Assembly: GCF_900156885.1 (NCBI RefSeq)
Contig: NZ_FTOY01000010.1
Location: 558,001-622,000 of the forward strand
DNA from: Limosilactobacillus caccae
GTDB taxonomy: Bacteria > Bacillota > Bacilli > Lactobacillales > Lactobacillaceae
Length of the DNA: 64,000 bases
Reading direction: 5' to 3'
How positions within the stretch are numbered: position 1 is the first letter of the stretch; the number at the start of each line of letters is the position of its first letter. The notes beneath the pieces were generated by a model that worked only from the letters and a program-made list of their open reading frames with translations, searched no databases and was not told where the DNA came from. Shown here in pieces: positions 1 to 64,000 of this stretch. The translations under genes and the position numbers were made by a program.

Positions 1-3000
1 AACTGCTTCAATGCACCGTGGCGTGATCGTTGATGAAAAGGGTAACTTTGTTGCCTACGGGACGATGAACAATGACGGTACTTACACGGAAAATGATAAC
101 TGGGTAATTGATGGCAACTGGGGTGCAGTTAAATCACCAGACTTGTCAGGTAATGGATACAAGGCACCACGCTTTGACGATCAGAGGCCTGCAGCGGTAG
201 TTGCTGGTCAAGACGTAACTGCTGCCACAAAGGATACGGTGGTTAACGTTTACTACGACCACAACCATATTCCAGTAACGCCAGATAACCCACACGGTGT
301 AAGTCCGGACGAACTTGTAAAGAACGTTAAGGAAACCGTTCATTATGTGGGTGCCGGTGACAAGACCCCTAAGGATAATGTTCAAAATGCTACTTGGACT
401 CGTAACTTAACGAAGGACGCGGTTACTGGTAAACTAGTTCCAAACGGTGAGTATGATACTGATTGGACGCCAAGCAAGACGGACTACGCTGAAGTTAAGT
501 CTCCGGTAGTTGAAGGTTACCACCCAGATCAGGAAACTGTTGGTGCAACTAAGGTTACTCAAGACGATATTAATGTTACTGTCAAGTACTCACCAAATGG
601 TCAAGAAACTAAGGGTGAAAAGGACATTCCTGCAAGTCAAACGACTAAGTTTGTTGACGAAAATGGTAAGGAACTTGCCAAGTCAGTTGTTCAAAACGGC
701 AACTTCCACTACTCAGGTGACACCTATGACAAGGTAACTAATCAGAAGATTAAAGACGGTTCATGGGACAAGGAAAGTATTAATTTTGACCCTGTTACTG
801 CCAAGTTAATTCCTGGTTACGTTGCAATGTCAAAGACTGCTCCTGGTTTAACAGCAACTGTTGATAATCCAGATGTTAATAACGAGATTGTTTACAAGCC
901 AGTTGGTAACATTGTACCGGTTGATGAACAAGGTAACCCAATTCCTGACCCAGCAAATCCTGGTAAGGATGTACCAAACACGCCTTACACCAACGATCAA
1001 ACTGATCCAACCAAGGTAGAACCTAACGAACCAACTCCTAAGATTACAGGTTGGCACTTACAAGATCCTAAGCAAGAGACGATCACGCCAGAGGACCCAA
1101 CCAAGGATACTAAAGTTGTTTACGTTAAGGATGCAATTCCTGCCACTGGTAAGGTTGTTTACATTGACGATACTACTGGTGAGACACTAAAGGCTGACGA
1201 CCTTAAGGGTAACGTTGGCGAGAAGATTGATTACACAACTGCTGACAAGATTGCTGAGTACAAAAACAAAGGCTACAAGCTCGTATCCAACAATTTCGAG
1301 GATGGTAAGGAAACTTACAAGGCAGATGGTAATAACTTTGCCGTTCACTTGGTACACACCGTTGTTCCAGTAACACCAGATACGCCACCAACAGATGTTC
1401 CAGAGACGCCAGATAGTAAGCGGTTAGTTGACCCAGCCAACTTAACTAAGGACGTAACCTTAACGGTAACTTACAAGAATTCAGACGACACTGAATTCAA
1501 GGGCGAAGCTCCAAGCAACGCAACACAAAAGGTAAGATTCACTGGTTCAACCTATGTTGACGCGGTTACTGGTCAATTAGCAAATGCTAAGCAAGACAAG
1601 GATGGCGCCTGGGTTGTTGATAAGAGCAATACCGCTACACCATCAATTAAGTGGACTCCAGAAAGTGGTTCGTTTGATAAGGTTATTTCACCAGCTGAAA
1701 CTGGTTACCACGTAACTAATGTTTCAAGTCACGCCGATGGTAATGATGTTGCAGCTATCAATGGGATTACGCAGAATAGTCAAAACATTGACGTTACTGT
1801 AACTTACGAATCAAATGGTCAAGAAGTTAAGAATGCTCGGGACCTTCCTGCAAGTCAAACGACTACGTTTGAGGATGAACAGGGTAATGAACTTGCTAAG
1901 CCAGTTGTCCAACACAGTAGCTTCCATTACAGTGGTGACACTTACGACAAGTTTACTGGTCAGAAGATTAAAGATGGTTCATGGGATGAAGAAAGCCACA
2001 AGTTTAACGCCGTTGACGCTCCAGTAATTAAGGGTTACGTTGCTGAAGTTAAGACTGCGGATGGCTTGACTGCAACGATCAAGGATCCAAATGTTAAAAA
2101 CAAGGTTGTTTACCACAAGATTGGTAAGATCATCCCGGTTGACAACATCACCAAGAAGCCAATTCCTGGTGCAAAGCAACCACAATACCAAAATGATCAA
2201 ACTGACCCAACCAAGGTTGTTCCAAACGAACCAATTCCAGACGTTAATGATTACTTCCCAGTTAACCCTGGTCAACAGGTAACGCCAGCAGACCCAACCG
2301 TGGATACGCCAGTTCCTTACAAGCAAGTTATCCACGGTACAATCAAGTACATTGATGACACGACTGGCGGGACATTAAAGACTGATAAGTTCCAAGGCTT
2401 TATCGGTGACAAGATTAACTACACGACTGCTGAGATAATCAAGGGTTACGAAGACAGTGGTTACAAGTTAGTATCTAACGACTTTAGCGATGGCAAGGAA
2501 GTCTACAAGCAAGATGGTAACGACTTTGTAGTTCACCTTGTACACACTTACACTCCAGTAACTCCTAATGACCCACACGGCATGGATCCACGGAATCTTA
2601 TTAAGGATGTTAAGGAAACAGTTCACTACACGGGAGCCGGTGACCAGACTCCTAAGGATGTTGTTCAAACTTCCCAATGGACTCTTCAGTTGACTTACGA
2701 TAATGTTGACAAGAAGATTGTTCCAGGTGGCAAGCTTGATAAGCCATGGGCAATTGCACCAGGTCAAAAGACAAGCTACGACGAAGTGAAGACTCCTGAA
2801 CTTGAAGGCTACCACGCTGATAAGGAAACTGTTCCAACAACTAAGGTTACTCAAGATGACATTTATGTTACTGTAACTTACGCACCAAACGGTCAAGAAG
2901 TTAAGGATCAAAAGGACGTTCCAGCAACACAAACAACTAAGTTCGTTGACGAAAACGGTAAGGAACTCGCTACTAGCGTTGTTCAAAACAGCAACTTCCA

Positions 3001-6000
3001 CTTCTCTGGTAACACCTACGACAAGTTTACTGGTAAGCAGATCAAGGCTGGTTCATGGAATGAAGAAAGCCACCAGTTTAACGCCGTTGATGCGCCAGTA
3101 ATTAATGGTTATGTAGCAGAAACTAAGACTGCGGATGGCTTGACTGCAACGATTGATAATCCAAACGTTACAAACGAGGTTGTTTACCACAAGGTTGGTA
3201 AGATTGTTCCAGTTGACCCAGAAGGAAACCCAATTCCAGACGCACCAACACCGGTATACCAAAACGATCCAAAGGACCCAACCAAGGTAACACCAAACGA
3301 ACCAACGCCTAATGTGCCAGGTTGGACGACTGATACGCCAACGGTAACGCCAACTAAGCCGACAGAGGATACCCCAGTTGTCTACAAGCAGGCTGTTCAA
3401 GGGACTGTTAAGTACATCGATGACACTACCAAGACAACCTTAGACACGGTTGCCTTACCAGGTGGTTACGTCGGCGACAAGATTAACTACTCAACAGCAG
3501 ATCGGATTGCGGAATACGAAAAGCAGGGTTACAAGTTAGTTTCAAACGGCTTTAAAGACGGTAATGAAACTTACGCTAAGACTGGTAACGACTTTGAAGT
3601 TCACTTTGTCCACAACCTTATTCCAGTAACACCTAATAATCCTCATGGTGTCGATCCATCATTAGTTCAAAAGGATGTTAAGGAAACTGTTAAGTACGTT
3701 GGTGCCGGTGACAAGACTCCAAAGGACAATGTTCAAACTTCCCAATGGACTCGTACCTTAACAATGGATCAAGTTACTGGTCAAATTATTCCAAACGGTA
3801 AGTTAGACACTGATTGGGCAATTGCACCAGGTCAAAAGACGAGCTACGACGAAGTTAAGACGCCAGTTGTTGAAGGCTACCACGCTGATAAGGAAACAAT
3901 TCCAGCAACGAAGGTAACCCAACAAGATATCACGGAAATCGTAACTTACGCACCAAATGGTCAGGAAGTTCGTGATGTCAAGGATGTTCCAGCAAGTCAA
4001 ACGACTAAGTTTGTTGATGATGATGGTGTTGAAATTGCGGATGCAGTTGTTCAAAACAGCAACTTCCACTTCTCTGGTAACACCTACGACAAGGTAACTG
4101 GTGATAAGATTGCTGATGGTTCATGGGATGCGCAAAGCCATGAGTTTAACTCAGTTAACGCGCCGGTAATTATTGGTTACGTTGCTGAAAAGAAGACGGC
4201 TCCTGGTTTAACTGCAACGATCGACAATCCAAACGTGGAAAACCAGATCGTTTACCACAAGATTGGTAAGATTATCCCAGTTGATCCAGATCACAACCCA
4301 ATTCCAGACGCCCCAACACCTGACTACCAAAACGATCCAAAGGACCCAACGAAGGTAACACCAAATGAACCAGTTCCAGAAGTTCCTGGCTACGAGCCAA
4401 CTGTTCCAACGGTAACGCCAGAGGATCCAACCCAGAACAAGCAAGTTGTTTACAACCAAGTGGTTGATGGGACGGTTACCTACTACGATGACACTACTCA
4501 TCAAATCTTAGGCGCTGTTGACTCAATTAAGGGTTACGTTGGCGAAAAGATCAACTACTCCACCCAGGGACGGATCGACAATTACCTTTCAAAGGGCTAC
4601 AAGCTAGTATCTGATGGTTTCACTACTAGTGACCAAGTCTTCAAGAAGGCTCACAACATCTTTGAAGTTCACTTTGTTCACAGCTACTCACCTGTTAACC
4701 CACAGAATCCAAATCCAAAGGTTAATAAGGATGAATACAGCAGGGACTACACTTCAACTGTTCACTACGAAGGTGCCGGCAGTCAAACACCAAAGGACAA
4801 TGTCCAAACTTCAACTTGGACAAGAACCCTTACGATTGACAACGTAACTGGTGCGATTATTCCAGGCGGTCAATACGACACTGATTGGGCTCCAGACAAG
4901 GATAGTTACGATGCTGTGCCAACGCCTGAAATTCCGGACTTTGCTCCTAACAAGACGGAAGTTCCAGCTAAGCCAACTGAGCAAAAGGACCTTAATGAGA
5001 CCGTTGTCTACTCCCCAGTAGCCAAGGATCAACACGCGAAGGTTCAATACATTGACTTAGATGAAAACAATAAGGTGATTGAAGAATCACCACAATTGAC
5101 TGGTAAGGCCGGTGACAAGATCAACTACAGTACTGCTGACGTAATTAAGCAGCTTACTGACAAGGGTTATGTTCTTGTTAACAACGGCTTCCCAGAAGGG
5201 GCTGCCTTCGATAACGTTGAAGGTAACGAACAAGTCTTCACTGTTACATTCAATCACGGTCATCAACCGGTCAACCCACAAACCCCAGGTAAGCCGGGCG
5301 AACCAATCAACCCTAACGATCCAGAAGGGCCAAAGTACCCAGCTGAATCTGATGAGGTAACTAAGGATGTTACCCGGACAATCCAATACCTTGATGCAAG
5401 TGGTAACAAGGTAAGCAGTGATGTTGAACAACCAACTCACTTTACTGCCGAAGGTGTTCTTGACAAGGTAACTGGTAAGTGGATTACGCCATTGACTTGG
5501 AGCGGTGCCCAAACTGTTCCAGCCGTTAAGAGTCCATTTGTTGAAGGTTCACACATTACTGGTGTAAGTGGCGATAGCAAGGACAAGGTTAATGTTGATG
5601 CGGCAACGCTTGATCACACGAAGGATAACTACACTGTTACTGTAAATTACGCACCAAACGGTAAGATTATCCCAGTTGATCCATCTGGTAACCCAATTCC
5701 AGACGCACCAACACCACAATACCCAACTGATCCAAGCGATCCAACGAATGTAACACCAAACGAACCGGTACCATCAATCCCTGGTTACACGCCTGACGAA
5801 CCAACGGTAACGCCAGAAAACCCAGGTACGGACACCACTGTTGTCTACCGGGCAACGATTGATGCAACGGTAACTTACATCGATGACACTACTAAGGAAA
5901 CATTGAAGACTGATTCATTCAGTGGTGCCGAAGGTAAGAAGAGTGATTACTCAACGAAGACATCCATCGATGACTACCTTGCTAAGGGTTACGAATTAGT

Positions 6001-9000
6001 AAGCGATGACTTCCCAGCAGCTGGTTACACATTTGCTAAGGATGGTTCACACAGCTTTACTGTTCACTTGAAGCACGGTACGCAACCGGTTAACCCTAAC
6101 AACCCAGGCGGTGGTTACACCCCAACTGACTTGCAAAAGGATGTTACCCGGACGATCAACTACATCAACGCTGAAAATGGTGCTCAAGTAGCTGCACCAG
6201 TTAGCCAAGAAGTTCACTTTGAAGCTAACGGAACCCTTGATAAGGTTACTAACCAACTTGTTTCCGTTGATAAGAACGGTAACATCACTGGTGCTGGTGA
6301 ATTATCATGGACGCCAGCCCAAAGTGTTGATGGTGTTAAGTCACCAGTTGTTGATGGGATGCACGTAACGACGGTTAGTCGTGATGCTGACGGAATCAAC
6401 GTTGCTGGCGTAACGCTTAACCACGATAGCAACAGTTACGATGTTACTGTTACTTACTTGAAGAACGGTACCAAGGATGAGAACGGTGAAAACATTCCAG
6501 CTAGTCAAACAATCAAGTTTGTTGACGAAAATGGTAACCCATTGCGTGACAACAATGTTCAAACTAGCGAATTTACCCGGACACCAGATGTAATTGATGC
6601 CGAAACTGGTAAGACCCTTACTGAAGGTTCATGGAACGAAACTAGCCACAAGTTTGGCGAAATCAACGTCCCAGTAATTCCTGGTTACGTTGCGGAAGTC
6701 AAGACTGCTGGTGGATTAACGGCAACGACTGACAAGCCAAATGTTGAAACAACGGTTGTTTACCACAAGGTTGGTAACATTATCCCAGTTGATCCATCTG
6801 GCAAGCCAATTCCAGGTGCCCCAACGCCTGCTTACCCTAACGATCCAACTGATCCAACAACGGTAACGCCAGACGAACCAACACCTTCAATTCCTGGTTA
6901 CACGCCAGATGAACCAACGGTAACACCACAAGATCCAACTAAGGACACGAATGTTGTTTACCGTCAGGATGTTCAAGTAACTGTCACATACGTTGACGAT
7001 GTTACTGGTGGAACCTTGAAGGTTGACCGCTTGAACGGTCTTGAAGGCAAGGCAAGTGACTACTCAACGAAGAGTTCCATTGATGGTTACGTTGCGAAGG
7101 GCTACAAGTTAGTAAGCGATGACTTCCCAGCAGCTGGTTACACATTTGCTGTTGACGGTCAACACGCATTTACTGTTCACTTGACGCACACCACGAGTCC
7201 GGTAAACCCTAACAACCCAGGTGGTGGCTACACCCCAACTGACTTGCAAAAGGATGTAACGCGGACAATCAACTTTGTTAACAGTCAAGACGGTAAGCCA
7301 GTGGCTGCACCAGTTGAACAAACTGTTCACTTTGAAGCTAACGGAACGGTTGATAACGTTACTGGTAAGTTAGTAACGGTTGATGGCGACAAGATTATCC
7401 CAGATGGTCAACTTAGCTGGACACCAGCCCAAAGCGTTGACGGGGTAACTTCACCGACAGTTGATAGCATGCACGTAACTTACGTCAGCCAAGATGCTGA
7501 TGGGACAAACGTTGCTGGCGTAACCCTTAACCACGACAGCAATAGCTACACTGTTACTGTTAACTACGCACCAAACGGCCAAGTTAACAAGAACGGCGAA
7601 AACATCCCAGCTAGTCAAACAATCAAGTTTGTCGACGAAAATGGTAACCCATTGCGTGACAACAATGTTCAAACTAGTGAATTTACGCGGACACCAGACG
7701 TTGTCGATGAAGTAACTGGCAAGATCATCACTGAAGGTTCATGGAATGAAACTAGCCACAAGTTTGGCGAAGTTAACGTCCCAGTAATTCCTGGTTACGT
7801 TGCCGAAGTGAAGACTGCCGGTGGCTTGACCGCAACGACTGACAAGCCAAACGTTGAAACGACGGTTGTTTACCACAAGGTTGGTAAGATTATTCCAGTT
7901 GACCCATCTGGTAACCCAATTCCAGGTGCGCCAACACCGGCTTACCCTAATGATCCAGCTGATCCAACTGGGGTAACACCAAATGAACCAGTACCAACTA
8001 TTCCTGGTTACACACCTTCCGTACCAACCGTAACGCCAGAAAACCCAACTAAGGATACGACGGTTGTCTACAACCCAATCGTAAACGATCAAAATGCGGT
8101 TGTTGTATATGTTGACCAAGATAACAACAACGCTCAAATCGCAACTTCTGGTAACTTAACTGGTAAGCCAGGGGACAAGATCAACTACAGCACTGCTGAT
8201 GAGATCAAGGCTCTTGAAAACCAAGGTTACGAATTGGTAAGCGATGGCTTCACTGCCGGGGCAACATTTGATGACGACGACAACACTACCCAAACATTTA
8301 CGGTAGTATTGAAGCACGGTCACCAACCAGTTAACCCACAAAACCCAGGTAAGCCAGGCGAACCAATCAACCCGAACGACCCAGAAGGTCCGAAGTACCC
8401 AGCTGATTCTGATCAGGTTTCAACTGATGTAACCCGGACGATCGAATACGTTGACGAAAATGGCAACAAGTTATCAAACCCAATTGATCAAACTGCCCAC
8501 TTCGAAGGTAACGGGGTACTTGATAAGGTAACTGGTGAATGGATTACGCCAATTACTTGGACTGGTGATGGTAACTTAGCTGGTGCTAAGACGCCAGTAG
8601 TTGACGGCTACCACGTAACGCGGGTAAGTCGTGACAGCAGTGATAACGTAAACGTTGATGCCACAACTGTTAACCACAAGACTGATAGCTACACCGTTAC
8701 GGTAAGTTACGCTCACAACGGTAAGATCATTCCAGTTGACCCATCTGGTAACCCAATTCCAGGTGCACCAACACCAACTTACCCAACTGATCCAAGTGAT
8801 CCTGCAAAGGTAACGCCAAACGAACCAGTACCATCAGTTCCTGGCTTTACCCCATCAACGCCAACTGTAACGCCACAAAACCCTGGCGTTGATACTCCGG
8901 TTATCTACAACCCAATTATCAACGACCAGCACGCAACGGTAACTTACATTGACGATGATACTAACAAGACCCTTGATATCGCTAAGTTGACTGGTAAGCC

Positions 9001-10786
9001 TGGTTCAACCAGTGACTACCGGACAGCTGACACGATCAAGAACTTTATCAACCAAGGTTACAAGTTAGTAAGCAATGATTACCCAGCAAACGGGGTTGTC
9101 TTCGATGATGATGACAGTGTTGACCAAAACTTCACGGTCCACTTCACACACACGACAACGGACTTCAATCCGAACAACCCAGGTAAGCCGGGCGAACCAT
9201 TGAACCCTAACTACCCAGAAGGTCCAAAGGTAACCAATGATGACGTTGATTACCAACGGGATGTAACGGCAACGGTTCACTACGTTGGTGCCGGCAACAA
9301 CAACCCAGCTGACAACGTCCAAAATGCTCAATGGACGCGGACAATCACCGTTGATAACGTAACTGGTGAGATCGTTAAGAGCACGGAATGGCTCAGCAAC
9401 AAGGACAGCTATGATGCCGTTAAGACCCCAGTTGTCGACGGCTACTACGCTGACCGGGCACAAGTGGACGGCCACAAGGTAACAATGGATAACCTCGAAT
9501 CAACTGTAACGTACGCACCAAACGGTAAGATCGTGCCAGTTGACCCACAAGGTAACCCAATTCCGAATGCGCCAACACCACAGTACCCAACTGATCCAAG
9601 TGACCCAACAAACGTAACACCAAACGAACCGGTACCATCAATTCCTGGTTACACTCCTTCCGTACCAACGGTAACACCACAAAACCCTGGTGTTGACACT
9701 CCGGTTGTTTACACGAAGGACACGGTTGTACCAAAGCCAGCAAACGATCAAACAGCTGTTGTTAACTACATCGACCAAGATAATAACAACGCTCAGATCG
9801 CAACTTCTGGTAACTTAGTTGGTAAGCCAGGGGAGAAGATCAACTACAGCACCGATGATGAGATCAAGGCCCTTGAAAACCAAGGTTACGAATTAGTAAC
9901 GGATGGCTTCCCAGCAGACGCAACTTATGACCACGATGATGATGTAAACCAAGTCTTCACCGTTGTCTTGAAGCACGGTCACGCTCCAGTTGGCCCTAAC
10001 AATCCACACACTCCAGGTACGCCAATCAACCCTGGCGAACCGAACGGACCAAAGTGGCCATCAGAGGACAACTACCAGAAGGAATACACTTCAACAGTTC
10101 ACTTCGTTGACAACAACGGTAACAAGTTGAGCAAGGATGATGTTCAAACTTCAACTTGGGGCCGGACATTGATCATCGACAAGGTTACTGGTGAAATCAC
10201 TAACCCAGATGAAAACTGGACTTCTGACATTACTGATTATGACGCTGTTAAGGTACCAGTAGTTGATGGCTACGTAGCCGACAAGGCGGTAGTTCCAGCC
10301 AAGAAGGCGGTTCAAGAAAACCTTGAAGAAACGGTTACCTACAGCAAGATTGGTAACATCGTCCCAGTTGACCCTAGTGGCAACCGGATCCCTGGTGTTC
10401 CAGTTAAGCCATACGTAAATGATCCAGAAGACCCAACGAAGGTTGTACCAAACGAAAGTGTTCCAGAAATCCCTGGCATGACACCAAGTGTAACGACGGT
10501 AACGCCAGTTAACCCAACTGAAGATACGCCAGTTGTTTACACGATGCCAACGCCAGTAACGCCACAGACGCCAAGCAAGCCAGCTGAACCGGCTAAGCCT
10601 GCACCAAAGGCACCGGTAACGCCACACGCAGATGCTCCGGCTCCTGCACCGGCTGCTCAACCAGCTGCCAAGACATTGCCACAAACTGGTAATGAAACTG
10701 GCGACTCTGCTGCCGCCTTAGGTCTCGCAGCCCTTGGATTATCTGGCATGTTAGTTGCTGGTAAGAAGCGCCGCAAGGAAGACTAA
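1..10786 (+). CDS. Giant Mub-type mucus-binding LPXTG surface protein (5' end outside window)
   Basis: The frame is open to the left edge, so the signal peptide and true start lie upstream; about 3,594 residues are visible. The protein is built from some ten composite repeats of roughly 0.8-1.4 kb. Each combines a Mub_B2/MucBP-like segment (core YIDDTT, later KGYxLVS), a long mucin-binding-type module (core VQTSxWTR or ASQTTKFVDE) and a Pro/Asp-rich segment starting G[KN]I[IV]PVD. PVD segments start near nt 905, 2123, 3197, 4265, 5660, 6775, 7887, 8719, 9525 and 10352. The C-terminus has a Pro/Ala/Lys wall spacer, LPQTG (nt 10676-10690), a hydrophobic stretch and KKRRKED, a complete sortase A signal. 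It should be covalently wall-linked and bind host mucus glycans. The repeat architecture is seen; the binding role is known for Mub-family proteins and inferred here. Confidence 0.93.
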   Translation, partial: TASMHRGVIVDEKGNFVAYGTMNNDGTYTENDNWVIDGNWGAVKSPDLSGNGYKAPRFDDQRPAAVVAGQDVTAATKDTVVNVYYDHNHIPVTPDNPHGVSPDELVKNVKETVHYVGAGDKTPKDNVQNATWTRNLTKDAVTGKLVPNGEYDTDWTPSKTDYAEVKSPVVEGYHPDQETVGATKVTQDDINVTVKYSPNGQETKGEKDIPASQTTKFVDENGKELAKSVVQNGNFHYSGDTYDKVTNQKIKDGSWDKESINFDPVTAKLIPGYVAMSKTAPGLTATVDNPDVNNEIVYKPVGNIVPVDEQGNPIPDPANPGKDVPNTPYTNDQTDPTKVEPNEPTPKITGWHLQDPKQETITPEDPTKDTKVVYVKDAIPATGKVVYIDDTTGETLKADDLKGNVGEKIDYTTADKIAEYKNKGYKLVSNNFEDGKETYKADGNNFAVHLVHTVVPVTPDTPPTDVPETPDSKRLVDPANLTKDVTLTVTYKNSDDTEFKGEAPSNATQKVRFTGSTYVDAVTGQLANAKQDKDGAWVVDKSNTATPSIKWTPESGSFDKVISPAETGYHVTNVSSHADGNDVAAINGITQNSQNIDVTVTYESNGQEVKNARDLPASQTTTFEDEQGNELAKPVVQHSSFHYSGDTYDKFTGQKIKDGSWDEESHKFNAVDAPVIKGYVAEVKTADGLTATIKDPNVKNKVVYHKIGKIIPVDNITKKPIPGAKQPQYQNDQTDPTKVVPNEPIPDVNDYFPVNPGQQVTPADPTVDTPVPYKQVIHGTIKYIDDTTGGTLKTDKFQGFIGDKINYTTAEIIKGYEDSGYKLVSNDFSDGKEVYKQDGNDFVVHLVHTYTPVTPNDPHGMDPRNLIKDVKETVHYTGAGDQTPKDVVQTSQWTLQLTYDNVDKKIVPGGKLDKPWAIAPGQKTSYDEVKTPELEGYHADKETVPTTKVTQDDIYVTVTYAPNGQEVKDQKDVPATQTTKFVDENGKELATSVVQNSNFHFSGNTYDKFTGKQIKAGSWNEESHQFNAVDAPVINGYVAETKTADGLTATIDNPNVTNEVVYHKVGKIVPVDPEGNPIPDAPTPVYQNDPKDPTKVTPNEPTPNVPGWTTDTPTVTPTKPTEDTPVVYKQAVQGTVKYIDDTTKTTLDTVALPGGYVGDKINYSTADRIAEYEKQGYKLVSNGFKDGNETYAKTGNDFEVHFVHNLIPVTPNNPHGVDPSLVQKDVKETVKYVGAGDKTPKDNVQTSQWTRTLTMDQVTGQIIPNGKLDTDWAIAPGQKTSYDEVKTPVVEGYHADKETIPATKVTQQDITEIVTYAPNGQEVRDVKDVPASQTTKFVDDDGVEIADAVVQNSNFHFSGNTYDKVTGDKIADGSWDAQSHEFNSVNAPVIIGYVAEKKTAPGLTATIDNPNVENQIVYHKIGKIIPVDPDHNPIPDAPTPDYQNDPKDPTKVTPNEPVPEVPGYEPTVPTVTPEDPTQNKQVVYNQVVDGTVTYYDDTTHQILGAVDSIKGYVGEKINYSTQGRIDNYLSKGYKLVSDGFTTSDQVFKKAHNIFEVHFVHSYSPVNPQNPNPKVNKDEYSRDYTSTVHYEGAGSQTPKDNVQTSTWTRTLTIDNVTGAIIPGGQYDTDWAPDKDSYDAVPTPEIPDFAPNKTEVPAKPTEQKDLNETVVYSPVAKDQHAKVQYIDLDENNKVIEESPQLTGKAGDKINYSTADVIKQLTDKGYVLVNNGFPEGAAFDNVEGNEQVFTVTFNHGHQPVNPQTPGKPGEPINPNDPEGPKYPAESDEVTKDVTRTIQYLDASGNKVSSDVEQPTHFTAEGVLDKVTGKWITPLTWSGAQTVPAVKSPFVEGSHITGVSGDSKDKVNVDAATLDHTKDNYTVTVNYAPNGKIIPVDPSGNPIPDAPTPQYPTDPSDPTNVTPNEPVPSIPGYTPDEPTVTPENPGTDTTVVYRATIDATVTYIDDTTKETLKTDSFSGAEGKKSDYSTKTSIDDYLAKGYELVSDDFPAAGYTFAKDGSHSFTVHLKHGTQPVNPNNPGGGYTPTDLQKDVTRTINYINAENGAQVAAPVSQEVHFEANGTLDKVTNQLVSVDKNGNITGAGELSWTPAQSVDGVKSPVVDGMHVTTVSRDADGINVAGVTLNHDSNSYDVTVTYLKNGTKDENGENIPASQTIKFVDENGNPLRDNNVQTSEFTRTPDVIDAETGKTLTEGSWNETSHKFGEINVPVIPGYVAEVKTAGGLTATTDKPNVETTVVYHKVGNIIPVDPSGKPIPGAPTPAYPNDPTDPTTVTPDEPTPSIPGYTPDEPTVTPQDPTKDTNVVYRQDVQVTVTYVDDVTGGTLKVDRLNGLEGKASDYSTKSSIDGYVAKGYKLVSDDFPAAGYTFAVDGQHAFTVHLTHTTSPVNPNNPGGGYTPTDLQKDVTRTINFVNSQDGKPVAAPVEQTVHFEANGTVDNVTGKLVTVDGDKIIPDGQLSWTPAQSVDGVTSPTVDSMHVTYVSQDADGTNVAGVTLNHDSNSYTVTVNYAPNGQVNKNGENIPASQTIKFVDENGNPLRDNNVQTSEFTRTPDVVDEVTGKIITEGSWNETSHKFGEVNVPVIPGYVAEVKTAGGLTATTDKPNVETTVVYHKVGKIIPVDPSGNPIPGAPTPAYPNDPADPTGVTPNEPVPTIPGYTPSVPTVTPENPTKDTTVVYNPIVNDQNAVVVYVDQDNNNAQIATSGNLTGKPGDKINYSTADEIKALENQGYELVSDGFTAGATFDDDDNTTQTFTVVLKHGHQPVNPQNPGKPGEPINPNDPEGPKYPADSDQVSTDVTRTIEYVDENGNKLSNPIDQTAHFEGNGVLDKVTGEWITPITWTGDGNLAGAKTPVVDGYHVTRVSRDSSDNVNVDATTVNHKTDSYTVTVSYAHNGKIIPVDPSGNPIPGAPTPTYPTDPSDPAKVTPNEPVPSVPGFTPSTPTVTPQNPGVDTPVIYNPIINDQHATVTYIDDDTNKTLDIAKLTGKPGSTSDYRTADTIKNFINQGYKLVSNDYPANGVVFDDDDSVDQNFTVHFTHTTTDFNPNNPGKPGEPLNPNYPEGPKVTNDDVDYQRDVTATVHYVGAGNNNPADNVQNAQWTRTITVDNVTGEIVKSTEWLSNKDSYDAVKTPVVDGYYADRAQVDGHKVTMDNLESTVTYAPNGKIVPVDPQGNPIPNAPTPQYPTDPSDPTNVTPNEPVPSIPGYTPSVPTVTPQNPGVDTPVVYTKDTVVPKPANDQTAVVNYIDQDNNNAQIATSGNLVGKPGEKINYSTDDEIKALENQGYELVTDGFPADATYDHDDDVNQVFTVVLKHGHAPVGPNNPHTPGTPINPGEPNGPKWPSEDNYQKEYTSTVHFVDNNGNKLSKDDVQTSTWGRTLIIDKVTGEITNPDENWTSDITDYDAVKVPVVDGYVADKAVVPAKKAVQENLEETVTYSKIGNIVPVDPSGNRIPGVPVKPYVNDPEDPTKVVPNESVPEIPGMTPSVTTVTPVNPTEDTPVVYTMPTPVTPQTPSKPAEPAKPAPKAPVTPHADAPAPAPAAQPAAKTLPQTGNETGDSAAALGLAALGLSGMLVAGKKRRKED

Positions 10787-10917
10787 GTTGATGTTGAACG
10801 GATGAAAGATATGCGGAGAGTTGTGGTTAATTGATGAAGGTTTATTGCAAAGACTTAACAACGATGCAATGGATATAGTGGCTTAACAGATTCATAGCAA
10901 CAAACTCGACGCATAGA

Positions 10918-10954
10918 GAGACCCACGGCTCAGATTGAGCTGTGGGTCTTTTTG
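10918..10954 (+). terminator. Intrinsic terminator of the mucus-binding protein gene
   Basis: A 14-bp stem (agacccacggctca pairing with tgagctgtgggtct) with a 3-nt loop is followed by a T run. It lies about 130 bp after the stop codon. Between stop and hairpin nothing else is seen. Confidence 0.9.
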
Positions 10955-11162
10955 CGTGAACGGAAAAGTTTGTGCGCTTTTGTGAGAAGCTAATCAAACG
11001 ATAAAGAGTTTTGAGAACAACGATAATCATATGAAAAAAGCTTCATTTATATAAAATGAATTTCACAATTAATAAATTTATATTCACCTGTTAAAACGTT
11101 GATATAAAAGCAAAGAGAAAATTAATAACTAGTTAAATATTGATTTTCTAGCGATAAACCAG
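10955..11162. other. AT-rich spacer, no gene seen
   Basis: This A/T-rich stretch between the surface-protein terminator and the promoter of the candidate large RNA has no reading frame with a ribosome site. An alternative -35-like ttgata lies at 11099-11104, but no convincing -10 is found at the right distance. Confidence 0.5.
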
Positions 11163-11190
11163 TTGCAAATATTAATAACACGGGTAAAAT
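11163..11190 (+). promoter_or_regulatory. Putative promoter of the large structured RNA
   Basis: TTGCAA at 11163-11168 and TAAAAT at 11185-11190 are separated by 16 bp. Transcription would begin near 11197, just before the first strong hairpin (11209-11244). It is inferred from consensus match only. Confidence 0.5.
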
Positions 11191-11196
11191 AATAGG

Positions 11197-12137
11197 TGAA
11201 AGTTGAGATAGGTAAATACCAGCTTGATTGTGAGTATTTACCTACCGAATAGCCAGTTTTGCCACCTGCTCGTTGCAGGTTACGGTGAGGCTTGCCAACA
11301 GGCAACGACACCCATTCAACTGACAACCTTGAATGAGGCGCAACCTGGTAGTGATCATGTGCAGTTCACTACTTATCTTGAAGAACTTTTTACCTTTTAT
11401 TTATGATACAAGTGATTATTGCATGACTTAATAGGTTCTGATAGATAGTGACAAGTATGCGCCGGTTGGCTTGGGACTAGTTCCCTTATAACTGGCGGAT
11501 AGGTTATTGTGGTCCTTGCTACTTTAGGCGACCCCCGATGCCTATTGAGGATGGGGTACAATAGCGGTTGTCGCTTAACTCAATGGTGGTAACAGTTAAG
11601 TAGTTAAATAGAAAGTAACAGTTTTTTGTGCATTGCCTGTTACTTACCACCGCTCCCTAACAGTGTGTAAGGTACTTAACCTTACAACCAGGGTATCATT
11701 TATATAGCGAACGCTACGGCGATGGGATGTCAGACGGTTAATAATGCTTATAAGAAACCCCCGAATACTTAACTTTAAGCAACTAAACAGTAGCTTTACC
11801 TCCCCCAGATAGTTAGGAATGTAAGCTTACTGTCTTCGCCAACAGCGGTAAGCAGTTGTTATGTTTCTCCAAGCTTATCAAGTAAGTGTAAATGACTACT
11901 GTAATACTGTTAATGACAACTATTAAAGAAGCGGTCCGACGGTACACATACATGTTTAAATACAAAATGATACCCGCAAAAGTCGGCACAGAAATGCAGT
12001 GATTGAGCTAATGTGCTAAGCCTAATCACATGCGGCCGCTTGGTAGTAAGTTTAATGTTGAATGGTGCTTACTATCAAAGTTAGTTGTGCGTAAACTAAC
12101 CAAAAAAGAGACTGATATTAACGCAGTCTCTTTTTTG
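11197..12137 (+). ncRNA. Candidate large, highly structured noncoding RNA (~940 nt)
   Basis: No credible coding frame occurs in this interval, but it is packed with local and nested helices. Perfect examples are 11209-11219/11234-11244 (11 bp), 11264-11269/11275-11280, 11292-11296/11301-11305, 11313-11319/11329-11335, 11574-11580/11594-11600, 11585-11592/11644-11651 enclosing 11613-11621/11637-11645, 11666-11672/11680-11686, 11825-11830/11848-11853, 11936-11940/11982-11986, 11999-12004/12024-12029, 12042-12050/12068-12076 (one G-U) and 12080-12086/12094-12100. It ends in a strong intrinsic terminator. Size, complexity and host group recall the large ornate RNAs GOLLD and ROOL, which occur in Lactobacillales and their phages, but no diagnostic motif could be matched. 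It may be one of these, another class, or new. Presence of structure is seen; transcription and class are inferred. Confidence 0.65.
12102..12137 (+). terminator. Intrinsic terminator ending the structured-RNA region
   Basis: The stem aaaaaagagactg / cagtctctttttt around a 9-nt loop is followed by more T residues. The symmetrical A and T runs make it potentially bidirectional. It separates the RNA from the serS promoter. Confidence 0.88.
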
Positions 12138-12156
12138 TTTTTAAATTAAAATTCGA

Positions 12157-12185
12157 TTGATAAATTAACCGAAGTGTAATAAGAT
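12157..12185 (+). promoter_or_regulatory. Putative serS promoter
   Basis: TTGATA (12157-12162) and TAAGAT (12180-12185) are separated by 17 bp, directly upstream of the T-box leader. Confidence 0.6.
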
Positions 12186-12189
12186 AGGT

Positions 12190-12413
12190 GCAGATAAAAA
12201 ACACGGTTGCATTTCAAGTAGGTCATCTAGAGAAGCAGCGGGTGGTGGAAGCTGCTGACCGAAACTCCGGTGCAAGAGTATGTGGGCGGGTAATGCCGCA
12301 CGGTTAGTAGCCGTTATCTACTACGAGGGTGACATTTGTCAAACTTGGGTGGTACCGCGGAACCAGAGCCATTTCGTCCCAAAATATTGAGGATGAAGTG
12401 GCTCTTTTTATAT
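12190..12413 (+). promoter_or_regulatory. T-box riboswitch controlling serS
   Basis: Hallmarks of a T-box leader are visible: AGTA in the specifier region (12218-12221), an AG-rich bulge followed by GGTGGTGGAA in distal stem I, and the T-box core GGGTGGTACCGCGG near 12347-12360. The terminator helix agagccatttc / gaagtggctct with a T run ends near 12412. On the 3' side of the specifier loop the sequence gaaactccg contains TCC, a serine codon, which fits sensing of uncharged tRNA-Ser. The specifier is inferred from position relative to the stem. Confidence 0.9.
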
Positions 12414-12426
12414 AGGAGGAAATACG

Positions 12427-13734
12427 ATGTTAGATATTAAAAAGATCCGGCAAGAACCAGACTTCTTTAAGGAAAAGTTAGCGACGCGTGGTGTTAAGGC
12501 CGAAGAGATTGATGAAGTGCTTGCCCTTGATAAGAAGCGGCGGGACTTGCTTCAACAAACTGAAACAATGAAGGCCCAGCGAAACGAAGCGTCAAAGAAG
12601 ATTGGGGAAGCTAAGCGTAACGGTGAAGCTGCTGACGATGCGATTAAGGAGACCCGTGAACTTGGCGATAAGATTAAGGAATTAGATGAACAAGTCGAGG
12701 CCAATGACAAGGAATTGCATGATAAGATGGCCCACTTGCCAAACATTCCCCATGATGGTGTGCCAGTTAGCCTGACTGAAGATGGCGCCGTTGAACTGCG
12801 GAAGGTGGGAAAGGTTCGTGACTTCAACTTTGAACCTAAGCACCACTGGGACGTTGGTGAAAACCTGGGGATCCTTGACTTTGACCGGGCCGGCAAGGTT
12901 TCTGGTGCCCGTTTTGTCTACTACCTTGGCCTTGGTGCGCAATTAGAGCGGGCCGTTTACAACTTCATGCTTGATGAACACATGAAGGATGGCTACACCG
13001 AAGTATTACCACCATACATTGTTAATGCTGCTTCAATGTACGGTACGGGGCAATTCCCGAAGTTTAAGGAAGGGGTTTACCAAGTTAATGGTGAAGATAT
13101 GACCCTGATCCCAACGGCGGAAGTACCGTTGACCAACTACTACCGGGGTGAAGTGATTCCTAGTGAAGAATTGCCAGTATACGTTACTGCATTAACGCCG
13201 TGCTTCCGTTCTGAAGCCGGGGCTGCTGGTCGTGATACCCGGGGATTGATCCGGATGCACCAGTTCAATAAGGTAGAAATGGTTAAGTATACGAAGCCAG
13301 AAAACTCATGGGATGAACTCGAAAAGATGACTGCCAACGCAGAAAACATCTTGAAGAAGCTCGACATTCCATACCACGTGATCACTTTGACCACTGGTGA
13401 TATGAGTTTCACTGCTTCTGAGACCCACGATATCGAATTGTGGATGCCAGCCCAAAACAAGTACCGTGAAGTATCATCATGCTCAAACTGCCTGGACTTC
13501 CAGGCCCGGCGGATGCACACCCAGTACCGGGATGAAGATGGCAAGCTCCAGTACGTTCACACCTTGAATGGTTCGGGCCTTGCTGTTGGTCGGACGGTTG
13601 CCGCAATTCTTGAAAACTACCAAAACGAAGATGGCTCTGTAACAATCCCAGAAGTCTTAGTGCCATACATGCATGGGGTAACTAAGATTACGAAGGAAAA
13701 TGCCGTGCCATTCCGTAACAAGCTTAATAAGTAG
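12427..13734 (+). CDS. serS: Seryl-tRNA synthetase
   Basis: The 435-aa length is normal for SerRS. The enzyme charges tRNA-Ser (and tRNA-Sec where present) with serine in the cytosol. The N-terminal ~110 residues are charged and form the long tRNA-binding coiled coil. The class II core follows: [10 protein letters not shown] near residue 229, motif 2 [15 protein letters not shown] near 259 and motif 3 [15 protein letters not shown] near 382. A good ribosome site (aggagg) precedes the ATG. Upstream T-box control by serine starvation agrees with the product. It is monocistronic, closed by a terminator. Confidence 0.98.
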
Positions 13735-13759
13735 GAGCGCAGAATCCTAATATAACCAT

Positions 13760-13796
13760 AAAGAGGCTGAATTTAACTTCGCCTCTTTTTATTTTT
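13760..13796 (+). terminator. serS terminator
   Basis: The stem aagaggc / gcctctt is followed by a T-rich tract, 25 bp after the serS stop. Confidence 0.8.
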
Positions 13797-13810
13797 AAAT
13801 TTCGGGGAAT

Positions 13811-13824
13811 ATTTCCCGGGAAAT
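13811..13824. promoter_or_regulatory. Noc-binding site (NBS), perfect match
   Basis: The 14-bp palindrome ATTTCCCGGGAAAT equals the published Bacillus Noc-binding consensus. It sits in the 298-bp gap between serS and the ABC transporter. A noc gene lies about 9 kb away in this window. Binding is inferred. The rest of the gap (13825-14020) shows no gene. Confidence 0.7.
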
Positions 13825-14032
13825 GTCGCTTTTAAAATAAGAAAAATCTCATCGAAGATAAAATTTAAACTTAATAAAGTTAAGAAAAGCTTGGCGAATT
13901 CTTGTTAATCAATTGCTCGACTAGTTGACTTGCTTAGTTAAACACACGCTTTTGGCGATGATGTTCACATTAGCGAGTGGCAATGATAAGGTATTATCAA
14001 CGTTAAAATTTGATTAAAAGGAGTCGGTATAG

Positions 14033-15496
14033 ATGCAGCGCAACAATTGGAAAAAACTAATCGCAGCCTTTGTTGCAATTCTTGGAATTGTAGTAGGGTG
14101 GCAGGTGGTTGAACCCCAGCGGGTATCTGCTGCCGACGAACCAACTTACACCTTTGCGACTAATAATACCTTTGAACCATTTGAAATTCAGGATAGCAAG
14201 GGTGGTTATTCCGGTAAAAACCCGGGGATTGAAATTGAAATCCTAAAGAAGATTGCTAAGCATGAACACTTTAAGTATAAGTTTAAGCCAATGAGCTTCA
14301 ACGGGGACCTGCAGGCGTTGGAATCAGGCCAGGTTGACGCGGTCATTGCCGGGATGAGTGTAACTGATGAGCGGAAAGAAAAGTATGATTTCTCAACGCC
14401 TTACTACACGGACGGGGTTGTGATGGCGGTTGCTAAGGATAGCAACATCAAGTCAATGAAGCAACTGCGAGGCAAGACGGTTTCTGCTAAGGCGGGGACG
14501 AGTGCAGCAATCTACTTAAAGGATAACCAGAAAAAGTATGGTTACAAGATTCGCTACTTCGACTCGTCAAACACGATGTGGAACGATGTAAAGACTGGTA
14601 ATACCGCCGCCACCTTTGATGATGGTCCTGTTCTTGAATACGGGATTAAAAATGGGGTGCCGCTAAAGATCCTTACTAAGAAGCCAATCAACGCCCAACC
14701 GATTGCCGTTGGTTTCCAAAAAGGGAAAAATCTTGCCCTGCAAAAGAAGATCAATGATGGGATTAAGTGGTTAAATGACACTGGCCAAATGAAGCAGATC
14801 ATTGACAAGTACACTAAGGATACGAAGGCAAGCAAGACGAGTATTGATCGGACATTCATGGGCTTATTAGAAGCCAACCGGGGAGCACTACTTCGTGGTT
14901 TATGGATGACAATTGAATTAACGGTTATCGGAATTATCTTTGCGATGATCTTTGGGATTATCCTGGGTGTTTTGGGAATTGTTAATAACAAGTTTGCTAA
15001 TGCAATTTCCAGTACCTTGATCTATATTTTCCGGGGAATCCCAATGATTGTTTTAGCATTCTTCATTTACATGGGATTGCCAAACGTGATTGGTCATAAG
15101 GTGCCGCTATTTCTTGCCGGAATCATTACCCTGGCCTTAGACGAAGGTGCCTATATCGGGGCAATCGTCAAGGGGGGCTTTGAATCCGTTAACGTCGGGC
15201 AGTGGGAGGCCGCCAGAAGTCTCGGGCTGCCTTACAGCAAGGCTTTGATTAAGGTTATCGCTCCCCAGGGCTTCAAGCTGATGGTTCCTTCACTGGTTAA
15301 CCAGTTCATTATTACCTTGAAAGATACCTCGATTCTTTCCGCAATCGGTGTGATGGAGCTGACCCAGACCGGGACGGTGATTATTTCCCAAAATATGGAA
15401 GGCTTTAAGATGTGGACAATTATTGCAGTGATCTACATCATCATCATTACCTTGTTGACATGGTTATCGAATTACGTACAGAAGAGGATGGCTTAA
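14033..15496 (+). CDS. Polar amino-acid ABC transporter, fused substrate-binding protein and permease
   Basis: This 487-aa protein joins two functions. A signal/anchor helix (residues 1-33, ending VSA|ADE) leads into a family-3 periplasmic-binding-type domain (about 38-265) opening with [14 protein letters not shown] permease domain follows (about 283-487) with several membrane helices and the ATPase-contact loop [17 protein letters not shown] near residue 393. Such fusions are typical of glutamine/glutamate importers (GlnPH) in lactic acid bacteria, but the substrate is not proved by sequence. The stop lies 1 bp before the ATPase start, so they form one operon. The ATG has a good ribosome site (aaaggag). 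Confidence 0.93.
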
Positions 15497-15497
15497 G

Positions 15498-16241
15498 ATG
15501 GATAAACGGTATAAAGTTCAGGTTAAAGACCTGCATAAGAGTTATGGGAGTAACGAAGTGTTAAAGGGGATCAACCTCAACGTTAAGCCCAATGAAGTAG
15601 TCTGCATGATTGGGCCTTCCGGTTCGGGGAAGAGTACCTTCTTGCGTTGTATCAACAAGCTGGAGGAGCCCAATAGTGGGCACGTCTATGTTGATGGCTA
15701 TGATATTGCTGATCCCCAGGTTAATATTAATAAGGTCCGGGAAAATATCGGGATGGTGTTCCAACACTTTAACCTTTTCCCCAACATGAGCGTGCTGGAC
15801 AATATTACCCTGGCCCCCGTCCAACTAGGGAAGATGGATAAGGATGAAGCACAGCAAGCGGCAATGCACTACCTCGACTTAGTTGGTTTGCAGGATAAGG
15901 CGAACGCAAACCCTACTAAGCTCTCTGGGGGTCAGCAACAGCGGGTCGCAATTGCCCGGGCGCTGGCAATGAAGCCAGATGTGATGCTGTTTGATGAGCC
16001 GACGAGTGCGCTTGACCCGGAAATGGTCGGTGATGTCTTAGAGGTGATGAAGCGCCTGGCTCAGCAGGGGATGACGATGATTGTTGTTACCCACGAAATG
16101 GGGTTTGCTAAGCAGGTGGCCGACCGGGTGGTCTTCTTCCATGATGGTGATATTCGTGAACAAGGAACGCCGGAAGATATCTTTGATCACCCGCAACAGG
16201 CCGATACCAAGAACTTCTTGGATAAGGTGTTGAATGTGTAG
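15498..16241 (+). CDS. glnQ: Polar amino-acid ABC transporter, ATP-binding protein
   Basis: The 247-aa cytoplasmic ATPase drives the importer encoded just upstream. Visible motifs are Walker [10 protein letters not shown] (about residue 39), the Q-loop region [13 protein letters not shown], signature [15 protein letters not shown] (about 142), Walker [15 protein letters not shown] (about 161) and H-loop VVTHEMGFA. It is closest in style to GlnQ/ArtP-type ATPases. The gene symbol follows that family resemblance; glutamine specificity is inferred. Confidence 0.93.
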
Positions 16242-16273
16242 TGAATTATCGTGCGAACGCGGAAGCGTCTGAT

Positions 16274-16301
16274 TTGACAAATGAAGGATAAGCTTTATAA
16301 T
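16274..16301 (+). promoter_or_regulatory. Promoter of the amino-acid permease leader
   Basis: TTGACA (16274-16279) and TATAAT (16296-16301) with a 16-bp spacer match consensus exactly at both hexamers. Confidence 0.75.
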
Positions 16302-16307
16302 AATGAG

Positions 16308-16490
16308 TAACTTCTAATAATTGGTAAACAGAGAGTCCTGCCTACGCTGAAAGCAGGAACCAATTAAATGGCACGAACGTTTGAATGGGGTGGTTTCCTT
16401 ATCGACTGAGAGGTAGTCATTATGGCTATAAAGATGGGTGGAACCGCGTTAAAAGACGTCCCTGGTATTAACCAGGAACGTCTTTTATTT
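16308..16490 (+). promoter_or_regulatory. Short T-box riboswitch upstream of the amino-acid permease
   Basis: The T-box core gggtggaaccgcg lies near 16436-16448, followed by a terminator hairpin (agacgtccctggt / accaggaacgtct) and T run ending near 16490. Stem I is compact: attggt / accaat flank an AGAGAG bulge and a short hairpin, and the usual distal GGTGGTGGAA is not evident. The specifier cannot be fixed; GCA (Ala), TGG (Trp) and CAC (His) all occur in the candidate loop near 16369-16376. GCA would suit a CycA-like carrier. Starvation for one amino acid should switch the permease on. Confidence 0.82.
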
Positions 16491-16534
16491 ATTTAGAAAG
16501 CGTTTTTACAAAGTAAATCTGAAGGAGGCATATT

Positions 16535-17884
16535 ATGGACGAAAAACAACAACAGAAGTTAGAACGGTCGCTAAAGAGTCGCCATGTGACGATGATTGCT
16601 ATTGGTGGGGCGATTGGGACCGGACTCTTTCTTGGGTCAGGAACGGCGATTCACCAGGCAGGGCCATCAATCATTCTTTCGTACTTAATCGTCGGCATCT
16701 TTTGCTTCTTTATGATGCGTGCGCTGGGAGAACTGATTTTAGCTGATACTTCTAAACATTCCTTTATCGATTCGGTCAAAGAATACCTTGGTGACCGGAT
16801 GGAATTTGTTGCCGGTTGGATGTATTGGGCCTGCTGGCTAACCCTCGCTATGGCTGATTTAACGGCAACGGGTATTTATCTCAAGTACTGGTTTCCCAAC
16901 CTTCCACAGTGGGTGGGGCCGCTGGTAATTGTTATTTTACTGATGCTGGTTAACATGGTGAACGTTGGTTTGTTTGGGGAACTGGAAAGCTGGTTTTCCA
17001 TGATTAAGGTAATTGCGATTTTGGCATTAATTGTTGTCGGGCTCGTCTTAGTGGTGATGCATAGCCATGTTGACGGCCGGGCGGTAACTTTGGGTAACCT
17101 GGTCCACCAGGGCGGCTTCTTTGCAACTGGTCCACTAGGCTTTCTGATGTCTTTTCAGATGGTTGTCTTTGCCTTTGTGGGGATTGAAATGGTAGGACTG
17201 ACTGCTGGTGAGACCAAAAACCCGCAAAAAGATATTCCAAAGGCGATCAACGCTTTGCCAGTGCGAATCGGGCTCTTCTACATTGGGTCGATGATTGCGA
17301 TGATGGCAATTTACCCCTGGTCACAGATCAAGACGACCTCAAGCCCGTTCGTCCAAGTCTTTGCAGCAATCGGTGTGCCCGGGGCTGCGGCAATCCTAAA
17401 CTTTGTTGTATTAACGGCAGCGATGTCTGCGACAAACAGTGCGATCTTTAGTACTAGTCGTTCACTGTACGCCCTGGCGCACAGTGGTAATGCACCACAA
17501 CGGTTTGGTGAGTTAAGTGCCAAGGCCGTTCCTAACAATGCCCTAACTTTCTCATCATTGATTTTGTTTATCACCGTTATTTTGAACTACATTATGCCGG
17601 CAGGGATTTTTGACGTGATCGCGGGAATCTCAACGATTACCTTTATCTTTACCTGGATTATTATTCTGGCGGCCCACATTAAGTACCGTCAGCAAAATCC
17701 AAAGGGGATCAACGGCTTTGGGATGCCAGGCTACCCAGTTACCAGCTGGCTAACGATCATCTTCTTCCTGGCAGTCCTCGTAATCTTGCTCTTTATTGAT
17801 TCGACAAGGATTCCACTGATTCTCTCGGTAATCATCTTTGCCTTGCTAGCGTATGGCTACGGCTTTTTGAAGAAGAATAAATAA
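16535..17884 (+). CDS. APC-family amino-acid permease, CycA/AapA-like
   Basis: The 449-aa integral membrane carrier has about 12 helices and the amino-acid permease start IAIGGAIGTGLFLGSG (residues ~21-36). The order of conserved blocks (GPSII, MRALGEL, FAFVGIEMVG, ETKNP, INALPVRI, SPFVQVF) closely follows CycA, the proton symporter for alanine, D-serine and glycine. Substrate is inferred from that family likeness. A T-box leader controls it and a terminator closes the unit, so it is transcribed alone. A ribosome site (gaaggagg) supports the ATG. Confidence 0.9.
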   Translation: MDEKQQQKLERSLKSRHVTMIAIGGAIGTGLFLGSGTAIHQAGPSIILSYLIVGIFCFFMMRALGELILADTSKHSFIDSVKEYLGDRMEFVAGWMYWACWLTLAMADLTATGIYLKYWFPNLPQWVGPLVIVILLMLVNMVNVGLFGELESWFSMIKVIAILALIVVGLVLVVMHSHVDGRAVTLGNLVHQGGFFATGPLGFLMSFQMVVFAFVGIEMVGLTAGETKNPQKDIPKAINALPVRIGLFYIGSMIAMMAIYPWSQIKTTSSPFVQVFAAIGVPGAAAILNFVVLTAAMSATNSAIFSTSRSLYALAHSGNAPQRFGELSAKAVPNNALTFSSLILFITVILNYIMPAGIFDVIAGISTITFIFTWIIILAAHIKYRQQNPKGINGFGMPGYPVTSWLTIIFFLAVLVILLFIDSTRIPLILSVIIFALLAYGYGFLKKNK

Positions 17885-17885
17885 T

Positions 17886-17920
17886 AAAAAAGATTGGCAA
17901 GAACGCCAATCTTTTTTATT
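17886..17920 (+). terminator. Permease terminator
   Basis: The stem aaaaaagattggc / gccaatctttttt with a 6-nt loop starts 1 bp after the stop codon. Confidence 0.9.
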
Positions 17921-17988
17921 AGCATTTACCAAGTAATGGTTCAGCAGTGGACTGATAAGTAATAAAAGCGTCCTTTTTGTCTATTAAT

Positions 17989-18002
17989 GATAAGCGCTTT
18001 CT
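17989..18002. promoter_or_regulatory. Weak cre-like site
   Basis: The sequence gataagcgctttct retains the palindromic AAGCGCTT core of CcpA sites but deviates at three outer positions. It lies just upstream of the promoter at 18025-18053. Confidence 0.35.
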
Positions 18003-18024
18003 TTCTTGCTGTTGAGCGATTAAA

Positions 18025-18053
18025 TTGATAAATAGCGGTGGAAAAGTTATAAT
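18025..18053 (+). promoter_or_regulatory. Strong promoter without an attached gene
   Basis: TTGATA (18025-18030), a 17-bp spacer and TATAAT (18048-18053) give a near-consensus promoter. No coding sequence follows before the terminator at 18326-18355. Confidence 0.6.
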
Positions 18054-18059
18054 AAAGAT

Positions 18060-18355
18060 GTGAAAGGGCAGGCAGCTGAATTTAACAAACATCTTCTCAT
18101 AATAAATTGTTTTGAAAATAAGTTAATTAGATTTTTGCATAAATAATTAACAACACCCCACTCCACATGAAACACTTTGCTTTCCGTCAAAAGAATGTTA
18201 GCTGAAAATAATTAGTGGCCATATCTACAGCAAACTAAGCTTAAGTTCCTCGTATTAAGCAGAAACAAAGTTACCATAACGAATCTTGAAATAATGAATC
18301 AGCTGTGCTTTTTCACGTGAGATTTGAGGATGGGAAAGGATCTCATCCTCTTTTA
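18060..18355 (+). ncRNA. Candidate noncoding transcript (~295 nt) with terminator
   Basis: The stretch lies between the near-consensus promoter above and an intrinsic terminator (gaggatg / catcctc plus T run, 18326-18355). Neither strand shows a reading frame with a ribosome site. It is fairly A/T-rich with little obvious secondary structure apart from the terminator, so it could also be a decayed gene. Transcription is inferred. Confidence 0.35.
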
Positions 18356-18417
18356 TTGTTTAAAACTTTCGGGAAAGTTTGTGAAGGCGCACGTATTTCC
18401 AAAAATATCGCGAAAAA

Positions 18418-18446
18418 TTGCTCAAAAAATAAGAAACGAGTATAAT
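18418..18446 (+). promoter_or_regulatory. Promoter of a short RNA or leader
   Basis: TTGCTC (18418-18423), a 17-bp spacer and a perfect TATAAT (18441-18446). The -35 is weak. Confidence 0.5.
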
Positions 18447-18452
18447 AAAAAA

Positions 18453-18520
18453 TCCTTGGCAGGGGCGAAAAGAGACACGTCACAATAGCGATTAAGTGAC
18501 GGCATGTCTCTTTTTCTTTT
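18453..18520 (+). ncRNA. Candidate small RNA or attenuated leader (~65 nt)
   Basis: The predicted transcript starts near 18453 and ends at a long bulged hairpin (agagacacgtcac pairing with gtgacggcatgtctct) followed by a T-rich tract to 18520. It is too short to encode a protein. It may be a stand-alone sRNA, or an attenuator whose read-through would reach the nucleoside transporter gene about 290 bp downstream. Confidence 0.4.
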
Positions 18521-18530
18521 TGTTATTACA

Positions 18531-18544
18531 TGACAACGCTTTCA
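18531..18544. promoter_or_regulatory. cre site upstream of the nucleoside transporter
   Basis: TGACAACGCTTTCA matches the CcpA consensus TGWAANCGNTNWCA at all fixed positions but one. A second AGCGCT-rich element lies at 18681-18699 (agcgct, ttacat, agcgct). Catabolite repression of the transporter is inferred. The remaining DNA to 18790 shows no gene. Confidence 0.6.
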
Positions 18545-18807
18545 TATATTTTTTAAAAAGTTTGTGAAATAAGTAAAATGGTTTATGGGGTTTTGGTTTT
18601 TACGAGTTACTTGGTTTTTAGTTAATTTTCATTTCTTTATAGTAAGTAAAAAGACGGAAATTCACAAAGTGGATATTAGATAGCGCTTTACATAGCGCTC
18701 GTTTAAAGATATTCTTAAAGTGTTAATTAGCCACCAATGCTATTATATTTACGATATCTTATTTGGAACGGCGGTTAATAAATTTTTTTAAGGGAGGGTA
18801 CATAGCC

Positions 18808-20016
18808 ATGTCTATGTATTTGATTATTAACATTATTGGTCTAGTCGTCTTCCTCGCGATTGGCTGGTTGTTCTCAAAGAACCGCAAAGCCATCAACTGG
18901 AAGACCGTTGGGATCATGATTGTATTAAACCTTATTCTTGCATGGTTCTTGGTTGGTTCTTCCGCTGGACGTGCAGGTGTTAAGGCTGCCGCAGACGGAT
19001 TCGTTTGGATTGTCGATGTCTCCGCACAAGGGACTGTCTTTGCATTAGGTGATTGGTACAACACTAAGAGCCTGAACTTTATTTGTTCTGCTTTGATGCC
19101 AATCCTGATGATTGTTCCACTGTTCGACATCTTGACGTACATCGGCCTCTTGCCATGGATTATCAAGTGGGTCGGACGTGGACTTTCATTCATCACTGGT
19201 CAGCCTAAGTTCGAATCATTCTTTGCTGTAGAAATGATGTTCTTAGGTAACACTGAAGTTTTGGCCGTTTCTGGTATGCAAATCCGTAAGATGGGTAAGG
19301 AACGTAACTTGACTTTGGCCATGATGTCGATGTCTTGTATTACTGCTTCGATTCTGGGTGCATATATTGAAATGATGCCTGGGCAATTTATTTTAACTGC
19401 TGTTCCAATCAACATTATTAACTCATTAATTGCCACTAGTATGTTGAACCCTGTTACCGTTGCTCCAGAAGACGACACCATCGAAAAGGTTGGTGCTTCT
19501 GATAACGGTAAGAAGGAACCATTCTTCAGCTTCTTGGGTGACTCAATCCTTGGCGCTGGTAAGTTAATCCTTATCATCATCGCTAACGTTGTTGCCTTCG
19601 TTGCTTTAGCTGCCTTGATCGACAAGGTCTTAGCATTGTTCTGGAAGCCACTTTCACTCGAAAGTATCTTGGGTGTCTGCATGTTCCCATTCTCATGGTT
19701 ACTGGGTCTCCCAGTCGACCAAGCATGGCAACTTGCACAAGACATGGGGATGAAGCTTGTTACTAACGAATTCGTTGTTATGGGTAAGGTTACCGGCGAA
19801 ATCGCCCACTACCCAGAACACTTAAAGGCTTGCTTGACTGTCTTCGTAACTTCATTTGCTAACTTCGGTACTTTAGGTATGGTTATCGGTGCCTTCAAGG
19901 GATTAGCAAGCAAGGAAGATAACGACTACATCGCATCTAACATTGGTTACCTCTTACTTTCTGGTATCTTGGTATCACTGTTATCTGCAGCCTTTGTTGG
20001 TTTATTCGTTTGGTAA
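18808..20016 (+). CDS. nupC: NupC-type concentrative nucleoside transporter
   Basis: This polytopic membrane protein of 402 aa belongs to the CNT family, which imports nucleosides with H+ or Na+. Family blocks are AADGFVWIVDVSAQGTVFALG (about residues 52-72), FFAVEMMFLGNTEVLAVSGMQ, and SMLNP near the middle. I start it at ATG 18808, because aagggaggg sits correctly upstream; a TTG at 18763 would add 15 residues with no ribosome site. Its neighbour hydrolyses nucleosides. A cre site upstream suggests CcpA repression. Exact nucleoside preference cannot be read from sequence. Confidence 0.92.
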   Translation: MSMYLIINIIGLVVFLAIGWLFSKNRKAINWKTVGIMIVLNLILAWFLVGSSAGRAGVKAAADGFVWIVDVSAQGTVFALGDWYNTKSLNFICSALMPILMIVPLFDILTYIGLLPWIIKWVGRGLSFITGQPKFESFFAVEMMFLGNTEVLAVSGMQIRKMGKERNLTLAMMSMSCITASILGAYIEMMPGQFILTAVPINIINSLIATSMLNPVTVAPEDDTIEKVGASDNGKKEPFFSFLGDSILGAGKLILIIIANVVAFVALAALIDKVLALFWKPLSLESILGVCMFPFSWLLGLPVDQAWQLAQDMGMKLVTNEFVVMGKVTGEIAHYPEHLKACLTVFVTSFANFGTLGMVIGAFKGLASKEDNDYIASNIGYLLLSGILVSLLSAAFVGLFVW

Positions 20017-20021
20017 AATTG

Positions 20022-20049
20022 AAAAGCAGCTGTAAAGGCTGCTTTTTTT
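20022..20049 (+). terminator. nupC terminator
   Basis: The stem aaagcagc / gctgcttt and T run follow the stop codon closely. Confidence 0.85.
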
Positions 20050-20060
20050 AACCCTAATTT

Positions 20061-20074
20061 CGTAAACGCTTGCA
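20061..20074. promoter_or_regulatory. cre-like site before the nucleoside hydrolase
   Basis: cgtaaacgcttgca differs from the CcpA consensus at two fixed positions and lies 26 bp before the start codon, in the range where bound CcpA would block transcription. Confidence 0.45.
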
Positions 20075-20099
20075 ATTTATCTGATAAGGAGAGATTACA

Positions 20100-21011
20100 A
20101 TGACAACTAAAATTATTATGGATACTGATCCAGGAATTGATGACGCAGCTGCTTTAACGATGGCCATTAACGACCCCGAAATTGACTTGCAGTTGGTTAC
20201 GTCAGTTGCTGGTAATGTTAGTGCTGATAAGACAACTGCTAACGCCTTGAAGATTATCCACTTCTTTGGCAAGGATATTCCGGTTGCTGCTGGTGCAGAA
20301 CAACCACTGATCAAGCCATTTGAAGATGCTGCCCGCATCCACGGTGAATCAGGGATGCCCGGTTACGACTTTGGCGATGACTATGGTAAGCCAATGGATA
20401 AGACAGCGGTTGAAGCACTTCATGATGCTATCATGGCAGAAGACGAAGTGATCTTAGTACCAACTGGTTCATACACTAACATCGCATTGCTATTCAGCCA
20501 ATACCCAGAAGTAAAGAGCCACATTAAGAAGATTGTTGCAATGGGTGGCTCATTCTCTGGTGGTAACATGACGAGTGTTGCTGAATTCAACGTCTTTACT
20601 GATCCAGATGCAGCAAAGATCATGTACAATTCTGGTGTGCCAATTGTAACCGTTGGCCTTGACGTTACCTTGAAAGCCTTATTAACTGCTGACACAATTG
20701 AAAAATTAGGTAGCATGAACAAGGCCGGGGAAATGCTCCACGCATTGATCACCCACTACAATGATGGTAGTGACCAGGGACGGCCAATGCACGATGTTAA
20801 CACCATCTTCTACCTGCTTCACCCAGAAGCATTTACCACGAAGGAGATGTGGGTAGATGTTCAAACTGATGGTCCTGCAATCGGTGCCCTTGTTGGTGAC
20901 ATTCGTGGTGCCTACCACGATGGTAAGACCAACGCTACTGTTTGCTTAGATATCGATGCTGACTACTTTAACAAGTGGTTCCTCGATGAAGTAAGCAAGA
21001 TCAAGATGTAA
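20100..21011 (+). CDS. Inosine/uridine-type nucleoside hydrolase
   Basis: The 303-aa cytosolic enzyme belongs to the IUNH family (Rih) and splits ribonucleosides to base plus ribose. The Ca2+-binding signature DTDPGIDD is at residues 8-15, with further family blocks GAEQPL, PTGSYTNIAL, MGGSFSGGN, EFNVFTDPDAA and the late catalytic MHDVNT. Substrate range (purine, pyrimidine or both) is not resolved. It follows nupC after a terminator and a cre-like element, so it is probably its own unit, feeding nucleoside salvage. Confidence 0.92.
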   Translation: MTTKIIMDTDPGIDDAAALTMAINDPEIDLQLVTSVAGNVSADKTTANALKIIHFFGKDIPVAAGAEQPLIKPFEDAARIHGESGMPGYDFGDDYGKPMDKTAVEALHDAIMAEDEVILVPTGSYTNIALLFSQYPEVKSHIKKIVAMGGSFSGGNMTSVAEFNVFTDPDAAKIMYNSGVPIVTVGLDVTLKALLTADTIEKLGSMNKAGEMLHALITHYNDGSDQGRPMHDVNTIFYLLHPEAFTTKEMWVDVQTDGPAIGALVGDIRGAYHDGKTNATVCLDIDADYFNKWFLDEVSKIKM

Positions 21012-21020
21012 AATTACTGG

Positions 21021-21058
21021 AAAAGGACTTGGCTGCTAAGCTGCCAAGTCCTTTTTTA
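21021..21058 (+). terminator. Nucleoside hydrolase terminator
   Basis: The stem aaaaggacttggc / gccaagtcctttt is followed by T residues. Confidence 0.9.
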
Positions 21059-21067
21059 TATCGCTAT

Positions 21068-21081
21068 CGAAAGCGCTTTCT
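21068..21081. promoter_or_regulatory. cre-like palindrome upstream of the dehydrogenase gene
   Basis: cgaaagcgctttct contains the perfect palindrome gaaagcgctttc; only the outermost bases differ from the CcpA consensus. It lies about 40 bp before the start codon. Confidence 0.55.
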
Positions 21082-21120
21082 GTTATGATGGTAGTAACAA
21101 AGTAAAGGAGATGGCGGAAG

Positions 21121-22011
21121 ATGACTTTTAAGAAGATAATGATTGCTGGTGCGGGTGTTCTTGGTAGTCAAATTGCTTACCAAACAGCGCTGTCAGGCTT
21201 TGAAGTAACGGTATATAACCACCATATTGATACCGCAACACGGCGGATCAATGCCTTAAAAGAAGATTACCAGCGTGACCTTCACTTAAGCGATGAAGAC
21301 TTCCAAAAGGGACTGGACAACATTACGCTTATTACTGATGATATCGGTGCGGCGGTAGAAGATGCTGACCTGATGATTGAAGCACTCCCCGAGTCCTTGG
21401 AACTCAAGAAAGACTTCTACCAGAAGGTATCAGCATTAGCCCCGGCCAAGACGATTTTTGCAAGCAACTCATCAACCTTTATTCCGAGTCAACTTGCCCC
21501 ATTCACGGACCGGCCAACGAAGTTCTTGAATTTACACTTTGCTAATCGTATTTGGCTCTTTAACGTTGTTGAAGTAATGAGGACAAGTGATACAGCGGCG
21601 GAAATCACTAGCCAAGCAATCGACTTTTCCCGGGAAATAAAAATGGTTCCGATTGAGTTACACAAGGAACAGCATGGCTACATCTTAAACTCCTTGCTGA
21701 TTCCGTTACTATCTGCCGGCCTCGGCCTCTGGGCAAAGGGGGTTGCGGAACCGCAAATAATTGACAAGGATTGGATGATTTCAACCGGCGCACCGATGGG
21801 GCCGTTTGCGATCCTCGACATGGTTGGTTTACGGACCGCGGCGCAAATTGAAATGAACACTTATGCCGCAACTAAGGACGAGAGTCATAAAGCAGTTGCT
21901 GATAAGATGAAGAAAATGATTGCAGAAGGTCATGATGGAAAAGAAGCCGGGCAAGGGTTCTACCATTACCCACATCCGGAATTTGCTGACCCTGAATTCC
22001 TAAAGAAATAA
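21121..22011 (+). CDS. 3-hydroxyacyl-CoA dehydrogenase-like NAD-binding protein
   Basis: The 296-aa protein has the N-terminal Rossmann motif GAGVLGSQIA (residues 10-19) and family blocks EALPESLELKKDFY, ASNSSTF and LHFANRIW, then a C-terminal helical domain with GQGFYHYP. This is the 3-hydroxybutyryl/3-hydroxyacyl-CoA dehydrogenase fold. Lactobacilli lack a full beta-oxidation route, and no partner enzyme is nearby, so the true substrate is unknown. It is monocistronic between terminators, with a cre-like operator. A near-perfect Noc-binding motif lies inside it at 21625-21638. Confidence 0.85.
   Translation: MTFKKIMIAGAGVLGSQIAYQTALSGFEVTVYNHHIDTATRRINALKEDYQRDLHLSDEDFQKGLDNITLITDDIGAAVEDADLMIEALPESLELKKDFYQKVSALAPAKTIFASNSSTFIPSQLAPFTDRPTKFLNLHFANRIWLFNVVEVMRTSDTAAEITSQAIDFSREIKMVPIELHKEQHGYILNSLLIPLLSAGLGLWAKGVAEPQIIDKDWMISTGAPMGPFAILDMVGLRTAAQIEMNTYAATKDESHKAVADKMKKMIAEGHDGKEAGQGFYHYPHPEFADPEFLKK
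21625..21638. promoter_or_regulatory. Noc-binding-like site inside the dehydrogenase gene
   Basis: TTTTCCCGGGAAAT matches the NBS consensus at 13 of 14 positions. It is within coding sequence. Confidence 0.45.
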
Positions 22012-22020
22012 CCAGTTTAA

Positions 22021-22066
22021 GCAGGAAAAAGAAAGCATGTTTGCTTTTTAATTATCCTGCTTTTTT
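22021..22066 (+). terminator. Dehydrogenase gene terminator
   Basis: gcagga / tcctgc closes a longer imperfect hairpin, followed by T residues. Confidence 0.7.
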
Positions 22067-22101
22067 ATTATTTAAAATAGGCGGAGAAAAGCCCGTTCCG
22101 G

Positions 22102-22130
22102 TTGCAAGCAGGGATGATTTACGGTACAGT
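22102..22130 (+). promoter_or_regulatory. Putative promoter of rsmG-noc-parB
   Basis: TTGCAA (22102-22107), a 17-bp spacer and TACAGT (22125-22130). Transcription would begin near 22137, at the edge of the inverted repeat described next. Confidence 0.5.
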
Positions 22131-22139
22131 AATAGGGAA

Positions 22140-22162
22140 CGTGAAACACAAAATGTTTCACG
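22140..22162. promoter_or_regulatory. Inverted repeat made of two outward parS half-sites
   Basis: cgtgaaaca and tgtttcacg are perfect 9-bp inverted arms separated by caaaa. Each arm equals one half of the parS palindrome (TGTTTCAC-GTGAAACA), but the halves are in the reverse order. It overlaps the predicted transcription start of the operon encoding Noc and ParB, a likely operator position. Confidence 0.55.
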
Positions 22163-22178
22163 AAAGGAGTATTAATAC

Positions 22179-22904
22179 ATGAATCCTGAACAATTTCACC
22201 GTGCATTAGCAGATCACGGAATTGACCTCTCACCAGTGCAAATGCAGCAATTTGCAAGTTACTATCAGATGTTGGTCAAAACAAATGAACATGTTAACCT
22301 AACACGGATTACGGAAGAAAATGAAGTATACCTTAAACACTTCTATGATTCGTTAACCGGGGCGCTAGCAGAACCACGGTTGCAGAGTGCAAGCCTTACC
22401 CTTTGCGATATTGGTGCTGGCGCTGGTTTCCCATCGCTGCCCTTAAAGATTGCTTTCCCACAGTTAAAGGTAACGATTGTTGATTCGTTGAATAAGCGGA
22501 TTGCCTTTCTTGAAGAGTTAGTAGCCAAGCTTGGCCTGCAAGATGTTAGTTTGGTCCATGATCGTGCCGAGACCTTTAGTGCTAAGAAGAGTTCACACCG
22601 GGAACAGTATGATGTCGTTACCGCACGGGCAGTTGCCCGCCTGTCAGTCCTTAGTGAACTATGCCTTCCAGCGGCAAAGGTCGGGGGCGAATTTATTGCT
22701 TACAAGGCGAGCGCGGCCCCAACAGAACTCCAACAGGGTGGTGCGGCCATCAAGAAACTCGGTGGAGAAGTCAGCAAAAAAGTTGCCTTAACTTTACCCG
22801 TGATTGATGAAGAGCGAAACATCATTGTGATTGATAAGGTTAAGCCAACTCCGGGGAAGTATCCGCGGCGTCCAGGGCTACCAAACAAGAAACCAATTCA
22901 ATAG
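22179..22904 (+). CDS. rsmG: 16S rRNA (guanine-527-N7)-methyltransferase RsmG
   Basis: The 241-aa SAM-dependent enzyme methylates G527 of 16S rRNA. The SAM motif [15 protein letters not shown] begins near residue 77, and KRIAFLEEL and [11 protein letters not shown] follow at the usual spacing. The length is normal for RsmG (GidB). It heads the operon with noc and parB, as in many Firmicutes, and its start has the ribosome site aaaggag placed right after the parS-like inverted repeat. Confidence 0.96.
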
Positions 22905-22921
22905 AGTAAGGAGTGGATAGC

Positions 22922-23902
22922 ATGGCTTTTTCATTATTTGGCATCGGTAAAAATAATTCTGACAGTACAAAAAACAAGGTGGTTGAAGTAAAACTTGATC
23001 AAATCATCCCGAACCGTTACCAACCACGGAAGGTGTTTGACCAAGATGGTATTCGTGAACTAGCTCAAACAATTGACGAACACGGTTTATTGCAACCAAT
23101 TGTCCTGCGTGAATATGAACCGGCAAAATTCGAAATTATCGCTGGTGAACGACGTTACCGGGCAATGAAGCTGTTGAAGTGGGAAAAGGCCCCAGCAATT
23201 ATCGAAAAGATGAGCGACCAGGAGACGGCCTCCCTAGCCTTAATTGAAAACCTGCAACGGTCACAATTAAGCTCGGTCGAAGAAGCCCAGGCTTATCGTC
23301 AACTGATGGACTTAAACCACCTTACGCAGTCCCAACTGGCAAAGGGGATGGGGAAGAGTCAATCATTTGTTGCGAACAAGCTCCGGTTGCTGCGGCTAAT
23401 TACCCCTGTTCAGACTGCCATTCTTGACCACCGGATTTCTGAACGTCATGGGCGGGCCCTATTAGACCTTGACGAGAAGCAGCAGCGCGAAATGTTGATG
23501 CGGATTGTTAATGAACGGCTGACAGTTCGCCAGACGGAAGATGAAGTAGCCCGCTTGTTAGGACGGCCACTGCCTTCAGAGATTGCTGAACAAAAAGCAG
23601 CGGCAAAGCGCAAGGAATTGGCCTCGCTCGAATCAAGCCCAGAGGACCAATACGAAGAAGCGGTTGAAGCGAAGGTGACAACAGCAGCAAGTGCGACAGC
23701 AAAGAAGCAGCCCGCAAAGCGTAAGACTAGCCGCAAGAAAAAGCCGACTAAGACTAGTCAGGCTAACGATGCCCGGCTTGCGCTTAACACGATTAAAAAA
23801 TCAATCAAGCTGGCAACAAGTAATGGCTTTGCGATTAAAACACACGAAAAAGATAACGATGATGTTTACCAATTAACGATTGAAATTCCGAAGCACCAAT
23901 AG
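22922..23902 (+). CDS. noc: Nucleoid occlusion protein Noc (ParB-family)
   Basis: The 326-aa ParB-like DNA-binding protein has the N-terminal CTP-binding region with GERRYRAMK (about residue 75) and ENLQRSQLSSVEEAQAYR, then a helix-turn-helix (TQSQLAKGMGKSQSFVANKL). A long Lys/Ala-rich linker (about 245-280) precedes a C-terminal dimer domain. Position after rsmG and the HTH difference from the second ParB here favour Noc, which binds NBS sites, spreads on DNA and blocks FtsZ assembly over the nucleoid. ATG 22922 is preferred (aaggag 9 bp upstream) over GTG 22913. NBS-like sites occur in the window. Confidence 0.85.
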   Translation: MAFSLFGIGKNNSDSTKNKVVEVKLDQIIPNRYQPRKVFDQDGIRELAQTIDEHGLLQPIVLREYEPAKFEIIAGERRYRAMKLLKWEKAPAIIEKMSDQETASLALIENLQRSQLSSVEEAQAYRQLMDLNHLTQSQLAKGMGKSQSFVANKLRLLRLITPVQTAILDHRISERHGRALLDLDEKQQREMLMRIVNERLTVRQTEDEVARLLGRPLPSEIAEQKAAAKRKELASLESSPEDQYEEAVEAKVTTAASATAKKQPAKRKTSRKKKPTKTSQANDARLALNTIKKSIKLATSNGFAIKTHEKDNDDVYQLTIEIPKHQ

Positions 23903-24010
23903 GGACAGTGAGTCGCTTAAACCAGTCGTTATTTAGTGGCGTTAACAGGCCACATTATAGGATTGCAAAAACACAATTCGAATAATTAATAAAGGAAGTG
24001 CTGGCCGACC
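23903..24010. other. Short noc-parB junction where parA is absent
   Basis: Only 108 bp separate noc from parB. In most Firmicutes the ParA/Soj ATPase gene (about 760 bp) sits here. No residual ParA sequence is recognisable. It holds a -10-like tataggat and the parB ribosome site aaaggaag. Confidence 0.7.
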
Positions 24011-24898
24011 ATGGCAAAAAACAAAAAGAGTGGCTTGAAAAGCAGTGTTAAGGCGCTTTTTGCGGAAAATGCGGCAACTGAGCCAGCGGCAGATGAAACT
24101 GTTCATGAAATTAGCCTTGCGCTGATCCATCCGAACCCGTACCAGCCACGGCGGACGTTTGACCAGGAAGCATTAAAGGAGCTAGCCGCTTCAATTAAGA
24201 AGTCCGGCGTGTTTCAACCGGTCATCTTACGGCAGTCGGACCCCCACTTAAAACGGTATGAACTCATCGCTGGTGAACGGCGCTTTAGGGCATCTAAACT
24301 GGCGGGGCAGGAGACAATCCCGGCAATTGTCCGCAATATGAGTAATGAACAGATGATGGAGGTTGCGGTTTTAGAAAATCTCCAGCGGGAAGACTTGACA
24401 CCGCTAGAAGAAGCCCAAGCCTACCAGATGCTAATGGACAAATTGTCATTAACCCAGGCCCAGGTAGCAACGCGTCTGGGTAAGAGTCGTCCATATATTG
24501 CTAACTACTTGCGCTTGTTAGGATTACCGCCGATGATTAAGGACTTCTTAAATGAAGGTCAACTATCGATGGGGCAGGCGCGGACCATTTTGGGCCTGAA
24601 AGATAAGACCAAGCTAGTACCGCTTGCTAAGCGGGCGGTAGAGAGTAACCTCACCGTGCGGCAACTCGAAGAAATTGTTGCGCAGATAAACGGCACCGCC
24701 AAAAAGAAGGCCCAGCGGCGAAACCAACGAAAGCCCGTCTATATCCGTGCTGCCGAGTCCCAACTACAAAGTAAGTTTGGGACCAAAGTTGCGGTGGCTC
24801 AGAGCCGGAAGAAGGGGAGCGGAAAGATTGAGATCCCTTATAGTTCAAATGATGACCTTACCCGGATCCTTGAACTATTAGACATCACGTTAGATTGA
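24011..24898 (+). CDS. parB: Chromosome-partitioning protein ParB (Spo0J)
   Basis: The 295-aa protein is a CTP-dependent DNA clamp that loads at parS sites and recruits SMC to the origin region. Seen are the Lys-rich N-terminus, IHPNPYQPRRTFD, GERRFRASK, ENLQREDLTPLEEAQAYQ and the HTH TQAQVATRLGKSRPYIANYL, then a C-terminal dimerisation region. The extreme N-terminus of Spo0J normally contacts ParA; no parA is present next to it. It is followed after 13 bp by the DUF951 gene, probably co-transcribed. Confidence 0.93.
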   Translation: MAKNKKSGLKSSVKALFAENAATEPAADETVHEISLALIHPNPYQPRRTFDQEALKELAASIKKSGVFQPVILRQSDPHLKRYELIAGERRFRASKLAGQETIPAIVRNMSNEQMMEVAVLENLQREDLTPLEEAQAYQMLMDKLSLTQAQVATRLGKSRPYIANYLRLLGLPPMIKDFLNEGQLSMGQARTILGLKDKTKLVPLAKRAVESNLTVRQLEEIVAQINGTAKKKAQRRNQRKPVYIRAAESQLQSKFGTKVAVAQSRKKGSGKIEIPYSSNDDLTRILELLDITLD

Positions 24899-24911
24899 GG
24901 AGGAATTATTC

Positions 24912-25112
24912 ATGGCAACTTATGATAAAGGCGATATCGTAATGATGAAAAAGGCCCACCCATGTGGTACTAACCGGTGGAAGATTACCCGGGTCGGGGC
25001 AGATATTAAAATCGAATGTCAGGGCTGTGGGCACATTGTCATGATGACTCGCCAAAAGTTCGACAAGGGTCTGAAAAAGGTGTTAGAAAAAGCTGGCCAG
25101 CAAGGGGAATAA
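24912..25112 (+). CDS. DUF951 family small protein
   Basis: This 66-aa protein belongs to the DUF951 family commonly found between parB and ychF in Firmicutes. It has HPCGTNRW and a CxxC pair (CQGCGH) that could bind metal. It is preceded by a strong ribosome site (gaggagg). The function is unknown; conserved placement suggests co-expression with parB and ychF. Confidence 0.88.
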   Translation: MATYDKGDIVMMKKAHPCGTNRWKITRVGADIKIECQGCGHIVMMTRQKFDKGLKKVLEKAGQQGE

Positions 25113-25191
25113 ATTCACTATTGATGGTCACAAATCGGCCAAAGTAGCTTAAAATAATAAATGATTAATTGAAAAGGAAAGTGAACAACTT

Positions 25192-26289
25192 ATGTCATTA
25201 ACTGCAGGTATCGTTGGCTTGCCCAACGTTGGTAAATCAACCTTATTTAACGCCATTACAAAAGCGGGAGCCGAAATGGCAAACTACCCATTCGCAACCA
25301 TTGACCCGAATGTGGGGATGGTGGAAGTACCAGATAGTCGTTTGGACCGGATTCAAGAATTAATTCCGGCAAAGAAGATTGTCCCAACAACCTTTGAGTT
25401 TACGGATATCGCCGGGATCGTTAAGGGTGCCAGTAAAGGGGAAGGGCTTGGTAACAAGTTCTTGGAAAACATCCGGCAGACCGATGCGATTGTCCATGTT
25501 GTCCGGGCATTTGATGATAGTGATATTACCAGTGTTTCAGGAAAGGTTGACCCAATCGAAGATATCGATACCATCAACTTGGAATTGGTAATGGCTGACC
25601 TTGATGCGGTTAACAAGCGCTTAGCGAAGGTTCAACGGGCAGCAAAGGGCCGTGACAAGGATGCCCTGGCAGAATTGGATGTCCTAAACAAGATCAAGCC
25701 CGTCCTTGAAGATGGCAAGAGTGTGCGGTCAATTGACTTTAGTGATGACGAGTTAAAGATTGTTAAGGGACTCTTCTTACTGACAAGCAAGCCCGTCCTC
25801 TACGTTGCAAACATTGCGGAAGAAGACATGGCTGACCCTGATAGCAACAAGTACATGGACGCAATCAAGGAACACGTTAAGGATGATGGTGAAGTCATCG
25901 GGGTTGCTGCTGCTGCGGAAGAGCAGATTGCCGAAATGGATGAGGCAGACAAGGCTGACTTCTTAGAGATGGAAGGGGTAACTGAACCAGGGTTGAACCG
26001 GTTGATCCGGGCAGCTTATAAGCTCCTTGGCCTCGAAACCTTCTTTACTGCTGGTGGCCCAGAGACTCGTGCCTGGACCTTTAAGAAGGGGACTAAGGCA
26101 CCACAAGCGGCCGGCATTATCCACTCTGACTTTGAACGGGGATTTATCCGGGCTGAAGTAATGAGTTACGATGACCTTGACCAATTAGGCTCAGCTGCCG
26201 CCGTTAAGGAAGCAGGGAAGCTCCGCCTGGAGGGGAAGGACTACGTAATGCAAGACGGTGACATCGTTGAGTTCCGCTTTAATGTCTAA
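25192..26289 (+). CDS. ychF: Ribosome-associated ATPase/GTPase YchF
   Basis: The 365-aa Obg-family P-loop protein prefers ATP. The P-loop GLPNVGKST is at residues 8-16, and switch elements YPFATIDPNVG and DIAGIVKGASKGEGLGNKF follow. YVANIAEED stands where a classical GTPase would have NKxD, consistent with ATP preference. The C-terminal TGS domain runs from about residue 280. YchF binds ribosomes and is linked to translation and oxidative-stress responses. Length and neighbours are normal. Confidence 0.96.
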   Translation: MSLTAGIVGLPNVGKSTLFNAITKAGAEMANYPFATIDPNVGMVEVPDSRLDRIQELIPAKKIVPTTFEFTDIAGIVKGASKGEGLGNKFLENIRQTDAIVHVVRAFDDSDITSVSGKVDPIEDIDTINLELVMADLDAVNKRLAKVQRAAKGRDKDALAELDVLNKIKPVLEDGKSVRSIDFSDDELKIVKGLFLLTSKPVLYVANIAEEDMADPDSNKYMDAIKEHVKDDGEVIGVAAAAEEQIAEMDEADKADFLEMEGVTEPGLNRLIRAAYKLLGLETFFTAGGPETRAWTFKKGTKAPQAAGIIHSDFERGFIRAEVMSYDDLDQLGSAAAVKEAGKLRLEGKDYVMQDGDIVEFRFNV

Positions 26290-26328
26290 TAATAAGCAAC
26301 TACGGAAGAGTAAGAGAGGAGTTTCGTT

Positions 26329-27105
26329 GTGAGCGAAGAACAGCCACGGAATGCGCAAGCTGGGCAACGGCAAAAGCAGCTAGAAAAGCAACGCCGGCAA
26401 GCTAGCGGGAGCGCACTGAGCAAGTACGGGTTGACCCGTAAAAATGAAGAATTTATGTACCAACTGAATAAGCAGTTGGACCGGCTAGGGGTGCCTTCGG
26501 ATAAGAAAGAAGAGATGACCCGGGAGACGATTGATAAACTACTCGCTGGGCAAAAGAAGGGCCAGACCGCCCGGACGCTATTTGGGACCCCCACTGAATA
26601 TGCAAAAGAACTAAAGAACCCCAAGCCGAGTGAAGCACAGGTAACTAAACAATCAATTAAGCTATTGGCAATTGATAACATGTTAATTTTCTTGAGTATC
26701 TTCACGTTCATGTTTGGGCTGATGTACTGGCTATCACCAGCAGCGATGCAAACAAAGAATGCTGGGACCAGTGGGATTACCGCCATCTTGATTATTGCAA
26801 TTACTGGGGGTGCGATCTTCGGCTATGTTGCAATGCAGGTCCAACCAAAACGCGATGCTGATGGGAAGGGGACCACGAAGAAGCCATTGTGGCTCCGGAT
26901 CCTGACCATTGTTGCCGGGCTAGCAATCTGGTTGTTTATCTACATGCTGGTCAGCTTATTGCCAGATGCAATTAACCCGCGGCTTAATGCATGGGTATAC
27001 ATCATCATTGGGGTTGTTACCTTTATCGGTGACATGTACTTCCGCTCGAAGTTCCACGTTACTGGTTCGCTATACGGTGCTAGCCGCCCTGCTAACCGTA
27101 AATAG
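26329..27105 (+). CDS. DUF1129 family membrane protein
   Basis: The 258-aa protein begins with GTG behind aagagaggag. A charged N-terminal half (about 1-105, with RKNEEFMYQLNKQLDRLGV) precedes four hydrophobic segments (about 110-130, 146-166, 189-213 and 222-240). This matches DUF1129 proteins next to ychF in lactobacilli. No function is known. It is closed by its own terminator. Confidence 0.85.
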   Translation: MSEEQPRNAQAGQRQKQLEKQRRQASGSALSKYGLTRKNEEFMYQLNKQLDRLGVPSDKKEEMTRETIDKLLAGQKKGQTARTLFGTPTEYAKELKNPKPSEAQVTKQSIKLLAIDNMLIFLSIFTFMFGLMYWLSPAAMQTKNAGTSGITAILIIAITGGAIFGYVAMQVQPKRDADGKGTTKKPLWLRILTIVAGLAIWLFIYMLVSLLPDAINPRLNAWVYIIIGVVTFIGDMYFRSKFHVTGSLYGASRPANRK

Positions 27106-27106
27106 G

Positions 27107-27143
27107 AAAAAGACTGAGAAATTTGTTTTTTCTCAGTCTTTTT
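27107..27143 (+). terminator. Terminator after the DUF1129 gene
   Basis: aaaaagactgagaa / ttctcagtcttttt is a perfect stem with T run, right after the stop codon. Confidence 0.9.
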
Positions 27144-27246
27144 AATTTAAACTTTTTAAAAGCAATAAAGGATTTTATAATTGGCAAGCTCGAGCTACCG
27201 TGGCTTGGTATAATTAAGACAAGAACAACGAAAGGAGACTGCTACT

Positions 27247-27687
27247 ATGATGAAACAATTACGAAATGGCCTTTCTTTCGCTGCCCACGGGGTATTGATT
27301 GGAATGGCAATTTCGATTTTCTTTAGCTACCTCAGTGGGACCAATAACTATTATCCGTCGGCGCCAGCTTTTATGGCGCAGTTTGCTAGCCCGCTGAACG
27401 CATTAGTCGTATCCATCGTCTTATGGGCGGTGATGGGGCTATTATTTGGCTATGGCGCCCTGATTTTTGAACGAAAAAGGTGGTCGCTCCGCAAGCAGAC
27501 AGCGGTTAATTTTCTGGTCTACTATTGCGGCTTCTCACCGTTAGCCATTGCTGCGGGCTGGTTCTCGCTGACGATTACTAACTTTGTGATTTTCACCGCA
27601 ATCTTTATTGCGATTTACGCAATTTGCTGGGTGATTGGTTGGTTCATTGGGCGGAAAACGCCGCCAACACAACTTGTTGAAGATTAA
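27247..27687 (+). CDS. DUF3021 family membrane protein
   Basis: This 146-aa protein has four predicted helices (about 12-30, 50-72, 84-106 and 112-138). It resembles DUF3021 proteins, which in other Firmicutes often sit beside LytTR regulators; none is seen here. The start ATG has aaaggag upstream. Function unknown. It is flanked by terminators on both sides, so it is probably monocistronic. Confidence 0.75.
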   Translation: MMKQLRNGLSFAAHGVLIGMAISIFFSYLSGTNNYYPSAPAFMAQFASPLNALVVSIVLWAVMGLLFGYGALIFERKRWSLRKQTAVNFLVYYCGFSPLAIAAGWFSLTITNFVIFTAIFIAIYAICWVIGWFIGRKTPPTQLVED

Positions 27688-27708
27688 AAATATTTTTCCT
27701 GCTTCTTA

Positions 27709-27743
27709 GAGGCTGTAGCAACATCGCTGCAGCCTCCTTTTTG
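27709..27743 (+). terminator. Terminator before the deo operon
   Basis: gaggctgtagc / gctgcagcctc around a 6-nt loop, followed by cctttttg. Confidence 0.85.
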
Positions 27744-27774
27744 TTAGTAAATGAAAAAATGTTCTAAAAAATAG

Positions 27775-27803
27775 TGGACATTTTTTCAAAACCTTGTTAT
27801 GAT
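27775..27803 (+). promoter_or_regulatory. deo operon promoter
   Basis: TGGACA (27775-27780), a 17-bp spacer and TATGAT (27798-27803), 56 bp before deoC. Confidence 0.7.
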
Positions 27804-27819
27804 GTAAACGTAGATTTGA

Positions 27820-27833
27820 TGAAAGCGTATTCA
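27820..27833. promoter_or_regulatory. cre site at the start of the deo transcript
   Basis: TGAAAGCGTATTCA matches the CcpA consensus at all but one fixed position. It lies at about +11 to +24, so bound CcpA would act as a roadblock. Repression of deoxynucleoside breakdown by glucose is inferred. Confidence 0.65.
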
Positions 27834-27858
27834 CGTATGTGAGAGGAGATCATAAATT

Positions 27859-28533
27859 ATGAAGTTAACACAAGCACAATTAGCAAAGTACATGGATCAC
27901 ACGATGCTCAAGCCAGAGGCTACTCCCGAAATGATTGACAAGGCAATTGCCGAAGCACGGAAGTACAATACGGCTTCTGTATGTATCAACCCTTACTGGG
28001 TAAAGCGGGTTCACGAAGGCTTGGCTGGTACTGATGTTAACACTTGTACTGTTATCGGCTTCCCTCTCGGGGCTACTTCAACAGAAAGCAAGGTTTTCGA
28101 GACAAAGCAAGCAATCAAAGACGGTGCTGATGAAGTTGATATGGTTATCAACATCGGTGAATTAAAGGCTGGTAACGACGATGCGGTAGTTGCTGATATC
28201 AAGGCCGTTGCTGATGCTACTCATGAAGAAGGCAAGCTCCTTAAGGTTATCATTGAAAACGCCCTCCTTACTGATGAAGAAAAGGCCCGTGCAAGCAAGC
28301 TTACGGTAAAGGGTGACGCTGACTTCGTTAAGACTTCCACTGGATTCTCAACTTCTGGTGCAAAGGTAGAAGACGTTAAGATTATGCGTGAAGCTGTTGG
28401 CCCAGACTTCAAGATCAAGGCTGCTGGTGGTATCCACAGCTTACAAGAAGCTTACGACATGATCGAAGCTGGTGCTAACCGTCTTGGGGTATCTGCTTCA
28501 GTTCAAATCTTAGAAGAAGCTGCCCAACAATAA
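27859..28533 (+). CDS. deoC: Deoxyribose-phosphate aldolase
   Basis: The 224-aa TIM-barrel enzyme cleaves 2-deoxyribose 5-phosphate to glyceraldehyde 3-phosphate and acetaldehyde. The Schiff-base lysine region [10 protein letters not shown] and KVIIENALL near the proton-relay lysine are present; AAGGIHS binds phosphate. Length is normal. It is the first gene of the deo operon, 50 bp before deoB, behind the strong ribosome site gagaggag. Confidence 0.97.
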
Positions 28534-28583
28534 GCACAACGCAAAGTTAACTAATCTCACTTTTGAAATAGGAGGAAACAATA

Positions 28584-29777
28584 ATGTCATATAAACGTGT
28601 ATTTGTTATTGTAATGGACTCAGTAGGTACTGGTGCAGCACATGATGCTGATAAATTTGATGATGTTGGTTCAGACACACTTGGCCACGTCGGCAAGTTT
28701 TATGCGGGTGCCTTAAAGTTACCAAACCTTGGAAAGATGGGTATTAGTAATTTGCGTGACACACCAATCGAAGGGGTGCCAGTTGCTGATCCAGCAATTG
28801 GTGACTTCGGTAAGATGGAAGAAATTTCCGCTGGTAAGGATAGTATGGACGGTCACTGGGAAATGATGGGCTTGCCAGTAACAAAACCATTATCAACGTT
28901 CCCTAACGGTTTCCCACAAGAAATCGTTGACAAACTTGAAAAGTTCTCCGGCCGGAAGGTAATTGTTAACAAGCCTTACTCCGGGACGGAAGTAATTCAT
29001 GATTACGGTGAACGTCAAATGGAGACTGGCGAATTAATTCTTTACACTTCTGGTGACTCCGTAATGCAAATTGCCGCTCACGAAGATGTTATCCCAGTCG
29101 AAGAATTATACAAGATTTGTGAATACGCACGGACATTAGTAAACGGCCCAGAATACACCGTTGGGCGGATCATTGCTCGTCCATACGTTGGCCCAGACAA
29201 GGACCACTTTACCCGGACCGCTAACCGTCATGACTTCAGCTTGAAGCCAACTGGCAAGACTGACATGGACCGCTTGCGTGAAGCTGGTTACGATGTAATC
29301 GGAATTGGTAAGATCAATGACATCTTCTCTGGTCAAGGAATTGACAAGGGTTACCACAACGAAAGCAACATGGACGGGATGGACCACGTTGATGAAGTGA
29401 TGAAGCAAGACTTCAACGGGTTCTGCTTCACTAACTTGGTGGACTTCGATGCAATGTACGGTCACCGTCGTAACCAAAAGGGCTTCGGTCAAGCATTGAT
29501 GGACTTTGATAAGCGCTTAGGCACGGTTCTTGACGAGATGAAGCCAGACGACTTACTGATGATCACTGCCGACCACGGTAACGACCCTGGTTTCCGCGGA
29601 ACTGACCACACCCGGGAAAATGTTCCACTGCTCGTTTACTCACCATCAATGAAGAAGGCTAACCAATCACTTGGTGTACGGAAGACATTCTCTGACCTAG
29701 GGGCAACAATTCTTGAAAACTTCAACGTTGATCCTGTTCGTGGAACAAGTTTCTACAAGGAAATCAGCAACGATTAA
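28584..29777 (+). CDS. deoB: Phosphopentomutase
   Basis: The 397-aa member of the alkaline-phosphatase superfamily interconverts (deoxy)ribose 1- and 5-phosphates. Two-metal motifs are [16 protein letters not shown] near the N-terminus and [18 protein letters not shown] near residue 330. MDGHWEMMG is the family cap-domain block. It links nucleoside phosphorolysis to DeoC and to the pentose phosphate pathway. The ribosome site is taggagg. Confidence 0.97.
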
Positions 29778-29807
29778 CTTATCCTAACTGAGAGGGGCGA
29801 TTAAATT

Positions 29808-31106
29808 ATGCGAATGGTAGACATCATCGATACGAAGCGGAATGGTGGCACGCTTAGTGACGAACAATTGCAGTTTTTCGTCGACGGCGTGGTAAATGGC
29901 ACGATTCCTGACTATCAAATTAGTGCGCTATTGATGGCCATTTATTTCCAAAAAATGACTAAGGAAGAGCAAACTAGTTTGACGATGAAGATGATGGAGT
30001 CTGGTGAACGGCTTGACTTGAGCCGGATTCCGGGAATCAAAGTCGATAAGCACTCCACAGGTGGTGTTGGTGACAAGGTAAGTCTGCCACTTGCAGCAAT
30101 GGTTGCCGCAACTGGTATTCCTGTGCCAATGATTTCTGGCCGGGGGCTTGGTCACACTGGTGGTACCTTGGATAAGCTCGAAGCAATTCCGGGCTACCGG
30201 GTTGAGCTATCAGAGGATGAGTTTATTGACCAAGTTGCAAAGGAGAAGTTAGCAATTGTGGGGGCCACTGGTGAAGTTGCTCCTGCCGATAAGAAGATCT
30301 ACGGCTTGCGGGATGTTACGGATACGGTTGACTCAATTCCGTTGATTGCGAGTTCGATCATGAGTAAGAAGATCGCTTCCGGGACCGATGCGCTTGTCAT
30401 CGATGTAAAGACTGGTGCGGGGGCCTTTATGAAGACCATCGACCAGTCACGGGCACTTGCCAAGGCGCTGGTAGGAATCGGTAAGCAAGCTGGCTTGAAG
30501 TGCATGGCGGTAATTTCTGACATGAACCAGCCACTTGGTGACAAGATCGGTAACTCGCTTGAAATCGAAGAGTCATTAGATGTTCTTAAGGGCAAGGGAC
30601 CCAAAGACCTTACCGAGTTAGTATTAACGCTGGGGAGCTACATGGTTGTCATGGGTGAGAAGGCCCAGACACCTGAAGAAGCCCGGAAATTACTAGAAAA
30701 GACGATTGAAGATGGCTCTGCACTGGACCGCTTTAAGGCAATGATTATTGCTCAGGGTGGCGACCCAGCAGTAGTTGATGACTATACGGTCATGCCACAG
30801 GCAAAGTACAAGATTCCATTTAATGCTGACCGTGATGGTGTATTGACCAAGTTATCTGCTGATGAAGTCGGGACCGCAAGTATGCTCCTTGGTGGTGGCC
30901 GGCAAAAGGCAGATGACCAACTCGATTATAGTGTCGGGATTGAACTTCACCATAAGCTTGGCGACCAGGTTAAAGCGGGAGAAGCACTCTTAACGATTTA
31001 CAGTAATCGGGAAGACGTTAACGATGTTGAACAGTTACTGCGGGAAAGCATTGAAATTAGTGATCATGGTGAAGTACCAACACTAATTCACGAAATTATT
31101 GAATAA
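29808..31106 (+). CDS. pdp: Pyrimidine-nucleoside phosphorylase
   Basis: This 432-aa enzyme splits uridine, thymidine and deoxyuridine with phosphate. The family signature [16 protein letters not shown] is intact (about residue 111), after [14 protein letters not shown]. The three-domain length is normal for Pdp/DeoA; in Firmicutes this is usually the broader Pdp type. It sits between deoB and deoD, so all deo steps are together. Confidence 0.95.
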
Positions 31107-31128
31107 TCGACTTGAGGAGGAAATATCA

Positions 31129-31839
31129 ATGAGTACACATATTAATGCTAAAAAGGGCGATTACGCTGACGTTGTTTTACTTCCAGGGGACCCATTACGT
31201 GCTAAGTACATTGCAGAAAACTTCTTGGAAAATGTTAAGCAAGTTAACTCTGTTCGGAACGCCTTTGGTTACACTGGTGAATACAAGGGTCACCGGGTTT
31301 CTGTCCAAGGTTCTGGGATGGGGATTCCATCAATGTCAATTTACATCAACGAATTAGTTCGTGAATTCGGGGTTAAGACGATTATCCGGGTTGGTTCATG
31401 TGGTGCCATTGCTCCAGGTGTTCACCTTCGTGACGTTATCTTGGCACAAGGTTCTTCAACTGACTCTGCGGTTACTGCCAATACCTTTGGTGCTGGCTTC
31501 CACTACGCACCATTAGCTGACTTCAAGCTTTTAGATACTGCTTACCACGTAGCTGAAAAGCTTGGTGTTAATGCTAAGGTTGGGGATATCTTCGCTGCTG
31601 ACCGGTTCTACAACGATGAACTTGACATGAACAAGTTACGTGACTACGGTATCCTTGGTACTGAAATGGAATCTGCTGGATTATACCTCTTAGGTGCTAA
31701 GCTGCACTTCCGCGCACTTTCAGTATTAACAGTAAGTGACTTGATCTTTGGTGAAGAAAAGACAACTGCTGAAGAACGTGAGAAGACATTCAACGACATG
31801 ATTAACATTTCACTGGAAACAGCAATTGCTGACAAGTAA
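31129..31839 (+). CDS. deoD: Purine-nucleoside phosphorylase
   Basis: The 236-aa hexameric-type PNP releases purine bases from (deoxy)ribonucleosides. Seen are [16 protein letters not shown], the phosphate-binding [18 protein letters not shown] for the ribose site and the catalytic SDLIFGE. ATG 31129 follows gaggagg; a TTG at 31099 that overlaps pdp is rejected. A terminator closes the enzyme operon. Confidence 0.96.
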
Positions 31840-31875
31840 AAAGTTAATAAAAGAAAGCATTAACCATGCTAGAAT

Positions 31876-31920
31876 AGCAAAGGAGCGGGGCAGCACATGC
31901 TCAGTTCCTTTGCTTTTTTA
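31876..31920 (+). terminator. Terminator between deoD and the regulator
   Basis: agcaaagga / tcctttgct flank a partly paired loop, followed by a T run. Partial read-through may express the regulator. Confidence 0.85.
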
Positions 31921-31947
31921 TAAAAACAAAGAAGCTGGAGGAGAACA

Positions 31948-32886
31948 ATGGACGATAAAAAGCGAATCATACTGGCGCTCAAGACGGCGACCCTATATTA
32001 CCGCGATGGGCTGAATCAAAATGATATTGCCGCCGAGTTAGATATTTCCCGGGCAACGGTATCACGGTTGCTCCAGTTTTGTCGTGAACGGGGACTTGTG
32101 ACAATTAAAATTAATAACCCAATTGCCCCCCTACACCAATTAGAGGTTGATCTACTAGCAAAATATCCCGCCTTACGGAAATTAATTATTGTTCCGGGGG
32201 AAAATGACCCGCTTGAAGAAGTAGGTCAAGCAGGGGCCAACTACATTGAAAGAATTGTGCAAAATGGTGACATCATCGGCCTTGGTTGGGGGAAGACGGT
32301 CTACCAGGTTGGCCTGCATCTCAACCCCAAGGATGTTTCCGATATTACCGTTGTGCAGATGAAGGGGAGCATGTCAAATACTGACACCCGCAATTACGCA
32401 TTTGAGACGGTCAACACCTTTGCAAATGCCTTTAATACGATTCCCCAATACTTACCACTACCCGTAATCTTTGACCATGCTAAGACGCGGGAACTGGTTG
32501 CCAATGATACTCACATCAAGCATATTATGAAGTTGGGGGTTAAGTCGAACATTGCGGTCTTTACGGTAGGGACAGTTCGTGATTCGGCACTGTTATTTAA
32601 ATTGGGCTACTTCACTAAACAGGAGCAACAAACATTGCAAGAAGAAGCAGTGGGGGATGTCTTTTCTCGTTTTATTGATAGCAAGGGCCGGATTGTTAAC
32701 CAGCAGATTAACGAGCGCACGATTGGCATTGCGCTACCGGAGCTGCGGAAGAAGAAGCACAGTATCTTGGTAGCAGCAAACGTGGCAAAGGTGCCAGCAG
32801 TCCACGGGGTGCTCACGGCTGGCTATGCGAACACATTAGTGATTGATCAGGAAAGTGCGAACAATTTGGTTGCTTTTTCAGATTAA
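31948..32886 (+). CDS. deoR: SorC-family transcriptional regulator, DeoR of the Bacillus type
   Basis: The 312-aa protein has an N-terminal HTH (GLNQNDIAAELDISRATVSRLL, about residues 20-41) and a C-terminal sugar-phosphate-binding domain typical of SorC regulators (IIGLGWGKTVYQV). Bacillus subtilis DeoR has this design and responds to deoxyribose 5-phosphate. Location directly after the deo operon supports the same job. It has its own ribosome site (ctggaggag). The inducer is inferred. Confidence 0.87.
   Translation: MDDKKRIILALKTATLYYRDGLNQNDIAAELDISRATVSRLLQFCRERGLVTIKINNPIAPLHQLEVDLLAKYPALRKLIIVPGENDPLEEVGQAGANYIERIVQNGDIIGLGWGKTVYQVGLHLNPKDVSDITVVQMKGSMSNTDTRNYAFETVNTFANAFNTIPQYLPLPVIFDHAKTRELVANDTHIKHIMKLGVKSNIAVFTVGTVRDSALLFKLGYFTKQEQQTLQEEAVGDVFSRFIDSKGRIVNQQINERTIGIALPELRKKKHSILVAANVAKVPAVHGVLTAGYANTLVIDQESANNLVAFSD
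32044..32057. promoter_or_regulatory. Degenerate Noc-binding-like site in the regulator gene
   Basis: ATTTCCCGGGCAAC matches NBS at 12 of 14 positions and overlaps the HTH codons, so chance is possible. Confidence 0.2.
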
Positions 32887-32900
32887 ATTACTAAAATTAA

Positions 32901-34106
<1,206 letters not shown>

Positions 34107-34115
34107 TTTATCTGC

Positions 34116-34151
34116 TGAGGCTGGGGAAGTATTTCCGCAGCTTCTTTTTTA
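34116..34151 (+). terminator. guaB terminator
   Basis: gaggctgggga / tttccgcagcttc forms an imperfect stem followed by a T run. Confidence 0.65.
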
Positions 34152-34164
34152 TTTCCTGGGAAAT
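34151..34164. promoter_or_regulatory. Noc-binding-like site after guaB
   Basis: ATTTCCTGGGAAAT matches NBS at 13 of 14 positions; it is intergenic, immediately after the guaB terminator. Confidence 0.5.
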
Positions 34165-34287
34165 ATTGCCGAGAGTAAACTTTTTATTAAGCCTAACCGG
34201 AGGTCGTTCGTTTTTCACAGGGAGTCAGCTATAATGTTTAGTGGTGAATTTAAAATAGGAAAAAGTAGAAAAAGGGGAGTAGCACTA

Positions 34288-34977
34288 ATGAAAATCCTAG
34301 TTGTTGATGATGATAAAGAGATTGTTCAACTACTTGAAATTTACATTCGTAATGAAGGGTACGAGCCAGTCTCTGCTTATGACGGTAAAGAAGCATTGAC
34401 CAAGTTAAACACGAACCCGGACATTGGCTTGATCATCCTGGACTTGATGATGCCAGAGATTGACGGCATGGATGTTATCAAGCGGGTGCGGAAGGATTCT
34501 GATATTCCAATCCTCGTCCTTTCAGCAAAAACCGCAGATATGGATAAGATCCAGGGATTAATTACCGGGGCGGATGACTACGTGACCAAGCCGTTCAACC
34601 CACTGGAAGTGATGGCGCGGGTAAAGTCTCTATTGCGGCGTAGTCAGGGTGAAGTCACTAATGACCAACCGGATATCTTAAATGTTGGTCCGCTGACGAT
34701 CAATAAGGATTCACATGAGGTTAAGACGATTAAGGGTGACGTGATCCAGTTAACGGCCCTTGAATTCGGCATCTTGTACCTGCTAGCGAGTCACCCGAAC
34801 CGGGTATTTTCAGCGGATGATATCTTTGAGCGGGTATGGCAACAAGAAAGCGTTGTTTCAGCTAAGACAGTAATGGTCCATGTTAGCCACTTGCGGGATA
34901 AGATTGAAGAAGCAACGAACGGGGAAAAGGTCATTCAAACCGTTTGGGGCGTTGGCTACAAGGTTGAAAATCATTAA
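34288..34977 (+). CDS. OmpR-family response regulator
   Basis: The 229-aa regulator has an N-terminal receiver (acidic D7-D9, phosphoacceptor D52 in LIILDLMMPEIDG, lysine in YVTKPFNP) and a C-terminal winged helix (TALEFGILYLLASHPNRVFS). It acts with the histidine kinase 26 bp downstream. Sequence is of the VanR/YycF style, but the stimulus and targets cannot be read. ATG 34288 follows aaaggggag; earlier in-frame starts overlap guaB and are rejected. Confidence 0.92.
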   Translation: MKILVVDDDKEIVQLLEIYIRNEGYEPVSAYDGKEALTKLNTNPDIGLIILDLMMPEIDGMDVIKRVRKDSDIPILVLSAKTADMDKIQGLITGADDYVTKPFNPLEVMARVKSLLRRSQGEVTNDQPDILNVGPLTINKDSHEVKTIKGDVIQLTALEFGILYLLASHPNRVFSADDIFERVWQQESVVSAKTVMVHVSHLRDKIEEATNGEKVIQTVWGVGYKVENH

Positions 34978-35003
34978 TTAGTTAAGTTCGTGGAGGAATA
35001 ATT

Positions 35004-36134
35004 GTGAAGTTAACGGCGCGTGAAAAGAGTTCGTTGATCCTAGAAGGGGTCATTACGGTTATTTTACTGTTGCTCCTTAATATGGCGATTGTGGTCATCA
35101 TTCAAGACGTTATCCAGTCCAATCCCGGCGTGACTAGCGGGATCTTTATGATCAAGCAGTCGTTGCGTGTGGGCCCGCTGCAAGCGCAGATTTGGAGTTA
35201 CCAGCGAATCCTGATTGCCTTCTTGTTGGCGATTGACGTCTGGGTTGTCTGGTGGCGGCTCCGGCGGCGGTATCACCTTTACCAAATGAACCATATTATT
35301 GCGGAACTCCACTATATCGCCCAGGGGCACCTTGACCACCGAATCCCATTCCGGCTAAAGGGTAATCAGCAACACGTAATTACTAGTGTTAACGCCCTGG
35401 TTGACAGTGCGGTCCAGTCAATGGATGACGAGCGCAAGATTGAAAAGTCAAAGGATGAGTTAATCACCAATGTCAGTCATGACTTACGGACGCCGTTAAC
35501 CAGCATTATTGGCTACTTGGGTTTGATTGAGGATAAACAGTACCGTAATGAAGAAGATATTCTCAAGTACACCCACACGGCTTATGAGAAGGCCAAGCAG
35601 ATGCAAAACCTGGTTGACGACCTATTTGAGTACACAAAGGTTCAACAACACGGGACCCCGGTTAATATCATGCAGATTGACCTTAACCAGCTTCTTGAAC
35701 AGCTAACGGCAAGCTTTGAACTAGAAGCTCAGCACCGCGGCATTGAGATTACTTCATCGGTTGTTCCCAACCCCCTGATGATTGCGGCCGATCCCGAAAA
35801 GCTGGGCCGGATGTTTAATAACTTGGTCGCAAACGCCTTTAAGTATGGTAATGGCGCCAGTTACATCAAGGTTGATGCCCGCCAGGAAAACGACCAGGTG
35901 GTGGTCACCGTTGCTAACGATGGTACACCGATTCCCGAGCAGTCGATTGACCACCTCTTTGAACGCTTTTACCGGGCAGAGGCGTCTCGTTCCAGAGAAA
36001 CCGGGGGAACCGGCTTAGGGTTGGCAATTGTCAAAAGTATTGTTGACCTGCACCACGGGACGGTCAAGGTGACTTCCAATGAAGATGAGACGGCCTTCAT
36101 CGTCACCCTCCCACTGACCCAAAAAGATCAATAA
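35004..36134 (+). CDS. Membrane sensor histidine kinase
   Basis: The 376-aa kinase starts with GTG behind ggagg. Two membrane helices (about 13-36 and 67-88) flank a short outer loop of roughly 30 residues, then a HAMP-like linker, the HisKA domain with H159 in NVSHDLRTPLTS, and the ATPase domain with N-box NLVANAFKYG and G-boxes ending GGTGLGLAIVKSIV. The very small extracellular loop suggests intramembrane or envelope-stress sensing (VanS/BceS style), which is inference only. Confidence 0.92.
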   Translation: MKLTAREKSSLILEGVITVILLLLLNMAIVVIIQDVIQSNPGVTSGIFMIKQSLRVGPLQAQIWSYQRILIAFLLAIDVWVVWWRLRRRYHLYQMNHIIAELHYIAQGHLDHRIPFRLKGNQQHVITSVNALVDSAVQSMDDERKIEKSKDELITNVSHDLRTPLTSIIGYLGLIEDKQYRNEEDILKYTHTAYEKAKQMQNLVDDLFEYTKVQQHGTPVNIMQIDLNQLLEQLTASFELEAQHRGIEITSSVVPNPLMIAADPEKLGRMFNNLVANAFKYGNGASYIKVDARQENDQVVVTVANDGTPIPEQSIDHLFERFYRAEASRSRETGGTGLGLAIVKSIVDLHHGTVKVTSNEDETAFIVTLPLTQKDQ

Positions 36135-36227
36135 TTACCCTTACCAAAAGAGGCTGGGAAAAAAGTCCTAGTCTAAAACTAAAAGCCGGACGATGAGCCA
36201 TTTTTTGGTTCATCGTCCGGCTTTGTG

Positions 36228-36235
36228 TATACACA
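36228..36235. repeat. Left 8-bp target-site duplication of the ISL3-family element
   Basis: tatacaca directly abuts the left inverted repeat; the identical copy is at 37731-37738. An 8-bp duplication is the ISL3-family norm. Confidence 0.92.
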
Positions 36236-36279
36236 GGCTCTTCGTCAAGAAGTACTGATAGAAAAAATTAAATAACTTT

Positions 36280-37611
36280 TCAAGCAGCTCGTGCCAGACT
36301 TTTGGTATGGGCTGTTCTTTTGTTTTTCCAATTGATGGCAATGTATGAATTTGGTAAAGCGAGGAGAATACGTGCCCGAAAGTTGAAGAAGTTCCGGAAA
36401 CCATAAGCAGTCCGCTTAATTACTTTGATTTTGTTGTTAGTTCCTTCAACTGGCCCGTTAGTATAGTTGTCATATTTGAAGCTAGTGATGATCTCTGCTT
36501 TGTGTATGCGCAAGGTCCGTTGAACTTTTTGAAGTGGTTGTGGCAGAAGGGTCCATTTAATAGCGAGAAGATGGTTGAGTTCTTTCTGATCGCGGTGGTT
36601 GATTGCGAGAATCAGGTCTTGGTAATAGCGATACGCCTGTCTTAGATCATCGTCGTAGGAAAGCAAGCGATGGACTACTTCAACGTCGGTTAATTGCGCA
36701 TAGTGAAAGTTACGGCGCGACCAGTAATTATCGTATTTAAGGGAAGCTGATGGCGTTAAGATCAGTTTCCAGAAACGTTTTAAGGCCCGCCATTGATGAG
36801 TTCCTTTACCAGCACGATTCATTGCCTTGATTCTGATTTTGTTTAAGGCCCGGTATGCTTGTGCGACCACGTGAAAGTGGTCGGCGATAATTAACGCATG
36901 AGGGAAAAGCTCATGAATTAAATGACGATAGGGAGTATATAAATCAACAGTAACCGTTTGTACGGCCAAACGAGCGGAGCGATCATAGCGGAGAAAGTAG
37001 TTATATAAGTAACGGCTGCGTCGTGACAAAATAATGTCTAAGGTGCGTTTATTTTCAATATTCATTAAGATCATACTCATGTCACTGGGCGCAAATCGGC
37101 CAGATTTGAAGTCATCAAAGGCGATGTGGCGTGGTAACCAATGATAATTAGGCTTAAAGACTTGATCGAGGTTAGAAATGATGCGTCTGACAGTCCAATC
37201 AGAGACACCAAAAGATTTGGCAATATCAGTTTGCGATTCATTAGTTGATAATTGCATCATAATACGCTGTTTGACGGCTAAGGCGATGTGATGACGATAT
37301 TTAAGATCAGTAACCTTGGCGAAATCAGTAACGGTCTTAGGACAATTTTCTGAAGGCTTACAGATATACTTCTGCTTGCGAATTGACCAAATGGTTGGCT
37401 TGTAGTGCAGCGATGGCCCTAAACTCCGCACAGTTTTAAAGCCATTCTTGCTCATTAATTGTCCGCAAAGAGGACAATGATGGGGATAACTTTGCGTAAG
37501 ATGGACAACGATCAAGTTACCTTGATCCTCAATCGGGTTTTTGAAATGTTTGATATCAAGTTCAAGGTGGCGATCTTTAATTCCTAAAGCAATTTTGGTA
37601 GAATAATTCAT
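36280..37611 (-). CDS. ISL3-family transposase
   Basis: The 443-aa DDE transposase has an N-terminal zinc-finger region (CPLCGQLM and CKPSENCPKT, within residues ~37-95), an HTH (TDIAKSFGVSDWTVRRII) and the ISL3 catalytic core beginning HIAFDDFKSG. It ends in NNKIKVIKRTAYGFRNFFNFR. Length is full, with no internal stop, so the element may be active. Confidence 0.94.
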   Translation of the reverse strand: MNYSTKIALGIKDRHLELDIKHFKNPIEDQGNLIVVHLTQSYPHHCPLCGQLMSKNGFKTVRSLGPSLHYKPTIWSIRKQKYICKPSENCPKTVTDFAKVTDLKYRHHIALAVKQRIMMQLSTNESQTDIAKSFGVSDWTVRRIISNLDQVFKPNYHWLPRHIAFDDFKSGRFAPSDMSMILMNIENKRTLDIILSRRSRYLYNYFLRYDRSARLAVQTVTVDLYTPYRHLIHELFPHALIIADHFHVVAQAYRALNKIRIKAMNRAGKGTHQWRALKRFWKLILTPSASLKYDNYWSRRNFHYAQLTDVEVVHRLLSYDDDLRQAYRYYQDLILAINHRDQKELNHLLAIKWTLLPQPLQKVQRTLRIHKAEIITSFKYDNYTNGPVEGTNNKIKVIKRTAYGFRNFFNFRARILLALPNSYIAINWKNKRTAHTKSLARAA

Positions 37612-37673
37612 GAAAGATGGTCCTTTCTTAAACGAAGACGGGGTCCAACCATCTTTCGTTTTTTTATTTTAAA
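37612..37673 (+). terminator. Rightward hairpin-T run inside the ISL3-type element
   Basis: gaaagatggt / accatctttc is followed by gttttttt on the plus strand, just upstream of the transposase start on the minus strand. It may stop outside transcription entering the element. Confidence 0.45.
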
Positions 37674-37730
37674 TTTTAAAACAAAATAAGCACCGATGTT
37701 AAATCCATCAGTACTTAAAATTGTAGACCC

Positions 37731-37738
37731 TATACACA
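37731..37738. repeat. Right 8-bp target-site duplication of the ISL3-family element
   Basis: tatacaca, identical to 36228-36235. Confidence 0.92.
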
Positions 37739-37796
37739 GAAAATCGTTCCTGATATTATGTAATTACCACAAAACAAAAATAAAGGAATGATTTTC

Positions 37797-39524
37797 ATGT
37801 ATCAAAATTATATCACAGGACAAACTGAATTCGTATTAAACTTTGATTTTAACGTCCCTAAAACGCATTTAGTTCGGTTGATCGATGCCTTTGTCGACTC
37901 GATCCCGGCGGAAGTTTTATTATCAGAAAAAGTGGCGACTACCGGTCGCCCACTTTCACATCCGGCAATTATGCTGAAAATTTTATTATTTGCCTATGCT
38001 CGTCAAACATATTCGGGACGCAAGATTGAAACTATGCTGGTCGAAAACTTACCAATGCGGTGGTTAGCTCGCGATCATACCTATAGTTACCATACCATCA
38101 ATAACTTCAGAAGTAGTCAACACGCTGCTAACTTGATCAAGCGTGCGTTTGTTTACTTCACGATGTCCCTAACTGATCATGGCTTGGTCAAAAAAGATGC
38201 TTTGTTTATTGATGGAACTAAGGTTCAAGCAGACGCTAATAAGTATTCCTTTACTTGGCGGAAATCAGTTGAGAAATATCATGCTAAGTTAAAGCAAGAC
38301 ATAAACGCAATGTATGATGAATTGATCGAGAAAAAGGTTATTCAGGCAATGAAACCAGAACTCATTGAATCATCAGAAGGCTTGGAAACGATGACTGATC
38401 AATTAGAAAAACAGATTGGGCAGCTCAACGAAGAAATAAAAAAAGAACCGAAAGTGATCAAGGGTGGTTCAGTTAAGAAACAACGACGTCGTTTCTTAAA
38501 AAAACTACATCGAAAACTTAAGCAAGATATGGTCCCGCGGGCAAAAAAATATGAGGAAGCTGAGACAGTCTTTCAGGGCCGTAATAGTTTCTCTAAAACT
38601 GATCACGATGCGACTTTCATGTGTATGAAAGAAGATTCAATGAAAAACCGCGAACTAAAGCCCGGCTATAACCTTCAGATTGCCACTCATAATCAATTTG
38701 TCCTTGATTATGCCTTGTTTAGTAATCCAACCGATACAAGGACATTAGTTCCCTTCCTCAAGCAATTCCATTGTTTAAATTTCTTTGAACACATTGTAGC
38801 TGACGCTGGCTACGGAAGTGAGTACAATTACACGACGATTATTGATCAATTTGAAAAACAACCAATTATTCCTTATACAACTTACCAGAAAGAACAGAAG
38901 CGCAAGTTCAAAAATGATTCAACTAAGCCACAAAATTGGCAGTACAACGCTAAAGATGACTATTATATAGACCATTTAGGCGTGCGTTTTGGTTTTGCTC
39001 GTTACAGTCAACGAACCGATCGGTACGGTTTTACGCGTGATCTTAAACTTTACCGTGCTGATAAACATCAATTATCGGCAGAGTTAGATCAACTAGCGAA
39101 GACTCCTAGTGGTCGTTTGCGTTACATCCAGGTCAATCCTACTTGGAACTATTTTAAAGCACAAGTCAAAGAAACCCTCTCTAGTGACGAAGGACAAGCA
39201 ATTTATCGTCGACGCAAGTTCGACGTTGAACCTGTTTTTGGTCGCATGAAGAGGGATTTTGGCGTACGCCGAACCCACCTTCGCGGCCAACAGACAGTGG
39301 AAAACGATATTGGATTGGTCTTAATGGCCATGAATTTAACCAAGTTAGGCAAAATGATTACCAATTATCCGGCAATTTTAAAGAAACAAGTAAAAATCCG
39401 AACCACAATTTTTGTCAAAACAAAAATCATGGTTCGGATTTTCATATTTAGAGGCTTGAGGAATTTAGTTTTTTCCCGGCCTCTTTTATATTCAACTAAT
39501 TTTTTATGTGGTAGACTAAAGTAG
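37797..39524 (+). CDS. IS1182-family transposase
   Basis: The 575-aa DDE transposase has the N-terminal DUF772-type domain (LSHPAIMLKILLFAYARQTYSGRKIE, HTINNFR) and the catalytic core (FIDGTKVQADANKY, VADAGYGSEYNY). The C-terminal block is VEPVFGRMKRDFGVRRTHLRG. ATG 37797 has aaagga 8-13 bp upstream; the ATG at 37788 is too close. Oddly, the frame runs through the element's right inverted repeat and stops about 35 bp outside it, so the last dozen residues are host-encoded or the natural stop has been lost. Confidence 0.9.
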   Translation: MYQNYITGQTEFVLNFDFNVPKTHLVRLIDAFVDSIPAEVLLSEKVATTGRPLSHPAIMLKILLFAYARQTYSGRKIETMLVENLPMRWLARDHTYSYHTINNFRSSQHAANLIKRAFVYFTMSLTDHGLVKKDALFIDGTKVQADANKYSFTWRKSVEKYHAKLKQDINAMYDELIEKKVIQAMKPELIESSEGLETMTDQLEKQIGQLNEEIKKEPKVIKGGSVKKQRRRFLKKLHRKLKQDMVPRAKKYEEAETVFQGRNSFSKTDHDATFMCMKEDSMKNRELKPGYNLQIATHNQFVLDYALFSNPTDTRTLVPFLKQFHCLNFFEHIVADAGYGSEYNYTTIIDQFEKQPIIPYTTYQKEQKRKFKNDSTKPQNWQYNAKDDYYIDHLGVRFGFARYSQRTDRYGFTRDLKLYRADKHQLSAELDQLAKTPSGRLRYIQVNPTWNYFKAQVKETLSSDEGQAIYRRRKFDVEPVFGRMKRDFGVRRTHLRGQQTVENDIGLVLMAMNLTKLGKMITNYPAILKKQVKIRTTIFVKTKIMVRIFIFRGLRNLVFSRPLLYSTNFLCGRLK

Positions 39525-39576
39525 CATTGTGTCACTTATTATTAATTAAAAGATACAAATTATTGGAGGAAATTCT

Positions 39577-40461
39577 GTGGCTAAAGCGCAAATAAATCCA
39601 GAAAAAGCACGCTGGCTTGAGGTGCTTGGTGTCTCAATGCCACTTTGTCTTAGCTATATTCCAATTGGATTAGCTTGTGGTATTTTGCTGCACGCGGCGG
39701 GTTTTAACTTTATCATGACCTTGCTGGTGTCAGTACTGGTCTTCTCTGGTGGAGCTCAGTTTATCTTGGCATCATTATTAACGGTCAACGCACCGCTAGG
39801 GACAATCTTTATGTCATTGTTCTTCTTAGAATTGCGGTATGCCTTACTGGGTTCAAGCTTATCAAAGTATATTAAGGACGAGTCAGCTCGTTTTATCTTT
39901 TTATTTTCTGCATCCATGAATGATGAAAACTATGCCGTTAACTACATGAAGTTTGCGACAGATAAGAAGTGGACGCCGGACGATGGTTTACTAGTGGAGC
40001 ATTATTCACTATTAGCCTGGTCGGTGTCCAACATGGTGGGGGGCTTGATCGGCAGTACGATCAACATTAACTTGGAGGTCGTCGACTTTGCTCTGACTGC
40101 ATTATTCCTGTACATGATCGTTATGCAGGTTCAGAACCACTTAACTTTAATCATTTGTTTCTTGGCCGGGGTACTGGGGATCTTTTTCCTGTGCCTTACC
40201 AAGAGTACCTTAGGACTGATTATTGCTACGCTGCTGGCCTCTTTTGTCGGTTTTGCGATTGAAAACACCGTCCGGCGGCGGAGTGAGAACCCGGAAGCAA
40301 ACTGGTTCTTAACTAAGTTGTTCCGGCCAAAGGTTACCCGGATGACGCTTGAAGATAAGAAAGCGCAACGGCAGAAACAAGAAGCGGCCAAGCAGGGCAA
40401 AGCAGTTGCCAAGCCGCAACAGGCAGTGGAAAATGAAGATCGACACAGCGATGAGGACTAG
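39577..40461 (+). CDS. azlC: AzlC-family branched-chain amino-acid exporter, large subunit
   Basis: This 294-aa integral membrane protein starts with GTG behind ttggagg. AzlC features are MPLCLSYIPIGLACGILLH near residue 20, then FSGGAQFILASLL and LELRYALLGSSLS, followed by helices to about residue 235. A highly charged C-terminal tail of about 60 residues ends it. With AzlD it forms a two-component exporter for branched-chain amino acids or their analogues. The azlD start is 2 bp after the stop. Confidence 0.92.
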   Translation: MAKAQINPEKARWLEVLGVSMPLCLSYIPIGLACGILLHAAGFNFIMTLLVSVLVFSGGAQFILASLLTVNAPLGTIFMSLFFLELRYALLGSSLSKYIKDESARFIFLFSASMNDENYAVNYMKFATDKKWTPDDGLLVEHYSLLAWSVSNMVGGLIGSTININLEVVDFALTALFLYMIVMQVQNHLTLIICFLAGVLGIFFLCLTKSTLGLIIATLLASFVGFAIENTVRRRSENPEANWFLTKLFRPKVTRMTLEDKKAQRQKQEAAKQGKAVAKPQQAVENEDRHSDED

Positions 40462-40463
40462 AC

Positions 40464-40811
40464 ATGGAACAATTGTTAAATAATAAGGTCTTTTACCATA
40501 GTATTGTAATTATTTTAGCAGCGATTGCGGCATTTATTCCGCGGTATCTGCCGGTACTCTTCTTTTCAACCCGGAAGATTCCCGAATGGTTTAATGAGTG
40601 GATGAAGTATGTCCCGGTGAGTCTGTTTACGACCCTTGTTGTCCGGGGGATTTTTGTTAATGGGACTACCTATAAATTTATTCCCTTTGGTCACCCCGAA
40701 ATGATTATTGCAGCATTGTTGGTAATTGTTGTTGCTTATTTCACGCGGTCAATGTCAATTTCAGTTATCTCTGGATTAGTGGCTGTGTGGTTATTGAGTT
40801 TAGCGTTTTAG
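40464..40811 (+). CDS. azlD: AzlD-family small membrane subunit
   Basis: The 115-aa protein has four hydrophobic helices and the AzlD landmark IPRYLPVLFFSTRKIPEWFNEWMKYVP. It partners AzlC. The genes are tightly coupled, and a terminator follows. Confidence 0.9.
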   Translation: MEQLLNNKVFYHSIVIILAAIAAFIPRYLPVLFFSTRKIPEWFNEWMKYVPVSLFTTLVVRGIFVNGTTYKFIPFGHPEMIIAALLVIVVAYFTRSMSISVISGLVAVWLLSLAF

Positions 40812-40849
40812 CCTGACCTTTGTTATAATAGGAATGAGCTTTTAAACAG

Positions 40850-40889
40850 TGGACTGGTTCCCATCTGGTGGAGAAGCCGGTCTTTTTTA
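40850..40889 (+). terminator. azlCD terminator
   Basis: gactggttc / gaagccggtc pair (with G-U) and a T run follows. Confidence 0.7.
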
Positions 40890-40910
40890 TTACCTAAGGA
40901 AGTGAGTGCG

Positions 40911-41789
40911 TTGGATTTTAAGAAAATAGTTGCGATCGTTAGCCTAGCTGATAGCTTAGATTATCAGCAAGCAGCCGCCGCAGCGGGGATGACGGTCGAT
41001 GAATTGACGGGGGCAGTCAGCGATCTTGAAGAAGAGCTGGCGTTATCCTTAATCGATGAACGAGCAGGGGGCGTGCAATTAACCGCCGCTGCTAAGACGC
41101 TTCTGCCACAGCTCAAGCGGGTTAACGATGACTGGCAAGCTCTCCAGGAGGCCGCAAGTACATATCGGCAACAAGAAGAGCAACAAGCCATTAAGGTAGC
41201 TGTTTTACCAGCATACACTAATTGCGAATCAGTTAGCATCGTTGATTCATTGGGTGATAAACAAAAATACACAATCAGCGAAGAAAATGACCCTTACCAG
41301 ACATTATTCGCTGGTGAGGATGATATTGCCTTCGTTCGTTGTGATAATGACAATGTTGACGAGCGGGTTGACTTGCTACCAGTTGGGACTGACAAGCTGG
41401 TTGCCTATATTCCTGCCCGCAACCCGCTTTCGCAAAACGAAGAACTTGCTTTGCCAGATTTGCAAGCAGAAAAATTCTTGACACTAAACCACCAGTCCCC
41501 ACTGGCATCCTTTATCCAAGAAGTCTGCGAAGACGCTGGCCTTTATATTTACTCGGTCTTTGAAGGTGAACGGGCCAAGACCTTAGTTAACATGGTTGCC
41601 CTGGGGATGGGGGTAACGATTCTTCCAGAGAAGTCAATTGGTGACGACTATGATCACGCAAAGGTGGTCAAGGTTGCCCTTAAACCAGAAGTGACTTTCC
41701 AACTAGCCTTTGCCCGGGTTAAAGGAGCTAACCGTACGCCGGCCCAGGAGGACTTTTGGCAGGGCCTAAAGGGCGTTGTCCAAAACTAA
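40911..41789 (+). CDS. LysR-family transcriptional regulator
   Basis: The 292-aa protein has an N-terminal winged HTH (AIVSLADSLDYQQAAAAAGMT) of LysR type, though its sequence is divergent, and a periplasmic-binding-like effector domain with LVNMVALGMGVTILPE near residue 230. TTG 40911 is preferred, since ctaagga lies 10 bp upstream; GTG 40902 is too close to it. Being next to azlCD suggests it controls the exporter, but genes are co-directional and separated by a terminator, so this is inference. Confidence 0.8.
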   Translation: MDFKKIVAIVSLADSLDYQQAAAAAGMTVDELTGAVSDLEEELALSLIDERAGGVQLTAAAKTLLPQLKRVNDDWQALQEAASTYRQQEEQQAIKVAVLPAYTNCESVSIVDSLGDKQKYTISEENDPYQTLFAGEDDIAFVRCDNDNVDERVDLLPVGTDKLVAYIPARNPLSQNEELALPDLQAEKFLTLNHQSPLASFIQEVCEDAGLYIYSVFEGERAKTLVNMVALGMGVTILPEKSIGDDYDHAKVVKVALKPEVTFQLAFARVKGANRTPAQEDFWQGLKGVVQN

Positions 41790-41796
41790 AAAAGAA

Positions 41797-41825
41797 TTGA
41801 CAAATACAACTAATGCGCTTATTAT
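41797..41825 (+). promoter_or_regulatory. pyr operon promoter
   Basis: TTGACA (41797-41802), a 17-bp spacer and TATTAT (41820-41825), an almost consensus promoter starting just after the LysR gene. Confidence 0.85.
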
Positions 41826-41840
41826 CTTAAATAACAAAAA

Positions 41841-41932
41841 TACCTTTAAGTTAGTCCCGTGAGGCTAAGAAGGATTTAATTGCGCGTTTTTAAGTCGACC
41901 TTCTTAGCCACCGCTAAGGAGGTTTTTCTTTT
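41841..41932 (+). promoter_or_regulatory. PyrR-dependent attenuator of the pyr operon
   Basis: AGTCCCGTGAGGCT (41853-41866) matches the PyrR binding-loop consensus ARUCCNGNGAGGYU exactly. Its flank ggctaagaagg can pair with ccttcttagcc as an antiterminator. The competing terminator is ccttcttagc-cacc-gctaaggagg (41899-41922), a 10-bp stem with one G-U, followed by tttttctttt. UMP-bound PyrR should favour termination. pyrR itself is not in this window. Confidence 0.9.
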
Positions 41933-41956
41933 GCGGTGGTTAAAGGAGATGCGCCA

Positions 41957-42034
41957 GTGAAATCAAATAGGTATTTTGAAACGACCAGCCATTTAATTGT
42001 TTCCCGAGAGGACATAACGGTGTGTTGTTTTTAG
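41957..42034 (+). CDS. Possible 25-aa leader peptide or decayed start of a lost gene
   Basis: GTG 41957 is preceded by aaaggag at good spacing and opens a 25-codon frame ending TAG. It does not resemble PyrR or a permease. It lies between the PyrR attenuator and a second hairpin-terminator. It could be a leader peptide, a relic, or chance. Confidence 0.25.
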   Translation: MKSNRYFETTSHLIVSREDITVCCF

Positions 42035-42105
42035 CTACCATCAATACCCTAAGAACAATAACAGCGATGACTTTCCGGAACAGTGGCGAGTCACCGCTGT
42101 TTTAT
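42002..42105 (+). promoter_or_regulatory. Possible second attenuator before pyrB
   Basis: tcccgagagg (42002-42011) keeps the core TCCNGNGAGG of a PyrR loop, though the outer bases differ. Downstream, aacagcg-a-tgact / agtca-c-cgctgtt with ttttatt (42060-42105) is a good intrinsic terminator. The antiterminator is not clear, so PyrR control of this second unit is tentative; the hairpin is well supported. Confidence 0.45.
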
Positions 42106-42136
42106 TACTACAGGAGTTAAAAAGGAGCGCTATTTG

Positions 42137-43063
42137 ATGATTAGTACTGAACGAATTCAACCTAACCTGGTTACTGTGGCCGATATGGATGCAGAAGACG
42201 CAATTGATTTGATTCACGAGGCGCAGGCCTACAAGGCGGGGAAGCAGGCATTCTTAAAGGCGCCGGCTTACGCGGTCAACCTCTTCTTTGAAAACTCAAC
42301 CCGGACAAAGACGAGTTTCCAAATGGCGGAACACAAGCTGGGAATGCAGGTTCTAGAATTTGAGGCGAAAACCAGCTCGACGCAAAAAGGGGAGACCCTC
42401 TACGACACGGTCAAGACGATGGAGTCGATTGGCGTTAATGTTGCCGTTATCCGCCACCCGGAAAATGAATACTACGACCAGCTGCTAGATCACCAGCTCC
42501 ATACGGGAATCGTTAACGCCGGCGATGGGAGCGGCCAACATCCGTCACAGTGCTTGCTCGATATGATGACCATCGATGAAGAATTTGGTGGCTTTGCGGG
42601 CTTAAAGGTGCTGATTGTGGGTGACCTTACTCATTCGCGGGTAGCCCACTCTAACGCCATGATGTTAAGCCGGCTGGGCGCCCAGGTGTACTTTGCGGGT
42701 CCCCAGGACTGGTATGACCCACTGCTGGAAAAATACGGGACCTACGGCGACCTTGATGAACTGTTGCCCCACATGGACGTGGTCAACCTCCTCCGCGTCC
42801 AAAATGAACGGCTGACTTCGGCGGCTAATGAGGCCTTTGATGCGCAGGGTTACCACCAACGCTACGGACTGACGATGGCCCGGGCAGCCATGATGAAGCC
42901 GGGGGCCATTATCATGCACCCCGCACCAGTTAACCGCGGGGTCGAAATTGACAGCGACCTTGTTGAAGCTCCTAATTCACGGATCTTTACGCAAATGCAA
43001 AATGGGGTCTACACCCGGATGGCAATTCTCAGCCGGGTACTGCGCTATCAGGGCTTGATGTAG
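42137..43063 (+). CDS. pyrB: Aspartate carbamoyltransferase catalytic subunit
   Basis: The 308-aa enzyme joins carbamoyl phosphate and aspartate in the first committed pyrimidine step. The carbamoyl-phosphate loop [10 protein letters not shown] begins near residue 53, with HPSQCLLD and [13 protein letters not shown] later. ATG 42137 is preceded by aaaaaggag; an upstream in-frame ATG at 42083 lies within the terminator hairpin and is rejected. No regulatory PyrI gene is present, as usual in Firmicutes. Confidence 0.96.
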
Positions 43064-43075
43064 GAGGGCGGCTAA

Positions 43076-46006
<2,931 letters not shown>

Positions 46007-46010
<4 letters not shown>

Positions 46011-46645
46011 CATACGCAAAAAAAGTTGCAAAAGCTTTATTAGACATTCATGCAGTGACGCTCCGCCCAGATAAGCCTTTTACATGGGCGAGTGGCTTGA
46101 AGGCGCCGATTTACACTGACAATCGGCTGACGATCTCGTACCCGGAAGTTCGTCAGGCAATCTTCAATGGGATGGTGGAACAAATCAAACTCCACTTTGC
46201 TGATGCTGACGTGATTGCGGGAACAGCGACGGCGGGAATTCCCCACGCAGCCTGGGTGGCCCAGGTGCTTGGCTTACCGCTGATCTATGTTCGATCTAAG
46301 CCCAAAGACCATGGGCAAGGGCGGCAGATTGAAGGGGTCCTAAAAAAGGGGCAGAAGGTGGTCGTAATCGATGACCTCATTTCAACTGGCGGGAGCGTCC
46401 TTAATGCTGTGCGGGCGGTTGCCAATGCTGGCGGGGAAGTTGCTGGTGTTGTTGCCGTCTTTACTTATGCTTTACCGGTTGCTGAGCAAAACTTTCATGC
46501 TCACGGGTTGAAGTACTATGCAGTTACTGACTACCCGACCTTGATCCAGGTAGCAACGGAAAACGATGAGATCAGCAGTGACCACATAGCATCATTGCAG
46601 CAGTGGCGACAAGACCCACTGCAGTGGAGTGAGGGACATAAGTAA
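46007..46645 (+). CDS. pyrE: Orotate phosphoribosyltransferase
   Basis: This 212-aa enzyme joins orotate and PRPP. The PRPP motif VVVIDDLISTGGSVLNAV is near residue 121; the flexible-loop lysines lie in RSKPKDHGQGRQIEG. ATGA overlap with pyrF indicates coupled translation. It is last in the operon and is followed by a strong terminator. Confidence 0.96.
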
Positions 46646-46647
46646 TA

Positions 46648-46684
46648 AAAAAAGACTGGCGAAAAATTTTTCGCCAGTCTTTTA
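46648..46684. terminator. Bidirectional terminator between pyrE and ribB
   Basis: aaaaagactggcgaaaaa / ttttcgccagtctttt is symmetrical with A and T runs, fitting the convergent genes on both sides. Confidence 0.9.
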
Positions 46685-46705
46685 ACGTTAATATAGAATA
46701 AACGA

Positions 46706-47368
46706 TTATGCGTTAACCGTTGCTAGTTGTGCTGCGTAGTCAATTCCTTTTTCGTCCATGTAGCTAATGATCTGATTAATGGTAATAAATGGAACATTTG
46801 CACGGTGGGCGAGTTCGAATAAGCTGTCGCGCCGGGCCATCTTGCCGTCTTCTTTGAGGACCTCAATGATTACGGTCACTGGTGCTTTACCAGCCAGGTA
46901 GGCAAGGTCAATGGATGCTTCCGTATGACCGTTCCGATCACGTAACCCTCGTTCCTGTGCGGATAGTGGCTGGATGTGGCCAGGGTGGTTAAAGTCAGTG
47001 GCCGTAGCTGTTGACTTTGCAATTTGGCGGATTGTGGCGGCACGGTCAAAGGCGGAAACACCGGTAGTGACACCAGTTGCTTCATAAGTGCCATCAGTGG
47101 TGATTGTAAAGGGAGTTTGGTTAGGGTCAGTACTGTGTTCAACCATCGGTGTAAAGCCAAGGCGGTCAGCAATTTTCTTGCTGACTGGAACGCACATCAG
47201 CCCATTTGCTTCGTTAAGCATTTCGTAAACGGTTGAGGCGGTAATGTCTTGGCCAAGCGCAACAAGGTCGCCCTCGTTTTCCCGACTCTCGTCATCGGCA
47301 AGGATAATGTAGCCGCCATTCATTAAATGAGTTAATGCTTCTTCGACAGTTGAAAAGTGGTTTTGCAT
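46706..47368 (-). CDS. ribB: 3,4-dihydroxy-2-butanone-4-phosphate synthase
   Basis: This 220-aa single-domain enzyme forms the four-carbon unit of riboflavin from ribulose 5-phosphate. The metal/substrate motif DDESRENEGDL is near residue 25, and RNGHTEASIDLAYLAG near residue 144. It lacks the GTP cyclohydrolase II domain found in Firmicute RibBA fusions, and no other rib gene is adjacent. No FMN riboswitch is seen upstream; instead palindromes overlap its promoter. Ribosome site aaaggag is on the minus strand. Confidence 0.92.
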   Translation of the reverse strand: MQNHFSTVEEALTHLMNGGYIILADDESRENEGDLVALGQDITASTVYEMLNEANGLMCVPVSKKIADRLGFTPMVEHSTDPNQTPFTITTDGTYEATGVTTGVSAFDRAATIRQIAKSTATATDFNHPGHIQPLSAQERGLRDRNGHTEASIDLAYLAGKAPVTVIIEVLKEDGKMARRDSLFELAHRANVPFITINQIISYMDEKGIDYAAQLATVNA

Positions 47369-47412
47369 AATTAGAGTTTCTCCTTTGCGGTTCTAATGGT
47401 AACAGTGCGACA

Positions 47413-47459
47413 ACATTCGAATGTGCTATCATAATAACGAACTATTTCGTTTAAATCAA
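47413..47459 (-). promoter_or_regulatory. ribB promoter with two palindromes
   Basis: On the minus strand, TTGATT (47454-47459), a 17-bp spacer and TATTAT (47431-47436). The palindrome aacgaa-ctat-ttcgtt (47436-47451) fills the spacer, and the perfect 12-bp palindrome acattcgaatgt (47413-47424) lies near the start point. Both are operator-like; one contains a PurBox-like CGAACTAT. Confidence 0.5.
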
Positions 47460-47529
47460 CTGATTTTTAAATAAAATTCGAATTATATAGCGCGTTAAAT
47501 TACATAAACCAATTTAAAAACGAACAATA

Positions 47530-47566
47530 AAAAACGGGCTGAGAAAAATTACTCAGCCCGTTTAAT
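47530..47566 (-). terminator. cfa terminator
   Basis: On the minus strand aaacgggctgag / ctcagcccgttt is followed by T residues, 13 bp after the cfa stop. Confidence 0.85.
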
Positions 47567-47582
47567 TTTTAAAAGCGGATTC

Positions 47583-48758
47583 CTATTTCGTCATGTAATC
47601 ACGGGTCATTGGCAAGTTCTTGCCTGAAGGACCCTTGGTAATAAGGTATTGGATAACATCAATGTTTCCCGATTCAAATGATGCAGCACATGCTTGCAAG
47701 TAGAGGTCCCACATCCGGGTGAACCGTTCGCCCATCATGTCAGTAATCTGTGCCCGGTGTTCGTTAAAGTTGGCATCCCAGATTTCCAGAGTGTGTTGGT
47801 AGTGCCGCCGGAGCATTTCGATATCGGCGATTTGCATGTGATTTTCTTCGATGTGGCCGATCATTTCTTCTAGTCCAGGAACATAGCCGCCAGGGAAGAT
47901 GTACTTGTTGATCCAGCCGTTGAAGGCTCCCCCCTGTTGGCGGGTGATTCCGTGAATCAATGCTACTCCATCGTTAGCAAGGTAGCGGTTAACGTCCTTG
48001 AAGTATAAGCCCAGGTTTTCCTTGCCAACGTGCTCAAACATCCCGACAGAGGTGATGTAGTCCCATTGTTGGTCGCCCAGCTCACGGTAATCAGTGAGTT
48101 TAACGTCCGCAACGTCTTGTAAACCTTCGTCTTCAATCTTGTTTTTGACAAGGCGGTATTGTTCTTCACTTAGGGTAACACCGGTAACCTTAAGCCCATA
48201 TTCCTTGGCGGCGGTTAACATCAGCGTTCCCCAACCACAGCCAATGTCAAGTAAGGTCTTGCCAGGCTTTGGATCAAGTTTCTTTAAGATATGGTGGACC
48301 TTGTCAACCTGGGCCTTTGTCAAGTCATCACGGTTGCCAGCAGTAAAGTAGGCACAGGAGTATGTCAGCGTATCATCAAGCCAGAGCTTATAGAAGTCAT
48401 TACCGACGTCGTAGTGACTTTGAACGTCGTTTTCACTTTCCTTTTCAGAGTGCCCTTGCTTAGGCAAAAACTTACGGAACTTCGCATTCCGCATGAAACT
48501 GTCGGCACTTTCATATGCTGATTCGATTAACTTTTGAATGCTACCCTGGATCTCAATTTTCTTATCCATGTAGGCTTCCCCGAGAGCGATCGAGGCGTTC
48601 TTAGTAATATCACGCACCGGAATTTTTTCCTTGAAGGTGATGGTTACTTCCGGCGTACCGTCACCATAGACGACACTCGACCCATCCCAGAAAACAATCT
48701 TAACCGGAATATTAAATGAGTGTTTCAATAGTGACTTGTAGAACGTCTTTTCTAACAT
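47583..48758 (-). CDS. cfa: Cyclopropane-fatty-acyl-phospholipid synthase
   Basis: The 391-aa SAM-dependent enzyme adds a methylene bridge to unsaturated acyl chains of membrane lipids, typically under acid or stationary stress. SAM motifs are [13 protein letters not shown] (about residue 167) and TGVTLSEEQ, with bicarbonate/active-site block [12 protein letters not shown] and HGITRQQ. Length is normal for Lactobacillus Cfa. It is transcribed alone, divergent from the AI-2E-family gene. Confidence 0.94.
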
Positions 48759-48927
48759 TAAACGTATCCTTCTTTCTCTAATAATAGTATTAATTATAAC
48801 ACCCGCCTTATAAAAGTGTTCTAGGACGATTTATGAAATATGTTTCGTAAAACAAAAACAAATTCTTGGCGAACGATCGGCTTAGTATTATCCTATTAGT
48901 TAGTAAAAACGAGAGGAAGATGGCCAA

Positions 48928-49968
48928 ATGATAGATGCATGGCATCGTTTTATCGCAAACGTAAAGTTACGTCGCTTTACCGTGTTGCTGCTGATCGTGA
49001 TCGTGTTGTGGCTAATGCGGTCAATGATGAACTTAATCTTATTTACCTTTATCCTTACCTACCTGGTAGTAAGCTGGGTTCGCCTTGTTCAGCGGTGGTT
49101 GCCCAAATTATCGACGACGATCACCGTGATCGCAACCTATGTAATTTTAATTTTTGCCCTTTATCTAGGGGTGACCAGGTACCTGCCAGTGTTGACCCGG
49201 CAGGTTGTTAAGATGGTCAATTCGGTCGTGAAATTTTACAGTACCCGGCAGGCCAGCATTATCTACAATTACATTAACCACTATGTCAGCACGGCGACAA
49301 TAATGGCCCAGGTGCGGCATGGGATTACGATTGCGGTTAGCACGCTCACGAGTATCGGGGCAATTACCGTTACCTTTGTAATGTCATTGATCCTTAGTTT
49401 CTTCTACACCCTGGAGTTAAGGCAGATGAATGAGTTTTCCAACCGTTTCTTGGACAGTGACTTTGGCTGGTTCTTCCAGGACATTGATTATTTTGGGAAG
49501 AAATTTGTGAATACCTTCGGGGTGGTATTAGAAGCCCAGTTCTTTATTGCCATCTGTAATACCGTGATTACGACCCTTTGCTTGATATTCATGAAGATGC
49601 CCCAGATCTTTGCCCTATCACTGATTGTCTTTATCTTTAGCCTGGTACCGGTTGCGGGGGTTATCATTTCAACAATCCCGCTAGCGATGGTCGGTTATTC
49701 TGTCGGCGGGATCCGGGATGTTATCTACATCATTATTATGATTATTGTTATCCACACCCTGGAGGCGTACGTTCTCAACCCGAAATTTATGTCGAGCCGG
49801 ACAGACTTGCCAATCTTTTACACGTTTATTGTCCTACTGATTAGTGAGCACATCTTCGGTACCTGGGGGCTAATCGTAGGGGTACCAGTATTTACCTTCT
49901 TGCTGGATATCCTTGGCGTAAAACCAATCCGGAGCGGAAACAAGGGCGTTAAACTAACCAAGAATTAG
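48928..49968 (+). CDS. AI-2E family (PerM/YtvI-like) membrane protein
   Basis: The 346-aa protein has about eight hydrophobic segments; the C-terminal block VPVAGVIISTIPLAMVGY and EAYVLNPKFMSSRTDLP is diagnostic of the AI-2E exporter superfamily, which also holds Na+/H+ antiporters and permeases of unknown substrate. The real substrate cannot be assigned. The start has gaggaag upstream; a terminator follows the stop directly. Confidence 0.87.
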   Translation: MIDAWHRFIANVKLRRFTVLLLIVIVLWLMRSMMNLILFTFILTYLVVSWVRLVQRWLPKLSTTITVIATYVILIFALYLGVTRYLPVLTRQVVKMVNSVVKFYSTRQASIIYNYINHYVSTATIMAQVRHGITIAVSTLTSIGAITVTFVMSLILSFFYTLELRQMNEFSNRFLDSDFGWFFQDIDYFGKKFVNTFGVVLEAQFFIAICNTVITTLCLIFMKMPQIFALSLIVFIFSLVPVAGVIISTIPLAMVGYSVGGIRDVIYIIIMIIVIHTLEAYVLNPKFMSSRTDLPIFYTFIVLLISEHIFGTWGLIVGVPVFTFLLDILGVKPIRSGNKGVKLTKN

Positions 49969-49969
49969 G

Positions 49970-50003
49970 GAAGCCAGTGAAAACTTCACGGCTTCTTTTT
50001 TAT
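49970..50003 (+). terminator. Terminator after the AI-2E-family gene
   Basis: gaagccagtgaa / ttcacggcttc with one bulge and a T run. Confidence 0.85.
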
Positions 50004-50059
50004 ATCTCCGAACTTTGTTTGTGCACTATGATATAATTGTTAATTAATAGCGAACTAAA
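50004..50059. promoter_or_regulatory. PurBox-like sites upstream of fhs
   Basis: atctccgaacttt (50004-50016) matches the PurBox AWWWCCGAACWWT at 12 of 13 positions. A second, weaker copy aatagcgaactaa is at 50047-50059. Both lie before the likely -10 (tataat at about 50095). PurR control would fit the need for 10-formyl-THF in purine synthesis. Confidence 0.55.
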
Positions 50060-50136
50060 AAGTGCTAGCTGCTGAAAAAGTTTTCGTTTAGTGTATAATG
50101 TTTGTTAACAGGAGCAAAGAAAGGAAGTTGATATCC

Positions 50137-51798
50137 ATGACAGATATTGAAATTGCAGATCAAGCGACCCTTGAACCAATTAATAAGATTGCGGCGAAGC
50201 TCGGCCTTGGTGATGACCAGGTTGAACAATACGGTAAAAACAAGGCGAAGCTTAGCCTTGATATAAAGCCCGTCGCGGGCAAAAAACACAAGCTCGTTCT
50301 CGTTACGTCAATTAACCCCACTCCAGCTGGGGAAGGGAAGTCGACTGTTTTGATCGGCCTTGGGGATGCCCTCAACCAGTTAAACCACCAGACGACAATT
50401 GCGATGCGGGAACCATCAATGGGGCCAGTTTTCGGCATCAAGGGTGGGGCAACCGGTGGTGGCTACAGCCAGGTTGTACCGATGGAGGATATCAACTTAA
50501 ACTTCACCGGGGACCTTCATGCGTTGACCAGTGCTAACAATACCTTAGCAGCCTTGATCGATAACTACATCATGCGGGATAATGCCCTTAACCTTGATCC
50601 GCGGCAGGTTATCTGGAAACGGGTTGAAGATGTTAACGACCGTGCCCTACGGAATGTCATCACTGGCCTCGGTGGGTTGATGGCCGGCGTTCCACGTGAA
50701 ACAGGTTTTGATATTACAGCTGCCTCTGAATTAATGGCAATCCTCTGTCTGGCAGATAGCCTGCATGACTTAAAGCAACGGATTAGCCGGATTGTGGTTG
50801 GCTATACATTTGATAAGGAACCGGTCACTGTTGGTCAACTGGGCTTTGAAGATGCCATTACGATTATCTTAAAAGATGCCATCAAGCCTAACCTTGTCCA
50901 GACCCTTGACCACACACCAACGATCGTTCACGGGGGACCATTTGCTAATATTGCACACGGGTGTAACAGTGTGTTAGCTACCCAGACAGCCTTAAACCTT
51001 TCGGACTATACTGTTACCGAAGCAGGCTTTGGGGCAGACCTGGGTGCGGAAAAGTTTCTTGATATTAAGCAGCGAGTTTTAGGGAAGAGTCCCGATACAA
51101 TTGTGATTGTTGCGACTGTCCGGGCGCTTGAATACAATGGTGGTGCTAAATTAGCAGACCTCAATGACGAACAGCTGCCAGCCTTGAAGACGGGGATGGC
51201 TAACCTTAACCGCCATATTAAGAATATGAAGAGCTTTGGCGTCCCGTTGGTCGTTGCCATCAACCACTTTACTGCCGACAGCGAAGCGGAGATCCAAATG
51301 ATCAAGGACAACTGTCAACAACTAGGGGTTGATGCGGTTGAAGTCGATGCCTGGGCCAAGGGTGGTGCAGGTACCCATGACCTGGCCAAGAGGGTTGTGG
51401 AATTAGCAGATCAGCCAAGTAACTTTACCCCCGCATACGATGTCCAGCTTGATGACCTGCAAACGAAGGTTGAAAAGATTGCCAAGAATATTTATGGTGC
51501 GAAGGAAGTATCCTTGAGTCGGAAGGCGCAAAACCAGCTGAAGCGTTTTGCGGAATACGGCTGGAACGACCTGCCGGTATGTATTGCCAAGACCCAGTAC
51601 TCCTTTACCGATGACCAGAAGCAGTTAGGCGCACCGACAGACTTTACTTTCCACATCCGTGGCTTTGTTCCGAAAATCGGGGCGGGCTTTATCGTTGCCC
51701 TTGCTGGAAACATGATGACAATGCCCGGATTACCTAAAGTACCGGCAGCTGTTAACATGACGATTGATGACCAGGGCAAGATTACTGGCTTGTTCTAA
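50137..51798 (+). CDS. fhs: Formate-tetrahydrofolate ligase
   Basis: The 553-aa enzyme makes 10-formyl-THF from formate, THF and ATP, the formyl donor for two purine steps. The P-loop TPAGEGKST (about residue 64) and [19 protein letters not shown] are intact, then [19 protein letters not shown]. Length is normal. ATG 50137 is preceded by aaaggaag. A near-perfect parS sequence overlaps codons for GVPRET near residue 185. It is monocistronic, ending in a terminator. Confidence 0.97.
50688..50703. promoter_or_regulatory. Near-perfect parS site inside fhs
   Basis: CGTTCCACGTGAAACA differs from the Bacillus parS consensus TGTTNCACGTGAAACA only at the first base. It is embedded in codons for a conserved Fhs segment, as parS sites often are within genes. 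parB lies about 26 kb to the left. Confidence 0.7.
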
Positions 51799-51810
51799 CA
51801 ATTGAATTAA

Positions 51811-51852
51811 TAAAGCGTCGATTGTGCAATTTTCTACATCGGCGCTTTTTTT
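51811..51852 (+). terminator. fhs terminator
   Basis: aaagcg-t-cgat / atcg-g-cgcttt plus T run. Confidence 0.85.
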
Positions 51853-51931
51853 CACAAACTTTGTGGAAAAAGAACGGCAAGATTCGCGCATTGATCGCCA
51901 TGTGAAGGATCCCGCTATCTTGTGAAATGGG

Positions 51932-51945
51932 AAATAGCGAACTAA
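51932..51945. promoter_or_regulatory. CGAACTAA motif before alsS
   Basis: aaatagcgaactaa is almost the same as the weaker PurBox-like motif before fhs. Its role here is unclear, since acetolactate synthase is not a purine gene. Confidence 0.3.
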
Positions 51946-51992
51946 ACTATAAACATATTATGATGATAAATCTTTTTAAGAGGTGAAGGTTA

Positions 51993-53672
51993 ATGGAGAA
52001 GAAGTTGTATGGCGCAGATATTGTTGTTGACAGTTTGCGCAAGCACGGGATTGATTTAGTTTTTGGAATTCCAGGGGCGAAAATTGACCGTCTGTTTGAA
52101 ATGCTTGATGGTAAGGACAGTGCAGATGCTCCCAAATTAGTCGTCACTCGTCATGAGCAAAACGCTATTTTTATGGCACAGGCATATGGCCGGTTGACGG
52201 GGAAGACCGGGGTTGCTGTTGCAACTTCCGGTCCGGGAGTTGGTAACTTAACGACCGGGATAATGACGGCCAATGCTGAGGGCGACCCTGTGCTTGCCGT
52301 CGGCGGACAAGTACAAAGAAAGGACCTTCACCGGGCAACCCACCAAAGCACCCCTTCAACCGAAATTATGGCCCCAATTACCCAGTACAGTGCTGAAATT
52401 CAGGACCCTAATAATATTTCGGAAATCATGGCAAATGCCTTTGAGGCAAGCCAAGGAACGCGCAAGGGAGCAGCCTTTGTTAGTTTGCCACAGGATGTCG
52501 ATGATGCACAGGTGACGGAAAAACCGTTGCCAATTTATGAAAAGCCAAAGATGGGTCCGGCTGACCCGGCCGACTTGGCAAAGCTAGTTGAGCTGATTAA
52601 GCACAGCAAGATGCCGGTAATCTTAATCGGCCAACGTGGTGCTGATGAAAATATTACGCGGGCGTTGCAGCGATTACTCCATGACTATGCCTTCCCGGTT
52701 GTTGAGACCTACCAGGCGGCAGGGGTTGTTTCTCGTGACCTTGAAGAACAGTCCTACTTTGGGCGGATTGGTTTGTTTAGAAACCAAGTCGGTGACCAGC
52801 TGTTGCAACAAAGTGACCTAGTAATCACGGTTGGCTATGACCCAATTGAATATGAACCGCGTAACTGGAACAAGGAAGGACAACTGCGGATTGTTAACCT
52901 AGATACCCTTCCGGCCCAGATTGATAACCACTTTACCCCAATTATGCAACTAGTTGGCAACCTGGCGACTAGTCTTGACCAACTCGACCACTTGTTAAAG
53001 GGGTATGAGTATCCTGCCGCTGCCCAAGATCAACTGGCCACCTACAAGCAGCAATTAGACCAGGATAAGAAATTGCAAGCGCCGGCAAGTAATGGGGTTA
53101 GTCACCCACTAGCGGTGGTTCAAGCAATCCAAGAAAACGTTACGGATGATATGTACGTAACCCTTGATGTCGGTTCCCACTATATTTGGATGGCCCGCCA
53201 CTTCCGCTGTTACCAACCACGGCACCTCATGATCAGTAACGGGATGCAGACGTTGGGTGTCGGCCTACCATGGGCAATGGTTGCCGCAATGCTTCACCCG
53301 GAACACAAGGCGGTCGCCGTATGTGGTGACGGGGGCTTCCTCTTCTCTGGGGCGGAACTTGCGACAGCAGTCCAACACCACTTAAACGTTGTTACGATCG
53401 TATGGAATGACGGTGGCCACTATGACATGGTTAAGTTCCAAGAGGAAATGAAGTACCCGCAAGCAGCTGGTGTTAAGTTTGGCGATGTCGATATCGTTAA
53501 GTATGCGGAAAGCTTTGGGGCAGCGGGACTCCGGGTTGAGCAGCCAGAAGATTTAACTGCCGTATTAAAGAAGGCATTTAGCATGGACGGTCCAGTTGTC
53601 GTTGATGTTCCTGTTGACTACTCGAATAATAAGGACCTGGCCGCCAACCTAATTGATTCACAACTTGGCTAA
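51993..53672 (+). CDS. alsS: Acetolactate synthase, catabolic type
   Basis: The 559-aa thiamine-diphosphate enzyme condenses two pyruvates to 2-acetolactate. The catalytic glutamate is in VTRHEQNAIFMA (about residue 52), and the ThDP/Mg2+ motif GDGGFLFSGAELATAVQHH is near residue 446. No separate regulatory subunit or ilv genes are nearby, and the decarboxylase follows at once, so it serves the acetoin pathway for pyruvate and acid disposal, not valine synthesis. Confidence 0.95.
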   Translation: MEKKLYGADIVVDSLRKHGIDLVFGIPGAKIDRLFEMLDGKDSADAPKLVVTRHEQNAIFMAQAYGRLTGKTGVAVATSGPGVGNLTTGIMTANAEGDPVLAVGGQVQRKDLHRATHQSTPSTEIMAPITQYSAEIQDPNNISEIMANAFEASQGTRKGAAFVSLPQDVDDAQVTEKPLPIYEKPKMGPADPADLAKLVELIKHSKMPVILIGQRGADENITRALQRLLHDYAFPVVETYQAAGVVSRDLEEQSYFGRIGLFRNQVGDQLLQQSDLVITVGYDPIEYEPRNWNKEGQLRIVNLDTLPAQIDNHFTPIMQLVGNLATSLDQLDHLLKGYEYPAAAQDQLATYKQQLDQDKKLQAPASNGVSHPLAVVQAIQENVTDDMYVTLDVGSHYIWMARHFRCYQPRHLMISNGMQTLGVGLPWAMVAAMLHPEHKAVAVCGDGGFLFSGAELATAVQHHLNVVTIVWNDGGHYDMVKFQEEMKYPQAAGVKFGDVDIVKYAESFGAAGLRVEQPEDLTAVLKKAFSMDGPVVVDVPVDYSNNKDLAANLIDSQLG

Positions 53673-53675
53673 TTG

Positions 53676-54410
53676 ATGGAAGGACTTGATACTATCACAA
53701 CACTATATGAACACGGAACGTTAGCTTCCTTGATGGCCGGCAACTTTGCCGGGACTGTCAAGGTGGGTGACCTCCTAAAGCACGGTTCGACAGGCATCGG
53801 GACTTTTGACGGGCTTGATGGGGAGGTGATCATCATTAATAACGATGTTTACCAAGCTGTTTCAAGTGGAAAGGTCAACCACATTACGGATATGAACGCG
53901 ATGATGCCATTTGCCTCGGTTCATTTCCCCCAAGACTTACAGGCGTTATCGCTAACGGACGTTGATTTTGCCCAGCTTAATGGTAATTTTGTTCAGGAGC
54001 ATAAGTTGGGAAACGTTTTTGCCTTCCTCCAATTAAGCGGGCAATTTGACCACGTTAAGATTCGCATTGCGCCAAAGCAGGCGAAACCTTACCCTAGCTT
54101 GCTAGAAGTTGCCCAACAGCAGCCAGAGTTTACTAAGGACCATGTAACTGGAACGATCCTCGGTTATTATGCGCCAGAAATCTTTGGGACGATTACTGCT
54201 GCGGGATGGCACCTTCACTTCATCAGTGATGATCGCCAGTTTGCTGGACACTTATTATCCTTTACAGCGCCAAAATTAGCCGGAAATTTTGAAATTTTCG
54301 ATAATCTTGAGCAGCACCTTCCAGTTGAAGACCAGGAGTTCCGTGATAGTACGGTTGACATGAGTACCCTCAGGGAGGGAATCGCAAAGTCAGAAGGAAA
54401 CGCGGATTAA
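53676..54410 (+). CDS. alsD: Acetolactate decarboxylase
   Basis: This 244-aa enzyme converts acetolactate to acetoin. Zinc-ligand histidines lie in WHLHFISDDRQFAGHLL near residue 185, with HGSTGIGTFDGLDGEVI earlier. The start is 3 bp after the alsS stop with little ribosome site of its own, so translation is probably coupled. TTG 53673 is an alternative start. AlsS and AlsD together turn surplus pyruvate into neutral acetoin. Confidence 0.94.
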   Translation: MEGLDTITTLYEHGTLASLMAGNFAGTVKVGDLLKHGSTGIGTFDGLDGEVIIINNDVYQAVSSGKVNHITDMNAMMPFASVHFPQDLQALSLTDVDFAQLNGNFVQEHKLGNVFAFLQLSGQFDHVKIRIAPKQAKPYPSLLEVAQQQPEFTKDHVTGTILGYYAPEIFGTITAAGWHLHFISDDRQFAGHLLSFTAPKLAGNFEIFDNLEQHLPVEDQEFRDSTVDMSTLREGIAKSEGNAD

Positions 54411-54435
54411 TAACAGCGAAAAACAGACGATAGTT

Positions 54436-54473
54436 AAAAAGATTGGTGAATACAATGTCGCCAATCTTTTTAT
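54436..54473 (+). terminator. alsSD terminator
   Basis: agattggtg / cgccaatct (one G-U) with T run. Confidence 0.85.
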
Positions 54474-54515
54474 TTTCGAACTATTATTTGATTTTAAAAT
54501 TTAAAGTTCGGAATT
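54472..54515. promoter_or_regulatory. Pair of inverted PurBoxes before purE
   Basis: attttcgaactat (54472-54484) and, on the opposite strand, aattccgaacttt (54503-54515) face each other; the second is an exact match to AWWWCCGAACWWT and the first has one mismatch. This inverted pair is the classical arrangement for PurR of Gram-positive bacteria. Confidence 0.75.
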
Positions 54516-54573
54516 TTGTTGTTTTAAACATTGTGATTTGTTATCCTTAAAGCAGATTTAAGGAGGCAATTTT

Positions 54574-55059
54574 ATGAGTGATATTAGTGTTGTGATGGGC
54601 AGTAAATCGGACTGGCCAACCGTTAAAGAAGCCTGTAATATTTTAGATCGGTTTGGTGTTGCGTATGATAAACAGGTGATTTCCGCTCACCGGATGCCCA
54701 ATGAAATGTTCGCATTTTCGCAAGGAGCAGTTGAAAAGGGGACAAAGGTAATTATTGCCTGTGCTGGTGGTGCGGCCCACTTACCCGGGATGGTTGCGGC
54801 CAATACGCCGCTCCCCGTTATCGGCATTCCTGGTCAGACAAGGGCGCTAGGCGGGCTCGACTCCCTTCTTTCAATAGTGCAAATGCCTGCGGGAATTCCT
54901 GTTGCGACAACTGCAATTGGAACAGCAGGGGCAAAAAATGCTGCCCTGCTGGCTCTCCAAATTTTAGGGATCACTGATAAGCAAATCCAACAACAGATTG
55001 TGGCTTTCAGAAAGGAAATGCACGATCAAGCACTAGAAAGTGGGGACCATCTTGACTAA
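54574..55059 (+). CDS. purE: N5-carboxyaminoimidazole ribonucleotide mutase
   Basis: The 161-aa class I PurE converts N5-CAIR to CAIR. The phosphate-binding GSKSDWPT (about residue 9) and catalytic SAHRMP (about 38) are present, with [12 protein letters not shown] and [11 protein letters not shown]. It works with PurK, whose start overlaps its end. Ribosome site aaggagg. Confidence 0.96.
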
Positions 55060-56176
55060 TTTTATCCAACAGGGAAAGACGATTGGCATTATCGGTGGTG
55101 GCCAGCTTGGACAAATGATGGCCCTTGATGCAAAACAGACAGGGATGAAGGTCATTATCTTAGACCCCACTCCTAATTGTCCGGCGGGGCAGGTCGCTGA
55201 TGAGCAAATAGTTGCACCATATGCGGATAGTAATGCGATTGCGGCGTTAGCGCAAAAAGCGGACGTTTTGACTTATGAATTTGAAAACGTTGACCTTCAA
55301 GCCCTGGAGAAGGTGGTGGATAAGGTCTACTTGCCTCAGGGGACCAACTTGCTTTATACCACTAAAAATCGCATCCGCGAAAAGACCTTTTTACGTGATG
55401 CAGGCTTAAAGACGGCCCCGTTTATGGCGGTCAAAAGTGCGGCGGACTTAAAAGTGGCGGTCAATAAAATTGGCTACCCCTGTGTTTTGAAGACCTGTGA
55501 AGGTGGCTATGATGGGCACGGTCAAGAAGTTTTACGCCGTGATGAAGACTTGGCGAAGTGTCATGATCTTTTAGCAACACGTGACTGCATTCTTGAAGGG
55601 TGGGTACCGTTTGACCTTGAATGTTCCGTCATGGTTGGTCGCAACGAGCGCGGTGAGGTTACGACATTTCCTGTTGCAGAAAATATTCACCGTAATGAAA
55701 TCCTCCATACCAGCATTGTACCTGCCCGGATTTCCCCCGCTCTTCAGGAAAAAGCAACAAAGATGGCGGTCCAGATTGCAGAGGCAATTAACCTGCGGGG
55801 AATTCTCGGGGTCGAAATGTTTGTTGCCCATCGCGGGGAAATCTACATTAACGAGCTGGCTCCCCGCCCGCATAATTCGGGGCATTACTCGATTGAGGCT
55901 TGCAACTTCTCCCAGTTTGCCATCCATAACCGGGCGATTTGCAACTGGCCCCTGCCAAAAATTGAGTTGCTCAAGTCAGCAGTGATGGTCAATGTCTTGG
56001 GGCAACATGTAGCGGGCGTGCGTAACCAGATCGCCCAGCAACCTAGCTGGCATTTTCATGATTACGGCAAGGCCACCCGTCGGCATAACCGGAAGATGGG
56101 GCACGTAACAATCTTGACAGATGATCTTGTGCAAACACTAGCAGAAGTTGACAATACCGGAATGTGGAATGAATAA
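55052..56176 (+). CDS. purK: N5-carboxyaminoimidazole ribonucleotide synthase
   Basis: The 374-aa ATP-grasp enzyme carboxylates AIR using bicarbonate. The N-terminal [13 protein letters not shown], the ATP-grasp core [12 protein letters not shown] and the Mg2+ site [16 protein letters not shown] are present. TTG 55052, overlapping the purE stop, has tgggg upstream; GTG 55040 is possible. The overlap shows translational coupling with purE. Confidence 0.93.
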
Positions 56177-56187
56177 AGTTCGGCTTT
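56175..56187 (-). promoter_or_regulatory. PurBox before purB
   Basis: On the minus strand, aaagccgaacttt matches AWWWCCGAACWWT with one mismatch. It starts at the purK stop and lies about 63 bp before purB, so purB may have its own PurR-controlled promoter. Confidence 0.6.
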
Positions 56188-56249
56188 ACGTTGACTAGCG
56201 ATCTGTGCGATAATGTTCCTTAGAAAAAGATAGAGAGGATTTTTAACTG

Positions 56250-57545
56250 ATGATTGATCGTTATACTAGTCCAGAAATGGCAAAGATTTGGAGCCTTGAG
56301 ACCCAATATCAATGCTGGCTTGATGTTGAAATTGCCGCTGACGAAGCCTGGAACAAGCTTGGTCATATTCCGGCTGAAGATGTTGAAAAGATCAAGAAAA
56401 ATGCTAAGTTTACGGTTGATGGAATTGCGGAGATTGAAGCAGTAACCCACCATGACGTAATTGCCTTTACCCGAGATGTGTCTAAGTCCCTTGGTCCCGA
56501 ACGAAAGTGGGTTCATTACGGGATGACTAGTACTGATGTTGTCGATACTGCCCAAGGGTTGCGGTTGAAGAAGGCGAACGATATCATCCGCAAAGACATC
56601 GACGACTTTATGGCTGTTTTAAAGGGAGTTGCGGAGAAATATAAGTATACTGTCTGCATGGGGCGGACCCACGGTGTTCATGCTGAACCAACTACGTTTG
56701 GCTTGAAGGTTGCCCGGTGGTACTCTGAGATGAAGCGGAATAAAGAACGCTTTGAGCACGCGGCACGCGGAGTAGAAGCGGGTAAGATTTCTGGTGCTGT
56801 TGGGACTTTTGCTGAGATTGACCCCTTTGTGGAAAAGTATGTCTGTGACAAGCTTGGTTTACGCGCCCAGGAAATTTCGACGCAGATTTTGCCGCGGGAT
56901 CTTCACGCTGAATACATTTCTGCAATTGCCTTAATGGGTACCAGCCTTGAAAACATGGCAACGGAAATCCGGTCGCTCCAGCGGACGGAAATTCACGAAG
57001 TAGAAGAACACTTTGCCAAGGGGCAAAAGGGCTCCTCTGCAATGCCGCATAAACGGAACCCAATTGGCTCAGAAAACATTTCTGGTTGTGCCCGGGTCTT
57101 AAGAGGGAATGTCGTCACTGCCATGGAAGACGTTACCCTCTGGCATGAACGGGATATTTCTCACTCTAGTGCTGAGCGGATGATTCTTCCAGATTCGACT
57201 TCCCTAATTGACTACATGTTACGTCGCTTTGGCCGGATCATGAAGAACCTCGATGTCTTCCCAGAAACGATGAAGAAGAATATGGACAAGACACTGGGCC
57301 TGATCTACTCTGGCCGGGTGCTCTTGAAGCTGGTTAACTCAGGGATGACCCGGGAGGCCGCTTATGACTTGATCCAACCATATACTGCTAAGTGCTGGGC
57401 GGAACAGATCCCGTTCCGGCCACTGCTTGAAGCCGACCCAACAATCCAAAAACAGTTAACCAAAGAGGACCTCGATGATGCCTTCGACTACCACTGGCAC
57501 CTTCGCCACGTCGATGATATCTTTGAGCGGGTTGGCTTAGACTAG
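56250..57545 (+). CDS. purB: Adenylosuccinate lyase
   Basis: The 431-aa enzyme cleaves SAICAR and adenylosuccinate, so it serves both the de novo route and AMP formation. The fumarase-superfamily signature [15 protein letters not shown] is near residue 261; [15 protein letters not shown] and [13 protein letters not shown] are also present. Ribosome site gagagga. A strong terminator separates it from purC. Confidence 0.97.
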
Positions 57546-57570
57546 CTGTTAATTAAATACCAAATATCAA

Positions 57571-57625
57571 CCACCCCTTATCAGCATGCTCGTTGTGTGC
57601 TGGTAAGGGGTGGCTTTTTGTTTTT
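57571..57625 (+). terminator. purB terminator
   Basis: ccaccccttatcagca / tgctggtaaggggtgg is a 16-bp stem followed by ctttttgttttt. Confidence 0.93.
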
Positions 57626-57627
57626 GA

Positions 57628-57748
57628 CGAACATTGACAAAGAAAATGATTTAAATAATCGTGTTTTTATTGACAAACAATGTTAGTGGATAGTATATTT
57701 ATTCCAAGAAATAGCGAATTATATATTCCTATCATTGATTAATGTTCG
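57628..57748. promoter_or_regulatory. purC operon promoter region with two PurBox cores
   Basis: CGAACATT occurs at 57628-57635 and, inverted, at 57741-57748. Between them lie TTGACA (57670-57675) and TATATT (57694-57699), an 18-bp spaced promoter, and a weaker CGAATTAT near 57715. PurR control is inferred from the box sequence. Confidence 0.6.
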
Positions 57749-57775
57749 TATTTTTTGAAAAGGAGTCCCTCATCG

Positions 57776-58495
57776 ATGGAAAAGTTGTTGTATACCGGAA
57801 AGGCAAAGCAGATGTGGCAGACAGATGATCCAGATGTTTTGCGGGTCGTTTATTTGGATCAGGCAACCGCATTTAATGGGAAAAAGAAGGAGCACTTTGC
57901 CGGGAAGGGCGAAGCGGCTAATGCGATTTCTAGCCTGGTTTTTCAGTACTTAATTAAGCATGGGATTAAGACCCACTTTATAAAAAAACTATCGCCAACT
58001 GAAGACCTGGTAAAGAGATGTACGATGTATCCCCTTGAATTTGTGACCCGCAATGTCATTGCTGGCCACTTTGCAGGTCGTTACGGCTTGGCGGAAGGAG
58101 CAGCCCTTAGCGAACCTGTTGAGGAAACTTTTTATAAGAGTGACCGCCTTGATGACCCCTTTATCAATGAGTCGGCGACAGTTGCATTAGATATCGCTGA
58201 TCATGAAGCGTTAGCGCAAATGTGGGCGATTTGTCGGCAGGTTAATGACTTGCTTAAGCCACTTTTTGCTCGTGCGGGGATGCAACTGGTTGACTTTAAG
58301 CTTGAGTTTGGCCGGTTAAGTACTGGTGAGATTGTGTTGGCGGACGAATTTTCGCCAGACAACTGCCGGTTATGGGATATCAAGACCGACCAACACCTTG
58401 ATAAGGATGTTTACCGGCGCAAGCTTGCTGATTTAACACAAACATATGATGAAGTGTTGGCCCGCTTACAGGCGGTCGTTAAGGAGGAAGGGTAA
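57776..58495 (+). CDS. purC: Phosphoribosylaminoimidazole-succinocarboxamide synthase
   Basis: The 239-aa SAICAR synthetase joins CAIR and aspartate. Family blocks are YTGKAKQMW, LEFVTRNVIAGHFAGRYG and DEFSPDNCRLWD. ATG 57776 follows aaaggag. The stop directly abuts the purS start. Confidence 0.96.
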   Translation: MEKLLYTGKAKQMWQTDDPDVLRVVYLDQATAFNGKKKEHFAGKGEAANAISSLVFQYLIKHGIKTHFIKKLSPTEDLVKRCTMYPLEFVTRNVIAGHFAGRYGLAEGAALSEPVEETFYKSDRLDDPFINESATVALDIADHEALAQMWAICRQVNDLLKPLFARAGMQLVDFKLEFGRLSTGEIVLADEFSPDNCRLWDIKTDQHLDKDVYRRKLADLTQTYDEVLARLQAVVKEEG

Positions 58496-58744
58496 ATGAC
58501 TAAAGTTCGGATTTTCGTTAGCTATAAACAGTCAGTTTTTGATCCCCAGGGAGAGACGATTAAGGATGCAATTCATGCTCTGGGTCATGATGAGGTCACT
58601 GCTGTGCAAGTCGGTAAGTTCTTTGACGTAACACTTGATGCGGCTGGCGACAAATTAACAGCAGCGGTTAAGGAGATTGCAGACCAGCTTCTCGTTAATT
58701 TCAACATGGAAACTTACACTTACCGAGTACTGGAGGAAGCCTAA
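58496..58744 (+). CDS. purS: Phosphoribosylformylglycinamidine synthase subunit PurS
   Basis: The 82-aa small subunit bridges PurQ and PurL in the Gram-positive FGAM synthase complex. The chain ends in the usual MxTYxYRVLEEA style. It is flush between purC and purQ. Confidence 0.94.
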   Translation: MTKVRIFVSYKQSVFDPQGETIKDAIHALGHDEVTAVQVGKFFDVTLDAAGDKLTAAVKEIADQLLVNFNMETYTYRVLEEA

Positions 58745-59425
58745 ATGAGAATTGCCGTTGTTGTTTTTCCAGGCTCAAACTGTGATATTGACCTGTACGA
58801 AGCACTGCATTCGGTTTGCCAGGCAGATGTTGAATATGTTTCTCATCATGAAAAAAGCCTTGCCGGTTTTGATGCAGTGATGCTTCCTGGTGGCTTTTCC
58901 TATGGTGATTATCTCCGGGCAGGTGCGATTGCCCGTTTCACTAACATTATGCCAGCGATTATTAAGATGGCTAATGAAGGCAAACCCGTCTTTGGCACCT
59001 GCAATGGTTTCCAGATTTTGACTGAGGCAGGGTTACTTCCGGGGGCGTTGAAACGTAATGATTGCCAACGCTTTGTCTGCAAAACAATCCCGTTGGAAGT
59101 TGTTAACAATGAGACGGTGTTCACCCGCCAATACCAAAAACACGAACGAATCGCCCTGCCGATTGCTCATGCTGATGGGAGTTATTACGCCGACCAAAAG
59201 ACACTCGACCAGTTAGAGGAAAACCACCAGGTTGTCTTCCGGTATGCGGAGGAAAATCCGAATGGTAGCCTGCATAACATTGCTGGAATCGTCAACGAGC
59301 GGGGAAACGTCCTTGGGATGATGCCACACCCCGAACGGGCAGTTGAAGCGCTCCTTGGCAGTAGCGATGGGCTGCGGTTATTCAAGTCGTTATTAGCAAA
59401 CGGGACAGCGAAAGTGGAGGCATAA
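58745..59425 (+). CDS. purQ: Phosphoribosylformylglycinamidine synthase subunit PurQ
   Basis: The 226-aa glutaminase subunit supplies ammonia to PurL. The class I triad is visible: nucleophile cysteine in GTCNGFQIL (about residue 86), and histidine and glutamate in PHPERAVE near the C-terminus. [15 protein letters not shown] is the family block. Confidence 0.96.
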
Positions 59426-59428
59426 GGA

Positions 59429-61660
59429 ATGAAGCAAGCAATGACCCCAGAAGAAATTAAAGAAAAAAAGCCCTACTTAGACTGGAGCTTAAGTGAAGCA
59501 GAGTACAACTACATTAGTGAAACCTTGCTTGGCCGCCTTCCTAACTACACGGAAACGGGTCTCTTTTCTGCAATGTGGAGTGAGCACTGCTCTTACAAGA
59601 AGTCAAAGCCGGTCTTACGCCTTTTTCCCAATAAAAACAGCCGCGTTCTTCAGGGACCTGGTGAAGGCGCGGGAGTTGTTGATATTGATGATGGCCAGGC
59701 AGTTGTGTTTAAAGCAGAAAGCCATAACCACCCAACAACAGTTGAACCATATCAGGGAGCGGCAACCGGAATTGGGGGGATCTTACGTGACATTTTTAGC
59801 ATGGGTGCCCGACCGATTGCGTCACTTGATTCCTTACATTTTGGCGAAATAAAAAATGACTCCCAGATGCAAATGAAGGTTGAAAACACAGTCCGTGGAA
59901 TCGGTGACTATGGCAATTGCATGGGGATTCCGACCGTTGCGGGGGAAACGACCTTTGACCCTTGCTACCAAGGAAATATCCTCTGCAATGCCATGAGTGT
60001 TGGCCTGATGGAGCAAAAGGACATTCAAAAAGGAACCGCCACCGGGATTGGCAATGCCGTAATGTACGTTGGTGCGAAGACCGGTCGGGATGGAATACAC
60101 GGGGCAACCTTTGCTTCTGCCGATTTCAGTGATGAGAACGCCACGCAGCGGTCAGCGGTCCAAGTTGGTGATCCCTTTATGGAAAAACTATTACTGGAAG
60201 CTTGCTTAGAGTTAATTACTGAACACCCTGACTGGCTAGTTGGAATTCAAGACATGGGGGCGGCGGGAATTGTCTCCTCTAGTGCCGAGATGGCGGCTGA
60301 AGGAAAGAGCGGGATGACACTCAACCTTGACCTTGTGCCGCAGCGCGAGCCCGAGATGTCGGCTTATGAAATTATGCTGAGCGAATCGCAAGAGCGGATG
60401 CTCCTGTGTGTAAATAAGGGGCATGAAGATGATGTACAGAAAATCTTCGCCTTTTATGGCTTGGAAGCAGTAACGATTGGCCGGATTACTGCGGGACATG
60501 ACTATGTGCTGTTTCATGATGGACAAGAGGTTTGCCACATTCCGGTAACCAGCCTGACCGATGACGTTCTTGAGGAAGAAAGTGCGGAGAAAATGCCTGC
60601 CCGGATTGAAAAGGCAGCGGCAATGCCTGCTTGGCAACCCCAGATTATTGATGCTGGAGAAACGCTCCGGCAACTTCTGCAACAAAGCACCATTGCTGAT
60701 AAGAGTAGCCTTTACCAGCAGTATGATTCGCAGGTACGGACGAATACCGTGGTGGGCCCCGGTAGTGATGCAGGGGTAATCCGCATTCGGGGAACGCGCA
60801 AGGGCCTAGCGATGACGACTGATGGCAATGGCCGGTTTGTTTACCTTAATCCAGAAGTAGGGGGCAAAATCGCTCTTGTTGAAGCGGCTGCCAACATCAT
60901 GGCAAGTGGGGCAGAACCGCTAGCGATTACTGACTGTCTCAACTACGGGGACCCACATGATCCAGAAATCTTTTGGGAACTTCACCATTCAGTTCAAGGA
61001 ATGGCGGCTGCCTGCCGGGAGTTTGATACACCGGTTATTTCGGGGAACGTTTCCCTTTATAACGAAAATAATGGGCAGGCAATCCACCCGACACCAATGG
61101 TTGGCATGGTCGGTCTCGTCAAGGATATTGACCATGTCATCCCGTCATTTGCCCAGCACGCTGGTGACCAAGTCTTTATCGTTGGGAAGACGGGGGATGA
61201 TTATGCCGGATCAGAGCTGCAAAAGATGTTAACGGGCAATATTAGTGGGGTCGTCAATGACTTTGACCTTCACCACGTTCATGAATACATGCGCCGCTTG
61301 CTAGCAGAAATGCAGACCGGCCGTGTTGCTAGTGCCCATGATCTTAGTGAAGGTGGCTTGGGAGTAGCCCTTGCCGAGACGCTCTTTAAGACAGACCTGG
61401 GGTTAGACCTTAACCTGGGCCACATGACGACGGCCCAGCTATTTAGTGAAACCCCAGGACGGTTTATCGTGACAGTCCCGGCTGACCAGGCAGAAAGCTT
61501 TGCCCAGTCCCTTGGTGATGACGCGGTTTGTGTTGGGGAAGTGACTAATAGCCACTGGTTGGCCCTCCGCTTAGCGAACGGGGAAGTTTATCAAAATGTT
61601 TCTGAATTGCAACAACGATGGGAGGAGGCCCTACCTTGCCAGCTGAAATCAAGGGATTAA
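59429..61660 (+). CDS. purL: Phosphoribosylformylglycinamidine synthase subunit PurL
   Basis: The 743-aa small-type PurL converts FGAR to FGAM with ATP and ammonia from Pur[14 protein letters not shown] (about residue 49), [20 protein letters not shown] and the repeated AIRS-like ATP-binding halves are seen. It starts 3 bp after purQ, and its last 25 bp overlap purF. Confidence 0.97.
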
Positions 61661-63099
61661 ATGAAGAATGTGGAATTTTTGGTGTCTTTGGCGCCCCGGA
61701 TGCCAGCCAATTGACATACTATGGCTTGCATACCCTCCAACACCGGGGACAAGAAGGTGCCGGGATTGTTTCAACTGATGGCAAGACCTTGTACCAACAC
61801 CGTGACCGGGGACTCCTTGCGAAGGTTTTTGAAAATCCGGCAGAGCTAAAGCGATTGGTTGGCGATGCCGCAATCGGGCATGTTCGTTACGGAACCAGCG
61901 GGCACAACTCAATTGCTAACGTCCAACCGTTTCTCTTCCGTTTTCACGATGGGGACGTTGCCTTAGCCCACAATGGTAACTTAACCAATGCCGTCACCCT
62001 GCGTCGCCAACTAGAAGATGCGGGCGCCGTATTCCAGTCAGATTCGGATACTGAAATCCTTATCCACTTAATCCGCCAGCACATTAAGGATGGATTTATT
62101 CCAGCGTTAAAGCAAAGTCTTAACCAGGTCCACGGTGGGTTTGCCTACCTATTGTTAGAAAAGGACCGGATGATTGCTGCTCTTGACCCCAACGGCATCC
62201 GCCCGTTATGCATCGGTCAGTTGGCCACCGGGGCGTACGTCATTGCCAGCGAAACCTGTGCCCTGGATATCGTCAATGCGCACTTTATCCGCGATGTCCA
62301 ACCGGGCGAATTGGTCATTGTTGATCGCGATGGCCTGCATATTGACCATTACACTACTAATACTCAGCTAGCGATTTGTTCAATGGAGTATATTTACTTC
62401 GCTCGTCCAGACTCAATTATCCACGGGGTGACCGTCCATAATGCTCGTAAACGGATGGGAAAGCTTCTCGCAAAGGAGCACCCCGTCGATGCCGAGATGG
62501 TAATCGGGGTGCCGAATTCATCACTTTCTGCGGCGAGTGGCTATGCAGAAGCGGCTGGCTTGCCCTATGAGATGGGGCTAATCAAAAGCCAGTATGTTGC
62601 GCGGACATTTATCCAGCCAACCCAGGAACTACGGGAGCGCGGCGTCCACATGAAGTTATCCGCGGTGCGCGGGGTTGTCAGTGGCAAAAAGGTTGCGGTG
62701 GTCGATGATTCGATTGTCCGGGGCACCACCTCAAAACAGCTTGTACAGATGCTGCGCAATGCTGGTGCGAAGGAAGTCCACCTGCTAATTGCCTCCCCGC
62801 CGTTTAAGTTTCCCTGCTTTTACGGGATTGATATTTCCACCCGGGCAGAGCTCCTCGCCGCCCATTACACGGTTGCGGAAATGCGGGAAAAGATCGGGGC
62901 GGATACGTTGAACTTTTTGAGCGTTGATAGCCTTGTGAAGGCAATTGCCGTGCCTGATGCTGGGGATGCTCCGTTTGGTGGGCTGACCGTTGCCTATTTC
63001 AATGGGCAATACCCAACGCCCTTATATGACTACGAAGCAGGTTACCTAAAATCGTTAAGTGAACAGGAGAAATTAATCCAAAGGGGGACGGAAAAATGA
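61636..63099 (+). CDS. purF: Amidophosphoribosyltransferase
   Basis: The 487-aa enzyme makes phosphoribosylamine from PRPP and glutamine. TTG 61636 gives [11 protein letters not shown] before the catalytic cysteine C12 (CGIFG), the same 11-residue propeptide length as Bacillus PurF, and has gggaggagg upstream; ATG 61618 is therefore rejected. The PRPP motif [15 protein letters not shown] is intact. In Bacillus the C-terminal region has a CxxC pair binding a 4Fe-4S cluster; here [12 protein letters not shown] occupies that site without cysteines. Confidence 0.95.
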
Positions 63100-64000
63100 A
63101 CCGGTATCGAGAAGCGGGCGTTGATGTTAATGCTGGCTATGAAATGGTGACACGGATTAAAGCGGCCGTTAATTCCACCGCCCGTCCGGGGGTCCTTGGC
63201 GAAATTGGTAGCTTTGGCGGGATGTTTGACTTAGGAGAATTGAATCTTGTCCACCCGGTACTGGTATCGGGGACGGATGGCGTCGGGACCAAGCTGCTAA
63301 TTGCCCAGGCAATGGATAAACATGACACCATTGGCATTGATGTTGTTGCGATGTGTGTCAACGATGTCCTTGCCCAGGGGGCAGAACCGCTAACCTTCCT
63401 GGACTACATTGCGACCGGCCATAACGACCCGGCAAAGATGGCGGCAATTGTTAGCGGGGTGGCAAACGGGTGCCGCGATGCAGGCGCAGCCCTAATTGGT
63501 GGTGAAACGGCGGAAATGCCCGATATGTACAGCCGAGACGAGTATGACCTTGCGGGAACGGTCACCGGGGTGGTGGAAAAAGATGAGCTGCTCACCGCAA
63601 ATATCCCCCAGGCAAATGATATATTGATTGGCCTGCCTGCGAGCGGGTTACATTCCAATGGCTTTTCCCTTGTCCGCCAAATCCTGTTTAAAGACCATGA
63701 TGTTAAATTGACTGATACTCCCAGCCAGTTAAATGGTCAAACTGTTGGCGAAGTTTTGCTGACGCCGACGCGGATTTATGTCAAGGCGGTGTTACCACTA
63801 ATTCGGCAAAAGTTGGTTCATGGGATCAGTCACATCACTGGTGGGGGCTTAATTGAAAACGTCCCACGAATGTTTGCTGATGGTCTCCAGGCGGTGATTA
63901 ACTTGTCGCACTGGCCCTCTTTACCAGTGTTTGAATACTTGCAGGAAGTAGGCAGCCTTAGCAAGGAGGATTGTTTGCAAACCTTCAATATGGGGGTGGG
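63096..64000 (+). CDS. purM: Phosphoribosylformylglycinamidine cyclo-ligase (3' end outside window)
   Basis: The ATG overlaps the purF stop (ATGA), and the frame stays open to the right edge, giving 301 visible residues of an expected ~345. AIR synthase blocks are [51 protein letters not shown] and [13 protein letters not shown]. It closes the imidazole ring of AIR. purN, purH and purD would be expected next. Confidence 0.95.

What the first reader, a model, noticed from the sequence alone, without database searches (positions are those of the whole stretch)
11163..12137. A ~940-nt hairpin-dense noncoding locus: candidate large ornate RNA
Between the giant adhesin and serS there is about 1 kb without a plausible gene, yet with a promoter-like start, at least a dozen perfect helices of 5-11 bp including nested ones (8 bp at 11585-11592/11644-11651 enclosing 9 bp at 11613-11621/11637-11645), and a strong terminator. 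Size and complexity resemble GOLLD and ROOL, large RNAs known from Lactobacillales and phages. Those often lie in prophages or near tRNAs; here no phage gene or tRNA is seen, so a chromosomal or different class is possible.
Basis: partly seen in the sequence, partly recalled or inferred. Interest (0 to 1): 0.88.

Follow-up and report, generated by a model that had tools for sequence, protein, structure and literature searches.

The report
New large structured bacterial RNA gene
Next to a sticky surface-protein gene, bacteria related to the probiotic Limosilactobacillus reuteri carry a roughly 940-letter RNA gene that seems to make no protein but has kept an elaborate folded shape, and it matches no RNA family in the library searched.

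Summary
Window 11197-12139 (+) reads as a self-contained gene for a large structured noncoding RNA between an LPXTG adhesin and the serS T-box. Homologues occur in 10 of 50 Limosilactobacillus genomes, the window's own included (one lacks the 5' half), at 68-77% identity in the four relatives, with serS downstream in 10 of 10. Named carriers include L. reuteri and L. caviae. The promoter is kept in 9 of 9 full copies; no frame is shared by more than 5 of 9.

A 215-pair structure with two pseudoknots is 95.7% paired over 9 species. Fifty pairs carry compensatory changes, against 19 in shuffles and 10-14 in slid controls. A null that keeps relatedness gives 10, against 47 observed.

It is not a recognisable ROOL or GOLLD: no Rfam match up to E 10, while the same library finds L. 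salivarius ROOL at 130 bits. No phage or plasmid match; no credible match outside the genus in samples of 396 family genomes. It looks dispensable.

Verdict: a new class of large ornate-type RNA. Expression and function are untested.

The parts
11144..11165 (+). Conserved box just upstream of and overlapping the -35 element (TTTTCT-NNN-GATAAA-N-CAGTTG)
   Evidence: Present in 8 of 9 full homologues by strict pattern, the ninth (L158) being a close variant; one site in the whole own genome with up to 2 mismatches.
11163..11190 (+). Promoter -35/-10: TTGCAA-16-TAAAAT
   Evidence: kept as TTG(A/C)AA-16/17-TA(A/G)A(A/C)T in 9 of 9 full homologues.
11197..12139 (+). Inferred transcript, about 943 nt (start inferred from the -10 element, end from the terminator)
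   Evidence: Inference; no RNA data.
11209..11244 (+). 5' hairpin of the window copy; this leader differs in length and sequence between species
   Evidence: fold; alignments.
11250..12101 (+). Conserved core of the RNA (A5 columns 1-910)
   Evidence: 9 species, mean column identity 80%.
11252..11496 (+). Domain I, closed by 11252-11260/11488-11496; contains helices 11311-11318/11330-11337, 11348-11356/11364-11372 and 11373-11386/11435-11448
   Evidence: helices 1-6 and 8-10, 93.8-100% of cells paired, double changes in helices 1, 2, 3, 6, 8, 9, none in 4, 5, 10.
11322..11328 (+). Pseudoknot 1, first strand (GACAACC in an apical loop of domain I); pairs with 11566-11572
   Evidence: Found by covariation scan; 7 pairs, 100% of cells paired, 3 pairs with double changes (helix 7).
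11566..11572 (+). Pseudoknot 1, second strand (GGTTGTC)
11503..11565 (+). Domain II arm 11503-11513/11555-11565 with hairpin 11526-11529/11540-11543 presenting C-rich loop 1 (CCCCC at 11532-11536)
   Evidence: helices 11, 12; loop conservation (CCTCC in L157, six C in L152).
11574..11600 (+). Hairpin 11574-11580/11594-11600 whose loop strand 11585-11590 forms pseudoknot 2 with 11646-11651
   Evidence: Helix 13 98.4% paired, 2 double-change pairs; pseudoknot 2 (helix 14, picked by eye, not by the scan) 100% paired, with one double-change pair (A-U in 6, G-C in 3 sequences).
11615..11643 (+). Hairpin 11615-11621/11637-11643
   Evidence: Helix 15: 5 of 7 pairs with double changes.
11646..11657 (+). 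Pseudoknot 2 second strand (11646-11651) and CTCCC (11653-11657), unpaired in the final structure; CTCCT in L158
11666..11686 (+). Hairpin 11666-11673/11679-11686
   Evidence: Helix 16, 100% paired, 2 double-change pairs.
11691..11975 (+). Domain III, closed by long-range helix 11691-11698/11968-11975; inner stem 11724-11739/11905-11921; C-rich loop 2 (11758-11762, apical) and C-rich stretch 3 (11802-11806, unpaired in the final structure; a small hairpin around it pairs poorly in some species)
   Evidence: Helices 17-25, 83-100% paired, double changes in seven of nine.
11980..12041 (+). Domain IV, 3' two-helix arm
   Evidence: Helices 26-27, 100% and 85.5% paired; part of model R1.
12042..12076 (+). 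Hairpin with conserved apical AATGTTGAATGGTG (one difference in L158)
   Evidence: Helix 28, 99.1% paired, 3 double-change pairs.
12080..12100 (+). Invariant hairpin GTTAGTT-GTGCGTA-AACTAAC
   Evidence: Identical in all 10 copies; the letters never vary, so this helix has no covariation test (helix 30).
12102..12139 (+). Intrinsic terminator
   Evidence: Fold; a stem plus T-run in the same place in 9 of 10 loci (L157 has an insertion). Not listed by the pattern scan.
11..10786 (+). Upstream gene: giant LPXTG adhesin (its frame is open at the window's 5' edge); a terminator-like hairpin follows at about 10920-10953 (my reading of the letters; the scan does not list it)
   Evidence: 19 Muc_B2, 10 MucBP_2, Gram_pos_anchor.
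12195..12384 (+). Downstream neighbour: serS T-box leader with its own promoter-like site 12157-12185; not part of the RNA
   Evidence: 71 bits, E 5.9e-15, below the 93-bit gathering score.
12427..13734 (+). serS, seryl-tRNA synthetase; downstream neighbour in all 10 loci

Best explanation
This is a free-standing chromosomal gene for a roughly 943-nt structured RNA of a class not in Rfam. It has its own promoter and terminator and lies between the adhesin gene and the serS T-box, so it is made as its own transcript (inferred). Shown by comparison: the RNA folds into several helical domains, locked by two pseudoknots (a loop of domain I pairs with a strand of domain II; a hairpin loop in domain II pairs with a strand about 55 nt further on). 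Inferred: like GOLLD, ROOL and OLE it works in trans as a stable folded particle or scaffold, using highly conserved unpaired elements (three CCCCC stretches, CTCCC, GUGCGUA, AAUGUUGAAUGGUG) to hold partners (further copies of itself, other RNAs or protein), and it gives a non-essential benefit. I hold it about 95% likely to be a real structured RNA, and about 55-60% likely that it acts in trans as a scaffold or particle rather than as one of the rivals below.
For: Homologues in 10 of 50 genus genomes; the same 10 with a covariance model of the 3' part (the model was built from nine of the ten copies, so this is not independent). Promoter 9 of 9, terminator 9 of 10. 215 pairs, 95.7% of cells paired, 50 double-change pairs against 19.1 in letter shuffles and 10-14 in slid controls. 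47 double-change pairs against a mean of 10.2 (maximum 15 of 30) in re-folded column shuffles that keep relatedness, consensus energy -298 against -179. The + strand beats the - strand. Pseudoknot 1 came out of a scan. No shared frame. The serS side has its own T-box and promoter-like site.
Against: No RNA-seq or Northern result was available, so transcription is inferred. Only 9 full sequences, one genus. One covariation measure, further pair types, is not above shuffles (146 of 500), and helices 19 and 27 pair in only 83% and 86% of cells. No partner, oligomer or phenotype is known. The RNA looks dispensable: G063 lacks the 5' half and G018, inside the reuteri clade of a serS tree, has no copy. 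I made no systematic search for self-complementary loops, so nothing here speaks for or against oligomers. A trans role is an inference from anatomy alone.
Confidence: 0.6

Rival explanations
1. A very large trans-acting riboregulator: the C-rich elements bind G-rich Shine-Dalgarno regions of mRNAs, as in C-rich-loop sRNAs of Firmicutes (RsaE/RoxS, LhrC, FsrA; recalled, no call).
For: Three highly conserved CCCCC stretches, two of them in apical loops, and one unpaired CTCCC. In 319 called gene starts, stretch 3 gives strong duplexes (-12 kcal/mol or better) in 51, against 20 in inner coding windows and 11.6 with shuffled letters; CTCCC in 23, 4 and 13.2; GGGGG stands in 16 start regions against 3 inner windows.
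Against: Loop 1 shows nothing (38, 54, 36.6) and loop 2 little (14, 12, 5.2). The starts were chosen partly by Shine-Dalgarno strength, which favours any C-rich query; the plain 16S anti-Shine-Dalgarno control scores 63, 2, 33.6. Such sRNAs are, as recalled, far smaller and do not need 215 pairs.
Confidence: 0.2
2. A cis-acting element of the adhesin-serS intergenic region: it insulates or tunes serS or adhesin expression rather than acting in trans.
For: All 10 copies lie directly upstream of the serS T-box.
Against: It has its own promoter and terminator, and serS has its own T-box and promoter-like site downstream. In 20 of the 21 RNA-less loci examined serS keeps the T-box motif and does without the RNA. 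An element of 0.9 kb with long-range pseudoknots is not needed for insulation.
Confidence: 0.12
3. A divergent GOLLD or ROOL that Rfam's models no longer recognise.
For: Similar size and pseudoknotted build; Lactobacillales host. Rfam models lose sensitivity with divergence, and no GOLLD positive control was run.
Against: No match to either up to E 10 in the window or at E up to 1 in six homologous loci, while ROOL of L. salivarius scores 130 bits with the same library and aligns with this RNA only at chance level. Not in phages or plasmids, no tRNA in the window.
Confidence: 0.05
4. A decayed protein gene or mobile element, with no RNA function.
For: One weak nucleotide match (16.8 bits, E 9.8e-5) links core profile positions 42-108 to a repeat of another giant adhesin in the same genome; reversed and unrelated sequences gave no hit up to E 10.
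Against: Of 8 protein-to-core matches at E 0.01 or better, 5 are the fused G063 frame itself and 3 are at the level seen in shuffled cores. Of the ten non-RNA rows I inspected four, none of them in an adhesin repeat like that one (one, L250, lies in a surface-type repeat protein by my reading); six were not inspected. Strong compensatory change is not expected of decay. Even if the 5' domain began as coding DNA, it is now under RNA-structure constraint.
Confidence: 0.03

Closest known systems
GOLLD RNA (Rfam RF01998; accession recalled)
   Same: Large (many members exceed 800 nt), encoded by bacteria of Lactobacillales among others, function unknown (PMC12286853, passages read).
   Different: No Rfam match. 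[quoted passage not shown] this RNA is chromosomal between an adhesin and serS, with no tRNA in the window and no phage match.
ROOL RNA (Rfam RF03087), including the L. salivarius megaplasmid lncRNA (PMC5643018, abstract and passages read)
   Same: Long, noncoding, predicted to have multiple pseudoknots (PMC12286853, passages), Lactobacillaceae host, non-essential.
   Different: ROOL's model matches L. salivarius pMP118 at 130.4 bits but not this locus; alignment only at chance level; ROOL there lies on a megaplasmid and is 520 nt (model 574); this one is chromosomal and about 943 nt.
OLE RNA
   Same: Large ornate RNA of Gram-positive bacteria; ribonucleoprotein complex (PMC10898510, PMC9723947: abstracts in the listing).
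   Different: No Rfam match; about 600 nt; no partner gene is recognised here.
serS T-box leader (RF00230)
   Same: Immediate downstream neighbour.
   Different: A separate regulatory RNA at 12195-12384, beyond the terminator of the new RNA.

Membership tests
Structured noncoding RNA gene (general) | Conserved in relatives | tested here: met
   10 of 50 genus genomes, own included, one of them without the 5' half
Structured noncoding RNA gene (general) | Compensatory base changes beyond a null that keeps relatedness | tested here: met
   47 against 10.2 mean, 15 maximum of 30; 50 against 10-14 slid
Structured noncoding RNA gene (general) | No conserved protein frame | tested here: met
   No shared stop column in more than 5 of 9
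Structured noncoding RNA gene (general) | Discrete transcript | not testable with these tools
   Promoter and terminator conserved, no RNA data
ROOL | Match to the Rfam covariance model | tested here: not met
   No match up to E 10; positive control L. salivarius 130.4 bits
ROOL | Phage, prophage or plasmid location, often near tRNAs | tested here: not met
   No phage or plasmid match, three viral-contig patterns 0, no tRNA in the window, serS neighbour in 10 of 10; the window's other genes were not screened for phage families
ROOL | Homo-oligomeric nanocage | not testable with these tools
   Needs cryo-EM or sizing
GOLLD | Match to the Rfam covariance model | tested here: not met
   No match up to E 10 nor at E up to 1 in six homologous loci; no GOLLD positive control was run
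GOLLD | Prophage or tRNA-island location | tested here: not met
GOLLD | Homo-oligomeric (14-mer) cage | not testable with these tools
   Needs cryo-EM
OLE | Match to the Rfam covariance model | tested here: not met
   no OLE positive control was run
C-rich-loop sRNAs | C-rich elements complementary to Shine-Dalgarno regions beyond controls | tested here: inconclusive
   Stretch 3 and CTCCC above controls, loop 1 not, loop 2 weakly; biased start selection

The most novel reading that the evidence does not exclude
A new class of ornate RNA that assembles into an RNA-only homo-oligomer (cage or ring) like GOLLD and ROOL, but evolved independently and settled in the chromosome of host-associated lactobacilli beside an adhesin instead of in phages, so that it can be studied in a tractable probiotic species.
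Probability: 0.25. Interest if true: 0.9.

Novelty: new variant of a known kind. Interest (0 to 1): 0.72.

Why it matters
Bacterial noncoding RNAs of this length with covariation-supported architecture are few (recalled: GOLLD, ROOL, OLE and a handful more), and most are unexplained. This one is about 943 nt, has two pseudoknots, matches none of 4227 Rfam families and sits at a fixed chromosomal place in L. reuteri and its relatives, where genetic tools exist (recalled). It makes the question of what ornate RNAs are for testable outside phages, with natural null strains already at hand (G018, G063).

Tried and rejected
First alignment mixed strands and was discarded; redone. The one family-wide hit outside the genus (L177) rests on one generic hairpin beside a transcription-regulator-like frame: taken as chance. 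Blastn rows below the four strong relatives are mostly matches to the terminator or short chance stretches. The 150-base 5' piece in 50 genomes: 9 of 19 rows are the RNA itself; of the ten others I inspected four (L244, L245, L247, L250), all in coding frames. Adhesin origin of the 5' domain: one suggestive nucleotide match, not supported by protein comparison; left open. Pfam on the 60-aa frame 11224-11403: nothing. RNAalifold's pairing of columns 327-333 with the 3' domain was replaced by pseudoknot 1, which covaries better. The scan gave 16 helices, 11 outside the nested fold; pseudoknot 1 is the best of these, one became helix 13, and the other nine (among them columns 324-328 with 416-420, which competes with accepted helices) were not adopted. 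Pseudoknot 2 is not in that list; I picked it by eye and tested it. Anti-Shine-Dalgarno test: mixed. Literature: searches showed me no report of this RNA; most subscription journals are not held.

Full report
What is there. The interval lies between a giant LPXTG adhesin (11-10786, frame open at the window edge; 19 Muc_B2 and 10 MucBP_2 stretches plus a Gram-positive anchor) and serS (12427-13734). After the adhesin the letters at about 10920-10953 form a terminator-like hairpin with T-run (the scan does not list it). serS has a T-box at 12195-12384 (71 bits, E 5.9e-15, under the gathering score of 93) with a promoter-like site before it at 12157-12185. Between them stand a promoter-like site at 11163-11190 and a long terminator hairpin at about 12102-12137. 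No frame of more than 65 aa lies in the interval.

Conservation. Blastn of 11150-12140 against 56 genomes gave four strong matches besides the window itself (identity 68-77%, E 1.3e-42 or better); the other rows were weak and short. With a relative's copy as query, 10 of 50 Limosilactobacillus genomes match, the window's own included. A covariance model of the 3' 129 positions, built from nine of these copies, finds the same 10 of 50. A DNA pattern in GTDB species genomes gives 6 stretches, named L. balticus, L. rudii, L. agrestis, L. reuteri WF-AA1-C, L. caviae and Lactobacillus sp. 0.1XD8-4. The two other models also match in these: the 5' model in five of six, the middle model in six of six, the last cut off by the end of the held stretch. 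In 396 family genomes (a sample that includes part of the genus, with stricter filters), the 3' model matched 6, of which 5 are Limosilactobacillus and one I take as a chance hairpin. The 5' model matched 4 of 396, all Limosilactobacillus. There was no match in 50,697 phage or 72,556 plasmid records, nor with three specific patterns in viral contigs.

Synteny. In all 10 loci the T-box motif and serS follow the RNA. An LPXTG anchor with LPQTG motif is found upstream in 8 of the 9 full loci (in L153 none in the stretch held). The promoter is kept in 9 of 9 full copies and a terminator stands in 9 of 10. Of 30 serS loci inspected (the best 30; 45 of 47 genomes had serS), 21 lack the RNA. In 19 of those 21 a forward open frame of 70 aa or more ends within 400 nt of serS (443 and 490 nt in the other two), against 1 of the 9 loci with the RNA; 20 of 21 keep the T-box motif (frames are stop to stop, some may be spurious). 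A serS tree holds 9 of the 10 carriers: 8 form one clade together with G018, which lacks the RNA, and the window's genome lies apart. The G018 region upstream of serS holds insertion-sequence-like DNA (my reading). The split distribution means either loss in many lineages or transfer; the single-gene tree cannot decide.

Structure. Nine full copies were aligned (A5, 910 columns). RNAalifold gave 205 pairs, 44 with compensatory change. With ribosum scoring the figures are 243 pairs, 47 compensatory, energy -298. Thirty re-folded alignments with columns shuffled inside conservation classes, which keeps the relatedness of the sequences, gave 10.2 +/- 2.8 (maximum 15) and -179 +/- 6.6. The reverse complement gave 34 and -261, with more broken cells (206 against 139). 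A scan for covarying helices found columns 74-80 with 327-333: 7 pairs, none broken, 3 with double changes, the best of 11 helices outside the nested fold. Pseudoknot 2 was picked by eye. My final structure (30 helices, 215 pairs, two pseudoknots) pairs 95.7% of 1923 cells. It has 50 pairs with double changes against 19.1 +/- 3.2 in shuffles (0 of 500 reach it) and 10-14 when slid by 1-3 columns. One measure, further pair types, is not above shuffles (146 of 500). Helices 19 and 27 are the weakest (83% and 86% paired), and helices 4 and 30 never vary. The structure was partly derived from these sequences, so the slid control leans in its favour; the re-folded null does not share that bias.

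Noncoding. No stop column is shared by frames of 25 aa or more in more than 5 of 9 copies, on either strand, and gap lengths ignore the codon period.

Not a known family. Rfam at gathering level reports only a PyrR site in the whole window. In the interval at E up to 10 the T-box is the only match near significance; 14 other rows, with E from 0.1 up, I take as chance, several of them on the terminator. Six homologous loci give only T-boxes at E up to 1. As a positive control the same library finds ROOL in L. salivarius pMP118 at 130.4 bits, and that ROOL aligns with this RNA only at chance level (best blastn piece 22 nt, E 0.065; no nhmmer hit). No GOLLD or OLE positive control was run.

Mechanism. 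Shown: conserved gene signals, conserved fold, pseudoknots, lack of a shared frame. Inferred: an independent transcript, a trans-acting folded particle. Highly conserved unpaired elements are candidate contact points: three CCCCC stretches (two in apical loops), CTCCC, GTGCGTA, AATGTTGAATGGTG. A test of the C-rich elements against 319 gene starts was mixed and biased by start selection, so the riboregulator rival stays open. Dispensability is suggested by G063, whose one-contig genome keeps only the 3' part, with an adhesin frame running into it, and by G018.

Possible origin. A profile of the core matches one repeat of a second giant adhesin of the same genome (core 42-108; 16.8 bits, E 9.8e-5). 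Reversed and unrelated sequences gave no hit, but protein comparison did not support it, and the four other-genome hits that I inspected are not such repeats. I leave this as a lead: domain I might be reused adhesin coding sequence.

Literature. Seen: abstract, section list and passages of PMC5643018, passages of PMC12286853, PMC2864571 and PMC11109978, and a term search of PMC6429828 with no occurrence of its four terms. Others were seen only in search listings. Nothing that I saw mentions this RNA.

Noticed in passing
L159 (G063:C1, around 120,900-121,420): The 5' part of the RNA gene is missing and an adhesin-like reading frame runs straight into the remaining part, ending on codons made of RNA-gene sequence: a natural deletion and fusion in a one-contig genome.
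   Followed up: partly
L188 (G018:C1, upstream of serS): A member of the reuteri clade without the RNA and without the serS T-box motif; repeated insertion-sequence-like DNA and what looks to me like the end of a group II intron lie in their place.
   Followed up: partly
L157 (G066:C1), just after the invariant 3' hairpin: The usual terminator is interrupted by about 150 nt of other sequence, with a different terminator-like hairpin further on.
   Followed up: no
L222:11377-11442 (-) against core profile positions 42-108: A repeat-coding stretch of a second giant adhesin (3735 aa) resembles the RNA's 5' domain at 16.8 bits, hinting that the RNA may have reused adhesin sequence.
   Followed up: partly
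window 11144-11165: A conserved 22-base box upstream of and overlapping the -35 element, found once in the genome; may be a regulator site specific to this RNA.
   Followed up: partly
window 11294-11301 and 11838-11845: The octamer GCCAACAG occurs twice in the conserved core; perhaps a shared tertiary or protein-binding motif.
   Followed up: no
G011, G021, G032, G061, G072: These Limosilactobacillus genomes each have two full-length serS matches, the second at about 84-87% identity to the window's SerS (in G032 and G061 both lie in that range).
   Followed up: no
window 41839-41930: PyrR binding site (RF00515, 56 bits), an ordinary pyrimidine attenuator.
   Followed up: no
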